From Deltaproteobacteria bacterium (GTDB taxonomy: Bacteria > Desulfobacterota > Binatia > UBA1149 > JAJCZL01), in assembly GCA_029262415.1 (NCBI GenBank), contig JAJCZL010000023.1, positions 1-46,086 on the forward strand: DNA of 46,086 nucleotides, in the 5' to 3' direction. The first letter of the stretch is position 1; each line of letters opens with the position of its first letter. The position numbers were made by a program, and so were the translations under genes. A model generated the notes under the pieces. The model was given only the letters and a program-made list of their open reading frames with translations, had not been told where the DNA came from and ran no database searches. This document shows positions 1-46,086 of the stretch, piece by piece.

Positions 1-798
1 ACTCGCGTAGATGAAAATCGGACGCGAGAGCGGGGCGTAGCTGCCGTTGTTGATGGTGGTGACACTGGGGCCGATGGGGCCTTTGCCGGCGTCGATCTCC
101 AGAGCCTTGAGGCGCTCCTTGTTCTCGACGTAGTAGGCGAAGCCGAAGAACCCGAGTGCGTCCTTGTCGCCGGCGATTCCTTGGACGAGAATGTTGTCGT
201 CCTCGCTGGCGGTGAAATCGGATCGCACCTGACCGTCTTTGCCGAGCACCGCTTCAACGAAATAGTCGAAGGTGCCCGAGTCGGTGCCGGGGCCGTACAG
301 CTTGACGGTACGGTTTGGCCACGCCGGGTTGATGTCGCTCCATTTGCGCGCCTTGCCGTCGCGCGACCACAAGCTTTTCAGTTGCGCAACGGTGAGCGAG
401 CCGGCGAAGTCGTTGGCCGGATTGACCAGGACCGAAATGCCGTCGTATGCGACCGGCAACTCAACGTACTTTACGCCGTGTTTCTCGGCGCAGTCTGCCT
501 CGACGGATTTGATAGGCCGCGAGGCACCGGTTACGTCGATCTCGCCGACGCAGAACTTCTTAAAGCCGCCGCCGGTTCCCGAGATGCCGACGGTGACCTG
601 AACCCGCGGGTGTTCGCTTAGGAACTCCTCGGCGACCGCTTCGGAGATTGGAAAGACGGTTGATGAACCGTCGAGTTTCACTTTCCCTTTGAGAGAATCA
701 GCCGCACAGGCCGCTCCGGCGCCGAGCGCGAGAACTCCAGTGCAGATGGCGGCCAGGGCCAGTGCGGTATGTTTTTGTAGTGTCATTGTTGTTCTCAT
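1..798 (-). CDS. pstS: Phosphate ABC transporter periplasmic substrate-binding protein PstS (C-terminus outside the window)
   Basis: This is the periplasmic phosphate-binding component of the high-affinity PstSCAB importer. The 266 visible residues begin with a signal peptide (hydrophobic LALAAICTGVLAL, then a possible cleavage or lipid-attachment site around GAACAADS). The classic PstS opening follows, KLDGSSTVFPISEAVAEEF, and then SGTGGGFKKFC. The phosphate-contacting motif appears as YGPGTDSGTFDYFVEAV. I chose the ATG at 798 because GAAGGA lies nine bases upstream. In-frame ATGs at 816, 807 and 786 are alternatives. The gene sits 24 bases downstream of the porin gene on the same strand, so the two are probably co-transcribed, and phoB/phoR lie just upstream. 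pstC, pstA and pstB are not in the window; they may follow beyond base 1. Identification is firm from motifs; the end is unseen. Confidence 0.93.
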   Translation of the reverse strand, partial: MRTTMTLQKHTALALAAICTGVLALGAGAACAADSLKGKVKLDGSSTVFPISEAVAEEFLSEHPRVQVTVGISGTGGGFKKFCVGEIDVTGASRPIKSVEADCAEKHGVKYVELPVAYDGISVLVNPANDFAGSLTVAQLKSLWSRDGKARKWSDINPAWPNRTVKLYGPGTDSGTFDYFVEAVLGKDGQVRSDFTASEDDNILVQGIAGDKDALGFFGFAYYVENKERLKALEIDAGKGPIGPSVTTINNGSYAPLSRPIFIYAS

Positions 799-822
799 TT
801 TCTTCATGTCCTTCATCCTGTT

Positions 823-2037
823 TTACCAAAACACCTGGAAGCGGCTTTGCACGGTGGTGACTTTGCCGTTGTCGAGCCCGTCAACGTCGGCTTGGCCGAC
901 GTTGAGCATCACCCTGGCATTCGGGTTGAGGTACCAGTTGAGACCGGCGGTGATCGAGTCGGCTTCGCCGCCGCTGATCGCGCCGTCGTTGAGGTCGATT
1001 CCTGAGTAGCGAAGCGCGACCTCGAATGCGCCTTTGCCGCCTTTCCCGCCAGTGCCGAAGTTCTCATTCGGGCTGACCTTGTCGAAAGCACCGGCCGAGC
1101 GTTTGTAGTTACGCTTCTCACCGGTGAGGAAGTAGCTGACCTGCGCGTAGTGACCGTTGAAGTCGGGATCGTTGGCCGAGGCGCTGTCCACTGCCGCTTG
1201 CACGGCCTCGGCTTGGAACGAGAGCGGTCCGAAGATCCCCGCCAACTCGATGCCGTAGACGTCAACCGAATCGGCATCGGTGATCGTACCGCTACCGGTA
1301 TCGACGATTCGTTCGCCGAGGTGAGCTTCGGGCCGTTGGCGGAAGCGCACTTCGTTGTCGCAGGGGTTACGCCTGGAGGCCGAGGCACCGAGGTGGATCA
1401 GATCGCCGTCCTCACCGACCCACGGCAGTCCGGTGATGCGTCCGGTGACGTTGTGGTTGTCGCAGACGCTGTTGCCACGATCGTCGGCGTCTTGGAAAAG
1501 GCCGAGGGCGTAGGTGATGCGTTGGTTCTCGGTTGCGTTGGAGAAGCCGATGCCGGTGTTGCGCGAGGGCGAAAACACGTTGGCGAGGCTGCGCTCCATG
1601 AACGTCGTGTACTTCGAGGAAGTCAGTTCCTCGAGGCTGAACTTTTCTTTGAAGTGACCGACGATGACGGTGCCGACGCCGGGAAGGCCCTTGATACCGA
1701 CGTAGACGTCTTTAAAGGCGGTATTGTCGCCGGCGAAATCGAGTTGGATCTTGAACACCACGACATCGTAGATCTGGCCTTCAACCTCGAGGCGTGCGCG
1801 GCGGAACTCGGATCCGTTCGCGAACTCGCCGACCAGTGCTTCGAGTTCGTTGTCCGCGTCAAAGTAGGCCGTGTCGGCTTGGATACGGCCTCCGAATTTA
1901 AGTTTGAACGATTGGTCTGCGCTCTCGAGCTTTAGCCCCTTATCGAACTTGATGGTTAACTCGCTGCCGCCCGCGCCGGCGATGCCCGGAAGGGCGAGCG
2001 CGGCGGCCAAAACTCCGGTTTTTAATAATCCTTTCAT
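823..2037 (-). CDS. Phosphate-selective porin, OprP/OprO family
   Basis: This is a predicted outer-membrane beta-barrel porin for phosphate or polyphosphate. The 404-residue protein has a signal peptide (MKGLLKTGVLAAALALPG then AGAGG). Next comes the family's typical barrel opening: a short strand around KFGGRIQADTAYFD, FRRARLEVEGQIYDVVVFKI and GVGTVIVGHFKEKFSLEEL. It ends in an aromatic residue (FQVFW), as outer-membrane barrels do for BAM recognition. The ATG at 2037 is preceded by AGAGGAAAG, a good ribosome binding site. The reading frame stays open upstream to 2160 but that part looks non-coding. It lies between phoR and pstS on the same strand, so phosphate is the likely substrate. Substrate choice is inferred from family and context. 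Known OprP family members use lysine-rich loops, which I did not map here. Confidence 0.88.
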   Translation of the reverse strand: MKGLLKTGVLAAALALPGIAGAGGSELTIKFDKGLKLESADQSFKLKFGGRIQADTAYFDADNELEALVGEFANGSEFRRARLEVEGQIYDVVVFKIQLDFAGDNTAFKDVYVGIKGLPGVGTVIVGHFKEKFSLEELTSSKYTTFMERSLANVFSPSRNTGIGFSNATENQRITYALGLFQDADDRGNSVCDNHNVTGRITGLPWVGEDGDLIHLGASASRRNPCDNEVRFRQRPEAHLGERIVDTGSGTITDADSVDVYGIELAGIFGPLSFQAEAVQAAVDSASANDPDFNGHYAQVSYFLTGEKRNYKRSAGAFDKVSPNENFGTGGKGGKGAFEVALRYSGIDLNDGAISGGEADSITAGLNWYLNPNARVMLNVGQADVDGLDNGKVTTVQSRFQVFW

Positions 2038-2058
2038 TCTTTCCTCTTTTGTTGTTCT

Positions 2059-2098
2059 CTCGGGCCCTCTGCCCGAGTGCTGTCGCATTTTTAGACAG
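2059..2098 (-). promoter_or_regulatory. Inverted repeats in the porin leader, possible PhoB-controlled promoter region
   Basis: Between the phoR stop and the porin start there are two dyads. One (2080-2098) reads on the minus strand CTGTC, nine bases, GACAG. Its left arm plus the following A-run resembles half of the enterobacterial Pho box (CTGTCAT, then A/T4), but the second half does not match. The other (2059-2077) is a perfect 7-bp stem, CTCGGGC/GCCCGAG with a 5-base loop, in the presumed untranslated leader and without a T-run. A phosphate-dependent promoter would be expected here, but the match is only partial. Confidence 0.25.
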
Positions 2099-2156
2099 TT
2101 CGTATGAGCGGCGCGAGAGCCGCGTGTTAGGAAATCGTTAGGCGGCAAGAATTGGC

Positions 2157-3935
2157 TCAAGAGACAGGAATATCGATGCGGAACGTCGAGCCACGGCCGG
2201 GCTCGCTCTGTACGGCGACGCTTCCGCGGTGGGCTTGGGCGATGTGTTTGACGATCGCCAACCCAAGCCCTGTCCCACCGAGGTCGCGGCTGCGCGCCTT
2301 GTCGATGCGGTAGAAACGCTCGAACAGACGGGCGTGGTGTTTTCGCTCGATGCCGGGGCCGTCATCACGCACGCGGATCGAGACTGTTTCCCCGTCTTGG
2401 GCCGCGCTTATGAGAACGCGGGTGCCTTGCGGGCTGTATTTAACCGCGTTATCTATCAAGTTGGATACAGCTTGTTCCAAAAGTGGTGCATTTGCAGGCA
2501 CTTGAATATCTGGATCGCACTCGAGTTCGAGCTTTACGCGGCTGTCGCCCATTCGTTCAGAGCAGGCCTGGACAGCGCATTCGAGGACGCCTCGCAGTGG
2601 CACTGGGCCGGTCTCGATCGCGGCATCGGCACCGCTTTGTTCCAGGCGCGAGAGCGCGAGCAGGTCGTTGATAATCGCGTCCAAGCGATCGGCCTGGCGG
2701 GCGGCTATATCGACGAAGCGCCGTGCGTTCTCGCGATCGTCAAGCGCGCCGTCGCGCAGGGTTTCCAAGAACCCTTTTACCGCGGTGATCGGGGTTTTCA
2801 GTTCGTGCGAAACGTTGGCTACGAAGTCGCTGCGGATCGTTTCCAGACGGCGCACCTCGGTGATGTCGTTGAGCACTACGACCGCGCCGGCACTGTGCTT
2901 GTCGGCTTCGTGCAGGCGTGCGCCTTGCGCCTGCCAGACCCGAGCGCTGTCGGTGTGGAAAGTCAGTTCTTCGGCCACCGGCTCGGTGGTCGCCAGGGTT
3001 TTCTTCACGAACCGCTGCAGCTCGGGATTGCGCACGGCCTCTTGGATAGCCCGGCCGACTGCATTTGCGCGCGCCACGCCGAGCAGACGCGCGGCCGCGT
3101 CGTTGAACGTAATGATGTTCTCGTCCTCATCGACGGCGATCACGCCCTCGACCATACTCGCGAGCACGGCGTCTTGCTCGTTGCGTTGCTCGACGACGGT
3201 GCGGATGCGCTGGTCGAGTTCGACGGCCATCTCGTTAAGGGCTTGTGCGAGTTTGGCGATCTCGTGCGATCCGCTGACCGGCAAACGGTGGCTGAGCTCT
3301 CCTTGCGCAAAACGCGCGGCACCGGTGCCGAGTTGCTCTAGGGGACGGCTGATGCGGCGTGAAACCAGCAGTGCGAACAACGCAGCCATCGCGGCAACGG
3401 CGAGAGCGGCGAGTGCAATGCTGCGATAAACCCGTGCGAGAGCGGCATCGATTGAAGTCAGTGCAACCGAAGTCCGCAGTACCGCGCGCGCGGTGCCCGA
3501 CCTCGGCGTCGCTAGCGCAACGTAGAGGAGGTCGCGGCCGATAGTTTCACTGAAACGTTGCGAAGCGCCGATCCGGCCGGCAAGTGCGTCGGCGATCTCG
3601 GGGCGTGCGGAGTGGTCGCCCATCACCGCGGGATCTTCGTCGGAGTCCGCGATCACCGTGCCGCCGGGCAGGATGACCGTGATGCGCAAGGCGGTGTCAC
3701 GACCGAGACGCTTTACGTCGCGGTCGAGCGCGGTGTGTGCCGGCGCAGCGTCGCCGCCGAGGCGCGGCCCGAGTAGGTTCTCGAGCAGGTAGGCTTTTGC
3801 GGTCAGGCCGTCACGGGTCTGTTCTATGTAGAACTGACGCAGCGAGCGCGTCGCTACGGTTGTAACCGCCAGCACCGAGACCAGAACCACGAGCACAAAC
3901 GGCGCGTAGATCTGCCAGAGCAGACGCCGTCCCAT
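2157..3935 (-). CDS. phoR: PhoR-like phosphate sensor histidine kinase
   Basis: This is a membrane sensor kinase that would phosphorylate the PhoB-type regulator encoded just upstream. Of its 592 residues, one transmembrane helix lies at about 11-30 and a periplasmic or extracytoplasmic region at about 31-170. A second helix at about 171-191 is followed by a HAMP segment (SRRISRPLEQL, about 192-245), a PAS domain (about 255-360) and the HisKA domain with phospho-acceptor H377 in FVANVSHELKTPITAVKGF. The ATPase domain shows the N box (NLIDNAVKYSP, about 492), G1 (DDGPGIE, about 524), the F box (FERFYRID) and G2 (GGTGLGLAIVKH, about 553). Its start overlaps the phoB stop by one base (TGATG), so translation is probably coupled. 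The large sensor region is common in PhoR proteins outside the enterobacteria. The phosphate role rests on neighbours; the kinase call is certain. Confidence 0.93.
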   Translation of the reverse strand: MGRRLLWQIYAPFVLVVLVSVLAVTTVATRSLRQFYIEQTRDGLTAKAYLLENLLGPRLGGDAAPAHTALDRDVKRLGRDTALRITVILPGGTVIADSDEDPAVMGDHSARPEIADALAGRIGASQRFSETIGRDLLYVALATPRSGTARAVLRTSVALTSIDAALARVYRSIALAALAVAAMAALFALLVSRRISRPLEQLGTGAARFAQGELSHRLPVSGSHEIAKLAQALNEMAVELDQRIRTVVEQRNEQDAVLASMVEGVIAVDEDENIITFNDAAARLLGVARANAVGRAIQEAVRNPELQRFVKKTLATTEPVAEELTFHTDSARVWQAQGARLHEADKHSAGAVVVLNDITEVRRLETIRSDFVANVSHELKTPITAVKGFLETLRDGALDDRENARRFVDIAARQADRLDAIINDLLALSRLEQSGADAAIETGPVPLRGVLECAVQACSERMGDSRVKLELECDPDIQVPANAPLLEQAVSNLIDNAVKYSPQGTRVLISAAQDGETVSIRVRDDGPGIERKHHARLFERFYRIDKARSRDLGGTGLGLAIVKHIAQAHRGSVAVQSEPGRGSTFRIDIPVS

Positions 3936-4624
3936 CAGTCCCCCTTAAAGCGGTAGCCGACGCCGCGAACGGTCTCGATCAAATCGCCTGAGCCCTCGAG
4001 CTTTTTGCGCAGGCCTACGATCTGCACGTCAACGCTGCGTTCGGTCACCGGGTAGTTTTCGCCGCGCACTCCGTCGACGATTTGGTAGCGGGTAAACACC
4101 CATCCGGGTCTTCTCGCGAGAAAATGTAGAATGCGGAACTCGGAGTTGGTGAGTTCGACGGGTGCGCCGCCGACGCTGACTTCGCGACGACCCGGATGAA
4201 TCTCGATGCCTTCGAGAGAAAGCGGTTCTTCGTCATCGATTGGCGCGGCGCTTTGTCGGCGCAACACCGCACGTACGCGTGCGGTGAGTACGCGTGGGCT
4301 GAACGGTTTGGTCACGTAGTCTACGGCGCCGAGTTCGAGTCCGGTGACGATGTCGGTTTCTTCGCCGCGTGCACTGACCATTATTACCGGAATACCCGCA
4401 GTATCGGCGTCGGCCTTGAGCCTGCGGCAAACCTCGAGGCCGTCAACACCGGGCAGCATCAAGTCGAGCAGAACGATGCTCGGGCGTTCTTGCCGTGCCT
4501 TGCGCAGGCCGACTTCGCCGGTCTCCGCCCAACTGACCTTGTAGCGCTCGGCTTCGAGGTTGTAGCGGATCAACTCCGCTATATCGGCCTCGTCTTCGAT
4601 GACCAAAACGCTCTCACCCGGCAT
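3935..4624 (-). CDS. phoB: PhoB-like response regulator, OmpR/PhoB family
   Basis: This is a two-component transcription factor expected to activate phosphate-starvation genes. Of 229 residues, 1-120 form the receiver domain: acidic pocket E10/D11, phosphorylation site D54 in VLLDLMLPG, switch residue S84 and conserved K106 (VTKPF). Residues about 133-229 are a winged-helix DNA-binding domain with the typical end VRGVGYRFKGD. The ATG at 4624 follows AAGGTGAG. The gene is first in a minus-strand run with phoR, the porin and pstS. Its upstream side is bordered by a decayed insertion element (4752-5101), so its promoter must lie in the roughly 125 bases between, or transcription could enter from the S4 gene. 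PhoB is the best call in this context, although other OmpR-type regulators share these motifs. Confidence 0.92.
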   Translation of the reverse strand: MPGESVLVIEDEADIAELIRYNLEAERYKVSWAETGEVGLRKARQERPSIVLLDLMLPGVDGLEVCRRLKADADTAGIPVIMVSARGEETDIVTGLELGAVDYVTKPFSPRVLTARVRAVLRRQSAAPIDDEEPLSLEGIEIHPGRREVSVGGAPVELTNSEFRILHFLARRPGWVFTRYQIVDGVRGENYPVTERSVDVQIVGLRKKLEGSGDLIETVRGVGYRFKGD

Positions 4625-4751
4625 GGCTCACCTTGTCGCACAACTCATGGGTGGTGCAAGACAGACCGTGGTCGAGAAGTGTTAGGAATTGATGAGGAAC
4701 AAAAGAATGCGCGAAAGCAGCGGGCGGCGGCAGCGCTTCGATGCTGCGTTG

Positions 4752-5101
4752 CTAGGGCTCTGCACAAGTGATTGAGCGGACCGATCATCGTGCCGCCGGT
4801 GTAGTTTGCGCCGAGTTATGCACATTCCGCGCGGAATGTAGCGCGGTTTCAGCTCGCGGAAGCTAGCCCGCCGGCGCGACCCGGCCTTCGGGTAGTGCGG
4901 CTCGATCAACTCCAGCAACGGCTTCTACGGTATCACCGCGTCCATCCCGGCGAAAAATCGCTCCCGGCGCGCTACCTTTCCTTTCCGACTCCACGCTACC
5001 GACGCGAACCTACGCTGCTCACCCATCGCCCAACCTCCTCACGAGTCGCTCGGCTTACGTACTTACTCTCATTTTGAAAGACTTGTGCAGAGCTTCTCTA
5101 G
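4752..5101 (-). mobile_element. Decayed, internally deleted IS5-family element with terminal repeats and CTAG duplication
   Basis: Both ends carry the same 13-base inverted sequence, GCTCTGCACAAGT: left at 4757-4769, right as its complement at 5081-5093. Each end is flanked on the outside by CTAG (4752-4755 and 5098-5101), the sort of short target duplication expected of IS5-family elements. The left tip is about three bases shorter than the right. The body is only about 340 bp and keeps just the first part of a transposase gene, so it cannot move by itself. The right CTAG contains the TAG stop of the neighbouring S4-domain gene, which the insertion therefore left intact. Confidence 0.7.
4856..5026 (-). 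pseudogene. IS5-family transposase N-terminal fragment with in-frame stop
   Basis: Reading leftwards from the ATG at 5026, which has a strong GAGGAGG ribosome binding site, the frame gives MGEQRRFASVAWSRKGKVAR, then a TAG at 4925-4927, then KPLLELIEPHYPKAGSRRR. This matches the usual N-terminus of IS5-group transposases, where the stop falls on the Trp of an IPW motif (TGG to TAG is one change). Similarity ends near 4860, after which the frame runs into unrelated sequence. About 50 of some 320-350 expected residues remain, and all DDE catalytic residues are gone. Confidence 0.75.
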
Positions 5102-5580
5102 AGCAGTCGCTTGCGCAGAGCCTTTTCTAAGAGCCGACGGTCGTGCTTTGAGGGGCGACCGCCGCCGCTGGTCTGCTGTGGGATCGCCATCGCGCGTTTC
5201 TGTGCGGCTATCTCGCCGCGGCGTGCGATGCTTTGTGGGGTCTCTTCGTAGAGTTCGCGTGCGCGATCGGCCGAGCCGCGCTTTTCGCCGAGCCCGGTCA
5301 CCGCCACCGACCAGGCGAATTCTTTGCGGGTGATATCCAGTTTGTCGCCGACGAAAAGCGGGCGGCTGGGTTTGCTGCGTGTGCCGTTTACGTGGACGTG
5401 TCCGCCCGAGATCGCCTCGCCCGAGAGCGCACGGGTTTTGAAGAAGCGCGCCGCGCACAGCCACTTGTCCAGACGCACACTAGGGTGGTCGCCGCCGGTG
5501 TCGTCGGCCTTGCCGGCTTTGCTGGCCTTAGGATTGCCGCCGCCGGGGCCGGGGTCGTCTTGTGCGCGTCTTTTTGCCAT
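5098..5580 (-). CDS. S4-domain RNA-binding protein, Hsp15 (HslR)-like
   Basis: This small protein (160 residues from the ATG at 5580) would bind structured RNA; E. coli Hsp15 binds stalled 50S subunits carrying nascent chains. After a Lys/Gly-rich, low-complexity start, the S4 fold runs from about 33 to 100: RLDKWLCAARFFKTRALSGE, then GHVHVNG and VGDKLDITRKEF. The C-terminus is basic (RPSKHDRRLLEKALRKRLL), as in Hsp15. The stop codon lies in the CTAG repeat at the edge of the IS5 remnant. It is divergent from the POT transporter gene, with 38 bases between starts, so a shared promoter region must overlap both 5' ends. The frame continues upstream to 5628, but MAKRRAQ is the more usual start. 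Confidence 0.82.
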   Translation of the reverse strand: MAKRRAQDDPGPGGGNPKASKAGKADDTGGDHPSVRLDKWLCAARFFKTRALSGEAISGGHVHVNGTRSKPSRPLFVGDKLDITRKEFAWSVAVTGLGEKRGSADRARELYEETPQSIARRGEIAAQKRAMAIPQQTSGGGRPSKHDRRLLEKALRKRLL

Positions 5581-5618
5581 ACATGGCGCGGCCCGGGTCA
5601 CGTCGGTGCCGCCTAGCC

Positions 5619-6956
5619 ATGACCACATACCGCAGTGCGCCCGAAGCCACCACCGGCATGCCGCCGGGGATTCCCTATATTGTCGCCAACGAGGCCGCCG
5701 AGCGTTTCAGCTACTACGGTATGCGCACGATCCTGGTGGTCTTCATGACGCAGCACTTAATGGCCGCCGACGGCTCTCGCGATCTCATGGGCGAGGCCGA
5801 AGCCAAGGGCTACTACCATCTGTTCAGTTCGGCGGTGTACTTCTTTCCGCTGCTCGGCGCTTTGTTGTCGGACGGATTTTTCGGCAAGTACCGCACCATT
5901 ATCGCGCTCTCGATGGTGTACTGCCTCGGGCACCTGGCCTTAGCGCTCGATGACACGCGCATCGGCCTTGCCGCCGGACTTACGCTGATCGCGATCGGAT
6001 CGGGGGGCATCAAGCCGTGTGTATCGGCGCACGTCGGCGATCAGTTCGGTGCAACCAACGGCCGTTTGTTGCCGAAGGTGTTCGGCTGGTTCTATTTCGC
6101 GATCAACCTCGGCGCGTTCGTCTCGACGTTGCTGACGCCGTGGTTGCTGGTTCATGTCGGCCCGCACGTCGCGTTCGGTGTCCCCGGTGCGTTGATGCTG
6201 CTGGCAACCGTCGCGTTCTGGACCGGGCGCAACACATTCGTCCATGTCCCGGCCGGAGGCGTCGGCTTCATCCGCGAGGCGCTCAGTGGCGAGGGTTTGC
6301 GCGCACTGGCGCGGCTCGGCGTGCTGTACGCTTTCGTCGCGATGTTCTGGTCGTTGTTTGACCAGACCGGTTCGGCCTGGGTGCTGCAGGCCAACCATAT
6401 GAACCTGCACTTCATGGGCTTTGAGTGGCTGCCGTCGCAGGTCCAGGCCGTGAACCCCATTTTGGTCATGGGGCTGATCCCGGTCTTTACCTACGGCGTC
6501 TATCCGTTGCTCGGCCGTATGTTCGCAGTCACCGCGCTGCGTAAGATCGGCCTTGGCCTGTTCGTCGCTGCGGCTTCTTTTCTGATTTCGGCGTGGATCG
6601 AGACGCGTATCGGCAGCGGCGAGATGCCGAGCATCGGTTGGCAGTTCGTCGCCTACATCGTGCTGACCGCGGCCGAGGTGATGGTTTCGATCACCTGCCT
6701 AGAGTTCAGCTACACGCAATCGCCGCGCAAGATGAAATCTCTGGTGATGGCGCTGTTCCTGATGTCGGTCTCGCTCGGCAACCTCTTCACCTCAGGAGTG
6801 AACTTTGTCATTGCCGGCGAGCAGGGCGAGCCGATGCTGCAGGGAGCATCGTACTACCTGTTTTTCGCGGGGCTGATGTTCGTAACGGCAATCCTGTTCG
6901 CCGCGGTAGCCTCGCGCTATCGCGAGGTTACCTACCTACAAGAAGAAACCGGCTAA
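5619..6956 (+). CDS. POT/PTR family proton-coupled peptide transporter
   Basis: This inner-membrane symporter of the major facilitator superfamily would import di- and tripeptides with protons. The 445-residue length is close to the family norm. The signature proton-coupling motif is present at the start (NEAAERFSYYGMR, the ExxERFxYYG pattern), as is the PTR2 signature (GSGGIKPCVSAHVGDQF, followed by FGWFYFAINLGAF). About twelve hydrophobic helices can be followed along the chain, with the late motif AAEVMVSITCLEFSYTQSP also typical. I chose the ATG at 5619 (MTTYRSAPEA); the frame extends to 5562, but that part overlaps the divergent S4 gene. The gene appears to be single. It converges on the methyltransferase gene 16 bases beyond its stop, where a 5-bp GC hairpin (6960-6972) without a T-run is the only terminator-like sign. 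Confidence 0.9.
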   Translation: MTTYRSAPEATTGMPPGIPYIVANEAAERFSYYGMRTILVVFMTQHLMAADGSRDLMGEAEAKGYYHLFSSAVYFFPLLGALLSDGFFGKYRTIIALSMVYCLGHLALALDDTRIGLAAGLTLIAIGSGGIKPCVSAHVGDQFGATNGRLLPKVFGWFYFAINLGAFVSTLLTPWLLVHVGPHVAFGVPGALMLLATVAFWTGRNTFVHVPAGGVGFIREALSGEGLRALARLGVLYAFVAMFWSLFDQTGSAWVLQANHMNLHFMGFEWLPSQVQAVNPILVMGLIPVFTYGVYPLLGRMFAVTALRKIGLGLFVAAASFLISAWIETRIGSGEMPSIGWQFVAYIVLTAAEVMVSITCLEFSYTQSPRKMKSLVMALFLMSVSLGNLFTSGVNFVIAGEQGEPMLQGASYYLFFAGLMFVTAILFAAVASRYREVTYLQEETG

Positions 6957-6972
6957 GCACCGGCAGAGCCGG

Positions 6973-7806
6973 CTACTTAACACCGACGACGTAGCAGACC
7001 CAGGCGGTGTCGCTTTCGGCCGACCTGCGCTTGCGATAGATGCCGTTGCCGTCGCCCGAGTCGGCATCGGTGCCTTCCCAATACACGTCGGCGCGTTTGA
7101 AGCCGGCTTCGATCAGCAGTTCTTGTAGCTCGGGGAGGGTCCAGAGCCGCCACTCATAGGTAAATGCGTTGCGCCAGCGGCTGCCGTCTTTGAATCTGAA
7201 GTGAATGTGAAACTTGCAATCGTGGGTGATCGGGTCGAAACGGGCCTGATCCCAAATGTAGGTAAAGTTTCTGAACTTGGTTTTCTCGCGACGGTCTTCT
7301 TCGATGACCTCGGGGCCGCCCATGGCATCGAGAATCAGTACGCCTTTTTTCGCCAGGTTCTTACGCGCAGCTTCGAAGTACTTGCGTAGCTCGTCACGGG
7401 TCTTGAAGCACTGAAACGAGAAGTTCTGCGCGGCGATGACATCGGCCTTTTCGCCCTTGATCGCACGCACGTCGTCTTCGAGCAGCCGGACCCGTTCGGC
7501 GTCGGCCTCGCTGATCTTCGGCCGCAGGTGCTTGACGCCCCAGTTCAAAGGTTCGGGGTCGTTGTCCACGCCGATCGCGCGACGTTTGGGGTGGCGCTTA
7601 ACCCACTCGTAACACACGGCGGCGGTGCCGCAGAAATCCTCTCGTAAGACCGCGGCCGGCTGTTTGTACTCGGTTCGGTAAACGCGATCGAAGAAGACCA
7701 CGTCGACGTCGGGCGCTTGCACCGACTTTAGATAAAGATCGTATTTGTCGGCCTTCTGCGCCGCACCTGCGGTCCGCGCCGGTACGTGTTTTTTCTTCGC
7801 TGCCAT
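6973..7806 (-). CDS. Class I SAM-dependent methyltransferase
   Basis: This is a predicted cytoplasmic methyltransferase of 277 residues with unknown substrate. The Rossmann-type motif I is REDFCGTAAVCYEWVKRHPK, followed by the acidic end of strand 2 (AIGVDNDPEPLNWG), which would bind the SAM ribose. Motif II/III-like segments follow (LLEDDVRAIKG, VIAAQNFSFQCF, LAKKGVLILDAMGG). The FCGTA form and the DPEPLNWG segment are characteristic of a widespread family usually labelled only as methyltransferase. The N-terminus is a Lys/Ala-rich tail. GAGAGGAAG precedes the ATG at 7806. It lies 49 bases downstream of the acyl-CoA dehydrogenase pair on the same strand and could be co-transcribed with it, but nothing ties the function to fatty-acid metabolism. 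Confidence 0.8.
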   Translation of the reverse strand: MAAKKKHVPARTAGAAQKADKYDLYLKSVQAPDVDVVFFDRVYRTEYKQPAAVLREDFCGTAAVCYEWVKRHPKRRAIGVDNDPEPLNWGVKHLRPKISEADAERVRLLEDDVRAIKGEKADVIAAQNFSFQCFKTRDELRKYFEAARKNLAKKGVLILDAMGGPEVIEEDRREKTKFRNFTYIWDQARFDPITHDCKFHIHFRFKDGSRWRNAFTYEWRLWTLPELQELLIEAGFKRADVYWEGTDADSGDGNGIYRKRRSAESDTAWVCYVVGVK

Positions 7807-7855
7807 CTTCCTCTCCGCTTCCTCTATATGGGCCGTGGCCCGTTAGTTTGTGTGA

Positions 7856-9022
7856 TCAGGCTGCCGCTTGGTCGGCCAGTTCGGCCAATCGCGCGCGTTG
7901 GTAGGAGCCGTCGCCCAGGTACATCTGGTTGTGCTTTTGGCGCTTAAAATAGATGTGCACGTCGCACTCCCAAGTAAATCCGATCCCGCCGTGCAACTGC
8001 ACCGAGCGACCCGAACAAAATGCGGCAGCATCAGACGCCGCCGATTTGGCCATGCGAGCATACCACTGGGCGCGCTCAGGTTCGGTGTCGATTGCGCAGG
8101 CCGCCGTGTAGACGAGCGAACGCGCGCGGTCGATGTCGATCATCATATTGACGATCGGGTGTTTGACGGCCTGAAAAAATCCGATCGGGTGATCGAACTG
8201 CGTACGGATCTGCGCGTACTCATTGGTGGTTTGTAGCTGCCACTCGGCCGCGCCGCAGATATCGGCGGCGACGATGGTCAGCATCGCGGGGGTCGCCCGG
8301 CTGATCGCCGCTTCGCCTTTACCCGCCGCTGCCACCACTGCGCCGGCCGCAACCTCAACGTCTTGAAAGACAACGCGGGCCTGATCGCGGGTCAGGTCGA
8401 CGATGCGGTCGGGCAAGATCGTCACCCCCGGCGCGTCGGCTGCGACCACGTACAACGCGGTGCCGCCGTCGGCTGTGGCCGAGACCACAAAACTCGCGGC
8501 CTTGCGCGCGTCTTGTACGAAGTAGGCGGTGCCGTTCAGTGTCGCTCCGCTACCCTGGGCCTTCGCGGCTACGCCGCTATCGGCGGCATCCCACGATCCC
8601 GACTCATCGGTGATCGCCAGCGTCGCCGGGCCGCCTGAGACGATGGCTTCCAGCGCAGTCTTTGCCCCGGGACCGTCGGCTTCGCGCAGTACGGTGGTCG
8701 CGAGCAGCGTTGATGTCAGCGGCGAGGGCAGTGCGACGCTGCCGACTTCTTCGGCGAGCGCGGCGAGCGTTACCATCGACATGCCCGCGCCGCCGATTTG
8801 CTCGGGTACTGCGAGTGTCGTCCAGCCGAGCTCGACGATTTGTTGCCAGAGTTTCTCGTCGTAGTAGTTGGGCTGTGTCGTGCTTTCGTAAGCCTCGACG
8901 TGGTCGACGGCGACCAGTTTGCGCAGGCTTTCGATCCCCGCGTTGTCGCGTAGAAACTTACGCGCGCTGTCGCGTACCATTTGTGCCTCTTCGTCGAATC
9001 CGAAATTCTTAGGCTGTGCCAT
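7856..9022 (-). CDS. Acyl-CoA dehydrogenase family protein (second subunit of a pair)
   Basis: This is a flavin-dependent acyl-CoA dehydrogenase-like protein of 388 residues. The family fold can be followed: an N-terminal helical domain (FDEEAQMVRDSARKFLRDN), the entry to the beta domain (GWTTLAVPEQIGGAGMSMV), and a C-terminal helical domain with VQLHGGIGFTWECDVHIYFKR. The beta-domain FAD-contact motif is weak: where family members have an A-x-TEPxAGSD pattern this protein has LAITDESGSWDA. Together with the adjacent full-length homologue, this suggests a heterodimer like those of actinobacterial steroid/cholyl-CoA side-chain oxidation (FadE26/27, ChsE types), where one subunit is degenerate. 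The ATG at 9022 has AGAGGA upstream, and 24 bases separate it from the previous gene. Substrate unknown. Confidence 0.85.
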   Translation of the reverse strand: MAQPKNFGFDEEAQMVRDSARKFLRDNAGIESLRKLVAVDHVEAYESTTQPNYYDEKLWQQIVELGWTTLAVPEQIGGAGMSMVTLAALAEEVGSVALPSPLTSTLLATTVLREADGPGAKTALEAIVSGGPATLAITDESGSWDAADSGVAAKAQGSGATLNGTAYFVQDARKAASFVVSATADGGTALYVVAADAPGVTILPDRIVDLTRDQARVVFQDVEVAAGAVVAAAGKGEAAISRATPAMLTIVAADICGAAEWQLQTTNEYAQIRTQFDHPIGFFQAVKHPIVNMMIDIDRARSLVYTAACAIDTEPERAQWYARMAKSAASDAAAFCSGRSVQLHGGIGFTWECDVHIYFKRQKHNQMYLGDGSYQRARLAELADQAAA

Positions 9023-9046
9023 CTTTGTGTGTCCTCTGCCCGTCAA

Positions 9047-10255
9047 CTACTTCGATTTGGCCATGCCGAGCACACGTTCACCAAGGATGTTGCGTTGCAC
9101 CTCGTTGGTGCCCGCGGCAATCGTGAAACCGTAGGAGTTCATGTAGGCCAACGGCCAGTCGCCGCCGTCGGGGGCGCGCTCGTCTCCTTTGTATAGGCTC
9201 GCGTAAGCGCCTTCTACCTCAACCGCACACGCGGCGACGTCTTGCAGCCACTCACTGATCAGCACCTTGGTCTGCAGTGGCAGACGCATCGGGTGGTCGC
9301 AAAGCGCAGCTACGCGCGCGCGGCGTCCGAGTTGGCGCAGGCCTTCGCCGCGGATCGACAGCTGCATGATCTTGTCGCGCACCGTAGCGTCTTGCCACGC
9401 GGGCTTGCCGTTGCGTTTCATGCGTTTGGCCAACGCGATCAGCTCGTCGAGGCGCTCGTCCATGCCTTTGCCGCCGCCCGAGCCCGCACCTTCGGCCGCG
9501 CCGCGCTCGTAGGTCAGCGTGGTCATTGCGACCGTCCAGCCTTTGCCGACCTCGTCCAGGCGCAAGGTGTCGGGCACCACGACGTCTTCGAACAGGACTT
9601 CGTTAAAGCCGGTCTCGCCGGTGATCTTGATCAGCGGGCGCACGGTAACGCCCAGGGTGTCGGCGATCGGCACAATATAATAGGTGAGGCCGTTGTACTT
9701 ATGATCGCTGCTGGTGCGGCAGATCATGATCATCCATGTCGCGAAGTGCGCGAGGCTTGTCCACACCTTGTGGCCGTTGATGATCCAGTTGTCGCCGTCG
9801 CGAACCGCGGGCGCTTGCACGTTGGCAAGGTCGCTACCCGCGCCGGGCTCGGAGAAGCCCTGGCACCAGATCTCATCGCAGGAGAGCAGCGGCGGCAGCA
9901 TACGCTTCTTCTGCTCCTCGGTGCCGTGTTGCAGGATAGTCGGTGCGGCCATATTGAGGCCGATGATATTCAAAAGGTAGGGAACGCCCGCACGCTGCAG
10001 TTCTTGGTTGGCGACGGCTTGGAAGTTGGTGTGACCGCCGCCGCCGTATTCGCTCGGATAGTCGCAGCCGATCAGGCCGGCTTTGTAGACTTTGTTCTGC
10101 CAGGAGGCGAGGTAGTCGCGTTGCTCTTCGGTCATGACTTCGATCGCACTGATCGGAAGTCTGAAGCTTGGCGGTGCCGGTTTGTTCTCGGCCAGCCAGC
10201 TGCGGCAGTGCTCGCGAAACTCTGCTTGTTCGGGCGTATCTTTGCGTTCAGCCAT
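9047..10255 (-). CDS. Acyl-CoA dehydrogenase (catalytic subunit of a pair)
   Basis: This is an FAD-dependent acyl-CoA dehydrogenase of 402 residues that would introduce the alpha-beta double bond in a CoA thioester. Visible motifs are CDYPSEYGGGG, the FAD/substrate motif WCQGFSEPGAGSDLANVQ, NGHKVWTSLAHFATWMIMI, and the C-terminal GFTIAAGTNEVQRNILGERV, which includes the usual GTNEVQ nucleotide-binding loop. I chose the ATG at 10255 (MAERKDTPEQAEFR); the open frame reaches 10345, but that segment looks non-coding. The next gene begins 24 bases downstream and encodes a more degenerate homologue, so a two-subunit enzyme is likely. Steroid side-chain or branched-chain substrates are possible from family resemblance, but no other degradation genes lie nearby to settle this. 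Confidence 0.88.
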   Translation of the reverse strand: MAERKDTPEQAEFREHCRSWLAENKPAPPSFRLPISAIEVMTEEQRDYLASWQNKVYKAGLIGCDYPSEYGGGGHTNFQAVANQELQRAGVPYLLNIIGLNMAAPTILQHGTEEQKKRMLPPLLSCDEIWCQGFSEPGAGSDLANVQAPAVRDGDNWIINGHKVWTSLAHFATWMIMICRTSSDHKYNGLTYYIVPIADTLGVTVRPLIKITGETGFNEVLFEDVVVPDTLRLDEVGKGWTVAMTTLTYERGAAEGAGSGGGKGMDERLDELIALAKRMKRNGKPAWQDATVRDKIMQLSIRGEGLRQLGRRARVAALCDHPMRLPLQTKVLISEWLQDVAACAVEVEGAYASLYKGDERAPDGGDWPLAYMNSYGFTIAAGTNEVQRNILGERVLGMAKSK

Positions 10256-10482
10256 CCGGTTTTTTGGCACAGCCCCGCGTGAAAACGAAGTCGCGGTCGG
10301 CGGCGCGGACTCGGTAGGGCGGGGCGCGCCCTTTACCCGCGCCAAGTGGGTGGAGCCGCCGGCGGGTGGGCTTTGATGCTTGAAGTGCTACAGCGTCGGC
10401 CACTAATGCGGCGAAATTACCCGGCTGGGTCTTGACGATGTGATCGCAAGAGGAGTAGTTGTCGGACTGCTACGTTCACCAG
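10256..10482. other. Gene-free divergent region, left part
   Basis: No convincing gene here. It separates the leftward acyl-CoA dehydrogenase operon from the rightward phosphodiesterase gene and should hold promoters for both, but I see no good sigma-70 hexamer pair. On the minus strand one frame bounded by stops reads SDNYSSCDHIVKTQPGNFAA (about 10400-10464). It looks protein-like but has no start codon, so it may be the tail of a lost gene. Confidence 0.4.
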
Positions 10483-10659
10483 CGGGCCGGCGAGTCGCCG
10501 CTGAACTTCGGGCGCTTCTTCAACCGCCCGAGCGGCGACCGTTCCGGCCCGTAGCGGGCGGCTTCGGGCAGGGGTCCGGGGTCGCCCGCACCCTACTTGA
10601 TGTGCCGGACGCGGCACCTGCGGTTCGCTGCGTAGGCGCAACCCCCAGGGTGCGGGGCG
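10483..10659 (+). promoter_or_regulatory. Strongly structured RNA leader candidate
   Basis: Nested complementary arms would fold into two large domains. Domain 1: 10483-10490 with 10544-10551 (8 bp), 10494-10502 with 10531-10539 (9 bp) and 10509-10514 with 10525-10530 (6 bp), giving 23 base pairs in one long stem. Domain 2: 10585-10594 with 10647-10656 (10 bp, exact), enclosing a 6-bp hairpin (10602-10607 with 10612-10617) and a short hairpin with a TTCG loop (10620-10631). It ends 25 bases before the start of the phosphodiesterase gene and just before its ribosome binding site (AAAGGA at 10672), so it would lie in that mRNA's leader. I recognise no known riboswitch consensus. The dyads are equally present on the minus strand. 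Confidence 0.4.
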
Positions 10660-10684
10660 AACTCGTTCATGAAAGGATGCGCGG

Positions 10685-12118
10685 ATGCCGCGTCGGGCTT
10701 TCGCATCACCAGCCGGCAAACCCATCGGATGGGCTTGTCGGTTTGCCGCACTCTCAACGTTCTCGAGGCGCTGCGCATTGCTGTTCGGCCTGGTGTTGGT
10801 CTCAGCGGTTGTGGTCGGCGCGGCCGGCTGCACCAGCAAAACCGCGAAGATCGACCCCGCCAAGCGCGTGGTTGTGCTTGCGCTGGACGCCGGCACCTGG
10901 GACTTGCTCGACGGTTACATCGAGCGCGGACTGCTGCCTAACATTAAGAGACTGCGCGACGGTGGTGCGTGGGGGCCGCTCGAGTCGATCAACCCGTCGA
11001 GCTCGCCGGTTATTTGGACCTCGGTTGCCACCGGCAAGACGCCCGAGCAGCATGGTATTACCTTCTTCGTACGTTTTCCCGACGGCAAGACCGGAAACCC
11101 GGTGCCGGTGTCGCGGTCGCTGCGCAAGACCAAAGCCATTTGGAACATCCTCGGCGATGCCGACAAGGACGTTGCCGTGGTCGGTTGGCTGATCACCTGG
11201 CCGGCCGAAGAAGTCTATGGGCGCTTGATTAGCGACCGTGCGCATTACGGCGATCTAAAGGACGAGAGCTTTCCGCCCAACTACATGGCGCAGTTGAAAC
11301 CGATCGGCACCGACACCGTGCTTGCGGCGATGCCGTCGTTCATGGAGATGACGTTTGATCCGGCCAAAGTCGATCGCAACGCAACCGATCCCGAAGGCCG
11401 CATCAATTATCTCGTCTATGACCGCTTCGTGCGCGCCTACGCGCGCGACGTCTTTTATATGGAAGCGCTCGAGCGCACCCTCGATGACGGCGCGTTGCCC
11501 GACGTGCTCTTTATGTACCTGCGTGGTACCGACGATGTGCAACACGGGTTTTGGAAGTTCATGGAGCCGGAACTCTTTGAAGGTGTATCCGAGGCGCAGG
11601 CCGAAGCCTTTGGGCGGGTAATTGAGCGCTACTGGGGATGGACCGATTTTCAAGTCGGGCAAATCCTGGAGCGCTTTGGGCAAGACCGGTTGGTGATGGT
11701 GCTGTCGGATCACGGTGCCGGTGCGGCTGTCGGCAAGAACAAAGTCGTGACCAAAGAATACATGCACCTATCAGGCTCTCATCGGAAAAACGGCATGGTT
11801 ATTTTGAACGGTCCCGGCGTCCAGCCCGGCACCAAGTTAGAGGGCGCGAGCATCTATGATGTAACGCCGACCTTGCTTGCCTATCTCGGCTTGCCGCTGG
11901 CAGAGGATATGAATGGCCGTGTGCTCGGTGAAGCGTTCACCGCATGCAAGAACGGTTGTACGTTCGAGCACATAGCGAGTTATGAGACAGGGCTGGGCGA
12001 GGGCGGGGGTTTGGGCGAGGCCGGCGGCGAGAATACGACCTCGCCGATGGATGAAAAGGTGCTCGAGGGGCTGCGTTCTCTTGGCTACATCGACGATAGT
12101 GCGGGCGGCGCGCCGTGA
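10685..12118 (+). CDS. Lipoprotein of the type I phosphodiesterase/alkaline phosphatase superfamily
   Basis: This predicted exported hydrolase for phosphodiesters or phosphate esters (477 residues) is anchored by a lipid. The N-terminus has a basic stretch, a hydrophobic core (LLFGLVLVSAVVVGAAG) and C49 in a GAAGC lipobox-like site. The catalytic domain begins with the metal-binding VVVLALDAGTWDLLDGYI, continues with SPVIWTSVATGKTPEQHGI (nucleophile region), and carries later metal ligands in RGTDDVQHGFWKF, VLSDHGAG and HLSGSHR. These are the two-zinc site residues of the superfamily. AAAGGA lies seven bases before the ATG. The extra sequence near the C-terminus (about 425-450) is glycine/glutamate rich. 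It is a single-gene unit followed by a weak terminator. The substrate cannot be read from sequence; the similar phosphonate- or nucleotide-pyrophosphatases differ only in details. Confidence 0.85.
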   Translation: MPRRAFASPAGKPIGWACRFAALSTFSRRCALLFGLVLVSAVVVGAAGCTSKTAKIDPAKRVVVLALDAGTWDLLDGYIERGLLPNIKRLRDGGAWGPLESINPSSSPVIWTSVATGKTPEQHGITFFVRFPDGKTGNPVPVSRSLRKTKAIWNILGDADKDVAVVGWLITWPAEEVYGRLISDRAHYGDLKDESFPPNYMAQLKPIGTDTVLAAMPSFMEMTFDPAKVDRNATDPEGRINYLVYDRFVRAYARDVFYMEALERTLDDGALPDVLFMYLRGTDDVQHGFWKFMEPELFEGVSEAQAEAFGRVIERYWGWTDFQVGQILERFGQDRLVMVLSDHGAGAAVGKNKVVTKEYMHLSGSHRKNGMVILNGPGVQPGTKLEGASIYDVTPTLLAYLGLPLAEDMNGRVLGEAFTACKNGCTFEHIASYETGLGEGGGLGEAGGENTTSPMDEKVLEGLRSLGYIDDSAGGAP

Positions 12119-12149
12119 TCGTGTGGCTCTGAGCGCTTAAGCAGTGGAC

Positions 12150-12164
12150 AACCCGGCGGGTTTT
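12150..12164 (+). terminator. Short rho-independent terminator candidate
   Basis: A 5-bp stem AACCC/GGGTT with a three-base loop is followed by two more T residues, 32 bases after the phosphodiesterase stop. The short stem and T-run make it weak. Confidence 0.4.
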
Positions 12165-12252
12165 GCCTAATCTCGCGGCCTGTTGCGCCGCTCGTTCGTT
12201 CACCAAAACGATTGATCGGCGCGGCGGCGAGGCTCCGCGGGGAGTGGCTTGC

Positions 12253-12329
12253 GGTGGGCGTAGCTCAGTTGGTAGAGCTCCGGTTTGTGGTACCGGCTGT
12301 CGTGGGTTCAAGTCCCATCGTCCACCCCA
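12253..12329 (+). tRNA. tRNA-His (GTG)
   Basis: This is a full cloverleaf with the histidine-specific extra G at -1 (12253) facing C73, acceptor GTGGGCG with CGTCCAC, D-arm GCTCAGTTGGTAGAGC, anticodon GTG in loop TTGTGGT, T-arm GTGGG/CCCAT with loop TTCAAGT, and an encoded CCA at 12327-12329. Confidence 0.96.
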
Positions 12330-12443
12330 GCAAGCCGGCCATGCTTTGGGTTTGCTTGCAGTTGCTGCGGCGGGCTTGAAAGCGGGGGACTCGTTGTTCG
12401 TTCGATTTGGATTTGTCGCCGGGTTCCCCGGTGACACGGGAGT

Positions 12444-12519
<76 letters not shown>

Positions 12520-12606
12520 CTCTTCCCTTTATTATCGCGGTGTTGCGAGGCTGCCCTTTGGGCGGGCACTCCATGACCGGCTCTGGTGTCAGTAGCGGTG
12601 TCATAT

Positions 12607-12621
12607 ATGGTCCGCCCCGCT
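12607..12621. repeat. Left subterminal inverted repeat of the IS1111-type element
   Basis: ATGGTCCGCCCCGCT; exact reverse complement of 13968-13982. Confidence 0.8.
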
Positions 12622-12861
12622 TTGCGAGGAGAAAGTTTGAGAAGCATCAAAGGGTGGTTGCGCACATATATCCGGCCTGTTGATGGAGGCGTGATGCCCC
12701 CTGGCCCTGATGGAAATCCGCGCACTCCCGGCCTCATCAGTAGCTCGGCCTTTTATGGCCCCTGACACCATCAGGTTTTCGGGAGAGCAGCTTGCCGCTT
12801 TGTATGCCGTCACCTTACTCAATCCACGCAATCCGTCGGAAGTAGTTTGCTCCGCTCGCTG
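12622..12861 (-). ncRNA. Non-coding end of the IS, probable guide (bridge/seek) RNA region
   Basis: The 240 bases downstream of the transposase stop hold no gene. In IS1111-group elements the guide RNA that directs transposition is encoded in this downstream non-coding end; in IS110-group elements it lies upstream of the gene. Several short dyads are visible, but I cannot mark the exact RNA ends or its guide loops by eye. The assignment is by position, not by recognised sequence. Confidence 0.3.
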
Positions 12862-13905
12862 TCAGGCTGCCGCGACCGTGTTGTAGTGTTCGCCTTTGCT
12901 CAACAAGACCCATGCGGTACGGGCGTTCTTATTGGCCAACGCCACGGCGGCAATGTTTCCCCCGCGTCGGCCTGCGACTTCGACGACCCAGCGGCTTCGT
13001 CTGTCCGGTTTTCTTTCGGCGACGCGCAACGCGGCCCTGGCGCCATGAATCAGCAACTTACGCACGTAAGCATCACCGCGTTTACTGATTCCGAGCAGCT
13101 TCGGTTTGCCGCCGGTTGAGATTTGCCGAGGCACCAGGCCGAGCCATGCTGCCATCTCACGCCCGCTCTTGAACACGTTGGCGTCGGCAACCGCTGCTAC
13201 CAGCGCCGTTGCCGTCATCGGGCCGACGCCCGGTATTTCCATCAATCGCTTGCATGCCTCTGATTGATCGCTCAAGCCTTTGATTCGGGCATCGTAGACG
13301 GCAACGCGCTCATCGAGCCGGACAAGCTCGTCTCGTAGTCCGGCCAGCAATTCCCGAGACATCGGGCTCAATTCGTTTTCGGCGTCCTCGAGAATCTCCG
13401 GCAGGGCCTTGCGTAGATTTGCAATCCCCTGTGGCCGTACGATGCCGTATTCCATCAGCAAGCCCCGCAGCTGATTCACCTGCGCTGTACGGTGCGATAC
13501 CGCCATTGAACGAGCTCGATGCAGACTTTGGATGTCCTGTTGTTCGACGCTCTTGGCGGGCACAAAGCGCATGGTCGGCCGCTGCACGGCCTCGCAGATT
13601 GCCTCGGCGTCCACGAGATCGTTCTTGTTGCTCTTTACATACGGCTTGACGAACTGTGGGCTAATCAGCCGCACGTCGTGCCCCAGTGCCGTAAACTTCC
13701 GCGCCCAACAATGGGAACCGCCGCAGGCCTCCATGCCGACAAGACACGATCGGAGGTTAGCCATGAAAGCTACCAGTTTCGTTCTGCTCAACTTCTTGCG
13801 GATCACGACGTTGCCATGCGCATCCACGCCGTGCAGATGAAATGTGTTCTTCGCCAAATCAATGCCCACTACCGTGACGTTGCCCGCTTTGCTATGTTTG
13901 TCCAT
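12862..13905 (-). CDS. IS110-family transposase (DEDD type, IS1111 group)
   Basis: This recombinase (347 residues) is guided by an element-encoded RNA. The RuvC-like DEDD domain starts at VVGIDLAKNTFHLHG (D16), with E59 in LVGMEACGGSH and D96/D99 in NKNDLVDAEAICEA. The helix-hairpin segment IPGVGPMTATALVAAV and the C-terminal Transposase_20 region with ISKRGDAYVRKLLIHGARAA hold the conserved serine area. The ATG at 13905 is preceded by AAGGAG at good spacing; the frame opens further to 13950, but that part crosses toward the repeat. The gene looks intact, so the element may be active. Its orientation, with the non-coding tail downstream, supports the IS1111 group. Confidence 0.93.
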   Translation of the reverse strand: MDKHSKAGNVTVVGIDLAKNTFHLHGVDAHGNVVIRKKLSRTKLVAFMANLRSCLVGMEACGGSHCWARKFTALGHDVRLISPQFVKPYVKSNKNDLVDAEAICEAVQRPTMRFVPAKSVEQQDIQSLHRARSMAVSHRTAQVNQLRGLLMEYGIVRPQGIANLRKALPEILEDAENELSPMSRELLAGLRDELVRLDERVAVYDARIKGLSDQSEACKRLMEIPGVGPMTATALVAAVADANVFKSGREMAAWLGLVPRQISTGGKPKLLGISKRGDAYVRKLLIHGARAALRVAERKPDRRSRWVVEVAGRRGGNIAAVALANKNARTAWVLLSKGEHYNTVAAA

Positions 13906-13967
13906 GGTTCGTTCCGCTCCTTGTCGTATGGATTCCATCCATACTGGCACGTAGATGCCGTTAGAGG

Positions 13968-13982
13968 AGCGGGGCGGACCAT
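13968..13982. repeat. Right subterminal inverted repeat of the IS1111-type element
   Basis: AGCGGGGCGGACCAT; exact reverse complement of 12607-12621. Confidence 0.8.
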
Positions 13983-14108
13983 CCCATTAGTAAGGGATCT
14001 AAAACAGGCGTAAGTGAGCGTAAGGTACAGAATGTCTTTTGCGCCGTAAGCACCTACGACTGCTCTGAAACCCGCGTCAGTCCTCATTTTCCTCATCACC
14101 CTCAAAGG
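13983..14108. other. Unassigned sequence between the IS and the tRNA fragment
   Basis: No gene or RNA recognised. It is somewhat less GC-rich than its surroundings and may be what is left of an integrated element or of the target site DNA. Confidence 0.4.
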
Positions 14109-14154
14109 GACTCTTAATCAGCGGGTCGCAGGTTCGATACCCGCGGGCCTACCA
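14109..14154 (+). pseudogene. tRNA-Lys 3'-half fragment
   Basis: The first 30 bases (14109-14138, from the anticodon arm into the T-loop) are identical to 12473-12502 of tRNA-Lys. The rest (to the CCA at 14152-14154) differs and is one base short in the acceptor strand. No D-arm or 5' acceptor strand precedes it, so it cannot form a tRNA. Such 3' halves are typical of attachment sites left by tRNA-targeting integrative elements. Confidence 0.8.
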
Positions 14155-14224
14155 CCCACAATCGTCTGCTGATGATGCTCCGCGTGCCCGATTCGCCGGG
14201 CTGGGTGCCTATCTCCCTGAGCGC

Positions 14225-15190
14225 GTGCTCGGTTCCGACGAGATAGAAGCGGCGATCCTCGCATCGGGTGTAAAGGTAAAGCCAGGCTTTATCCGCCGAT
14301 CTACCGGCATTGCGTCCCGTCGTATTGCAGCCCCTGACGAGAATGCCTCCGACCTTGCGGCTTCGGCGAGCAGTAACGCTCTCTCCGATGCCGGTGTCGA
14401 TGCGCGCGACATCGATCTCTTGGTCTTCGCCGCCGCCTCTCACGACATCATCGAACCGGCCACGGCGAATATTCTCCAGCAGAAGCTCGGTGCGGAAAAC
14501 GCACAGACCTTCGACGTCAAGAACGCGTGCAACAGTTTTCTCTCAGGTATCGACATCGGCAACGCATACATCCGGGCCGGCATCGCCGAGGTCGTGCTGG
14601 TCGCAACCGGTGAGATCCCATCGCGCGCTTGCGATCTGCGTTTCTCTTCACACGCAGAGATCACCGAGAAGTTCTCACACTTAACCATGGGCGATGCCGG
14701 CGGTGCCGTGGTACTGACGCGAGCGAGGGGAGCAGACGAGGGGATTCTCGTCACCGCCGGGGTCACCAAAGGCGAGAAGTGGAGACTCGGTACGATCATG
14801 ACCGGCGGTACGATGTATCCACGCGACGTTTCGCCGCGTCGTGGCTTTTTGCGCAGCCGTGGCTGCGAACTCGAAGAATGCGGACGCCGAGAAGTCCCGC
14901 GGATCGCACAAGCGGTTCTCGCCGCTGCCGGCTGGACGCCCGACAGTGTCGATGTCGTTGCAACGCAGCAACACACCAACCGCATCGTCGCAGAGGTTGT
15001 TGCAAGCCTGGGGATCCCGGCCGCGCGAGCGCCGCTCTCGTTGTGTTACGCCGGTAACGCGGCATCCGCCAACATTCCTCTCGCACTCGCCGATGCGCGT
15101 GAAAACGGTATGTTGAAAAATGGATCGCGCGCGCTCTTGCTCGGCGCGAGTTCCGGGTTCTCGGTGATGGTGTCAGCGGTTAGCTGGTAA
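14225..15190 (+). CDS. Beta-ketoacyl-ACP synthase III (FabH)-like protein, 5' end uncertain
   Basis: This thiolase-fold condensing enzyme resembles FabH, which joins a short acyl-CoA to malonyl-ACP. Counted from the GTG at 14225 it has 321 residues with the complete Cys-His-Asn triad: C102 (VKNACNSFLSGID), H250 (ATQQHTNRI, in place of the usual HQAN) and N278 (CYAGNAASANIPLAL). The family's N-terminal strand (AGLGAYLPERVLGSDEI) starts upstream of that GTG, in the same open frame, at about 14192-14224. No ATG, GTG or TTG in that frame lies between the tRNA fragment and this segment. The real start therefore seems lost, frameshifted, or unusual. The adjacent mobile DNA is the likely cause. The atypical active-site context suggests a specialised KAS III rather than the housekeeping one. 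Confidence 0.8.
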   Translation: MLGSDEIEAAILASGVKVKPGFIRRSTGIASRRIAAPDENASDLAASASSNALSDAGVDARDIDLLVFAAASHDIIEPATANILQQKLGAENAQTFDVKNACNSFLSGIDIGNAYIRAGIAEVVLVATGEIPSRACDLRFSSHAEITEKFSHLTMGDAGGAVVLTRARGADEGILVTAGVTKGEKWRLGTIMTGGTMYPRDVSPRRGFLRSRGCELEECGRREVPRIAQAVLAAAGWTPDSVDVVATQQHTNRIVAEVVASLGIPAARAPLSLCYAGNAASANIPLALADARENGMLKNGSRALLLGASSGFSVMVSAVSW

Positions 15191-15229
15191 CCGATTCAGT
15201 TGGCCACGCCGCTGCGCTAATCTGTAGCC

Positions 15230-15637
15230 GTGATCATCGAAGTAAGCTCCACGCAGCACAAAGAGTGCATTGAAATCACCGACCAGGTCCGCGCGTTGGT
15301 CGTCGAGTCTGGTGTCGAGCGCGGCTTGTGTCACATCATGGTTTTGCACGCGACGGCTGCCGTCGTGATCAACGAAAACGACGACCCGAACATCGGCGTC
15401 GATCTCATCACGGCGCTCGACCGCGCGATCCCCGACCACGACGGTTGGCTGCACGACCGCATCGACAACAACGCGCAGGCTCACATTAAAGCGGCCATTT
15501 TGGGGCCGTCTGAGACCGTTCAAGTACGCGACGGCGATCTTTTGCTCGGCACTTGGCAAGGAATCCTCGTCGTCGAGTTGGACGGTCCGCGCTCGCGTCG
15601 GCAGGTATCGGTCGAGATCGTGCCGACGGCTCCCTAG
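15230..15637 (+). CDS. YjbQ/UPF0047 family protein
   Basis: This 135-residue protein belongs to the widespread secondary thiamine-phosphate synthase enzyme family (YjbQ). That activity was detected as a side reaction in E. coli; the true role is unsettled. Family motifs are present: LHATAAVVINENDDPN, then the metal-binding histidine region NAQAHIKAAILGPSETV and the signature LLLGTWQGILVVELDGPR. The start is GTG at 15230, 39 bases after the KAS III stop, with no clear ribosome binding site. It may share a transcript with the KAS III gene. Length and motifs match the complete family. Confidence 0.88.
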   Translation: MIIEVSSTQHKECIEITDQVRALVVESGVERGLCHIMVLHATAAVVINENDDPNIGVDLITALDRAIPDHDGWLHDRIDNNAQAHIKAAILGPSETVQVRDGDLLLGTWQGILVVELDGPRSRRQVSVEIVPTAP

Positions 15638-15868
15638 GTTCACCCGCCGGTTCTACCTTATATACGCGTGACTCGGTTCGGTGCGGGTCTGCTCGCGTCT
15701 AATCTGCTCGCTTCTAATAAGAGGGTGCTCTTACCCCGCTGTTGGCTGTGCGCGTGGTGCGCGTGGTCGGTTTCGACCTCCAGCCAAGTTCTTCGCTCTG
15801 TGTGGCTACGCTTCATATTATAGATAAGAATATCCTTATATTTCTCGGCTGAGCCGGCCATTTTCTCG

Positions 15869-15897
15869 TTGACAGTGCGCCTCACTTTCGTTATCTT
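15869..15897 (+). promoter_or_regulatory. Strong sigma-70-type promoter for the HNH gene
   Basis: TTGACA (15869-15874), a 17-base spacer and TATCTT (15892-15897): a near-consensus pair. Transcription would begin about 7-8 bases further on, at or next to the ATG at 15905, so the message would be leaderless. AT-rich DNA with short dyads lies just upstream (15805-15850), unlike the flanking genes. Confidence 0.6.
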
Positions 15898-15904
15898 TTC
15901 GCCT

Positions 15905-17764
15905 ATGGACGACGCGCAGTTCATGACCTCAGGAGACGTCGCCGAGTTTGGTCGCGGCCACTACGAGAAGGAGGCGGCAGCCGAGCTCCTCGATAGGCTT
16001 CTCCGCGGTCTCGCGACGCGCGAGGCCTTTCTGCGCCTGCGCATCGCGGCCGGGTGTGCGACGCTTTGCGAGCGCAAAAGCTACGAGTGTCTAGGTTTCG
16101 CTCGTCTCGGTGACTACGCGCGCGAGCGCTTCGGAGTCTCGGCACGTGAGGTTCGCTCTCTGGCAACCGTTGGTCGCCGGACGGCTCGGCTCCCGCTCCT
16201 ACGAACGGCGTTCGCCGAAGGGCGAATCGGTTGGACCAAACTCCGCTTGCTCACGCCTAAAGCTGCACCCGAAACCGAAGCCGAATTACTGCGCATCGCC
16301 GAACAAATGACGACGCGCGAACTCGAAGCGTATCTCGCCGACTTGCCGCCGAGCTTAGCACCGACCGTCAGCGGTATAGATTGCGAGCCGACTTCTGCGG
16401 CTGACATATCTGACGAATGCGAAGCGGTGATTCGTATTCGTTGTCCCGCTGCCGTGCGAGCGCAGTGGCGACGCGTTTGTGAACTTGCCTCTCGTGTGGC
16501 GGGCTCCGAACTCGCGCCGTGGCAAGCCGCAGAGGTTGTCGCTGCCGAGGCCATGTCCGCTGCACAGCCATCGTACGCAGGCCGATTGCGCTCGCATGCC
16601 GTTGTCTACGACGACGAGACCGCCGACCCACCGGGTCGACGCCGAACCAAGCCGGCTACCGAACACTGTGGCATTCTGGAACAGCTTCGAGCCGATCTAA
16701 GCTTGACGATGCGCCTGCCCGAACCGCGGACTGCCGAGGTAGAATCGGTCCGGGCTCTCGCGGCGTCGGAAAGGCTCGACGTGTTCGCGCTCGACGCCGC
16801 GTTACGCAATTGTTTTCAGTCGCTGCAAAGCCTCGACTACCAGACCGGGCGCCTGCTCGGCGTATTCTTTGATTTGCGGCTTTACCGCGAACTGGGCTAC
16901 CAAACCTCGGCCGCGTATGTCGGCGAGCGTCTGGGTGTTTCAGCGAGCAAAGCCCGTGCGCTGGTAGCGATCGATCGCAAGTTGCTCAACGCTGAACGTG
17001 AACTCGACGACGCATACAAGCAGGGCCGACTCTCATCGCTACGGGTAGCGGCACTCCTGCGCATCGCCGACAAACAGAACACGCGGCAATGGCTCGACTA
17101 CGCGGAAACCGTCACCTACCAAAGACTGGTCTTTGATGTTGAAACGGCACGAGTCGCGGCCGGTCTTGTTCCCGCACTCGCGCCGCTGACGCCCGCAAAA
17201 CTCGACGAAGCCGAATGCCAAATGCGTGCACAGGCCGGAAGCGAAGCGTTGCTCCCGCGCACGGCCATCCGAGACACCGAGATCGTGATTCGCGGTCCGA
17301 TAAGCGTAATCGAACTCTTTGAAGACGCGATTGCTGCCTTCGGCGGCGCGACTCACTCCGCGCCGGTAGAACCGGTATGGCGAATGCTTACCCGGATGCT
17401 CGTGACGGTCGAATGCTACTGGAACAGCCTTTCGGGCCATCGCGACCCGGTTTTCTCCCGCGATGATTGGCGGTGCACCGTGCCGGCGTGCACCGGGCGT
17501 AGCAATCTTCACGACCACCACGTGGTTTTCCGTTCGCAGGGCGGCAGCAATCGAGCGGAAAACCGCACGGCCGTCTGCGCATGGCACCACCTGCGCGGTA
17601 TTCACGAAGGGGTGGTCCGCGTAACCGGCACTGCGCCTGCGGCGCTGCTGTGGGAACTGGGCTGCGCCTCGAGACGCGGCCCTCTTATGCGACTCCGCGG
17701 CGACCACTACCTGCCTACCTCGGCGATGTCCCCGGCGGCGAGGAGTTCATCGTTGGCGGCCTGA
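15905..17764 (+). CDS. DUF222/13E12-type protein with C-terminal HNH endonuclease domain
   Basis: This protein of 619 residues has a long helical N-terminal region (DUF222-like, about 15-480) made of two similar halves. Each has a pattern like ARERFGVSAREVRSLATVGR or GERLGVSASKARALVAIDRK followed by an EGRIGWTKLRLL- or QGRLSSLRVAALL-type helix. The C-terminal HNH nuclease follows from about 510: DDWRCTVPACTGRSNLHDHH, a GGSNRAENRTAVC segment, then WHHLRGIHEG, giving the His-Asn-His site and two Cys pairs for zinc. Proteins of this type are often multi-copy and may be mobile or homing-related; the cellular role is not established. I chose the ATG at 15905 because the open frame upstream is occupied by the promoter. 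No ribosome binding site is visible, which fits leaderless translation. Confidence 0.82.
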   Translation: MDDAQFMTSGDVAEFGRGHYEKEAAAELLDRLLRGLATREAFLRLRIAAGCATLCERKSYECLGFARLGDYARERFGVSAREVRSLATVGRRTARLPLLRTAFAEGRIGWTKLRLLTPKAAPETEAELLRIAEQMTTRELEAYLADLPPSLAPTVSGIDCEPTSAADISDECEAVIRIRCPAAVRAQWRRVCELASRVAGSELAPWQAAEVVAAEAMSAAQPSYAGRLRSHAVVYDDETADPPGRRRTKPATEHCGILEQLRADLSLTMRLPEPRTAEVESVRALAASERLDVFALDAALRNCFQSLQSLDYQTGRLLGVFFDLRLYRELGYQTSAAYVGERLGVSASKARALVAIDRKLLNAERELDDAYKQGRLSSLRVAALLRIADKQNTRQWLDYAETVTYQRLVFDVETARVAAGLVPALAPLTPAKLDEAECQMRAQAGSEALLPRTAIRDTEIVIRGPISVIELFEDAIAAFGGATHSAPVEPVWRMLTRMLVTVECYWNSLSGHRDPVFSRDDWRCTVPACTGRSNLHDHHVVFRSQGGSNRAENRTAVCAWHHLRGIHEGVVRVTGTAPAALLWELGCASRRGPLMRLRGDHYLPTSAMSPAARSSSLAA

Positions 17765-17851
17765 CCAGCGGGCATAGTAAGAACCGCTAACCCTCCTACC
17801 GGGTGACAAGGCAGTTACCTTAAGTTATGGTGCGCGCTCGCTCTGGCGAGA

Positions 17852-17880
17852 TTGACTTGCTCAGGGGCGGGTGTTACCGA
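17852..17880 (+). promoter_or_regulatory. Possible promoter of the complex I operon
   Basis: TTGACT (17852-17857), 17-base spacer ending in TGT, then TACCGA (17875-17880). The -35 is good, the -10 poor but preceded by an extended TGn. It lies 27 bases before nuoA, the only plausible site in the 143-base gap. Confidence 0.3.
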
Positions 17881-17907
17881 ATTTCCCTTTAAGGATCGCG
17901 GGTTTCC

Positions 17908-18366
17908 ATGCAATTCGAATATGCCAATGTGCTCGTGTTTCTCGGCCTGGGCCTTTTCCTCTGCGCCTTTATGATGGGGCTTGGCTCCCTCGTAAGGCCG
18001 CATAACCCCGAGCGTAAGAAACTAACGACCTACGAATGCGGTGAAGAGGTCCAGGGCGATTCCTGGATCAACTTCAATATCCGCTTCTACCTGGTTGCCC
18101 TCATCTTCCTTATATTCGACATCGAAGTAGCCTTCATTTACCCCGTCGTCGCTGTCTTCAAGCAATGGGTGGCCGACGGCAACGGGCTGTTCGCGCTTAC
18201 CGAGATCTTCATCTTCATATCGATCCTGGTTGCCGGCTTGGTCTACGTCTGGACCAAGGGCGACCTGCAATGGATCATGAAAGTCGTCGTCCCGGTCAAA
18301 CCGGCCGACGACCCCAAACAGAGCCAAAGCCCGAAAGTAGGGGGCACGATCTATGTCGCTGATTAA
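17908..18366 (+). CDS. nuoA: NADH-quinone oxidoreductase subunit A
   Basis: This is a small membrane subunit of respiratory complex I, at the interface of the membrane arm and quinone-binding arm. It has 152 residues with three transmembrane helices (about 8-28, 63-85, 95-115). The conserved loop [19 protein letters not shown] is followed by [20 protein letters not shown], the family hallmark. The C-terminal extension after the last helix is longer than in many homologues and ends in a polar tail. It is first in an eleven-gene operon; its last 14 bases overlap nuoB. Confidence 0.96.
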
Positions 18367-18850
18367 CTCGGTACCGGAGATGGTGCTGACCAGTAAGGTC
18401 GACGCCATGCTTAACTGGACCCGCAAATCCTCGCTCTGGTACATGCTTTTCGGGCTGGCCTGTTGCGCCATCGAAATGATGCAAACCGGAGGCCCACGCT
18501 CCGACCTTGATAGATTCGGCATGGCCCCGCGTGCTACGCCCCGCGTATCCGACCTGATGATCGTTGCCGGCACGCTGACCCTGAAAATGGCTCTGCGCAC
18601 AAAAGTCCTCTACGACCAAATGCCCGACCCCAAGTACGTTGTTTCAATGGGCAGCTGCTCGAACTGTGGCGGTCTGTTCCAACTCGCGTACTCGGTCTGC
18701 GACGGCGTCGACAAGATCATCCCCGTCGATGTCTACGTTCCCGGTTGTCCGCCCCGCCCCGAAGCGCTGACCGAAGGCCTGATCCTTCTGCAAGACAAAA
18801 TGATGAACGAGAAGTGGCTGACCCGCTCCGCGCCCCTGACGGTGGCCTAG
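18353..18850 (+). CDS. nuoB: NADH-quinone oxidoreductase subunit B
   Basis: This subunit carries the terminal iron-sulfur cluster N2, which passes electrons to quinone. Of 165 residues, the four ligands are visible: the adjacent pair C37/C38 ([11 protein letters not shown]), C102 (MGSCSNCGG) and C132 ([11 protein letters not shown]). The [18 protein letters not shown] loop is conserved. The ATG lies inside the end of nuoA, so translation is probably coupled. The length is normal for short-form NuoB. Confidence 0.97.
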
Positions 18851-18853
18851 CAG

Positions 18854-19360
18854 ATGGACGCGCGCGCGATACACAAACTGCTTGCGAACGAGTTCGGCGA
18901 CGGCGTCGGTAACTTCGTCGAGCAACCGACCGAGCCGCACATCGAGGTCGATGCCACCGCGATTGCCAAAGTGTGCAGCTATCTGAAAGAAAACGGCGAC
19001 CTGAACTTCGAGCATCTCTCAAACCTGACGGCGACGGATTACCTCGAAGAGAACCGCATCCGTATCATTTACCACCTGCACTCTTACAAGCACGCACGCT
19101 GGCTGACGCTGAAAGTCGCCGTCGATCGCGAGAACCCGCACGTAGCCACGCTCGAAAACGTCTACCCGGTCGCGAATTGGCTCGAGCGCGAGGCCTACGA
19201 CTTGGTCGGTGTGAACTTCGACGGGCACAGCGATCTGCGCCGCATCTTAATGCCTGACGACTGGGTCGGTCATCCGCTGCGCAAAGACTTCCAAGAGCCG
19301 TCGCACTACCACGGCATCTCAACCGTTCGTGAGAGCATGCTCACGATCAACAGGAACTGA
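18854..19360 (+). CDS. nuoC: NADH-quinone oxidoreductase subunit C
   Basis: This is the peripheral-arm subunit (30-kDa type) next to NuoD. It has 168 residues with the signature region LEREAYDLVGVNFDGHSDLRR followed by ILMPDDWVGHPLRKDF, which is the conserved 30-kDa motif. The gene is separate from nuoD, unlike the fused nuoCD of enterobacteria. The start is three bases after the nuoB stop. Confidence 0.95.
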   Translation: MDARAIHKLLANEFGDGVGNFVEQPTEPHIEVDATAIAKVCSYLKENGDLNFEHLSNLTATDYLEENRIRIIYHLHSYKHARWLTLKVAVDRENPHVATLENVYPVANWLEREAYDLVGVNFDGHSDLRRILMPDDWVGHPLRKDFQEPSHYHGISTVRESMLTINRN

Positions 19361-19363
19361 CCG

Positions 19364-20512
19364 GTGAGCGTTGAGATTGAGCTGGCAGGCGAGGGCGGCG
19401 GCCTCGCGACCGAAGAAATGGTCCTCAACATGGGGCCGCAACACCCTTCGACCCACGGTGTGTTGCGTTTCATCGTAACCGCCGACGGTGAGGTGATGCG
19501 CCGCGCGGTGCCTGACATCGGCTACCTGCACCGCTCGATAGAAAAGATAGCAGAGAAGGTCGGTTGGCATGGCTTCATGCCTTACACCGACCGCGTCGAT
19601 TACGTCGCTGCGATGACGGCCAACCAGGGCTGGGCGATGTGCGCCGAGCGGCTTGGCGGCATCGAGGTTCCCAAGCGCGGCGAGTACTGCCGCGTGATCG
19701 CGGCCGAGCTCGGCCGTGCTTGCTCGCACCTTCTCGGCTTCGGCGCAATGGGTATGGACATCGGCGCGATCACGCCGTTTACCCACGCACTGCGCGAGCG
19801 TGAGATGATTAACGATCTTCTCGAAGAACTCTGCGGCGCACGCCTGACGTTTAACTACTTGCGCATTGGCGGCGTGGCTTGGGACTTGCCACCCGGTTAC
19901 GAAGAAAAAGTCCTGCGCTTTCTCGATCGCTTTGAGCTTGCCGTCGATGAGATGGGCGAACTCCTCAGCGACAACCGGATCTGGGTCGAACGTCTCGCAG
20001 GGGTCGCACCGGTTCCGCCCGCAATGGCGATGGCTTACGGCTTGGCCGGGCCGAACCTGCGCGCGAGCGGCGTGAACTACGACTGCCGCAAGGCTCATCC
20101 TTACAGCGTTTACAACGACTTCGAGTTCGACGTCCCGGTCGGCACCGGTGAGAAAGGCGAACTCGGCGACTGCTACGACCGCTACATTTGCCGGCTGCGC
20201 GAGATTCGACAATCGTCGCGCATCGTCCGTCAGGCAATCGAAAAGATCCCTGACGGTCCGGTGATCGCGAAAGTTCCGCGCAACTTCAAGCCGCGAGCCG
20301 GCGACTGTCATGTCGTATTGGAATCCGCGCGCGGTGAGATGGACTGGTACTGCGCCAGCGACGGCACCGAGTATCCCTACCGCGTCCACATCAAGACCGG
20401 TTCATTCACTGCGATGTCGATCATGGAGGCGTTAAGCCCGGGCCTGATGATCGCCGACCTTGTCGCCGTAATCGCCAGCTTCGACATCGTTGCGCCCGAG
20501 GTCGATCGCTAA
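19364..20512 (+). CDS. nuoD: NADH-quinone oxidoreductase subunit D
   Basis: This 49-kDa-type subunit forms the quinone-reducing pocket with NuoB and is related to the large subunit of NiFe hydrogenases. It has 382 residues: [18 protein letters not shown] and [13 protein letters not shown] at the N-terminus include the pocket histidine and hydrogenase-like motif, then [18 protein letters not shown] follows. The C-terminal region ([36 protein letters not shown]) retains the family's Asp-Arg end. The GTG at 19364 is three bases after the nuoC stop. The nickel-binding cysteines of hydrogenases are absent, as expected. Confidence 0.96.
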
Positions 20513-21702
20513 TGCAAGGCTTCATCGATTCTCTGCTCGCTACCACGACGACGGGCCTTTCGCGCGAGCTTGCCTACTTGGGCGGGATGATCGGCTTCGG
20601 CGCGCTGGTCGTCTTCGGCTTCATCCTCCCGATGGCAGGCATCACCAGCTGGTTGGAACGCCGTGTATGGGCGAAGATCCAGTCCCGTGTCGGACCGAAC
20701 CGCGTCGGCCCGGGTGGGTTTCTCCAGTGGCTGGCCGACGGCCTCAAAAACCTCCTTAAAGAAGACGTCATCCCCGAGGCCGCAGACCCGACGCTGTTTC
20801 GCCTCGCGCCGTACATCGTCGTTGCCGGGTTTGTCGCCGCCTTTGTCGCGATTCCGTTTGCGGGTAGCTTGATCATCGCCGACCTTAACATCGGCATCCT
20901 CTATATAAGTGCGGTTACATCTCTCGTAGTTGTAGGAATCCTCATGGCCGGCTGGTCGTCGAATAACCGCTGGTCGATGCTCGGCGGGATTCGCTCGGCG
21001 AGCCAGATCATCAGCTACGAGATTCCGGCCGGGCTTTCGGTTTTTCCGGTCGTGCTGCTTTCGGGCACGCTTTCGATGCAAGGAATCATCGAGAACCAGG
21101 GCTGGGCGCCGGTCGACTGGCACATGTTCCACAGCCCGTTCACGCTCGCTGCGTTTCTGATGAGCTACATTGCGTTGTTGGCCGAGGGCAACCGTACCCC
21201 GTTCGACCTTCCTGAAGCAGAATCCGAACTCGTCGCGGGATTTGCCACCGAATACAGCGGCATGCGTTCGCTGTTATTTTTCTTAGCTGAATGGGGCAAC
21301 CTCTACGTGATCGGTGCGATCATGGCGACCCTTTTCATGGGCGGCTGGCAGGTACCGGCGTTTACCGACAACGTCGTTCTGTTGACTGTCGCGCAGTTCG
21401 GGATGTTCTTCGCGAAGACCTATTTCTGGGTGTTCGTCGCAATGTGGATCCGCGCGACACTGCCGCGCGTGCGCGTCGACCAACTGATGTCGCTGTGCTG
21501 GAAGTACATGGTTCCGATCGCGATGGTGAACATGTTCGGCACCGCCCTGGTCATGGTCGTGATCCCTGAGGGGAGCCGCCTGATGAGTTACGCTCTGTGC
21601 GGGCTGATGCTGTTCGGCTTGGTGCGATTCGGCCGACGCGTTAACTATCACCTCAAACGCTCACGCCGCTACGATACCGTCGGCGCGATTATGCCGGTAT
21701 GA
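20512..21702 (+). CDS. nuoH: NADH-quinone oxidoreductase subunit H
   Basis: This membrane subunit links the quinone cavity to the proton-pumping arm. It has 396 residues with about eight transmembrane helices. Conserved parts are WLERRVWAKIQSRVGPNRVGP near the first helix and LAEGNRTPFDLPEAESELVAG before the last third, which carries the glutamates of the proposed proton/quinone channel. The start codon overlaps the nuoD stop by one base (TAATG). nuoG, which sits before nuoH in the fourteen-gene operons, is missing here. Confidence 0.97.
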   Translation: MQGFIDSLLATTTTGLSRELAYLGGMIGFGALVVFGFILPMAGITSWLERRVWAKIQSRVGPNRVGPGGFLQWLADGLKNLLKEDVIPEAADPTLFRLAPYIVVAGFVAAFVAIPFAGSLIIADLNIGILYISAVTSLVVVGILMAGWSSNNRWSMLGGIRSASQIISYEIPAGLSVFPVVLLSGTLSMQGIIENQGWAPVDWHMFHSPFTLAAFLMSYIALLAEGNRTPFDLPEAESELVAGFATEYSGMRSLLFFLAEWGNLYVIGAIMATLFMGGWQVPAFTDNVVLLTVAQFGMFFAKTYFWVFVAMWIRATLPRVRVDQLMSLCWKYMVPIAMVNMFGTALVMVVIPEGSRLMSYALCGLMLFGLVRFGRRVNYHLKRSRRYDTVGAIMPV

Positions 21703-21721
21703 ACGAATTGCGAGTCACCAG

Positions 21722-22258
21722 GTGAGTTACATTGGCAACATTACCGACACGTTCTCGAGCATCTTCGAGGGCATGTCGATCACTTTCTCGCAGTTCTTCC
21801 GTCCGGCGTACACGGTGCAATACCCCGACCGAATGCCGGTCCGGGTACAAGACACGTTGCCGTACCGTTACCGCGGAATCCTCGAAGTCGATCTCGAGAT
21901 CTGCACCGGCTGCCTCGCATGCGAGCGCGCCTGCCCGATCAACTGCATCGTCATCGACGCCGAGAAGAACAAAGAGACCAAGGCTTTGGTTCTCAAGCGC
22001 TTCGATATCGACATGGCCAAGTGCATGTACTGCGGGCTCTGCTCCGAACCGTGTCCGACCGGGTCGATCCATCACACGCGTGAGTTCGAAGGCTCGGACT
22101 ATTCGCTCGAGAGCCTGGTTCGTCGCTTCGTGAAAGTCCCGGTCGATGCCTACAAGCCGAAGAAAACCGGCGAAAACGACCCGGCTATTGTCCCCATACT
22201 CGAACGCGGAATGCGCTACATCGAAGAGTTCGCGCAGCCCGAAAAGAAGGCGAGCTGA
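21722..22258 (+). CDS. nuoI: NADH-quinone oxidoreductase subunit I
   Basis: This ferredoxin-like subunit carries clusters N6a and N6b. It has 178 residues with two full [4Fe-4S] motifs: C61, C64, C67, C71 (CTGCLACERACP) and C101, C104, C107, C111 (CMYCGLCSEPCP). An amphipathic N-terminal segment would lie on the membrane. The GTG at 21722 follows a 19-base gap containing AGGT. In the absence of NuoEFG, an electron donor such as a ferredoxin could dock near this subunit; that is inference. Confidence 0.96.
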   Translation: MSYIGNITDTFSSIFEGMSITFSQFFRPAYTVQYPDRMPVRVQDTLPYRYRGILEVDLEICTGCLACERACPINCIVIDAEKNKETKALVLKRFDIDMAKCMYCGLCSEPCPTGSIHHTREFEGSDYSLESLVRRFVKVPVDAYKPKKTGENDPAIVPILERGMRYIEEFAQPEKKAS

Positions 22259-22260
22259 CC

Positions 22261-22893
22261 ATGGAAGAGTTCTCACTTTCAGTCGCTGCGTTTTATTTCA
22301 TGGCCGGCTTGACGCTGCTCGGCGCGGGTGGCGTGGTCTTCACCGAGAACATCGTCTACTCGGCGCTGTCGCTGATGGTTTCGTTCTTCGGTGTCGCAGG
22401 GCTGTATATCTTCTTGAACGCCGACTTTGTCGCAGGCGTGCAGGTGCTGGTCTACGTCGGCGGGGTGCTCGTGCTGACTTTGTTCGCGGTCATGCTCACC
22501 CATCAGATCGCCGAAATTGAAGTTTCGAACAAGAGTGTCGGGCGCGTACCGGCGCTGTTGATTTGCGGCGGTCTGTTTCTGGTGATCGCCAAAGCGCTTC
22601 GCGGCGCAGAATTCTTCACCACCCCCGGTGGTCAAGTCTCCGAAAGCTCGACCTACGGTATCGGCAATCTCCTGCTCCGCGAGTACATCTTGCCGTTTGA
22701 GCTGGCTTCGGTCGTGTTGCTCGCGGTCTTGGTCGGCGCGGTGGTTTTGTCGCGCAAAGAAGTAATCGCCCCCGACGGCACGCCGGTGCCCGAACGCGAG
22801 ACGATTCCCCTGACCGAGGGCCAAAGGGTTATGTCCTCTCCGCGTGCTGCGCTGGCAGGCGCAGCCGCGAAACAAAAAGTAAGCGATGTTTGA
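22261..22893 (+). CDS. nuoJ: NADH-quinone oxidoreductase subunit J
   Basis: This membrane-arm subunit of 210 residues has five hydrophobic helices. The third helix region VAGVQVLVYVGGVLVLTLFAVML carries the conserved glycine/valine pi-bulge segment. After the last helix a polar tail of about 45 residues, rich in Pro, Glu and Ala, extends to the stop. Its last eight bases overlap nuoK. Confidence 0.93.
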   Translation: MEEFSLSVAAFYFMAGLTLLGAGGVVFTENIVYSALSLMVSFFGVAGLYIFLNADFVAGVQVLVYVGGVLVLTLFAVMLTHQIAEIEVSNKSVGRVPALLICGGLFLVIAKALRGAEFFTTPGGQVSESSTYGIGNLLLREYILPFELASVVLLAVLVGAVVLSRKEVIAPDGTPVPERETIPLTEGQRVMSSPRAALAGAAAKQKVSDV

Positions 22894-23200
22894 TGCAATA
22901 GGCCTACAGGATTTCCTGATCGTAGCGCTGGCGCTGTTCAGCCTCGGCGTTTACTGCGTGCTGACCCGTCGCAATGCGATCGGCATATTGATGGGCGTCG
23001 AGCTCATTCTCAACGCCGCGAACATCAACTACATCGCGTTTTCGCACTACGGCTCGGCCAACTACGACGGCCAGCTCTACTCCATCTTTGTCATCATGCT
23101 GGCCGCCGCTGAAGCGGCCATCGGATTGGCCATTGTGCTCGGCATTTACCGGCGCTTCTCCTCGATCGACGTCGCCAACATGAAAACCCTGCACGGCTAG
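22886..23200 (+). CDS. nuoK: NADH-quinone oxidoreductase subunit K
   Basis: This MrpC-like membrane subunit has 104 residues and three helices. The two buried glutamates expected for proton transfer are present: one in GILMGVELILNAANINY and one in MLAAAEAAIGLAIVLGIYRR. The ATG at 22886 is inside the end of nuoJ. Length and motifs are standard. Confidence 0.96.
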   Translation: MFDAIGLQDFLIVALALFSLGVYCVLTRRNAIGILMGVELILNAANINYIAFSHYGSANYDGQLYSIFVIMLAAAEAAIGLAIVLGIYRRFSSIDVANMKTLHG

Positions 23201-23218
23201 TTAGGGGCAACGATTCAA

Positions 23219-25318
23219 GTGATAGAACACGGGGCCGTACTTCACACATCCGCAATGTTGCGCTGGATACCGCTGCTGCCGCTGATCGGCTCGGTGGTCA
23301 ATTTTCTCTTCGGCGCAGAGATTCAGAAACGCATGGGCCGCGGTGCGGTGGCAGCGATCGCTTGTTTGATGCCGATCCTGAGCTTCGTGATCGTCGTCGG
23401 GCACTTCCAGGAACTGCGCGGCTACGGGCCTTCTGACCGTATCATTCTCGACAGCGTGCTGCCGTGGATCCACATCGGCTCGCTCAACGTCGACATCGCC
23501 TTCCAGTTCGACCCCCTCTCCGCCGTCATGGCACTGGTCGTCACCGGCATCGGCAGCCTGATTCACATCTATTCCTACGGCTACATGGACCACGAGCCTG
23601 CGGCATGGCGCTTCTTCGCATTGCTCAACCTGTTCATGTTCGCGATGCTCACCCTGGTGCTCGGCGACAACCTGCTGGTGATGTTCGTCGGCTGGGAGGG
23701 CGTGGGTCTGTGCTCTTGGGGCTTGATCGGCTTCTGGTACACCGACCACGCGAACACGACGGCAGGCAACAAGGCGTTCATCGTCAACCGGATCGGTGAT
23801 TTTGGCGTTGTGTTGGGGATGTTTGCGCTGTTCTGGTCGCTCGATGCCTCGGGGCACGCGACCTTGGTGTTCCGCGAACTTGCCGACAACGTTCGCCATC
23901 TCGACGGCATGATTATCTGGGGCCTGCCGGTTGCGACTCTGGTGACGCTGCTGCTGTTCTTTGGTGCCACCGGTAAGTCGGCGCAGATTCCCCTCTACAT
24001 CTGGCTTCCCGACGCGATGGCCGGTCCGACACCGGTTTCGGCGCTGATCCACGCGGCTACCATGGTAACCGCCGGTGTCTATATGATCGGTCGCCTGAAT
24101 TTTTTGTTCTCGATGGCACCCCAGACCCTCGAGATCGTCGCCTGGACGGGCGGCGCGACGGCGTTCTTCGCCGCGACGATCGGGCTCGCGCAATACGACA
24201 TCAAGAAGGTTCTGGCGTACTCGACGGTCTCGCAGCTCGGCTACATGTTTATGGCGATGGGCGTTGGTGCCTACGCTGCGGGCATCTTCCACTTGGTGAC
24301 GCACGCGTTCTTCAAGGCGTGTTTGTTCCTTGGTTCGGGCAGCGTGATCCATGCGATGCACCACGAGCAGGACATGCGCAAGATGGGCGGCCTGCGCAAA
24401 TACATGCCGATTACATTCGGCACGTTCTTTATCGCGACCCTGGCGATTGCAGGGATCCCGTTCTTTGCGGGTTTCTTCTCCAAAGACGAGATCCTCTGGA
24501 AGGCCTTCCTGCACAACCCGATGCTTTGGGGGGTAGGCTTCTTGGCCGCGGCGATGACCGCTTTCTACATGTTCCGGCAGGTATTCATGACCTTCTTTGG
24601 TGAGTGTCGCGCCGACCATCATACCAAAGAGCACCTGCACGAGAGTTCTTGGTCGATGACCATGCCCCTTGTCGTGCTCGCTGCGGGATCGATCATGGCG
24701 GGTTACCTCGGTGTCCCCCCTGCACTCGGCGGTACCAATCGGTTTGAACAGTGGCTCGAGCCGGTCATGCATCACCAGACGGCGGCGCACGGTGTTGTCG
24801 CGGCCACGCACGGCGTTGTCACGGCTGCGCACGGCGAGGGCCACGGCGGGCACAGCCTTGCCCAAGAATACGGCCTCATGGCGGCATCGGTCGGGGTCGC
24901 GCTGCTCGGTATATTTTTGGCCTACCTGATGTACAGCCGCCGCACGATAAAACCGGACACCTTCACGAGTCTGGCCCGCGGCGTGCCGCACAGGGTGATC
25001 TTCAACAAGTACTACGTCGACGAGATTTACTACGGCACGGTCTTGGCCGGCACGCTCGCGCTGTCGCGTGTGCTTGCGTGGTTTGATCGGACTGTCGTTG
25101 ACGGCGTGGTTAACGGTGCGGCATCGCTCACGCGTGCGGCGTCTTGGGTGAACGGCGCGTTCGATTTCCGCATCATTGATGGCCTAGTCAATCTAGTCGC
25201 CACCCTGGTCGATAAAATCGGCGGACGCGTTCGTCTGATCCAGACTGGCAGCATCAACGGCTATATCTATGTGATCGCGGCTGTGGTGACCGCCGTGCTT
25301 TTGGTCCGAACCTGGTAG
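23219..25318 (+). CDS. nuoL: NADH-quinone oxidoreductase subunit L
   Basis: This antiporter-like subunit is the distal proton pump with the long lateral helix. It has 699 residues; the core motifs FVGWEGVGLCSWGLIGFW, PLYIWLPDAMAGPTPVSALIHAATMVTAG and QYDIKKVLAYSTVSQLGYMF hold the key Lys/Glu/His residues. The GTG at 23219 follows AGGGG; an internal ATG at 23255 is the alternative. An unusual stretch at about residues 518-550 is histidine rich and contains three 7-residue units starting with HG (HGVVAAT, HGVVTAA, HGEGHGG; 24788-24850). It lies in the region that in homologues varies before the lateral helix. Confidence 0.96.
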   Translation: MIEHGAVLHTSAMLRWIPLLPLIGSVVNFLFGAEIQKRMGRGAVAAIACLMPILSFVIVVGHFQELRGYGPSDRIILDSVLPWIHIGSLNVDIAFQFDPLSAVMALVVTGIGSLIHIYSYGYMDHEPAAWRFFALLNLFMFAMLTLVLGDNLLVMFVGWEGVGLCSWGLIGFWYTDHANTTAGNKAFIVNRIGDFGVVLGMFALFWSLDASGHATLVFRELADNVRHLDGMIIWGLPVATLVTLLLFFGATGKSAQIPLYIWLPDAMAGPTPVSALIHAATMVTAGVYMIGRLNFLFSMAPQTLEIVAWTGGATAFFAATIGLAQYDIKKVLAYSTVSQLGYMFMAMGVGAYAAGIFHLVTHAFFKACLFLGSGSVIHAMHHEQDMRKMGGLRKYMPITFGTFFIATLAIAGIPFFAGFFSKDEILWKAFLHNPMLWGVGFLAAAMTAFYMFRQVFMTFFGECRADHHTKEHLHESSWSMTMPLVVLAAGSIMAGYLGVPPALGGTNRFEQWLEPVMHHQTAAHGVVAATHGVVTAAHGEGHGGHSLAQEYGLMAASVGVALLGIFLAYLMYSRRTIKPDTFTSLARGVPHRVIFNKYYVDEIYYGTVLAGTLALSRVLAWFDRTVVDGVVNGAASLTRAASWVNGAFDFRIIDGLVNLVATLVDKIGGRVRLIQTGSINGYIYVIAAVVTAVLLVRTW

Positions 25319-25342
25319 GTAGGGCATCTACGGGAAATCGAA

Positions 25343-26845
25343 ATGGAACACATTCTTACTTACATGACGTTTATTCCGCTGTTGGGCGCAGTAGTGGTGC
25401 TGTGTCTGCCGCGTGAGAACAATACGTTGGTCCGCTGGACGGCGTTCGCGGCGACGATGCCGCCGCTGTTGATGGCGATCTGGCTCTACATGAACTTTGA
25501 CCGCAGCACCGATGCGATGCAGTTCATGGAGCGCGTTCAGTGGATACCATCCTACAATATTCAGTACATCATGGGCATCGACGGCCTGAGCGTGACGATG
25601 GTGCTGCTTACCGCGCTGCTCTGCCCGATCTGCATCCTCGCCAGCTTCGGCATCGACAAAGGCGTCAAAGGCTACTTTGCGCTGTTCTTGTTGCTCGATA
25701 CCGGCATGACCGGCGTGTTCTGCTCACTCGACTTCTTCCTTTTTTACATTTTCTGGGAAGTCATGCTGCTGCCGATGTACTTCTTGATCGGCGTTTGGGG
25801 CGGCCCGCGTCGCGAGTACGCAGCGATCAAGTTCTTCCTCTATACGCTGCTCGGATCGGTGCTGATGCTGATCGCGATGCTGGCGCTGTATTTCCACAAC
25901 GACCCGCATACCTTCGATATGTTGATCCTGATGGAGAAGTCGGGCTCCTACAGCCGTGACTTCCAATGGTGGGCTTGGCTTGGCCTGTTTATCGGCTTCG
26001 CCATCAAGATCCCGGCCTTCCCGTTCCATACCTGGCTGCCCGATGCACACGTCGAGGCACCTACGGCGATCTCGGTGATTCTGGCCGGTGTGCTTCTCAA
26101 GATGGGCACCTACGGGATCCTGCGTCTGTGCTACCCGATCTTGCCGTTGGCGACTCAGGACATGGCCTTTTATGCGCTAGCTGTTCTGGGGACGTGGAAC
26201 ATCGTCTACGGGGCCCTTTGCGCAATGGCGCAAACCGACATGAAGAAACTCGTCGCCTATTCGAGTATTTCGCACATGGGCTACGTCATGCTCGGCATGG
26301 CAACGTTGACACCGCAGGGGATCAACGGCGCGGTCTTGCAGATGTTCAACCACGGTACCGTCACCGCGATGCTGTTCTTGCTGGTAGGCGTGATCTACGA
26401 CCGTGCCCACCACCGCGAGATCAACGGCTTCGGCGGCCTGGCCTCGATCATGCCGCGCTACACCGGGATCATGACCATCGCGTTCTTCGCGGCGATGGGC
26501 CTGCCGGGGCTATCGGCGTTTATCTCTGAAGTGCTCGTGCTACTCGGCGCATGGCAGTACGACAAGATCCTGACTGTCATCGCCGCCAGCGCCGTGGTGC
26601 TGACCGCAGGCTACATGCTGTGGATGCTTCAGCGCGTGTGGCTCGGGCCGGTCAACGAAAAGTATACCGGGTTGCCCGATGTGACCCTCCGTGAGTTAGC
26701 TACGCTGGTACCGCTGGCCGCGATCGTGATCATCCTGGGTGTTTACCCGCATGCGGTGTTGGATCTCATCAACCCGTCACTGCTCGCGCTCAACCAAACG
26801 GTTCTGAGCGCGATACCGATGGAAGCCGTAGCGCAACTGCCGTGA
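25343..26845 (+). CDS. nuoM: NADH-quinone oxidoreductase subunit M
   Basis: This antiporter-like subunit with about fourteen helices (500 residues) is one of the proton pumps. Conserved segments are FFLFYIFWEVMLLPMYFLIG with the key glutamate, PAFPFHTWLPDAHVEAPT and QTDMKKLVAYSSISHMGYVM with the channel lysine. AAATCGAA precedes the ATG, so the ribosome binding site is weak. The last four bases overlap the nuoN start (GTGA). Confidence 0.96.
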   Translation: MEHILTYMTFIPLLGAVVVLCLPRENNTLVRWTAFAATMPPLLMAIWLYMNFDRSTDAMQFMERVQWIPSYNIQYIMGIDGLSVTMVLLTALLCPICILASFGIDKGVKGYFALFLLLDTGMTGVFCSLDFFLFYIFWEVMLLPMYFLIGVWGGPRREYAAIKFFLYTLLGSVLMLIAMLALYFHNDPHTFDMLILMEKSGSYSRDFQWWAWLGLFIGFAIKIPAFPFHTWLPDAHVEAPTAISVILAGVLLKMGTYGILRLCYPILPLATQDMAFYALAVLGTWNIVYGALCAMAQTDMKKLVAYSSISHMGYVMLGMATLTPQGINGAVLQMFNHGTVTAMLFLLVGVIYDRAHHREINGFGGLASIMPRYTGIMTIAFFAAMGLPGLSAFISEVLVLLGAWQYDKILTVIAASAVVLTAGYMLWMLQRVWLGPVNEKYTGLPDVTLRELATLVPLAAIVIILGVYPHAVLDLINPSLLALNQTVLSAIPMEAVAQLP

Positions 26846-28323
26846 ATCTGTCCAGTGTAGAAAGCCTCGCGTATTCGCTGCCCGAGCTGATTCTGGTCTT
26901 CGCGACGGTCGGCATCTTGATGCTCGACCTCTTGATTACCCGCAAGCGAATCCTTGGCGAGTTGGCGCTGTGCGCTTGCGGTGGCGCCGCCCTGGCATCG
27001 GCGCTGCTGGCAGGCGCAGAGCAGGGCTATCTGTTCAACCAGATGGTTGCGCTCGACGGCTTCGCGATCTTTTTCAAGTTGTTCCTGTCCTTGTCTGCTT
27101 TTGCCGCCGTGTATATGTCGCTCGGCTCACGCGAGCTCGACAACGAGCATCCCGGCGAGTACTACACGCTGCTGCTGGCTGCAGCGACGGGTACTTTTTA
27201 TATGGCATCGGCGACCAACTTGCTGATGGCGTACTTGGCGCTCGAGTTCGTTTCGCTGACTTCTTACGTGCTGACCGGATTCATTCGTGCGAGCAGGCGG
27301 GGCAGTGAAGCCGCGCTCAAATACCTGATTTACGGCGGTGTGGCCTCGGGCGCGATGGTCTACGGCATGAGCCTGATCTTCGGCCTCGCCGGTTCGCTCG
27401 ACTATGCCACGATCGGCGAACGCCTGCTGGTGCCGTCCGAGGCCAACGGACCGATTCTCTTTATCGCGGTTCTGCTGGTGCTGGCCGGCTTCGGCTACAA
27501 AATATCAATGGTTCCCTTCCACATGTGGAGCCCCGACGTCTACCAAGGCGCGCCGCTGCCGGTGACGGCCTATTTGTCGGTCGGTTCGAAGGCCGCGGGC
27601 TTCGCAATGATGATCCGTTTCTTCTACGTCGCGCTTTCGCACGCGGGTGCCGGCGGCGTCTGGGCTACGATAGAAGGCCTCGAGTGGCCTAACCTGATCG
27701 TCCTCGGCTCGATCATCACCATGACGCTCGGCAACCTCGCCGCGCTTCGCCAAGACAACGTCAAACGTCTGCTCGCATATTCCTCGATTGCGCACGCGGG
27801 CTACATCTTGATGGGATTCGTCGTCCTCAGTGACGCAGGCCTGCGCGCGATGCTGTTCTACATCGCGACCTACTACCTGATGAACCTCGGCGCCTTTACC
27901 GTCTTGATGATGGTTCTCAACAATTCAGACCGTGAAGACATGGAAGCGTTTCGCGGGCTGGCTTGGCGGGGTGGGGCGCTGCCCGCCGCGGCGATGGCGG
28001 TGTTCATGTTCTCTCTTGCGGGGGTTCCGCCGTTCGCCGGCTTCATCGGTAAATTCTACCTCTTCGCCGCGGTCATCGACAAAGAGATGTGGATGCTCGC
28101 GATCGTTGCGGCCCTGAACAGCGTAGTCTCGCTGTACTACTACGCGCGCATCGTGCGCACGATGTACCTCGACCAGCCACTCAAGTCCGATCCGGTTATG
28201 ACCACCGACTGGCACAGCGGCGCTTTTGCCGGTGTGCTGGCAGTGGGAACCATAGTATTCGGCGTCTACTGGCGCCCGCTGATCGATCTCGCCGACAAGT
28301 CGCTGGTTTTCTTCAGAGGGTAA
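26842..28323 (+). CDS. nuoN: NADH-quinone oxidoreductase subunit N
   Basis: This is the third antiporter-like proton pump, 493 residues. Family segments are YLALEFVSLTSYVLTGFI, KISMVPFHMWSPDVYQGAPL and QDNVKRLLAYSSIAHAGYIL, with the conserved glutamate and lysines. It starts with GTG overlapping the nuoM stop. It is the last gene of the operon. Its 3' end overlaps the tail of the convergent alcohol dehydrogenase gene by 11 bases, leaving no room for a terminator between the two. Confidence 0.96.
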   Translation: MNLSSVESLAYSLPELILVFATVGILMLDLLITRKRILGELALCACGGAALASALLAGAEQGYLFNQMVALDGFAIFFKLFLSLSAFAAVYMSLGSRELDNEHPGEYYTLLLAAATGTFYMASATNLLMAYLALEFVSLTSYVLTGFIRASRRGSEAALKYLIYGGVASGAMVYGMSLIFGLAGSLDYATIGERLLVPSEANGPILFIAVLLVLAGFGYKISMVPFHMWSPDVYQGAPLPVTAYLSVGSKAAGFAMMIRFFYVALSHAGAGGVWATIEGLEWPNLIVLGSIITMTLGNLAALRQDNVKRLLAYSSIAHAGYILMGFVVLSDAGLRAMLFYIATYYLMNLGAFTVLMMVLNNSDREDMEAFRGLAWRGGALPAAAMAVFMFSLAGVPPFAGFIGKFYLFAAVIDKEMWMLAIVAALNSVVSLYYYARIVRTMYLDQPLKSDPVMTTDWHSGAFAGVLAVGTIVFGVYWRPLIDLADKSLVFFRG

Positions 28324-29347
28324 TCGCGACCTTCACTGCGCCGTCCGCACGGGTGCGGAACATTTTGTAGGCCGCGAAGATCTCGGCCCGCGCGACCTCA
28401 TGGGTGATCATCGGCGTCGGGTCGATTCGGCCTTTGTCGATCAGTCCGAGCAGGAAGTTGAGCCGCTCGGTCCCCGCGGGGCAAAACGTCGTGACGATGC
28501 GACGGTGAATGAAGCTGCCGTCGGTTGGGATCGAGAGCGCATCGATGCCGCCGTACACGCCGAGCGACGAAACGGTTCCGCCCAGCCGGGTCACGCGGCA
28601 GCAGTTCTCGAACGTCACCTGTTTGCCGAGAGCCTCGACGGCGACGTCTACGCCCTTGCCGGCGGTGATCTTCATAATCTCGTCGACGGCGTTTTCCGGT
28701 GAAACGACGTGAGTAGCGCCGAACTGTTTTGCGAGCTTGACGCGTTCGGGGATCGATTCGACGACGATGATCGGCTCGGCGCCGTAGTGCTTGGCACCGA
28801 TCGTTGCGGACAACCCGACCGGACCCTGCGCAAATATCGCGACCGACTGGCCGGGTTTTAAACCCGCGCGTTCCATGCCGCCGAAGCCGGTCGAGAGCAC
28901 GTCGGTAACCAGCAGCGCATGCTTGTCGTCCATGCCGTCGGGCACCGGCGCAGTCGACGTATCGACTCCATTGACCATGAATGCCTCGCCCTGGGCGCCG
29001 AAGACCAAGTTGAACGGCGCGCCGAAGGTTTCGCAGACCTGAAGATCGCCGTCGTTGCAGCGGGCGCAGTTGCCGCAGCTCATAAGACAGCAGCAGGCTA
29101 CGCGGTCGCCGACTTTTACGCGTTCGACGCCGGCGCCAACGGCCTCGACGATGCCGACCGCCTCGTGTCCCATCGGAGTGCCGTCGGGCACCAGCGGCAT
29201 GTCGTCGATGATGTGGATGTCCGACCCGCAAATCGTGGCGAGGGTGGTACGGATGAGAGCCTGGCCGGGGCCGGGGTCGCCCAGTTCCATGTTGGTCATC
29301 GCGATCTTGCCGGGGGCTTCTTTGATCAAGGTCTGTACGATAGGCAT
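28313..29347 (-). CDS. Zinc-dependent alcohol dehydrogenase (MDR superfamily)
   Basis: This NAD(P)-dependent medium-chain dehydrogenase of 344 residues acts on an unknown alcohol or aldehyde. Catalytic zinc ligands are C40 (ICGSDIH) and H61/E62 (MGHEAVG). The structural zinc site is C91, C94, C97 and C105 (SCGNCARCNDGDLQVC). The Rossmann segment FAQGPVGLSATIGAKHYGA is followed by VVES, whose acidic residue favours NAD over NADP. I chose the ATG at 29347 (MPIVQTLIKEAPG); the open frame runs further to 29734 but crosses into the divergent nitrilase-family gene. The start regions of the two genes are 162 bases apart. Similar proteins are often called isopropanol or formaldehyde dehydrogenases, but this cannot be told here. 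Confidence 0.88.
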   Translation of the reverse strand: MPIVQTLIKEAPGKIAMTNMELGDPGPGQALIRTTLATICGSDIHIIDDMPLVPDGTPMGHEAVGIVEAVGAGVERVKVGDRVACCCLMSCGNCARCNDGDLQVCETFGAPFNLVFGAQGEAFMVNGVDTSTAPVPDGMDDKHALLVTDVLSTGFGGMERAGLKPGQSVAIFAQGPVGLSATIGAKHYGAEPIIVVESIPERVKLAKQFGATHVVSPENAVDEIMKITAGKGVDVAVEALGKQVTFENCCRVTRLGGTVSSLGVYGGIDALSIPTDGSFIHRRIVTTFCPAGTERLNFLLGLIDKGRIDPTPMITHEVARAEIFAAYKMFRTRADGAVKVAITL

Positions 29348-29509
29348 TGGCGGATTGTGCTGGTTGGCCCGGGTCCAGACAAGTCCCCGCCGACTGGGTT
29401 TCGACCCGGTGTGGGGTGTGCGGTGCTGCCGGAACCCGGGTGTGCGAATTCTGCGGTTCTGTGACAGTTTAGCCGCCGGTGAGGTTCCAGACCCGCCGAC
29501 ATACACAGA

Positions 29510-30907
29510 ATGGAAAACGCAAAAGTCCGCCATCCCGCCAAAGCCAAACGAATCGGCGTTGCGCAAATCGCGCCGGTGCTTGGCAACACCGCAGCCAACC
29601 TCGAAAAGCACATAGCTGCGATTGACCGTGCGCGTACCGAGGGCGTCGAGTTGCTGGTCTTCCCCGAGTTGAGCTACACCGGCTATCGCCTCAAGGACAC
29701 GGTTCCCGACTTGGCCGTAGCCAAGGGCGGCCACCAGATGGCCGAACTCGCGAAGCTCTCCGAAGAGATCTCATTCGTGATCGGTCTGGTCGAAGAAGAC
29801 GCGCGTCATAACTTCTACAACTCGGCGTTCCTTTTTGAATCGGGACACGTGCAGGCCGTGCATCGCAAAGCCTACTTGCCGACTTACGGAATGTTCGACG
29901 AGCAGCGTTATTTTGCGCGCGGCCGCAGCCTGGCGGCATTTAATTGCAAGATCGGTCGCGCGGCGATTCTGATCTGCGAAGACATGTTGCACCCGACCGC
30001 TTTGACGATTGCAGCATTGGACGGCGCCTCGACGATCATCGTTCCGTCGGCGAGTCCGGTTAAAGGCGTAACCGGCGAAGAGAACTCCGCCGAGGTCGAT
30101 GCCAACGGCCGGCACTGGGAAATGTACAACCGCTCGATGGCGCGTACGCTCGGCCTATACATCGTGCATGCGAACCGCGTCGGCGTCGAAGACGGCATTG
30201 CGTTTTGGGGCGGCTCGGAAATCGTCGGGCCTTCAGGTGATACGGTCGCGAAGGCCAAGTATTACGACGAAGACTTCATCAGCGGACAGATCAACGAAGA
30301 CACCATTCGACGTCGCCGCACGCAGGCGCCGGTCCTGCGAGATGAAAACGTCGATCTGACCATGAACGAGCTCTCGCGCATTCACGGACGCCAACTAGCT
30401 GACGCGCGCCCCCCACAGCGTCGCGACGGCCCTCCGAGCCGCGGTGGTTTTCGTGGCGACGATCGCGGACGCAGTGGCGGTGGTGGGCGTCCCGGTGGTG
30501 ACCGAGGCAGACCCGGCGGCGATCGTCCACGCTACGGCGACGACCGCGGCCCGCGCCGCGACGACCGCAATGGACCACCGCGCGACGGTCGTGGACCGCG
30601 CCGCGACGACCGCCGTCCTCGACCAGACGACCGACGACGCGAAGACGGCCCCCCGCGCCGTAGTGCGAGCATCGAAACCGGCCGACTCGGCGATGCGCTT
30701 GAGGACGCGCGCCGCGCCAAAGGAGCAGCCGTCGCCGATTCACGTACCAAGCGACCCGTCGATATGGGCGGCGCCGTTTCCGACGCTGTGCCTGCGCAGA
30801 CGCCGGCACCCAAACCCGCGCCGGCAGAAACGACAACGCCGACGCCCGCGCCTGCGGCCGCAGCAAAGTCGCCTGAGCCACCCGCGGCTGCCAAAGACGA
30901 TAAGTAG
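29510..30907 (+). CDS. Nitrilase-family amidase with Arg/Gly/Asp-rich tail, probable glutaminase partner of NadE
   Basis: Residues 14 to about 285 form a carbon-nitrogen hydrolase domain with the full catalytic triad E53 ([11 protein letters not shown]), K120 ([14 protein letters not shown]) and C156 ([10 protein letters not shown]). This resembles the glutaminase domain of glutamine-dependent NAD synthetases, which supplies ammonia to NadE. The next gene, 14 bases on, is a short nadE lacking such a domain, so the two would act together. From residue 300 to 385 the chain becomes disordered and repetitive, built of [17 protein letters not shown] and RPDDRR units. A short helix-like part (391-425) and a Pro/Ala/Thr-rich end (428-465) follow. 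The tail is not normal in this family. Its charge pattern resembles RNA-binding RGG proteins. The ribosome binding site is weak. Confidence 0.82.
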
Positions 30908-30921
30908 CCGCGAGCAAGACG

Positions 30922-31821
30922 ATGCCGGAAGATACCGACAACAAAGACCAAGCTGCCGCCGCGAGCGTAGAGCCCGCGGCGTCCCCGCGGCCCGACCCCC
31001 CACAGTTCCCGCAGACCAACTACGCGCTCGCCGAGCGCATCCTGGTATCGTTCGTGAACCGCGAGGTCACCCGCATCGGTATCAACAAAGTCGTGCTCGG
31101 CCTGTCCGGCGGAGTCGACTCTGCGGTTTCGGCTGCGCTCGCCGCGCGTGCGCTCGGCGCCGAGAACGTTCTCGGCTTAATGATGCCGTACGCGACCTCG
31201 AGCGACGACAGCCTGAGCGACGCCGCAGCTGTAGCCAAGGCGACCGGCATCCGCACGACGCAAGTCGAGATCAGCGCGCAAGTCGATGCCTACTTTGACC
31301 GGCACACCGATGCCGACCCGCTTCGCCGCGGCAACAAGATGGCGCGCGAACGTATGTCGGTGCTTTACGATTACTCGGCGTCCGAGAACGCGTTGGTGCT
31401 CGGTACCTCGAATAAGACCGAGCTGCTGCTCGGTTACGGAACGCTGTTCGGCGACATGGCATCGGCCGTCAACCCGATCGGCGATCTATATAAAGTACAG
31501 GTATGGGGCATGGCCGAGCATCTCGGCCTACCCGAGTCCGTCGTCAGCAAGGCGCCCTCGGCCGACCTCCACGAAGGCCAAACCGACGAAAGCGATCTCG
31601 GCTTCAGCTATCACAAAGTCGACCAACTGCTTTACTGGATGATCGACGAACGCTGCCGCGACCGCGAGCTCGACGCGATGGGCTTCGATATGGAGTTCGT
31701 CGAAGATATACGAAGGATAGTGCAGCGTTCGCAGTTCAAGCGCCGCATGCCGGTGATCGCCAAAGTCTCTGCGCGCACGATCGACTCCGATTTCCGCTAC
31801 CCGCGCGACTGGGGAAGCTGA
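30922..31821 (+). CDS. nadE: NAD+ synthase (synthetase domain only)
   Basis: This enzyme amidates nicotinic acid adenine dinucleotide to NAD, the last step of NAD synthesis. The 299 residues begin with a disordered Ala/Pro-rich stretch, then the ATP pyrophosphatase P-loop [18 protein letters not shown] (about 57-74). Further motifs are [21 protein letters not shown] and the nicotinate/ATP loops [14 protein letters not shown] and [10 protein letters not shown]. As it lacks a fused glutaminase domain it would use free ammonia, or ammonia from the nitrilase-family protein encoded just before. The start of rsmI is three bases after the stop, so the three genes probably form an operon. Confidence 0.93.
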
Positions 31822-31823
31822 GC

Positions 31824-32711
31824 TTGGCGCCTGGAGCGCGCGACAGCCGTGCCGGCGACGACAGCAACGGCCGGCTCTACGTCGTTGCTACGCCGATTGG
31901 AAACCTCGGCGACCTCTCGCCGCGTGCGCGCGAGGTTTTGGGCGCGGTCGCTGTAGTCGCCGCAGAAGACACGCGCGTCAGTGGCCGTATGCTCGCCCGC
32001 TTCGAGATCCGCGCCGAACTCATCAGCTACCACGATGCCAACGAAGCCGCGCGCAGCGTCAAACTGCTCGAACGCTTAAAGGCCGGCGACGACGTCGCGC
32101 TGATCAGCGATGCCGGCACGCCGTGTATCTCCGATCCCGGTTATCGATTAGTAAAAACCGCCGCGGATGCAGGCGTCGAAGTCATAACAGTCCCCGGACC
32201 CTCGGCTGTGATCGCATTGTTGTCGGTCTCGGGACTTCCGACCGACAGATTCTCGTTCGCAGGATTCTTACCGCCGCGCTCCGCGGCACGCCGCAAGGCT
32301 TTGCGCGGCTTGGGTGGGGCAGGGGGCGGCGAAGCCGCCCGCACGGTTGTTGTGTACGAATCGCCGCGGCGGATTCTCGGCCTGCTCGAAGACGTCGCCG
32401 CCGAACTCGGCGATCCGCAGGTCGCCGCCGGGCGCGAGCTCACCAAGATGCACGAAGAAGTCTTGCGCGGCCGGGCTTCAGAAGTGAGAGCCGAACTCGC
32501 GGCTCGCGATTCGATCAAAGGCGAGTTTGTTGTCGCAATCCACATCGAAGAGGAACCCAGCGAGCAGATGGATAACGAGACGCTCAAAGCTGCCGTGGCA
32601 GCTGCTCTTGCACGCGGCGAGACGGTTCGTGACATTGCAGCCGCATTGAAAGACCAGGGGATTCCCCGCCGCCGCATCTACTCCATCGCACGCGAGCTTG
32701 ACCGGAGTTAA
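31824..32711 (+). CDS. rsmI: 16S rRNA (cytidine-1402-2'-O)-methyltransferase RsmI
   Basis: This SAM-dependent enzyme methylates the ribose of C1402 in the ribosomal decoding centre. It has 295 residues from a TTG at 31824, which has GGGGA eight bases upstream and lies three bases after nadE. The frame is open further into nadE, but the family N-terminus LYVVATPIGNLGDLSPRARE sits only 18 residues after this TTG. Further motifs are VVAAEDTRVSG, ALISDAGTPCISDPGY, VPGPSAVIALLSVSGLPTDR and FAGFLPPR. Its C-terminal part holds the small helical domain (ETVRDIAAALKDQGIPRRRIY) typical of full-length RsmI. The Gly/Ala insertion near 165-175 is unremarkable. Confidence 0.94.
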   Translation: MAPGARDSRAGDDSNGRLYVVATPIGNLGDLSPRAREVLGAVAVVAAEDTRVSGRMLARFEIRAELISYHDANEAARSVKLLERLKAGDDVALISDAGTPCISDPGYRLVKTAADAGVEVITVPGPSAVIALLSVSGLPTDRFSFAGFLPPRSAARRKALRGLGGAGGGEAARTVVVYESPRRILGLLEDVAAELGDPQVAAGRELTKMHEEVLRGRASEVRAELAARDSIKGEFVVAIHIEEEPSEQMDNETLKAAVAAALARGETVRDIAAALKDQGIPRRRIYSIARELDRS

Positions 32712-32968
32712 GCGAGGATGTACGTGAATCCCTCGGACGCGATCTCGACATCGACGTAGGCTTTGCCTATCGGGTTGCCCGCCGTCGGTTGGGGGAGGGC
32801 ATTGGCATAGGGAAAGGCGAGTTTACGTCCCGTGCGTGTAGTCAGTTCAAAGGCCTTTCTTTCGCCAAGGCGGGGAGAGCGCCGCTGTGGTACGCCAAAG
32901 CAATCATCTCTTCTAACCACGCCAGTCGCTGTGCCGGTGTCGCGGCGGCTGCCGCTGTGAGCTGCCAC
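32708..32968 (-). CDS. Doubtful small protein downstream of the nucleotidyltransferase pair
   Basis: Its C-terminal half (LAFPYANALPQPTAGNPIGK, then AYVDVEIASEGFTYILA) looks like genuine protein sequence outside any other gene. The N-terminal half overlaps the small gene at 32842-33030 in another frame and looks like shadow coding. A shorter protein starting near 32860 has no good start codon. It may be a third gene of the same minus-strand unit or a remnant. I do not recognise a family. Confidence 0.25.
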   Translation of the reverse strand: MAAHSGSRRDTGTATGVVRRDDCFGVPQRRSPRLGERKAFELTTRTGRKLAFPYANALPQPTAGNPIGKAYVDVEIASEGFTYILA

Positions 32969-33030
32969 TGTCGGTGGCCTTCCCAGTCCGCTTGCCAGTC
33001 GTCTGAGTTCGCAGGTCGTACCTTCCGCAT
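32842..33030 (-). CDS. Small conserved protein, possible partner of the nucleotidyltransferase
   Basis: This 62-residue protein begins MRKVRPANSDDWQADWEGHR and includes TPAQRLAWLEEMIALAYHSG, a helical, acidic/aromatic pattern. I have seen similar sequences as small proteins beside predicted nucleotidyltransferases, but no function is known to me. Its ATG overlaps the stop of the upstream gene by one base (TGATG), so translation is coupled. The frame stays open to 33063, but the internal ATG at 33030 gives the tight junction. An antitoxin or accessory role is inference from pairing only. Confidence 0.55.
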   Translation of the reverse strand: MRKVRPANSDDWQADWEGHRQWQLTAAAAATPAQRLAWLEEMIALAYHSGALPALAKERPLN

Positions 33031-33575
33031 CACTCGTCCTTGCGCCTTTCGCTTAGTTTGCATAGTGCCTCAACGTCGGCGAGATCTTGAGGGCGCCCGG
33101 CGATCTGCTTCATCTCTATGAGGTCAGCGAGACACGCAACGCGAACTTGCGTGTGCTCAAGCTCTACCGTTTCAGCGCGTGACCAAAGTGCTGCGAAGTC
33201 TATCGGCGGTTCAACGAAGAGATCCACCTGTCGCATCGGGTTCGCAGGGTCGAGCATAGTGAAGACACTCATGTTCTTTTCGCGAACCCACTCGCCGCGC
33301 TTGTCCCGACTGGCGAATTCTTTGGCATCTACGGGGACACGCGGTCGCAGGCCCAGGTCGGTGAGGACATCGATTGTTTTTAGCGCCTGTTCTGGGGCGA
33401 GGTCGACGACGAGGTCGACATCGACCGTTAGCCGGGCGAATCCGTGTAGAACAACCGCGACCCCGCCGACCACAACGTATCGAACGTCTGCGTCGTTGAG
33501 TGCTTTGAATAGCGGTTCAAACAGCGCCACGTCGCTATGGTAACACGTCCGGGTGCGGGAAAGCAGTGTCTCCAT
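33030..33575 (-). CDS. Predicted nucleotidyltransferase (MNT/AbiEii-like)
   Basis: This protein of 181 residues has the polymerase-beta-like nucleotidyltransferase core. The VRYVVVGGVAVVLHGFARLT stretch carries the GG motif and VDVDLVVDLAPEQ holds the metal-binding Asp pair; a third acidic residue follows in MRQVDLFVEPP. The C-terminal LADLIEMKQIAGRPQDLADV (the KxxAGRxxDxxDL pattern) is typical of the AbiEii/DUF6036 group. Members act in toxin-antitoxin and abortive-infection systems, but many are uncharacterised. I chose the ATG at 33575, which has GAGG nine bases upstream; a GTG at 33530 is possible. It is divergent from apbE and followed by a one-base-overlapping small gene. Confidence 0.75.
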   Translation of the reverse strand: METLLSRTRTCYHSDVALFEPLFKALNDADVRYVVVGGVAVVLHGFARLTVDVDLVVDLAPEQALKTIDVLTDLGLRPRVPVDAKEFASRDKRGEWVREKNMSVFTMLDPANPMRQVDLFVEPPIDFAALWSRAETVELEHTQVRVACLADLIEMKQIAGRPQDLADVEALCKLSERRKDE

Positions 33576-33743
33576 CCCCCGGCACCTCTTTGCCCGCGAA
33601 AAACCGATGCGGATTCTCCTCGAGCACCATCGCGGTCTACCCGTCAGTCGCAGCATCTTCCTTTCTTTGGTTTTCGTGGAGAACCTATCGCTCTCGCTCT
33701 GGTGAACGTGGCGTTGTTGACGTGTGTGGCTATGGTGGGCGCG

Positions 33744-34751
33744 ATGCACTCGTCGAGACGCAGCTTGGGTTGGTCGTTGATGGTCTTGCTCATTCTCCTC
33801 GTTGCCGCGCTGAACTGCTCCCCCGGCGGCAGCCGGGTCGTACGCCGGTCCGCTGCCCACATGGGCACCGTGGTAACGATCAGCGTGGTGGCAACCAGCA
33901 AGAGTCACGGCGAGCAGTCGATCGACCGTGGTTTTGCCGAGATCGCGCGGCTCGAGCAGATGCTCAGTTCCTACCGCGCCACCAGCGTCTTGAGCCGCTT
34001 GAACGCAATGGCCGGCGCGGGCCCGGTCAGCGTTCCTGAGGAGTTCATCGAGCTTATTTTGGTTGCACAAGAAGTTGCGGCCTCAACCGGCAGTGCGTTC
34101 AACCCGCTCATGGGACCCGCCGTCAAGCTATGGGGCATACCGGAGAACCCCAGGGTGCCTTCCCCAGAGGCGCTCGAGGCATTGCGGCCGCTAACCGACC
34201 TTGCGGGGCTGTCGGTTATGCCGCAACGGGGGACCGTGGCGCTTTCGCGTCCCGGCATGGCCCTGGGGCTCGGTGGAATAGCCAAGGGCTACACCGCCGA
34301 TCGGGTCACCGAGATACTCAAGGGCCTCGGGGTTACGGGTGGTGTCGTAGCAATCTCCGGCGACGTCCGGGTGTTCGGTACACAGCCTGACGGGAGCCCT
34401 TGGCGGGTGGCGGTGCAAGACCCGGGGGGCGGCCCCGATCCGATCGCGGTTATTGAGATGAGCGGGGGCGCGCTTTCGACATCCGGAGACTACCAGCGTT
34501 TTTTCGAGCAAGACGGGATTCGTTATCACCACATCCTCGATCCGCGCACGCTCAGGCCGACGCGTGGATTGGCGAGTGTTTCAGTTCTTACCGCCGACGG
34601 TGTTCGTGCCGATGCCCTGGCGACGGCGGTCTTGGTCATGGGCGCCGTCGAGGGCTTGGCCTATGTCGAGGCCAGTGCGGGTGTCGAGGCCTTGTTTGTC
34701 GACCAAAACGGTCACCTGACCGCGACCAGCGGTTGGCCCAAGCGGCCTTGA
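33744..34751 (+). CDS. apbE: FAD:protein FMN transferase ApbE
   Basis: This enzyme attaches FMN covalently, through a phosphoester bond, to Thr/Ser of flavoproteins such as NosR or RnfG/NqrC. From the ATG at 33744 it has 335 residues. An N-terminal hydrophobic segment (LMVLLILLVAALNCS) acts as signal or anchor and could be a lipoprotein site, though ALNC is not a perfect lipobox. Family motifs follow: MGTVVTISV, LGGIAKGYTADRVTEIL, AISGDVRVFG, HHILDPRTLRPTRG and DGVRADALATAVLVMG, holding the Mg and FAD residues. Its place at the head of the nos genes, and the flavin-attachment motif in the NosR part of the fusion, make that protein the likely target. The start is uncertain (ATG at 33732 and GTG at 33705 are alternatives). 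Confidence 0.9.
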   Translation: MHSSRRSLGWSLMVLLILLVAALNCSPGGSRVVRRSAAHMGTVVTISVVATSKSHGEQSIDRGFAEIARLEQMLSSYRATSVLSRLNAMAGAGPVSVPEEFIELILVAQEVAASTGSAFNPLMGPAVKLWGIPENPRVPSPEALEALRPLTDLAGLSVMPQRGTVALSRPGMALGLGGIAKGYTADRVTEILKGLGVTGGVVAISGDVRVFGTQPDGSPWRVAVQDPGGGPDPIAVIEMSGGALSTSGDYQRFFEQDGIRYHHILDPRTLRPTRGLASVSVLTADGVRADALATAVLVMGAVEGLAYVEASAGVEALFVDQNGHLTATSGWPKRP

Positions 34752-34863
34752 CAAGACCTGGCAGCAGGTGCAGTTTAGCGAACGAGAATAAAGGATCTTT
34801 TTCTCTTAATATGAGTTATGAGCGCTCTTTTACGATTTCACCTGCCCTTCCAGCGTGCCGCGC
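34752..34863 (+). promoter_or_regulatory. Leader and probable control region of the nos regulator gene
   Basis: This stretch is notably AT-rich around 34780-34820. TTGACA at 34748-34753 has only a poor -10 (CAGTTT) at 17 bases. A TAATAT at 34807-34812 could be a -10 but lacks a matching -35. No FNR/NNR-type TTGAT-N4-ATCAA box is seen. The Rrf2-type protein made from the next gene could bind here, but I recognise no operator. Confidence 0.25.
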
Positions 34864-35370
34864 ATGATCTTTTCGCGGGCATGCGAGAATGCGATCCGGG
34901 CTACCCTGTACGTGGCCACCCACTCCGTCGGCGGGCCTGTCCCGGTGAGGGAAATCGCGCAAGCAACCGATATCCCGGCTGCATACCTGGCCAAGATCAT
35001 CCAGCAGCTCACACGCCCGGGCGTGCTCACGTCGGTAAAGGGGCCGCGGGGAGGCGTTTCCTTGGCTCGGCCGGCCAAAGAGATGACACTCATGGAGGTG
35101 GTGCTTGTCATCGAGGGACACGAGTTCAATCGCGAATGCGTGCTTGGCATCCCCGGTTGTTCCGAGGACGTCGTTCATTGTCCGTTTCACGAGCAATGGG
35201 GCGAGATTCGTGAGCGCATTATGGCTATGCTGAGCAATCGCACTATCGCGCAAGTGGCCGAACAATTGGCCGAAAACCCCTACGTACTCAGCGGCGATAG
35301 GGTGGCTTTCGGTAAGATTCTTGGATCCGGCGGCGCACGGCGACGATCCGGACCCAGGGTGTTTGAGTGA
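34864..35370 (+). CDS. Rrf2-family iron-sulfur transcription regulator
   Basis: This winged-helix regulator is related to NsrR, IscR and RsrR. From the ATG at 34864 (MIFSRACENAIRATLYVA, the standard opening) it has 168 residues. The recognition helix region is IPAAYLAKIIQQLTRPGVLT, followed by the wing GPRGGVSLARPAKEMTL. Three cysteines, C92, C99 and C106, are spaced CX6CX6C. In IscR they are CX5CX5C, and in NsrR C91/C96/C102. A cluster-binding sensor of NO, redox state or iron is therefore likely. It lies directly before the cytochrome and nosZ genes, so it probably controls the N2O reductase cluster. The extra C-terminal tail (about 140-168) is Arg/Gly-rich. A GTG nine bases upstream is an alternative start. 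Confidence 0.88.
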   Translation: MIFSRACENAIRATLYVATHSVGGPVPVREIAQATDIPAAYLAKIIQQLTRPGVLTSVKGPRGGVSLARPAKEMTLMEVVLVIEGHEFNRECVLGIPGCSEDVVHCPFHEQWGEIRERIMAMLSNRTIAQVAEQLAENPYVLSGDRVAFGKILGSGGARRRSGPRVFE

Positions 35371-35455
35371 GGGATAGCATGAGGGCAAAAATCACTGCCG
35401 AGCGGTCAGCACATCGGATAGCCGCTCCTAGACTCCAAGAGGGGGGTAAGCCGAG

Positions 35456-36223
35456 ATGAGACAAATACCGCAATTTATTTTTGGACTTGCTGTCATCACG
35501 GTAGCGGGTTTGACACCGGCCGTCTCCGCGGCTCAGGATCACGCACAGATCGAAGTCGGCAGGAAAGTCTATGATAAGTACTGCGTCGTCTGCCACGGAG
35601 TCCAGGGAGACGGCAAGGGCCTCATGGGGGTCATTCACCGCGCGCAGAAGAACGGCATGGTGGTTTCTATCTACCCGCGGGACTTTACCGCGGGTATGTT
35701 CAAATTCCGCAGCACCGAGACCGGGTCGCTGCCTATGGACGAAGACCTGCTGAACACCGTCACCAATGGTATCCCACGCTCGGGAATGCCTTCTCATAAA
35801 GACGTCTCCCTAGATGATCGCAAAGCCGTGATCGAATACGTCAAGACGTTCTCCGGCAAGTGGGATGAGGCCGACCCTCCTGTTGCTATCCCAATCGGCA
35901 AAGCGCCGAGCTATGTAAGAACGGCTGAGTCGGCCGGGAGAGGGAAGAAACTCTACAATGAGTACGGCTGTTTCCAGTGCCACGGCGAGTTGGGCCGAGG
36001 CGATGGGCCGGCCTCTCCCAACCTCCAAGACAACTGGGGAGAACCGATCCTCGCCTTCGATTTCAGTTCCGGGCCGCTCAAGGGCGGAACCGAGCCGGAA
36101 GATATCTACAAGACCTTCGTGACCGGGCTGGATGGAACGCCGATGCCCTCGTTCGCGGATTCGCTCACCGAGAAGCAACGCTGGGACATCGTCTCGTACT
36201 GTCTCGTGCTGATGGAAAACTAG
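35456..36223 (+). CDS. Diheme c-type cytochrome, probable electron carrier for NosZ
   Basis: This is a periplasmic cytochrome c of 255 residues. A Sec signal peptide (about 1-26, ending TPAVSAAQ) precedes two cytochrome c domains. Heme 1 binds at C43-V-V-C46-H47 with M111 (SGMPSH) as the likely axial ligand. Heme 2 binds at C172-F-Q-C175-H176 with M230 (GTPMPSF). AGGGGGG lies upstream of the ATG. Similar diheme or monoheme cytochromes accompany nosZ in many clade II clusters and are thought to pass electrons from the quinol side to NosZ. That role is inferred here from position, 113 bases before nosZ. Confidence 0.88.
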   Translation: MRQIPQFIFGLAVITVAGLTPAVSAAQDHAQIEVGRKVYDKYCVVCHGVQGDGKGLMGVIHRAQKNGMVVSIYPRDFTAGMFKFRSTETGSLPMDEDLLNTVTNGIPRSGMPSHKDVSLDDRKAVIEYVKTFSGKWDEADPPVAIPIGKAPSYVRTAESAGRGKKLYNEYGCFQCHGELGRGDGPASPNLQDNWGEPILAFDFSSGPLKGGTEPEDIYKTFVTGLDGTPMPSFADSLTEKQRWDIVSYCLVLMEN

Positions 36224-36336
36224 TAAGTGGCTCAAAGACTCAAAGATAGGAACCCGATGTTGGAAGCTCTAATCCACGCGCGCGGCCTGAGCGCCGCGAG
36301 TCGGCTACGTATCCTTGCCGTTCAAGGAGATCCTCA

Positions 36337-38169
36337 ATGTACAAATATTCATTGATCAAGAACCTGCTTTCGCGTTGGACACTGCTCGCAATCGGATCGA
36401 TTGCCGTTGTTTTCGCCGCGTTCCTGATCGGCGGCGAGATGGCCCCACAAACGGTCGAAGCCCGTAGCGACGGCGCCCTTCGCACCAAGGTGCATCCCGG
36501 TGAGTTGGACGACTACTACGGTTTCTTCAGCGGGGGTCACTCCGGCGAGATCCGTGTGCTCGGCCTGCCCTCAATGCGAGTGTTGAAGCGTGTCCCGGTC
36601 TTCAATATCGATTCCGGAAGTGGCTGGGGTATCACCAACGAGAGTAAGGCACTCCTCGGCGGACTCTACGTTGGAGACACCCACCACGCGCACGGCTCCT
36701 ACAAGGATGGGACTTACGACGGCAAGTACCTGTGGGTAAACGACAAAGCCAATAACCGAGTGGCGCGCGTACGAATCGACTACCTCGAAACCGACGCAAT
36801 CATATCGATCCCGCATGTTCAGGGAACCCATGGGCTGTTCCCTCAGCGCTACCCGCAAACCGACTGGCTGATCGTGAACAGCGAGTTCCGCACGCCGCTC
36901 GTCAACGACGGCCGCGGTGACATAGCGGATGAGAGCAAGTACGGCGGCGTGCACACGGTGATCGACGCCAACACGATGGAGATCATCTGCCAGGTGATGG
37001 TTCCGACTAACCTCGACCTTGCCGCGACCGACTACCAAGGGAGATACTCGTTTGCGACCTCATACAACAGTGAAGGTGGCGCGACGATATCGGAGATGCT
37101 CGCCGCCGATCGCGACTACCTCGTGGTCTTCCACTGGGCGAGAATCAAAAAGGCGCTGGCGGACGGAGACTTCAAGGTTGTCGATGGTATCAAGATGCTC
37201 GACGGGAGCCCGGGATCCGACCTGACTTTGTACGTCCCCATCCCGAAGAACCCACACGGTGTCAACATCAGTCCCGACGGCAAATACGCCGTTGCTTCCG
37301 GCAAGGTATCACCGACCGCGAGCATCATCGCAATCGACAAGCTCGAAGCAGCCTTCAACGGCGAGCTGAGTCCCGCAGATACGGTCATCGGCGAGCCGGA
37401 GATCGGTTTGGGGCCGCTTCACACCACCTTCGATGGGCGAGGCAATGCGTACACGTCGCTTTTCATCGATAGCCAGGTCGTGAAATGGAACATCCAAAAA
37501 GCGATCGATATATACAAAAATCCGCAGGCAACCGATACGGCGGTAGTGGACCGCCTGGACGTCCACTACCAGGTCGGTCACACCATGGCGTCGATGGCCG
37601 AGACCAAGGAGGCGGATGGGAACTTCCTGGTCTCGCTTAACAAGATCTCGAAAGATCGTTTCCTGAATGTCGGGCCTCTCAAGCCCGAGAACGATCAACT
37701 GGTCGACATTTCCGGAAAGAAGATGGTGCTGCTCAAGGACGAACCGGCCTACATCGAGCCCCACGATTGCATCATAGTGCGAAGGGACATCATCGAACCC
37801 GTGGTCAAGCATCGCCCGCGCATGGATGAACATCCGCTGGCGACGACCGAGAGTTCGATCGAGAGAGACGGCAACAAGGTCACGGTACGTCTGACCGCGA
37901 ACGCTCCTGTATACGGCCTGCAGAAGATCGAAGTGAACGAAAAGGACGAAGTAACGTTCATCGTGACCAACAACGACGAGATCCCGGATCTCGGTCACGG
38001 GTTTGCAGTCTCGGATTATAACGTCAACTTCGTCGTCGGTCCGTTCCAGACCAAGTCGGTTACGTTTATCGCCGACAAGCCGGGCCTGCACTGGATCTAC
38101 TGTACGAACTTTTGCCACGCCCTCCATCTGGAGATGCGCATGCGTTTGATCGTGAAAGCCAAAGCGTGA
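36337..38169 (+). CDS. nosZ: Nitrous oxide reductase NosZ (Sec-exported, clade II-like)
   Basis: This is the periplasmic copper enzyme that reduces N2O to N2. It has 610 residues. The N-terminus is a Sec-type signal or anchor (hydrophobic about 15-33) with no twin arginine, which fits clade II rather than the Tat-exported clade I. The seven-bladed propeller holds the tetranuclear CuZ site; visible ligands include H116/H117 (GDTHHAHGSY), H165 (VQGTHGLFPQ), NPHGVNISPDGKY and GLGPLHTTFDG. The C-terminal cupredoxin domain holds CuA: C589, C593, H597 and M600 in YCTNFCHALHLEM. The ribosome binding site AAGGAGA is near-perfect. The adjacent genes encode its electron supply and maturation. No residue expected of the active sites is missing. 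Confidence 0.96.
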   Translation: MYKYSLIKNLLSRWTLLAIGSIAVVFAAFLIGGEMAPQTVEARSDGALRTKVHPGELDDYYGFFSGGHSGEIRVLGLPSMRVLKRVPVFNIDSGSGWGITNESKALLGGLYVGDTHHAHGSYKDGTYDGKYLWVNDKANNRVARVRIDYLETDAIISIPHVQGTHGLFPQRYPQTDWLIVNSEFRTPLVNDGRGDIADESKYGGVHTVIDANTMEIICQVMVPTNLDLAATDYQGRYSFATSYNSEGGATISEMLAADRDYLVVFHWARIKKALADGDFKVVDGIKMLDGSPGSDLTLYVPIPKNPHGVNISPDGKYAVASGKVSPTASIIAIDKLEAAFNGELSPADTVIGEPEIGLGPLHTTFDGRGNAYTSLFIDSQVVKWNIQKAIDIYKNPQATDTAVVDRLDVHYQVGHTMASMAETKEADGNFLVSLNKISKDRFLNVGPLKPENDQLVDISGKKMVLLKDEPAYIEPHDCIIVRRDIIEPVVKHRPRMDEHPLATTESSIERDGNKVTVRLTANAPVYGLQKIEVNEKDEVTFIVTNNDEIPDLGHGFAVSDYNVNFVVGPFQTKSVTFIADKPGLHWIYCTNFCHALHLEMRMRLIVKAKA

Positions 38170-38199
38170 ACGGATAGGTTGCCGGCGGGCGTGCTGGGA

Positions 38200-41100
38200 A
38201 TGATCGACTGCGTCGGGAAACGCCGCGCCGGGCCGCTGCGTTGGGTCCCGGCCGCGAGCGCGCTCGCCTTTGTGGTGCTCGCCACCGGTGTGGGGAGCAC
38301 GCTCCCGGTGCACGCCCAATCCATTTTCGGCGAACGTACCTACGCCTACCAGCCTTCCGACGTGCTTCCCGGAGCGCAAAGCTTCGCGAGAAAGGAGGGA
38401 TACTGGGAAGCCTACGGCAGCGGCGTCGGCAAGTCGCGGGAGCTGCTGGGGTATGTGTTCCTGACCGACGACCTGACCGAGATCCCAGGCTATTCCGGCC
38501 ACTCGCTCAATACCTTGGTCGGCATCGACCCTGAGGGCACCATCACCGGGGTCAAGATCGTCCACCATTCCGAACCCATCGTGCTGATCGGTCTGAGCGA
38601 GAAAGTCATCCACGATTTCGTTGCCCAGTACGTGGGCAAGCGAATCCAAAACCGCATCATCATAAGTAATACGCCGAGGGACGGCTATGTATCCCTCGAC
38701 GCGATTACCGGCGCGACGGTTACCGCAGTTGCCGAGAACGCTACTATCCTGGCGGCTGGGAGGCATCTCGGCAGAGCGGTCGGGATCTTAAAAGCGTCGC
38801 AGGTGCGCTCACGCAGACCCTCGGACCGCTTCGAGGAGATGGACTGGAAGGCACTCGAGGCGAGCGAAGCGATCGGGAAGATCGTGGTCGATCCGGAGGC
38901 CGTCGGCATGGCAACCGGAGTCTCAGCTCTCGAGCTCCGTTTCGCGGTGCTGGATGTGCCGGCCGTGGGCAGAAATCTACTCGGTGACCGTTTTTACACC
39001 AACGTTAGCGAACGCCTCGAGCGGCAAGGCGGAAGCGCCTTGTTCATTGGCGCGAGCGGAAGTCTCTCGTTCAAAGGAGCCGGCTTCGCGCGAGGCGGGT
39101 TGTTCGACCGCTTCTCACTCGAGCAGGCGGGCGATCTCTTTGTCTTCAAAGACGTCGACTACATCAACTTCCCAGCATTGCCGATCGAAGGGGCTCCCGA
39201 CTTCCGCGAAGGGGGAATCTTCTTCGTGAATGACGACCGCTTCGACCCTGCCGAGCAGTTCACGTTTCACCTGACACTGCCCTTCAGGATCCGCGACAAG
39301 CTAACGTACGGAAGCTTTCTGACGGATTTTCGCTTACCCGGTAATTTTGTCGAAGAAGAGGTCCCGTTCTGGCGCACTCGCTGGCAGCAGAGCGCTGCAA
39401 CGACGGTGACGTTCGCGCTCTTTATCGTAGCGGTCATGCTCGCCTTTGCGTTTCGACAGTCGTTGCTGGCCTACCGTAAGCCTCTCCATTACACCGTAGC
39501 CATCGTCGCAACCCTGTGGGTCGGCATCTATCTCAGAGCCCAGCCCAGCACGACACAGATCCTGTCACTGGCAACCTCGGCGGCTCAACTGCGTTTCCCG
39601 TACGAGATTTTCCTCTCCGAGCCGCTCATCTTCCTGTTCTGGATCGTGATTGCCGTGTCGCTCGTCGTCTGGGGAAGGGGATTTTTCTGCGGGTGGCTGT
39701 GTCCCTACGGCGCGCTGCTGGAGCTTCTCATCGGCCTCTGGCAGCGCATCTGCCCGCAAGCGTTACGACACCGGATCGATGCCTGGCACCCGGGACCGGT
39801 TTGGCGCAGTGGGAAGTACGTGACCTTTGTGGTCATTCTCTTGGTCGCCTTCGCCAATCTCCCGGCGGCCGAGGCCCTGGCCGAGGTCGAACCGTTCAAG
39901 ACCTTCATCCTTCGCTTGGCACGACCCAGCGCTTTCATTGCGTACTTCGTCATCGTAACCGCCCTATCAGCTGTCTCGTATCGGTTTTTCTGCCGTTTCC
40001 TATGTCCGCTCGGAGGAGCGCTGGCGATAGTCTCGCGCAGGCCGGCGGTTCCGCTTGTTCGCTACCAGCAGTGCACCTCCTGCAAGATCTGCTACCGAGG
40101 CTGCGAGCCGCAGGCGATTTCTAAGAGTACCGGGCGCATCGACTACCAGGAGTGTCTGCAATGTTGGGATTGTCAGGCGACGGGAAAAGACCAGGGCGTT
40201 TGTCCGGAGCTCATCCGCGCGCGGAAGGCGAACGTTGCGCCGAGATTCTTGGTCTCGGCCTTGATCTTGGCAACCACGGCAGCGCTGTGTCCGTCACCGT
40301 CTTGGGCGCGCACCCGAACGGTTAGTCCGGGAGACGGGGCGCTGAGCGCTGAGATTGCCGCAAGCACCGACGGCGATATCATCCTGGTTACGCCTGGGGT
40401 CTACACCGAGAACGTAGTCGTGGATCGGCGCGTCGCGATTATCGCGTCCGCTGGTGCCGTCGTGGACGGTGGGGGCAACGGCAACGTATTGGTAGTTGAC
40501 GCAGCGGGCGTGGTGGTTCAGGGCCTGACGTTGCGCGGCTGTGGAACCGACCCCGCGGTTTCGGAAGCGGGAATCCGGGTGGAACAACACGCGTCGCAAG
40601 TGCGGCTGCAGGGAAACCGCATCGAGCAGTGTCGTTTCGGCATCTGGATTCACGGTAGTGAAGGGGCCATGCTCATCGGGAATTCCGTTCAAGGAATGAC
40701 CGAAGTCACACGCAACGAACGCGGGGACTGCATTCATCTGTGGTCTGCACGAGGGGTAAAAATAACCGGAAACAGCCTCGCGGATTGCCGTGACGGAGTC
40801 TACATGGAACTGAGCACCGATTGTGAGGTAACCGGGAACACCATCGAGGATTCCCGGTATTCGGTACACACCATGTGGTGCGACCGCAGCGTATATAACG
40901 ACAACATCGTTTCCGGCAATTTTGTTGGGCTGGCGCTTATGTTCTCCAAACATATTCAGGCAAAGGGCAACACCCTCTATGACAACGCGACTCACGGAAT
41001 TCTACTCACCCAGGTGACCCGCAGCGAGGTATCCGGCAACAACATCATCGGCAACACCAAAGGATTGTTCGTTTACAATTCGCTGTACAACGTGATACGC

Positions 41101-41562
41101 GCGAACCTCGTCGCCCGCAACAATCTCGGCATGCACTACTGGGGAGGTTCCGAAGACAATGAGGTGGACGGCAACACGTTCGTCGAAAACGAGATCCAGG
41201 TGAAATTCATTGCCTCTCACGACCAGCAATGGAACGGCAATTTCTGGAGTGATTACGTTGGTTGGGATATGAACGGTGACGAGCGTGGTGATCTTCCCTA
41301 CCACTCCAATAGTCTGGCCGACTCATTCTTGTGGAAATATCCAGCGGCAAAGTTTTTGCTGGCCGGCCCCGCGCTTCAGCTGCTGGTCTTGGCCGAACGC
41401 GAGTTCCCGGTCATCCGAGTGCCCAAGGGTGTGGACGGTTCACCATTGATGGAGCCGGCGACGCTCGAGTGGGAATCTATACTCGCAAGTCACCCGCGAC
41501 GGCCCAAGGCCTACTATGGAGAACTCGCTAAGTTGCCGCATATACCCCAGGAGGGGCGATGA
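38200..41562 (+). CDS. nosR-nosD: NosR-NosD fusion protein: flavin/iron-sulfur electron donor joined to periplasmic maturation beta-helix
   Basis: One uninterrupted frame of 1120 residues joins two nos proteins that are normally separate. Residues 1 to about 680 are NosR. A signal peptide comes first, then a periplasmic FMN-binding domain with the attachment motif DAITGATVT (T173), then several transmembrane helices (about 402-595). Two CxxxCP motifs follow (C497/C501 in FCGWLCPYG; C598/C602 in CRFLCPLGG), and two cytoplasmic [4Fe-4S] motifs (C625, C628, C631, C635; C652, C655, C658, C668). Residues about 682-704 form a hydrophobic hinge (LVSALILATTAALCPSPSWA), looking like a NosD signal peptide kept inside. 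Residues about 705-1120 are NosD, a right-handed beta-helix of repeated units such as GNSLADCRDGVYMELS. Start choices are ATG 38200, GTG 38191 and TTG 38179. The stop overlaps nosF by four bases. Confidence 0.88.
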   Translation: MIDCVGKRRAGPLRWVPAASALAFVVLATGVGSTLPVHAQSIFGERTYAYQPSDVLPGAQSFARKEGYWEAYGSGVGKSRELLGYVFLTDDLTEIPGYSGHSLNTLVGIDPEGTITGVKIVHHSEPIVLIGLSEKVIHDFVAQYVGKRIQNRIIISNTPRDGYVSLDAITGATVTAVAENATILAAGRHLGRAVGILKASQVRSRRPSDRFEEMDWKALEASEAIGKIVVDPEAVGMATGVSALELRFAVLDVPAVGRNLLGDRFYTNVSERLERQGGSALFIGASGSLSFKGAGFARGGLFDRFSLEQAGDLFVFKDVDYINFPALPIEGAPDFREGGIFFVNDDRFDPAEQFTFHLTLPFRIRDKLTYGSFLTDFRLPGNFVEEEVPFWRTRWQQSAATTVTFALFIVAVMLAFAFRQSLLAYRKPLHYTVAIVATLWVGIYLRAQPSTTQILSLATSAAQLRFPYEIFLSEPLIFLFWIVIAVSLVVWGRGFFCGWLCPYGALLELLIGLWQRICPQALRHRIDAWHPGPVWRSGKYVTFVVILLVAFANLPAAEALAEVEPFKTFILRLARPSAFIAYFVIVTALSAVSYRFFCRFLCPLGGALAIVSRRPAVPLVRYQQCTSCKICYRGCEPQAISKSTGRIDYQECLQCWDCQATGKDQGVCPELIRARKANVAPRFLVSALILATTAALCPSPSWARTRTVSPGDGALSAEIAASTDGDIILVTPGVYTENVVVDRRVAIIASAGAVVDGGGNGNVLVVDAAGVVVQGLTLRGCGTDPAVSEAGIRVEQHASQVRLQGNRIEQCRFGIWIHGSEGAMLIGNSVQGMTEVTRNERGDCIHLWSARGVKITGNSLADCRDGVYMELSTDCEVTGNTIEDSRYSVHTMWCDRSVYNDNIVSGNFVGLALMFSKHIQAKGNTLYDNATHGILLTQVTRSEVSGNNIIGNTKGLFVYNSLYNVIRANLVARNNLGMHYWGGSEDNEVDGNTFVENEIQVKFIASHDQQWNGNFWSDYVGWDMNGDERGDLPYHSNSLADSFLWKYPAAKFLLAGPALQLLVLAEREFPVIRVPKGVDGSPLMEPATLEWESILASHPRRPKAYYGELAKLPHIPQEGR

Positions 41563-42449
41563 TTCGGCTGGCGGGTGTTTCGAAGAGGTTCGGCCAAGTC
41601 GAGGCGCTACGGCAGCTGGATCTGGAGATTCGCTCGGGCGAATGGCTCGGAGTGTTCGGGCACAACGGCTCCGGTAAAACCACGTTGATCCGGACCATCG
41701 TCGGCCTTTCTAAGCCGAGCAGCGGACAGCTCACGCTTGACGGAAAGTCGCCGACCCAGAAGGACTGGCGCATCTTTCGCCGCAAGCTCGGGTTTATGCC
41801 CGAACGAGTGTCTTTCTACGAGCATCTTACCGGGGCGCAGACGCTGCGGTTCTTCTGCCGGCTTCGCGGTCTTGACGATAAAGTCGTTGCACCCATGCTG
41901 GAGCGCGTTGGACTCGCGCAAGCCGCCGGTCGAAAGATCGGCGGGTATTCCAAGGGAATGCGGCAGCGACTGAACCTCGCACAGGCGCTGCTCGGAGACC
42001 CCGAGATCCTGATCTTGGACGAACCTATTGAAGGCCTCGATCCCCGAGGCGTGCGTGATTTCTTTCAACTGCTACGATCCGGCGCAACCGGCACTGTGGT
42101 GATGTCTTCGCACCGGCTTTCCGAGGTTTGCGACCAGGTCGATCGCGCATGCGTCCTTGTTGACGGAGAATCGAAGGCACTGGGGAGCGTGGATGAGATT
42201 TGTGAGAGCCTCGCCCTGCCGGTTACGGTTTATCTCTACCCAACCCAACCGTTTAACGGAACGTTGCGAGCCGCTCTTAGCGACTTGGGTGCCTCATCGG
42301 TGCTCCAACGTACCGATGTTCTGGTGGTTGAGGTTTCTCAGAGAAACAAGACGGTGTTCCTGATGGGCCTGCACGCCCATCGGCAAGCGATCCGGCACGT
42401 TCGTGTTCAAGAGCCAAGCATGGAGAGGGCTTTCTTTGATATCCCGTGA
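41559..42449 (+). CDS. nosF: NosF, ABC transporter ATP-binding protein for NosZ copper-site maturation
   Basis: This is the cytoplasmic ATPase of the NosDFY complex, which supports CuZ assembly. It has 296 residues: Walker A GHNGSGKTT (34-42), Q-loop region near FRRKLGFMPERVSFY, signature SKGMRQRLNLAQ (131-142), Walker B LILDEP (151-156) and the switch histidine in VVMSSHRLSEV. The C-terminal 80 residues form an accessory domain. The ATG overlaps the fusion gene's TGA, so translation is coupled. The call as NosF rests on position plus family; the sequence itself fits any CcmA-type ATPase. Confidence 0.93.
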   Translation: MIRLAGVSKRFGQVEALRQLDLEIRSGEWLGVFGHNGSGKTTLIRTIVGLSKPSSGQLTLDGKSPTQKDWRIFRRKLGFMPERVSFYEHLTGAQTLRFFCRLRGLDDKVVAPMLERVGLAQAAGRKIGGYSKGMRQRLNLAQALLGDPEILILDEPIEGLDPRGVRDFFQLLRSGATGTVVMSSHRLSEVCDQVDRACVLVDGESKALGSVDEICESLALPVTVYLYPTQPFNGTLRAALSDLGASSVLQRTDVLVVEVSQRNKTVFLMGLHAHRQAIRHVRVQEPSMERAFFDIP

Positions 42450-43272
42450 CGCAGTTCTCAGCATCGTCGGCAAGGAGCTGGGCGATGGTCTTCGCAACCG
42501 CTGGATCTGGACCGTCTCCGCCCTGATCGCTACGTCGGTACTTGCCATCGCTTTCTTCGGCGCGGCTCCGGTTGGTGTAACCGGTAGGCAGGGTGGGGGC
42601 GTTGTGATTGCGAGCCTAGTGAATTTGGCCGTTTACTTGGTCCCGTTGCTGGCGCTCCTGCTTGGTTGCGGCGCGGTGATCGACGAAAAACAGCGTGGGA
42701 CCCTCGACCTCATCCTCGTCTATCCGATCTCACTCGGCGAATACTTTTCAGGCGCGTTCCTTGGATTCGCATTGGCCCTGACGATCGCCATTGCGGTGGG
42801 CTTTGGAGTGTCCGGGATCGTTCTCATGTCGTGGTTCGAGATCGAGGTGGGCGCGTATCTCGGTCTCGCCGGATTGGCCGTCGCGCTGGGTGTCGTCTTC
42901 TTGTCGCTCTCATTCCTCGTCTCGATCGCCGCTAGAGATCGTAGTAGGGCTGTTGTTTCGTTGGTATTCGTCTGGATCTTTTCGGTGTTTGTGTTTGACC
43001 TGCTGCTGCTCGGGCTGCTTGTCGTTTCCGGCGGCGAGCTTCCGGCCGCTTTGTTCAGCACGCTTCTTCTCATGAACCCGACCGATGTGTTCAGGCTCCT
43101 CTGTTTCAAGTGGATAAGCGGGGTTGCATCTCCTTTGGGGCTGACCACCGCGATGCCGTTCGTCCCGTCGACACTGCTGCTTGGGGTGGCGCTGTTGGCC
43201 TGGGGAGCGCTTCCGCTTATCGTTAGCTACAGTCTGTTCCGCCACCGCGTTGCCAACGAGACGCTGACTTAG
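42436..43272 (+). CDS. nosY: NosY, ABC transporter permease
   Basis: This membrane partner of NosF has 278 residues from a TTG at 42436, which is preceded by GGAGAGGGC. A GTG at 42403 in the same frame would add 11 residues; both overlap nosF. The typical N-terminus VLSIVGKELGDGLRNRWIW is followed by six hydrophobic helices. The conserved loop GAVIDEKQRGTLDLILVYPI, with ISLGEYFSGAFLG after it, is the coupling region of ABC-2/NosY-type permeases. It would transmit ATP use by NosF to the periplasmic NosD domain. The protein is slightly hydrophobic throughout and complete at both ends. Confidence 0.9.
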   Translation: MISRDAVLSIVGKELGDGLRNRWIWTVSALIATSVLAIAFFGAAPVGVTGRQGGGVVIASLVNLAVYLVPLLALLLGCGAVIDEKQRGTLDLILVYPISLGEYFSGAFLGFALALTIAIAVGFGVSGIVLMSWFEIEVGAYLGLAGLAVALGVVFLSLSFLVSIAARDRSRAVVSLVFVWIFSVFVFDLLLLGLLVVSGGELPAALFSTLLLMNPTDVFRLLCFKWISGVASPLGLTTAMPFVPSTLLLGVALLAWGALPLIVSYSLFRHRVANETLT

Positions 43273-43306
43273 TCCGACAACGGAATACCAGAGGTAAGAG
43301 ATCATC

Positions 43307-43954
43307 ATGAAGAACCTATCCAGTCTCGGATTGCTCGCGGTTTTCGTAGCCCTGGTCGCCGTCGACTCGGCCGACGCCGGCACGTTGCGAGGGCGCGTCG
43401 GCGGCATTGCTAAGAATGAGGCGGCGGTGGTTTGGGTTGAAGGCATCTCGAGTGGTGAGGTGCCGAAATCCGATACTGTGATCACGCACATCTCGGGCCG
43501 CTTCCAACCCACGGTGAGCATCGGCTTTGTAGGCAACTCATTCGTGTTTCGCAACGACGACGACACGCTTCACAACACCCACTTGTACCTCGGCCTCGCC
43601 TATCAAGAAGAGCGCTCCGGACGCCCGCTCCACTATGGGGCCACGCTTTACAATGTGGCGTTGCCGAAGGCCGGCGCAGAAGTGCGGAAACCGATAAAGG
43701 CGTATCACCGTTACCGCCGCGACACCGGATTCATCGAAGTGGTTTGCAACCCGCACCCCGGCGAGCGAGCCCATGTCCTGGTGTTCGATCATCCATACGC
43801 CGCGGTCACCAACAACGACGGCACATTTTCGATCCCCGATCTCCCGCCCGGTAAACATCCGGTGAAGGTGTGGGCGGCCGCCTCTGTGAAGGAATGGGGT
43901 GTCGTGGAGATCAAGGAAGGGGCAGCGACCGACATCATCATCAACGGGGATTAG
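43307..43954 (+). CDS. Exported cupredoxin-like protein in the nos cluster
   Basis: This periplasmic protein of 215 residues has a signal peptide (1 to about 24, ALVAVDSADAG). The middle resembles a plastocyanin-type fold with possible copper ligands: H89 in FRNDDDTLHNTHLY, C147 with H150 in VVCNPHPGERAH. The following VFDHPYAAVTNNDGTFSIPD and LPPGKHPVKVWA resemble a carboxypeptidase-regulatory-like beta domain. Proteins with this pattern occur near respiratory oxidases and copper enzymes, but no specific function is established. It lies 35 bases after nosY with AGAGG before the ATG and just before the SCO gene, so a copper-binding or electron-carrying role is reasonable. Ligand assignment is by pattern only. 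Confidence 0.7.
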   Translation: MKNLSSLGLLAVFVALVAVDSADAGTLRGRVGGIAKNEAAVVWVEGISSGEVPKSDTVITHISGRFQPTVSIGFVGNSFVFRNDDDTLHNTHLYLGLAYQEERSGRPLHYGATLYNVALPKAGAEVRKPIKAYHRYRRDTGFIEVVCNPHPGERAHVLVFDHPYAAVTNNDGTFSIPDLPPGKHPVKVWAAASVKEWGVVEIKEGAATDIIINGD

Positions 43955-43961
43955 GCTACCT

Positions 43962-44540
43962 ATGCAGCGCAAGCGAACGATGGTGTCCGCCGCAGTAACG
44001 GCAACCGTGCTCGTCGTGGTGTTCTACTGCGTGGTGTCGTTGACCGGCACATCGGCTGCGGCCATGCCTGAGTTCGAACTTACGAACTGGGATGGAAGCA
44101 AGGTCTCGACGGCGAGCCTGGTTGGAACGAGGTCCATTTTAGCGTTCACTTTTGCCAAGTGCGTGTTCGGCTGTCCGATGATCACCCAGCAGCTGAAAAC
44201 CCTCGACCGCGAACTCGGCAGTCCTCCCGATCTCAAGTTTCTGCACATTTCCGTCAATCCTGCCGAGGATACACCCGAGGAGATTCTCAAACACTTTGCA
44301 AAGCACGATATCGACCCGCGCCGCGATCAACGCTGGCTGTTTCTTACCGGTTCAGACGAAGAAACTGCAGCGGTTCTGAAAGACTTTGGAATCGAGGTAC
44401 GACGCAGGCAGATGGAAGACGGCGAACTCGTCGAGCACACCATTAAGGTCGTGGTTGTCGATCCGACTGGTAAGCCGACTGTGACTTTCGATACCTTTCA
44501 CTGGGAGGCAGAGGAGATGTTACGTGCTCTACGATCGTGA
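43962..44540 (+). CDS. SCO1/SenC-family copper chaperone
   Basis: This is a membrane-anchored, thioredoxin-fold protein of 192 residues that delivers copper or handles thiols at CuA sites. Helix 10-27 anchors it. The copper-binding CxxxC is C67/C71 (FAKCVFGCPMI), and the distal ligand is H159 (LVEHTIKVVVVDP). NosZ has a CuA centre like that of cytochrome oxidase, so SCO here most likely metallates NosZ. I chose the ATG at 43962; the frame is open into the previous gene. Its end overlaps the next gene by 17 bases. The redoxin-domain layout (FELTNWDGSKVSTASLVGTR) is complete. Confidence 0.88.
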   Translation: MQRKRTMVSAAVTATVLVVVFYCVVSLTGTSAAAMPEFELTNWDGSKVSTASLVGTRSILAFTFAKCVFGCPMITQQLKTLDRELGSPPDLKFLHISVNPAEDTPEEILKHFAKHDIDPRRDQRWLFLTGSDEETAAVLKDFGIEVRRRQMEDGELVEHTIKVVVVDPTGKPTVTFDTFHWEAEEMLRALRS

Positions 44541-45591
44541 AGCGACGCTGAGCCGACGCGCTTTCCTGCGATTGGCGACCTACGGAGGATCGGCGCTGCT
44601 GGTCCTCGGCCGCCACATCCGACCACTATACGCCGGCGCGCCCGAGCTCTCGCGTCTCAGCAGTATGGAGTTCGACGTTACTTACAGGACGGAGATCTAC
44701 GATCTTCCCCAGCGTGCAAAGGACGTGCATGTTTGGATGCCGCTACCGCCGGCCGGCAACGCCCAAGACGTTACAAACCTGACCGTTACCTCCGATTTGC
44801 CGCATTGCATCGAGAAAGAGCAGACCTATGGGAATAGGTTGGCGCATCTGCGCACAGAACGGACGGACGACGCGTTTGCTCTTGAGGCCCGCTATCACGT
44901 GCTGCGACGCCGCATCGGCGCAACCCCTGCACTACTCGATGCCGAGTCGGCTGAGAAGTACCTGCGACTGACCTCTCGCGTACGGGTCACCGACGAAGTC
45001 GATACATTTACGCGCAAAGTCGTCGGCGATACACGGCGTGCTCTCGAAGTCGGTGAGAAAGTGTTTACCGCCATCACCGAGTTGCTGACCTACGACAAGG
45101 AGATACCCGGCTGCGGCACCGGCGACACCGCGTGGATCATGAAACACCGACGCGGAAAGTGCGACGACTACCACGCCCTCTTCATGGCGATGATGGTCTC
45201 TCGGGGGATTCCCGTGCGCTGGGAACAGGGATTTCCGCTACCTCAACCCACGGGTGAAGATGCGCTCTCCGGGGGACTGAGCGGGGATTGTTCAGGGGCC
45301 CACTGCTGGGTCAGTTTCTACGATCCTGAACTCGGCTGGATACCGGTAGACGTGTCGGAGGCGGACAAGCACCCCGATATGCGCAAATTCTTTTTTGGTC
45401 AGCTGACGCCGAATCGGTTCCAAGTCTCCGAGGGACGCTCGATACTCCTCAAACCACAGCAGGGAGGTGACGCCTTAGAGACATTTGCGTTTGCCTACGC
45501 CGAAGCTGATGGAATTCCTCTCATCTACGACGCGAATTACCGCAACGTAATTCACTTCACGATCACCAACTTCACGGCGTCCGATCTATGA
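44524..45591 (+). CDS. Tat-exported transglutaminase-like protein
   Basis: This exported protein of 355 residues has a twin-arginine signal (LSRRAFLRLATYGGSAL, R11/R12). Next comes a beta-rich domain (about 46-130, VTYRTEIYDLPQRAKDVHVW), then a transglutaminase/cysteine-protease core with a full catalytic triad: C213 (RRGKCDDYHALF), H260 (GAHCWVSFYD) and D276 (GWIPVDVSEA). Extra cysteines (C95, C197, C256, C261) could bind metal or form disulfides. Transglutaminase-like proteins of this type act as peptidases or amidases in the envelope; no role in N2O reduction is known to me. It starts with GTG inside the SCO gene and overlaps the next gene by four bases, so it belongs to the same transcript. 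Confidence 0.8.
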   Translation: MLYDREATLSRRAFLRLATYGGSALLVLGRHIRPLYAGAPELSRLSSMEFDVTYRTEIYDLPQRAKDVHVWMPLPPAGNAQDVTNLTVTSDLPHCIEKEQTYGNRLAHLRTERTDDAFALEARYHVLRRRIGATPALLDAESAEKYLRLTSRVRVTDEVDTFTRKVVGDTRRALEVGEKVFTAITELLTYDKEIPGCGTGDTAWIMKHRRGKCDDYHALFMAMMVSRGIPVRWEQGFPLPQPTGEDALSGGLSGDCSGAHCWVSFYDPELGWIPVDVSEADKHPDMRKFFFGQLTPNRFQVSEGRSILLKPQQGGDALETFAFAYAEADGIPLIYDANYRNVIHFTITNFTASDL

Positions 45592-46086
45592 GATCGCTTC
45601 GCGCGCCAGTTCTGTGCTTGGTTATGCTGATGGGACTCTTGCTGCCGGCCTCGTCGTACGCCCGGCCTGCTGAGGTCGGCAAGTTCCCTCCAGACTTCGC
45701 CCTGGCCGATGAAAACGGCAAGATTCATCGCCTCGAAAACTTTCTGGGTAAGCCGGTCATCGTCTATTTTACCCACAACATGTGTCACTACTGCACGCAG
45801 GTCATAGCCTTCTTGAAGCGAGCACATGCGGCCTACGAGGATCGCGGCCTGACGGTCGTGACGATCAACGTGTGGGCCGACGACGCAGAATTCATCCTTC
45901 GTTACAAGGAGCAGTTCGGCCTGCCGTTTCGGATGCTGGCCGGAAAAGACCCGCAACTACTCAGAGACTACGAGGTCAACTACGTTCCAATCCTCGTCTT
46001 CATCGGCAAGGATGGGCTGATCCGACGAATCGATCACCACTACATACTGCGCGAAGACTTCGACGCCGTCGTTCGAGAGATCGTGT
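45588..46086 (+). CDS. Thioredoxin-like periplasmic redoxin (cut by the window end)
   Basis: This AhpC/TSA- or TlpA-like thiol protein shows 166 residues before the window ends. The signal peptide (about 1-26) ends at SSYARPAEVG. The redoxin domain shows FPPDFALADENGKIHRL, then the CxxC active site C66-H-Y-C69 in THNMCHYCTQV, and a cis-proline region in NYVPILVFIG. It may reduce disulfides in SCO or apo-NosZ before copper insertion. The ATG overlaps the stop of the transglutaminase-like gene (ATGA). The end lies beyond the window; the visible part already covers nearly the whole fold, so little is missing. Confidence 0.85.
   Translation, partial: MRSLRAPVLCLVMLMGLLLPASSYARPAEVGKFPPDFALADENGKIHRLENFLGKPVIVYFTHNMCHYCTQVIAFLKRAHAAYEDRGLTVVTINVWADDAEFILRYKEQFGLPFRMLAGKDPQLLRDYEVNYVPILVFIGKDGLIRRIDHHYILREDFDAVVREIV

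Follow-up and report, generated by a model that had tools for sequence, protein, structure and literature searches.

The stretch of DNA analyzed here (the window; 46,086 nucleotides, contig JAJCZL010000023.1 of assembly GCA_029262415.1) carries a nitrous oxide reductase (nos) operon in which the gene adjoining nosZ is a single open reading frame, here called nosRD, that encodes both NosR and NosD (Table 1). The surrounding genes follow a conserved order of cytochrome, nosZ, nosRD, nosF, nosY, orf215, SCO and transglutaminase-like protein, and the product of an upstream apbE gene is a plausible flavinylator of the NosR module. The orf215 and transglutaminase-like genes are members of this nos operon that are kept across phyla.

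Table 1. Features of the fused nos operon, in window coordinates; residue numbers are those of the 1120-residue NosR-NosD product.
Feature	Position	Strand	Evidence and remarks
apbE, flavin transferase	33537..34751	+	PF02424 283.8 bits
c-type cytochrome, two haem-binding sites, upstream of nosZ	35456..36223	+	PF00034 two stretches; conserved context
nosZ, clade I-type by HMM, without Tat signal	36337..38169	+	TIGR04244 827.6 bits (cut-off 625) vs TIGR04246 496
nosRD, fused NosR-NosD frame	38200..41562	+	1120 aa from ATG; TTG at 38179 adds 7 residues
NosR N-terminal export signal, residues 1-39, VHA/Q	38200..38316	+	A39/Q40 >=90% conserved
FMN-binding domain; Thr173 (codon 38716-38718) in DAITGAT, predicted flavinylated	38488..38733	+	PF04205 30.8 bits; T173 invariant
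First membrane CGWLCP motif, C497-P502	39688..39705	+	invariant Cys
Second membrane CRFLCP motif, C598-P603	39991..40008	+	invariant Cys
Two 4Fe-4S cluster motifs, C625 to C668	40072..40203	+	cytoplasmic by NosR homology (PMC7660919)
Junction, putative internal NosD export signal, residues 673-703: charged stretch, hydrophobic stretch, A-x-A-type site SWA/RT	40216..40308	+	
NosD beta-helix module, residues 704-1120	40309..41559	+	TIGR04247; 7o0y_A; fold match 7osf_A
nosF, ABC ATPase	41559..42449	+	ABC families; conserved context
nosY, ABC permease, start codon uncertain	42403..43272	+	PF12679 84.7 bits
orf215, weak CarboxypepD_reg similarity	43307..43954	+	conserved in operon
SCO1/SenC-type copper chaperone	43899..44540	+	PF02630 78.1 bits; conserved
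Transglutaminase-like protein	44524..45591	+	PF01841 64.9 bits; conserved in operon

The frame contains no internal stop from either start (1127 or 1120 residues), and both halves are recognized by protein family models, bearing out the preliminary description of one frame holding a complete NosR and a complete NosD. Residues 53-676 match the NosR model NF046105 with 436 bits, and because this lies below the curated cut-off of 1000, we regard this half as a divergent NosR that is NosR-like by its modules; the FMN-binding domain and two Fer4_5 stretches score above the Pfam cut-offs. Residues 715-1085 match the NosD model TIGR04247 (394 bits, cut-off 300) and PF05048 (159 bits, cut-off 23.6), and the NosD half also matches the solved NosD of the NosDFY complex by sequence (7o0y_A, E 7e-72) and by fold (7osf_A and 7o0y_A). 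All expected cofactor motifs are present, as first proposed, and in an alignment of 11 intact fusions the predicted flavin and cluster sites are invariant, comprising the flavinylation motif D-x-I-[ST]-G-A-T with T173, the pair C497xxxC501P and C598xxxC602P, and the 4Fe-4S motifs C625xxCxxCxxxC635P and C652xxCxxC658-x9-C668P. A structure prediction from 17 alignment rows models the NosD half well and the membrane part and joint with low confidence, and we claim no geometry for the joint.

The intact fusion was found in 12 genomes of uncultured bacteria: that of the window, two class-mates, six Acidobacteriota, one Krumholzibacteriota and two members of a small phylum. The nearest relatives, at 67, 60 and 60% identity, carry it in one frame in independent assemblies, the two class-mates being at 67 and 60%; the refuting condition named at the outset, two separate genes in every close relative, thus does not hold. 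With an uninterrupted frame in all 12 genomes, which come from separate assemblies, we consider the fusion real. We scanned 84,980 species genomes with only two peptide patterns typical of the family, so that independent fusions elsewhere may have been missed; the scan returned 13 loci with both halves. In ten of these NosR and NosD share one frame (L045 is cut by a contig end), and in the remaining three, from Nitrospirota, only the membrane half of NosR is joined to NosD. A whole-genome search added a further Acidobacteriota fusion (genome G427). Its occurrence among sampled genomes is patchy (4 of 396 Acidobacteriota, 1 of 80 genomes from the Krumholzibacteriota group, 2 of 395 from the phylum of the window, and 2 of the 8 from the small phylum that holds L038 and L046), which suggests horizontal transfer. 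Two further candidates with apparent open frames of 1431 and 1322 residues for both halves (G089 and G549) were rejected as fusions, there being a stop between the genes.

The tree set holds 12 distinct intact fusions (the window, L037, L102, L038, L039, L040, L041, L042, L043, L046, L047 and L103), where L037 belongs to the same genome as L017/G144, L102 to the same as L018, and L042 is complete except for the final residues, lost where the fetched contig ends. On a tree of three modules these 12 rows form one clade (SH-aLRT 100), whose sister group consists of 15 Nitrospirota rows (support 100). In the Nitrospirota operon the FMN part of NosR is a gene of its own, and the membrane part is fused to NosD in eight loci and separate in seven. 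The fused and separate states are intermixed on the module tree, with which the NosZ tree agrees, and the sister pairs L104/L112 and L107/L113 differ in join state. This join has been made or lost at least three times, a modest claim because some draft-genome splits could be frameshift errors; L106, for example, differs by one in-frame TAG. Relatives that have the order Z-R-D without the fusion include Cupriavidus, one member of the Acidobacteriota and one class-mate of the window, so that fusion of neighboring genes offers a simple route to nosRD.

In three Nitrospirota loci the FMN and membrane parts of NosR are divided by an in-frame TAG (L044:7036-7038, L048:7036-7038 and L049:7039-7041), just downstream of which lie a TTG and AGGGG, and we read them as two genes. 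Reassignment of this conserved TAG was considered and rejected, since TAG ends several other genes in the same operons and same-frame neighbors are expected by chance. No description of a split NosR was found in the searchable open-access literature. The joint of L048, a membrane part-NosD fusion, is longer than those of L044 and L049 and contains repeat-like letters (SSPLAGEDQGGGD...PHPDLPPSRGKG), which may stem from an inserted element that is translated in frame.

The segment at which NosR and NosD meet was missed as an export signal in the preliminary description. It runs from the last cluster cysteine through a charged stretch, about 19 uncharged residues and a small-x-small site to the start of NosD. 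By this layout it is an export signal kept from NosD, ending in an A-x-A site of the signal-peptidase type. We compared 20 fused loci (12 fully fused and eight membrane part-NosD), placing the -1 position by eye in sequences that are related, so that the counts carry no real chance probabilities. The -1 residue is small in all 20 (A in 15, G in three, S in two) and the -3 residue is A or S in 16, with poor residues in L042 and L103 (Ile) and L043 (Pro), while -2 is free (5 of 20 small) and -4 is small only once. For NosR's own N-terminal signal the corresponding figures are 11 of 11 at -1 and 9 of 11 at -3, and for separate NosDs 9 of 9 and 6 of 9. The uncharged stretch has a median of 19 residues in the fused joints (range 15-26), compared with 21 in the NosR signal and 17 in separate NosDs. 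By these measures the site is as strong in the joint as in NosR's own signal peptide. A703 is the sole invariant residue between I672 and the A/G725 region (11 rows); the conserved A, and the T found at +2 in 16 of 20 loci, might instead be part of the NosD fold, at its beginning. The two sister pairs named above have the same kind of signal whether NosD is fused or separate. With pN/pS of 0.33-0.70 in five pairs and indels of whole codons, the joint evolves as translated sequence and faster than the rest, as signal peptides do.

In P. stutzeri NosR the C-terminal domain is cytoplasmic and the FMN domain periplasmic (PMC7660919). Because NosR ends in the cytoplasm and NosD is periplasmic, one more membrane crossing is required, and a segment suited to it is present at the joint. 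We lean toward the reading that the nosRD product is one precursor, cut by signal peptidase I at the joint into NosR and NosD. The frame would yield a single precursor within a clade I-related nos operon; translation would finish NosR with its cytoplasmic Fe-S domain, after which the internal signal would re-cross the membrane and carry NosD into the periplasm, with signal peptidase I usually cutting after the A-x-A site. The products would be a membrane NosR, delivering electrons to NosZ, and a periplasmic NosD, which would work with NosF and NosY to mature the copper site; the two would be made 1:1 and in the same place. In the Bradyrhizobium fbcH product, a fused cytochrome b-c1 precursor, a redox protein of the membrane precedes a periplasmic domain that has an internal signal sequence, and cleavage of this precursor is established. 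The layout of nosRD is the same, although the proteins are unrelated and cleavage of the nosRD product is a proposal.

A lasting tether is a serious possibility: the internal signal would escape cleavage and serve as an additional membrane helix, so that a single protein of 1120 residues would connect the FMN/Fe-S electron donor with the NosD of NosDFY. An uncharged stretch of that length could hold, as 19 residues suffice for a membrane anchor; the join has repeatedly arisen or been retained and is still present in the eight Nitrospirota loci with a split NosR; and proximity is plausible, given that NosR of P. aeruginosa has been detected together with NosZ and NosL, with NosF in the same network (PMC5658584). 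However, a signal-peptidase-like site is retained in nearly all fusions, and seven Nitrospirota loci with the same operon manage without the join. We place cleavage somewhat ahead of a lasting tether. According to the preliminary description, the fusion would physically link the transporter with the electron donor, but given the conserved export signal at the joint and its signal-peptidase-like site, NosR and NosD may be separate once mature. Its further claim that the fusion gives a direct reason why both proteins are needed for NosZ activity overreaches: the join is absent from canonical relatives and from 7 of the 15 Nitrospirota loci with the same operon, and the two roles can be separated in P. 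denitrificans and P. stutzeri, with NosDFY serving CuZ assembly and NosR reported to be dispensable for assembly of the copper centers (PMC7660919). In known denitrifiers NosR probably delivers electrons after flavinylation by ApbE/NosX (PMC7660919). Most simply, the fusion couples the synthesis and location of NosR and NosD, with a direct mechanical link possible. It seems to us rather unlikely that NosR and NosD stay permanently tethered and, together with NosF and NosY, form a single membrane machine for electron delivery and NosZ copper-site maturation, one that does without NosL and serves a NosZ that lacks the Tat signal and is in part lipid-anchored.

An internal start that yields extra NosD, with the fusion only partly used, is improbable: in-frame ATG, GTG or TTG codons lie near the joint in most loci, with weak 4-nt Shine-Dalgarno cores in L038, L041, L044, L046, L049 and L105, but no core longer than 4 nt occurs near the fused joints and none at all in the window, and the start positions are not conserved. 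In L112 and L113, where NosD has a gene of its own, the core is 6 nt long. Finally, although the window comes from an 83-contig draft assembly, an assembly artefact or sequencing error that erased a stop between two ordinary genes can be dismissed, the frame being intact in the nearest relatives and the other genomes that carry it.

The fused operon is closest to the clade I nos cluster, with which it shares a TIGR04244-type NosZ, a NosR with FMN, CxxxCP and 4Fe-4S modules, and NosDFY. The gene order Z-R-D-F-Y is common to the window and to Cupriavidus necator pHG1 (Z-R-D-F-Y-L), the Pseudomonas order being R-Z-D-F-Y-L. Canonical relatives such as Cupriavidus keep nosR and nosD as adjacent separate genes, which agrees with the initial premise that the two are normally separate, whereas here they form one frame, and a NosD of the same sequence family and fold as that of NosDFY/NosDFYL (PDB 7o0y, 7osf) is joined N-terminally to NosR in the precursor. 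In Cupriavidus-type NosR (874-893 residues; L050:4842-7463 and L100:5021-7699) the Fe-S domain is followed by an additional long hydrophobic extension at the C-terminus. The fused operon further differs from the clade I cluster in the conserved SCO, orf215 and transglutaminase-like genes, in the absence of a Tat signal on NosZ and, mostly, in the absence of NosL.

No Tat signal was found at the NosZ N-terminus in any of the 12 members of the fused clade (36337-36450 in the window), while Nitrospirota NosZ with readable N-termini have Tat signals. A lipobox-like cysteine occurs in five of the six Acidobacteriota fused members and about half of the clade (e.g., LSFGC, LLLGC, AIGC), and in L043 an RRDL lies upstream of the lipobox signal. 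The change in Tat signal falls on a single branch of the tree, so that dependence on the fusion cannot be shown. Export of a Tat-less NosZ is common to the fused clade and to clade II, where NosZ uses Sec-type rather than Tat export (PMC11409646); clade II clusters, however, have nosB and no NosR, and in the NosZ tree the window is set apart from the clade II-type rows at 100 and groups with clade I. NosL was found neither in the genome of the window nor in 12 of 13 other genomes searched, three of these Nitrospirota; it is present in the genome of L037 and in other Nitrospirota loci. The operon-conserved SCO-type chaperone might replace it. The fused clade is an unusual NosR-containing, Tat-less nos cluster, mostly without NosL.

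NosZ destroys the greenhouse gas nitrous oxide, and NosR and NosD are its helper proteins. We found no description of a NosR-NosD fusion in the searchable open-access literature, consistent with the preliminary description, which knew of no case; an earlier report or database entry is possible. The role of NosR and its relation to NosDFY are still debated, and with the two proteins joined here and several intermediates in Nitrospirota, that relation becomes directly testable. As a rule, NosR goes with a Tat-exported NosZ and NosL. The fused lineage breaks this rule, and surveys of N2O reducers by signal type and accessory genes may therefore misclassify or overlook it.
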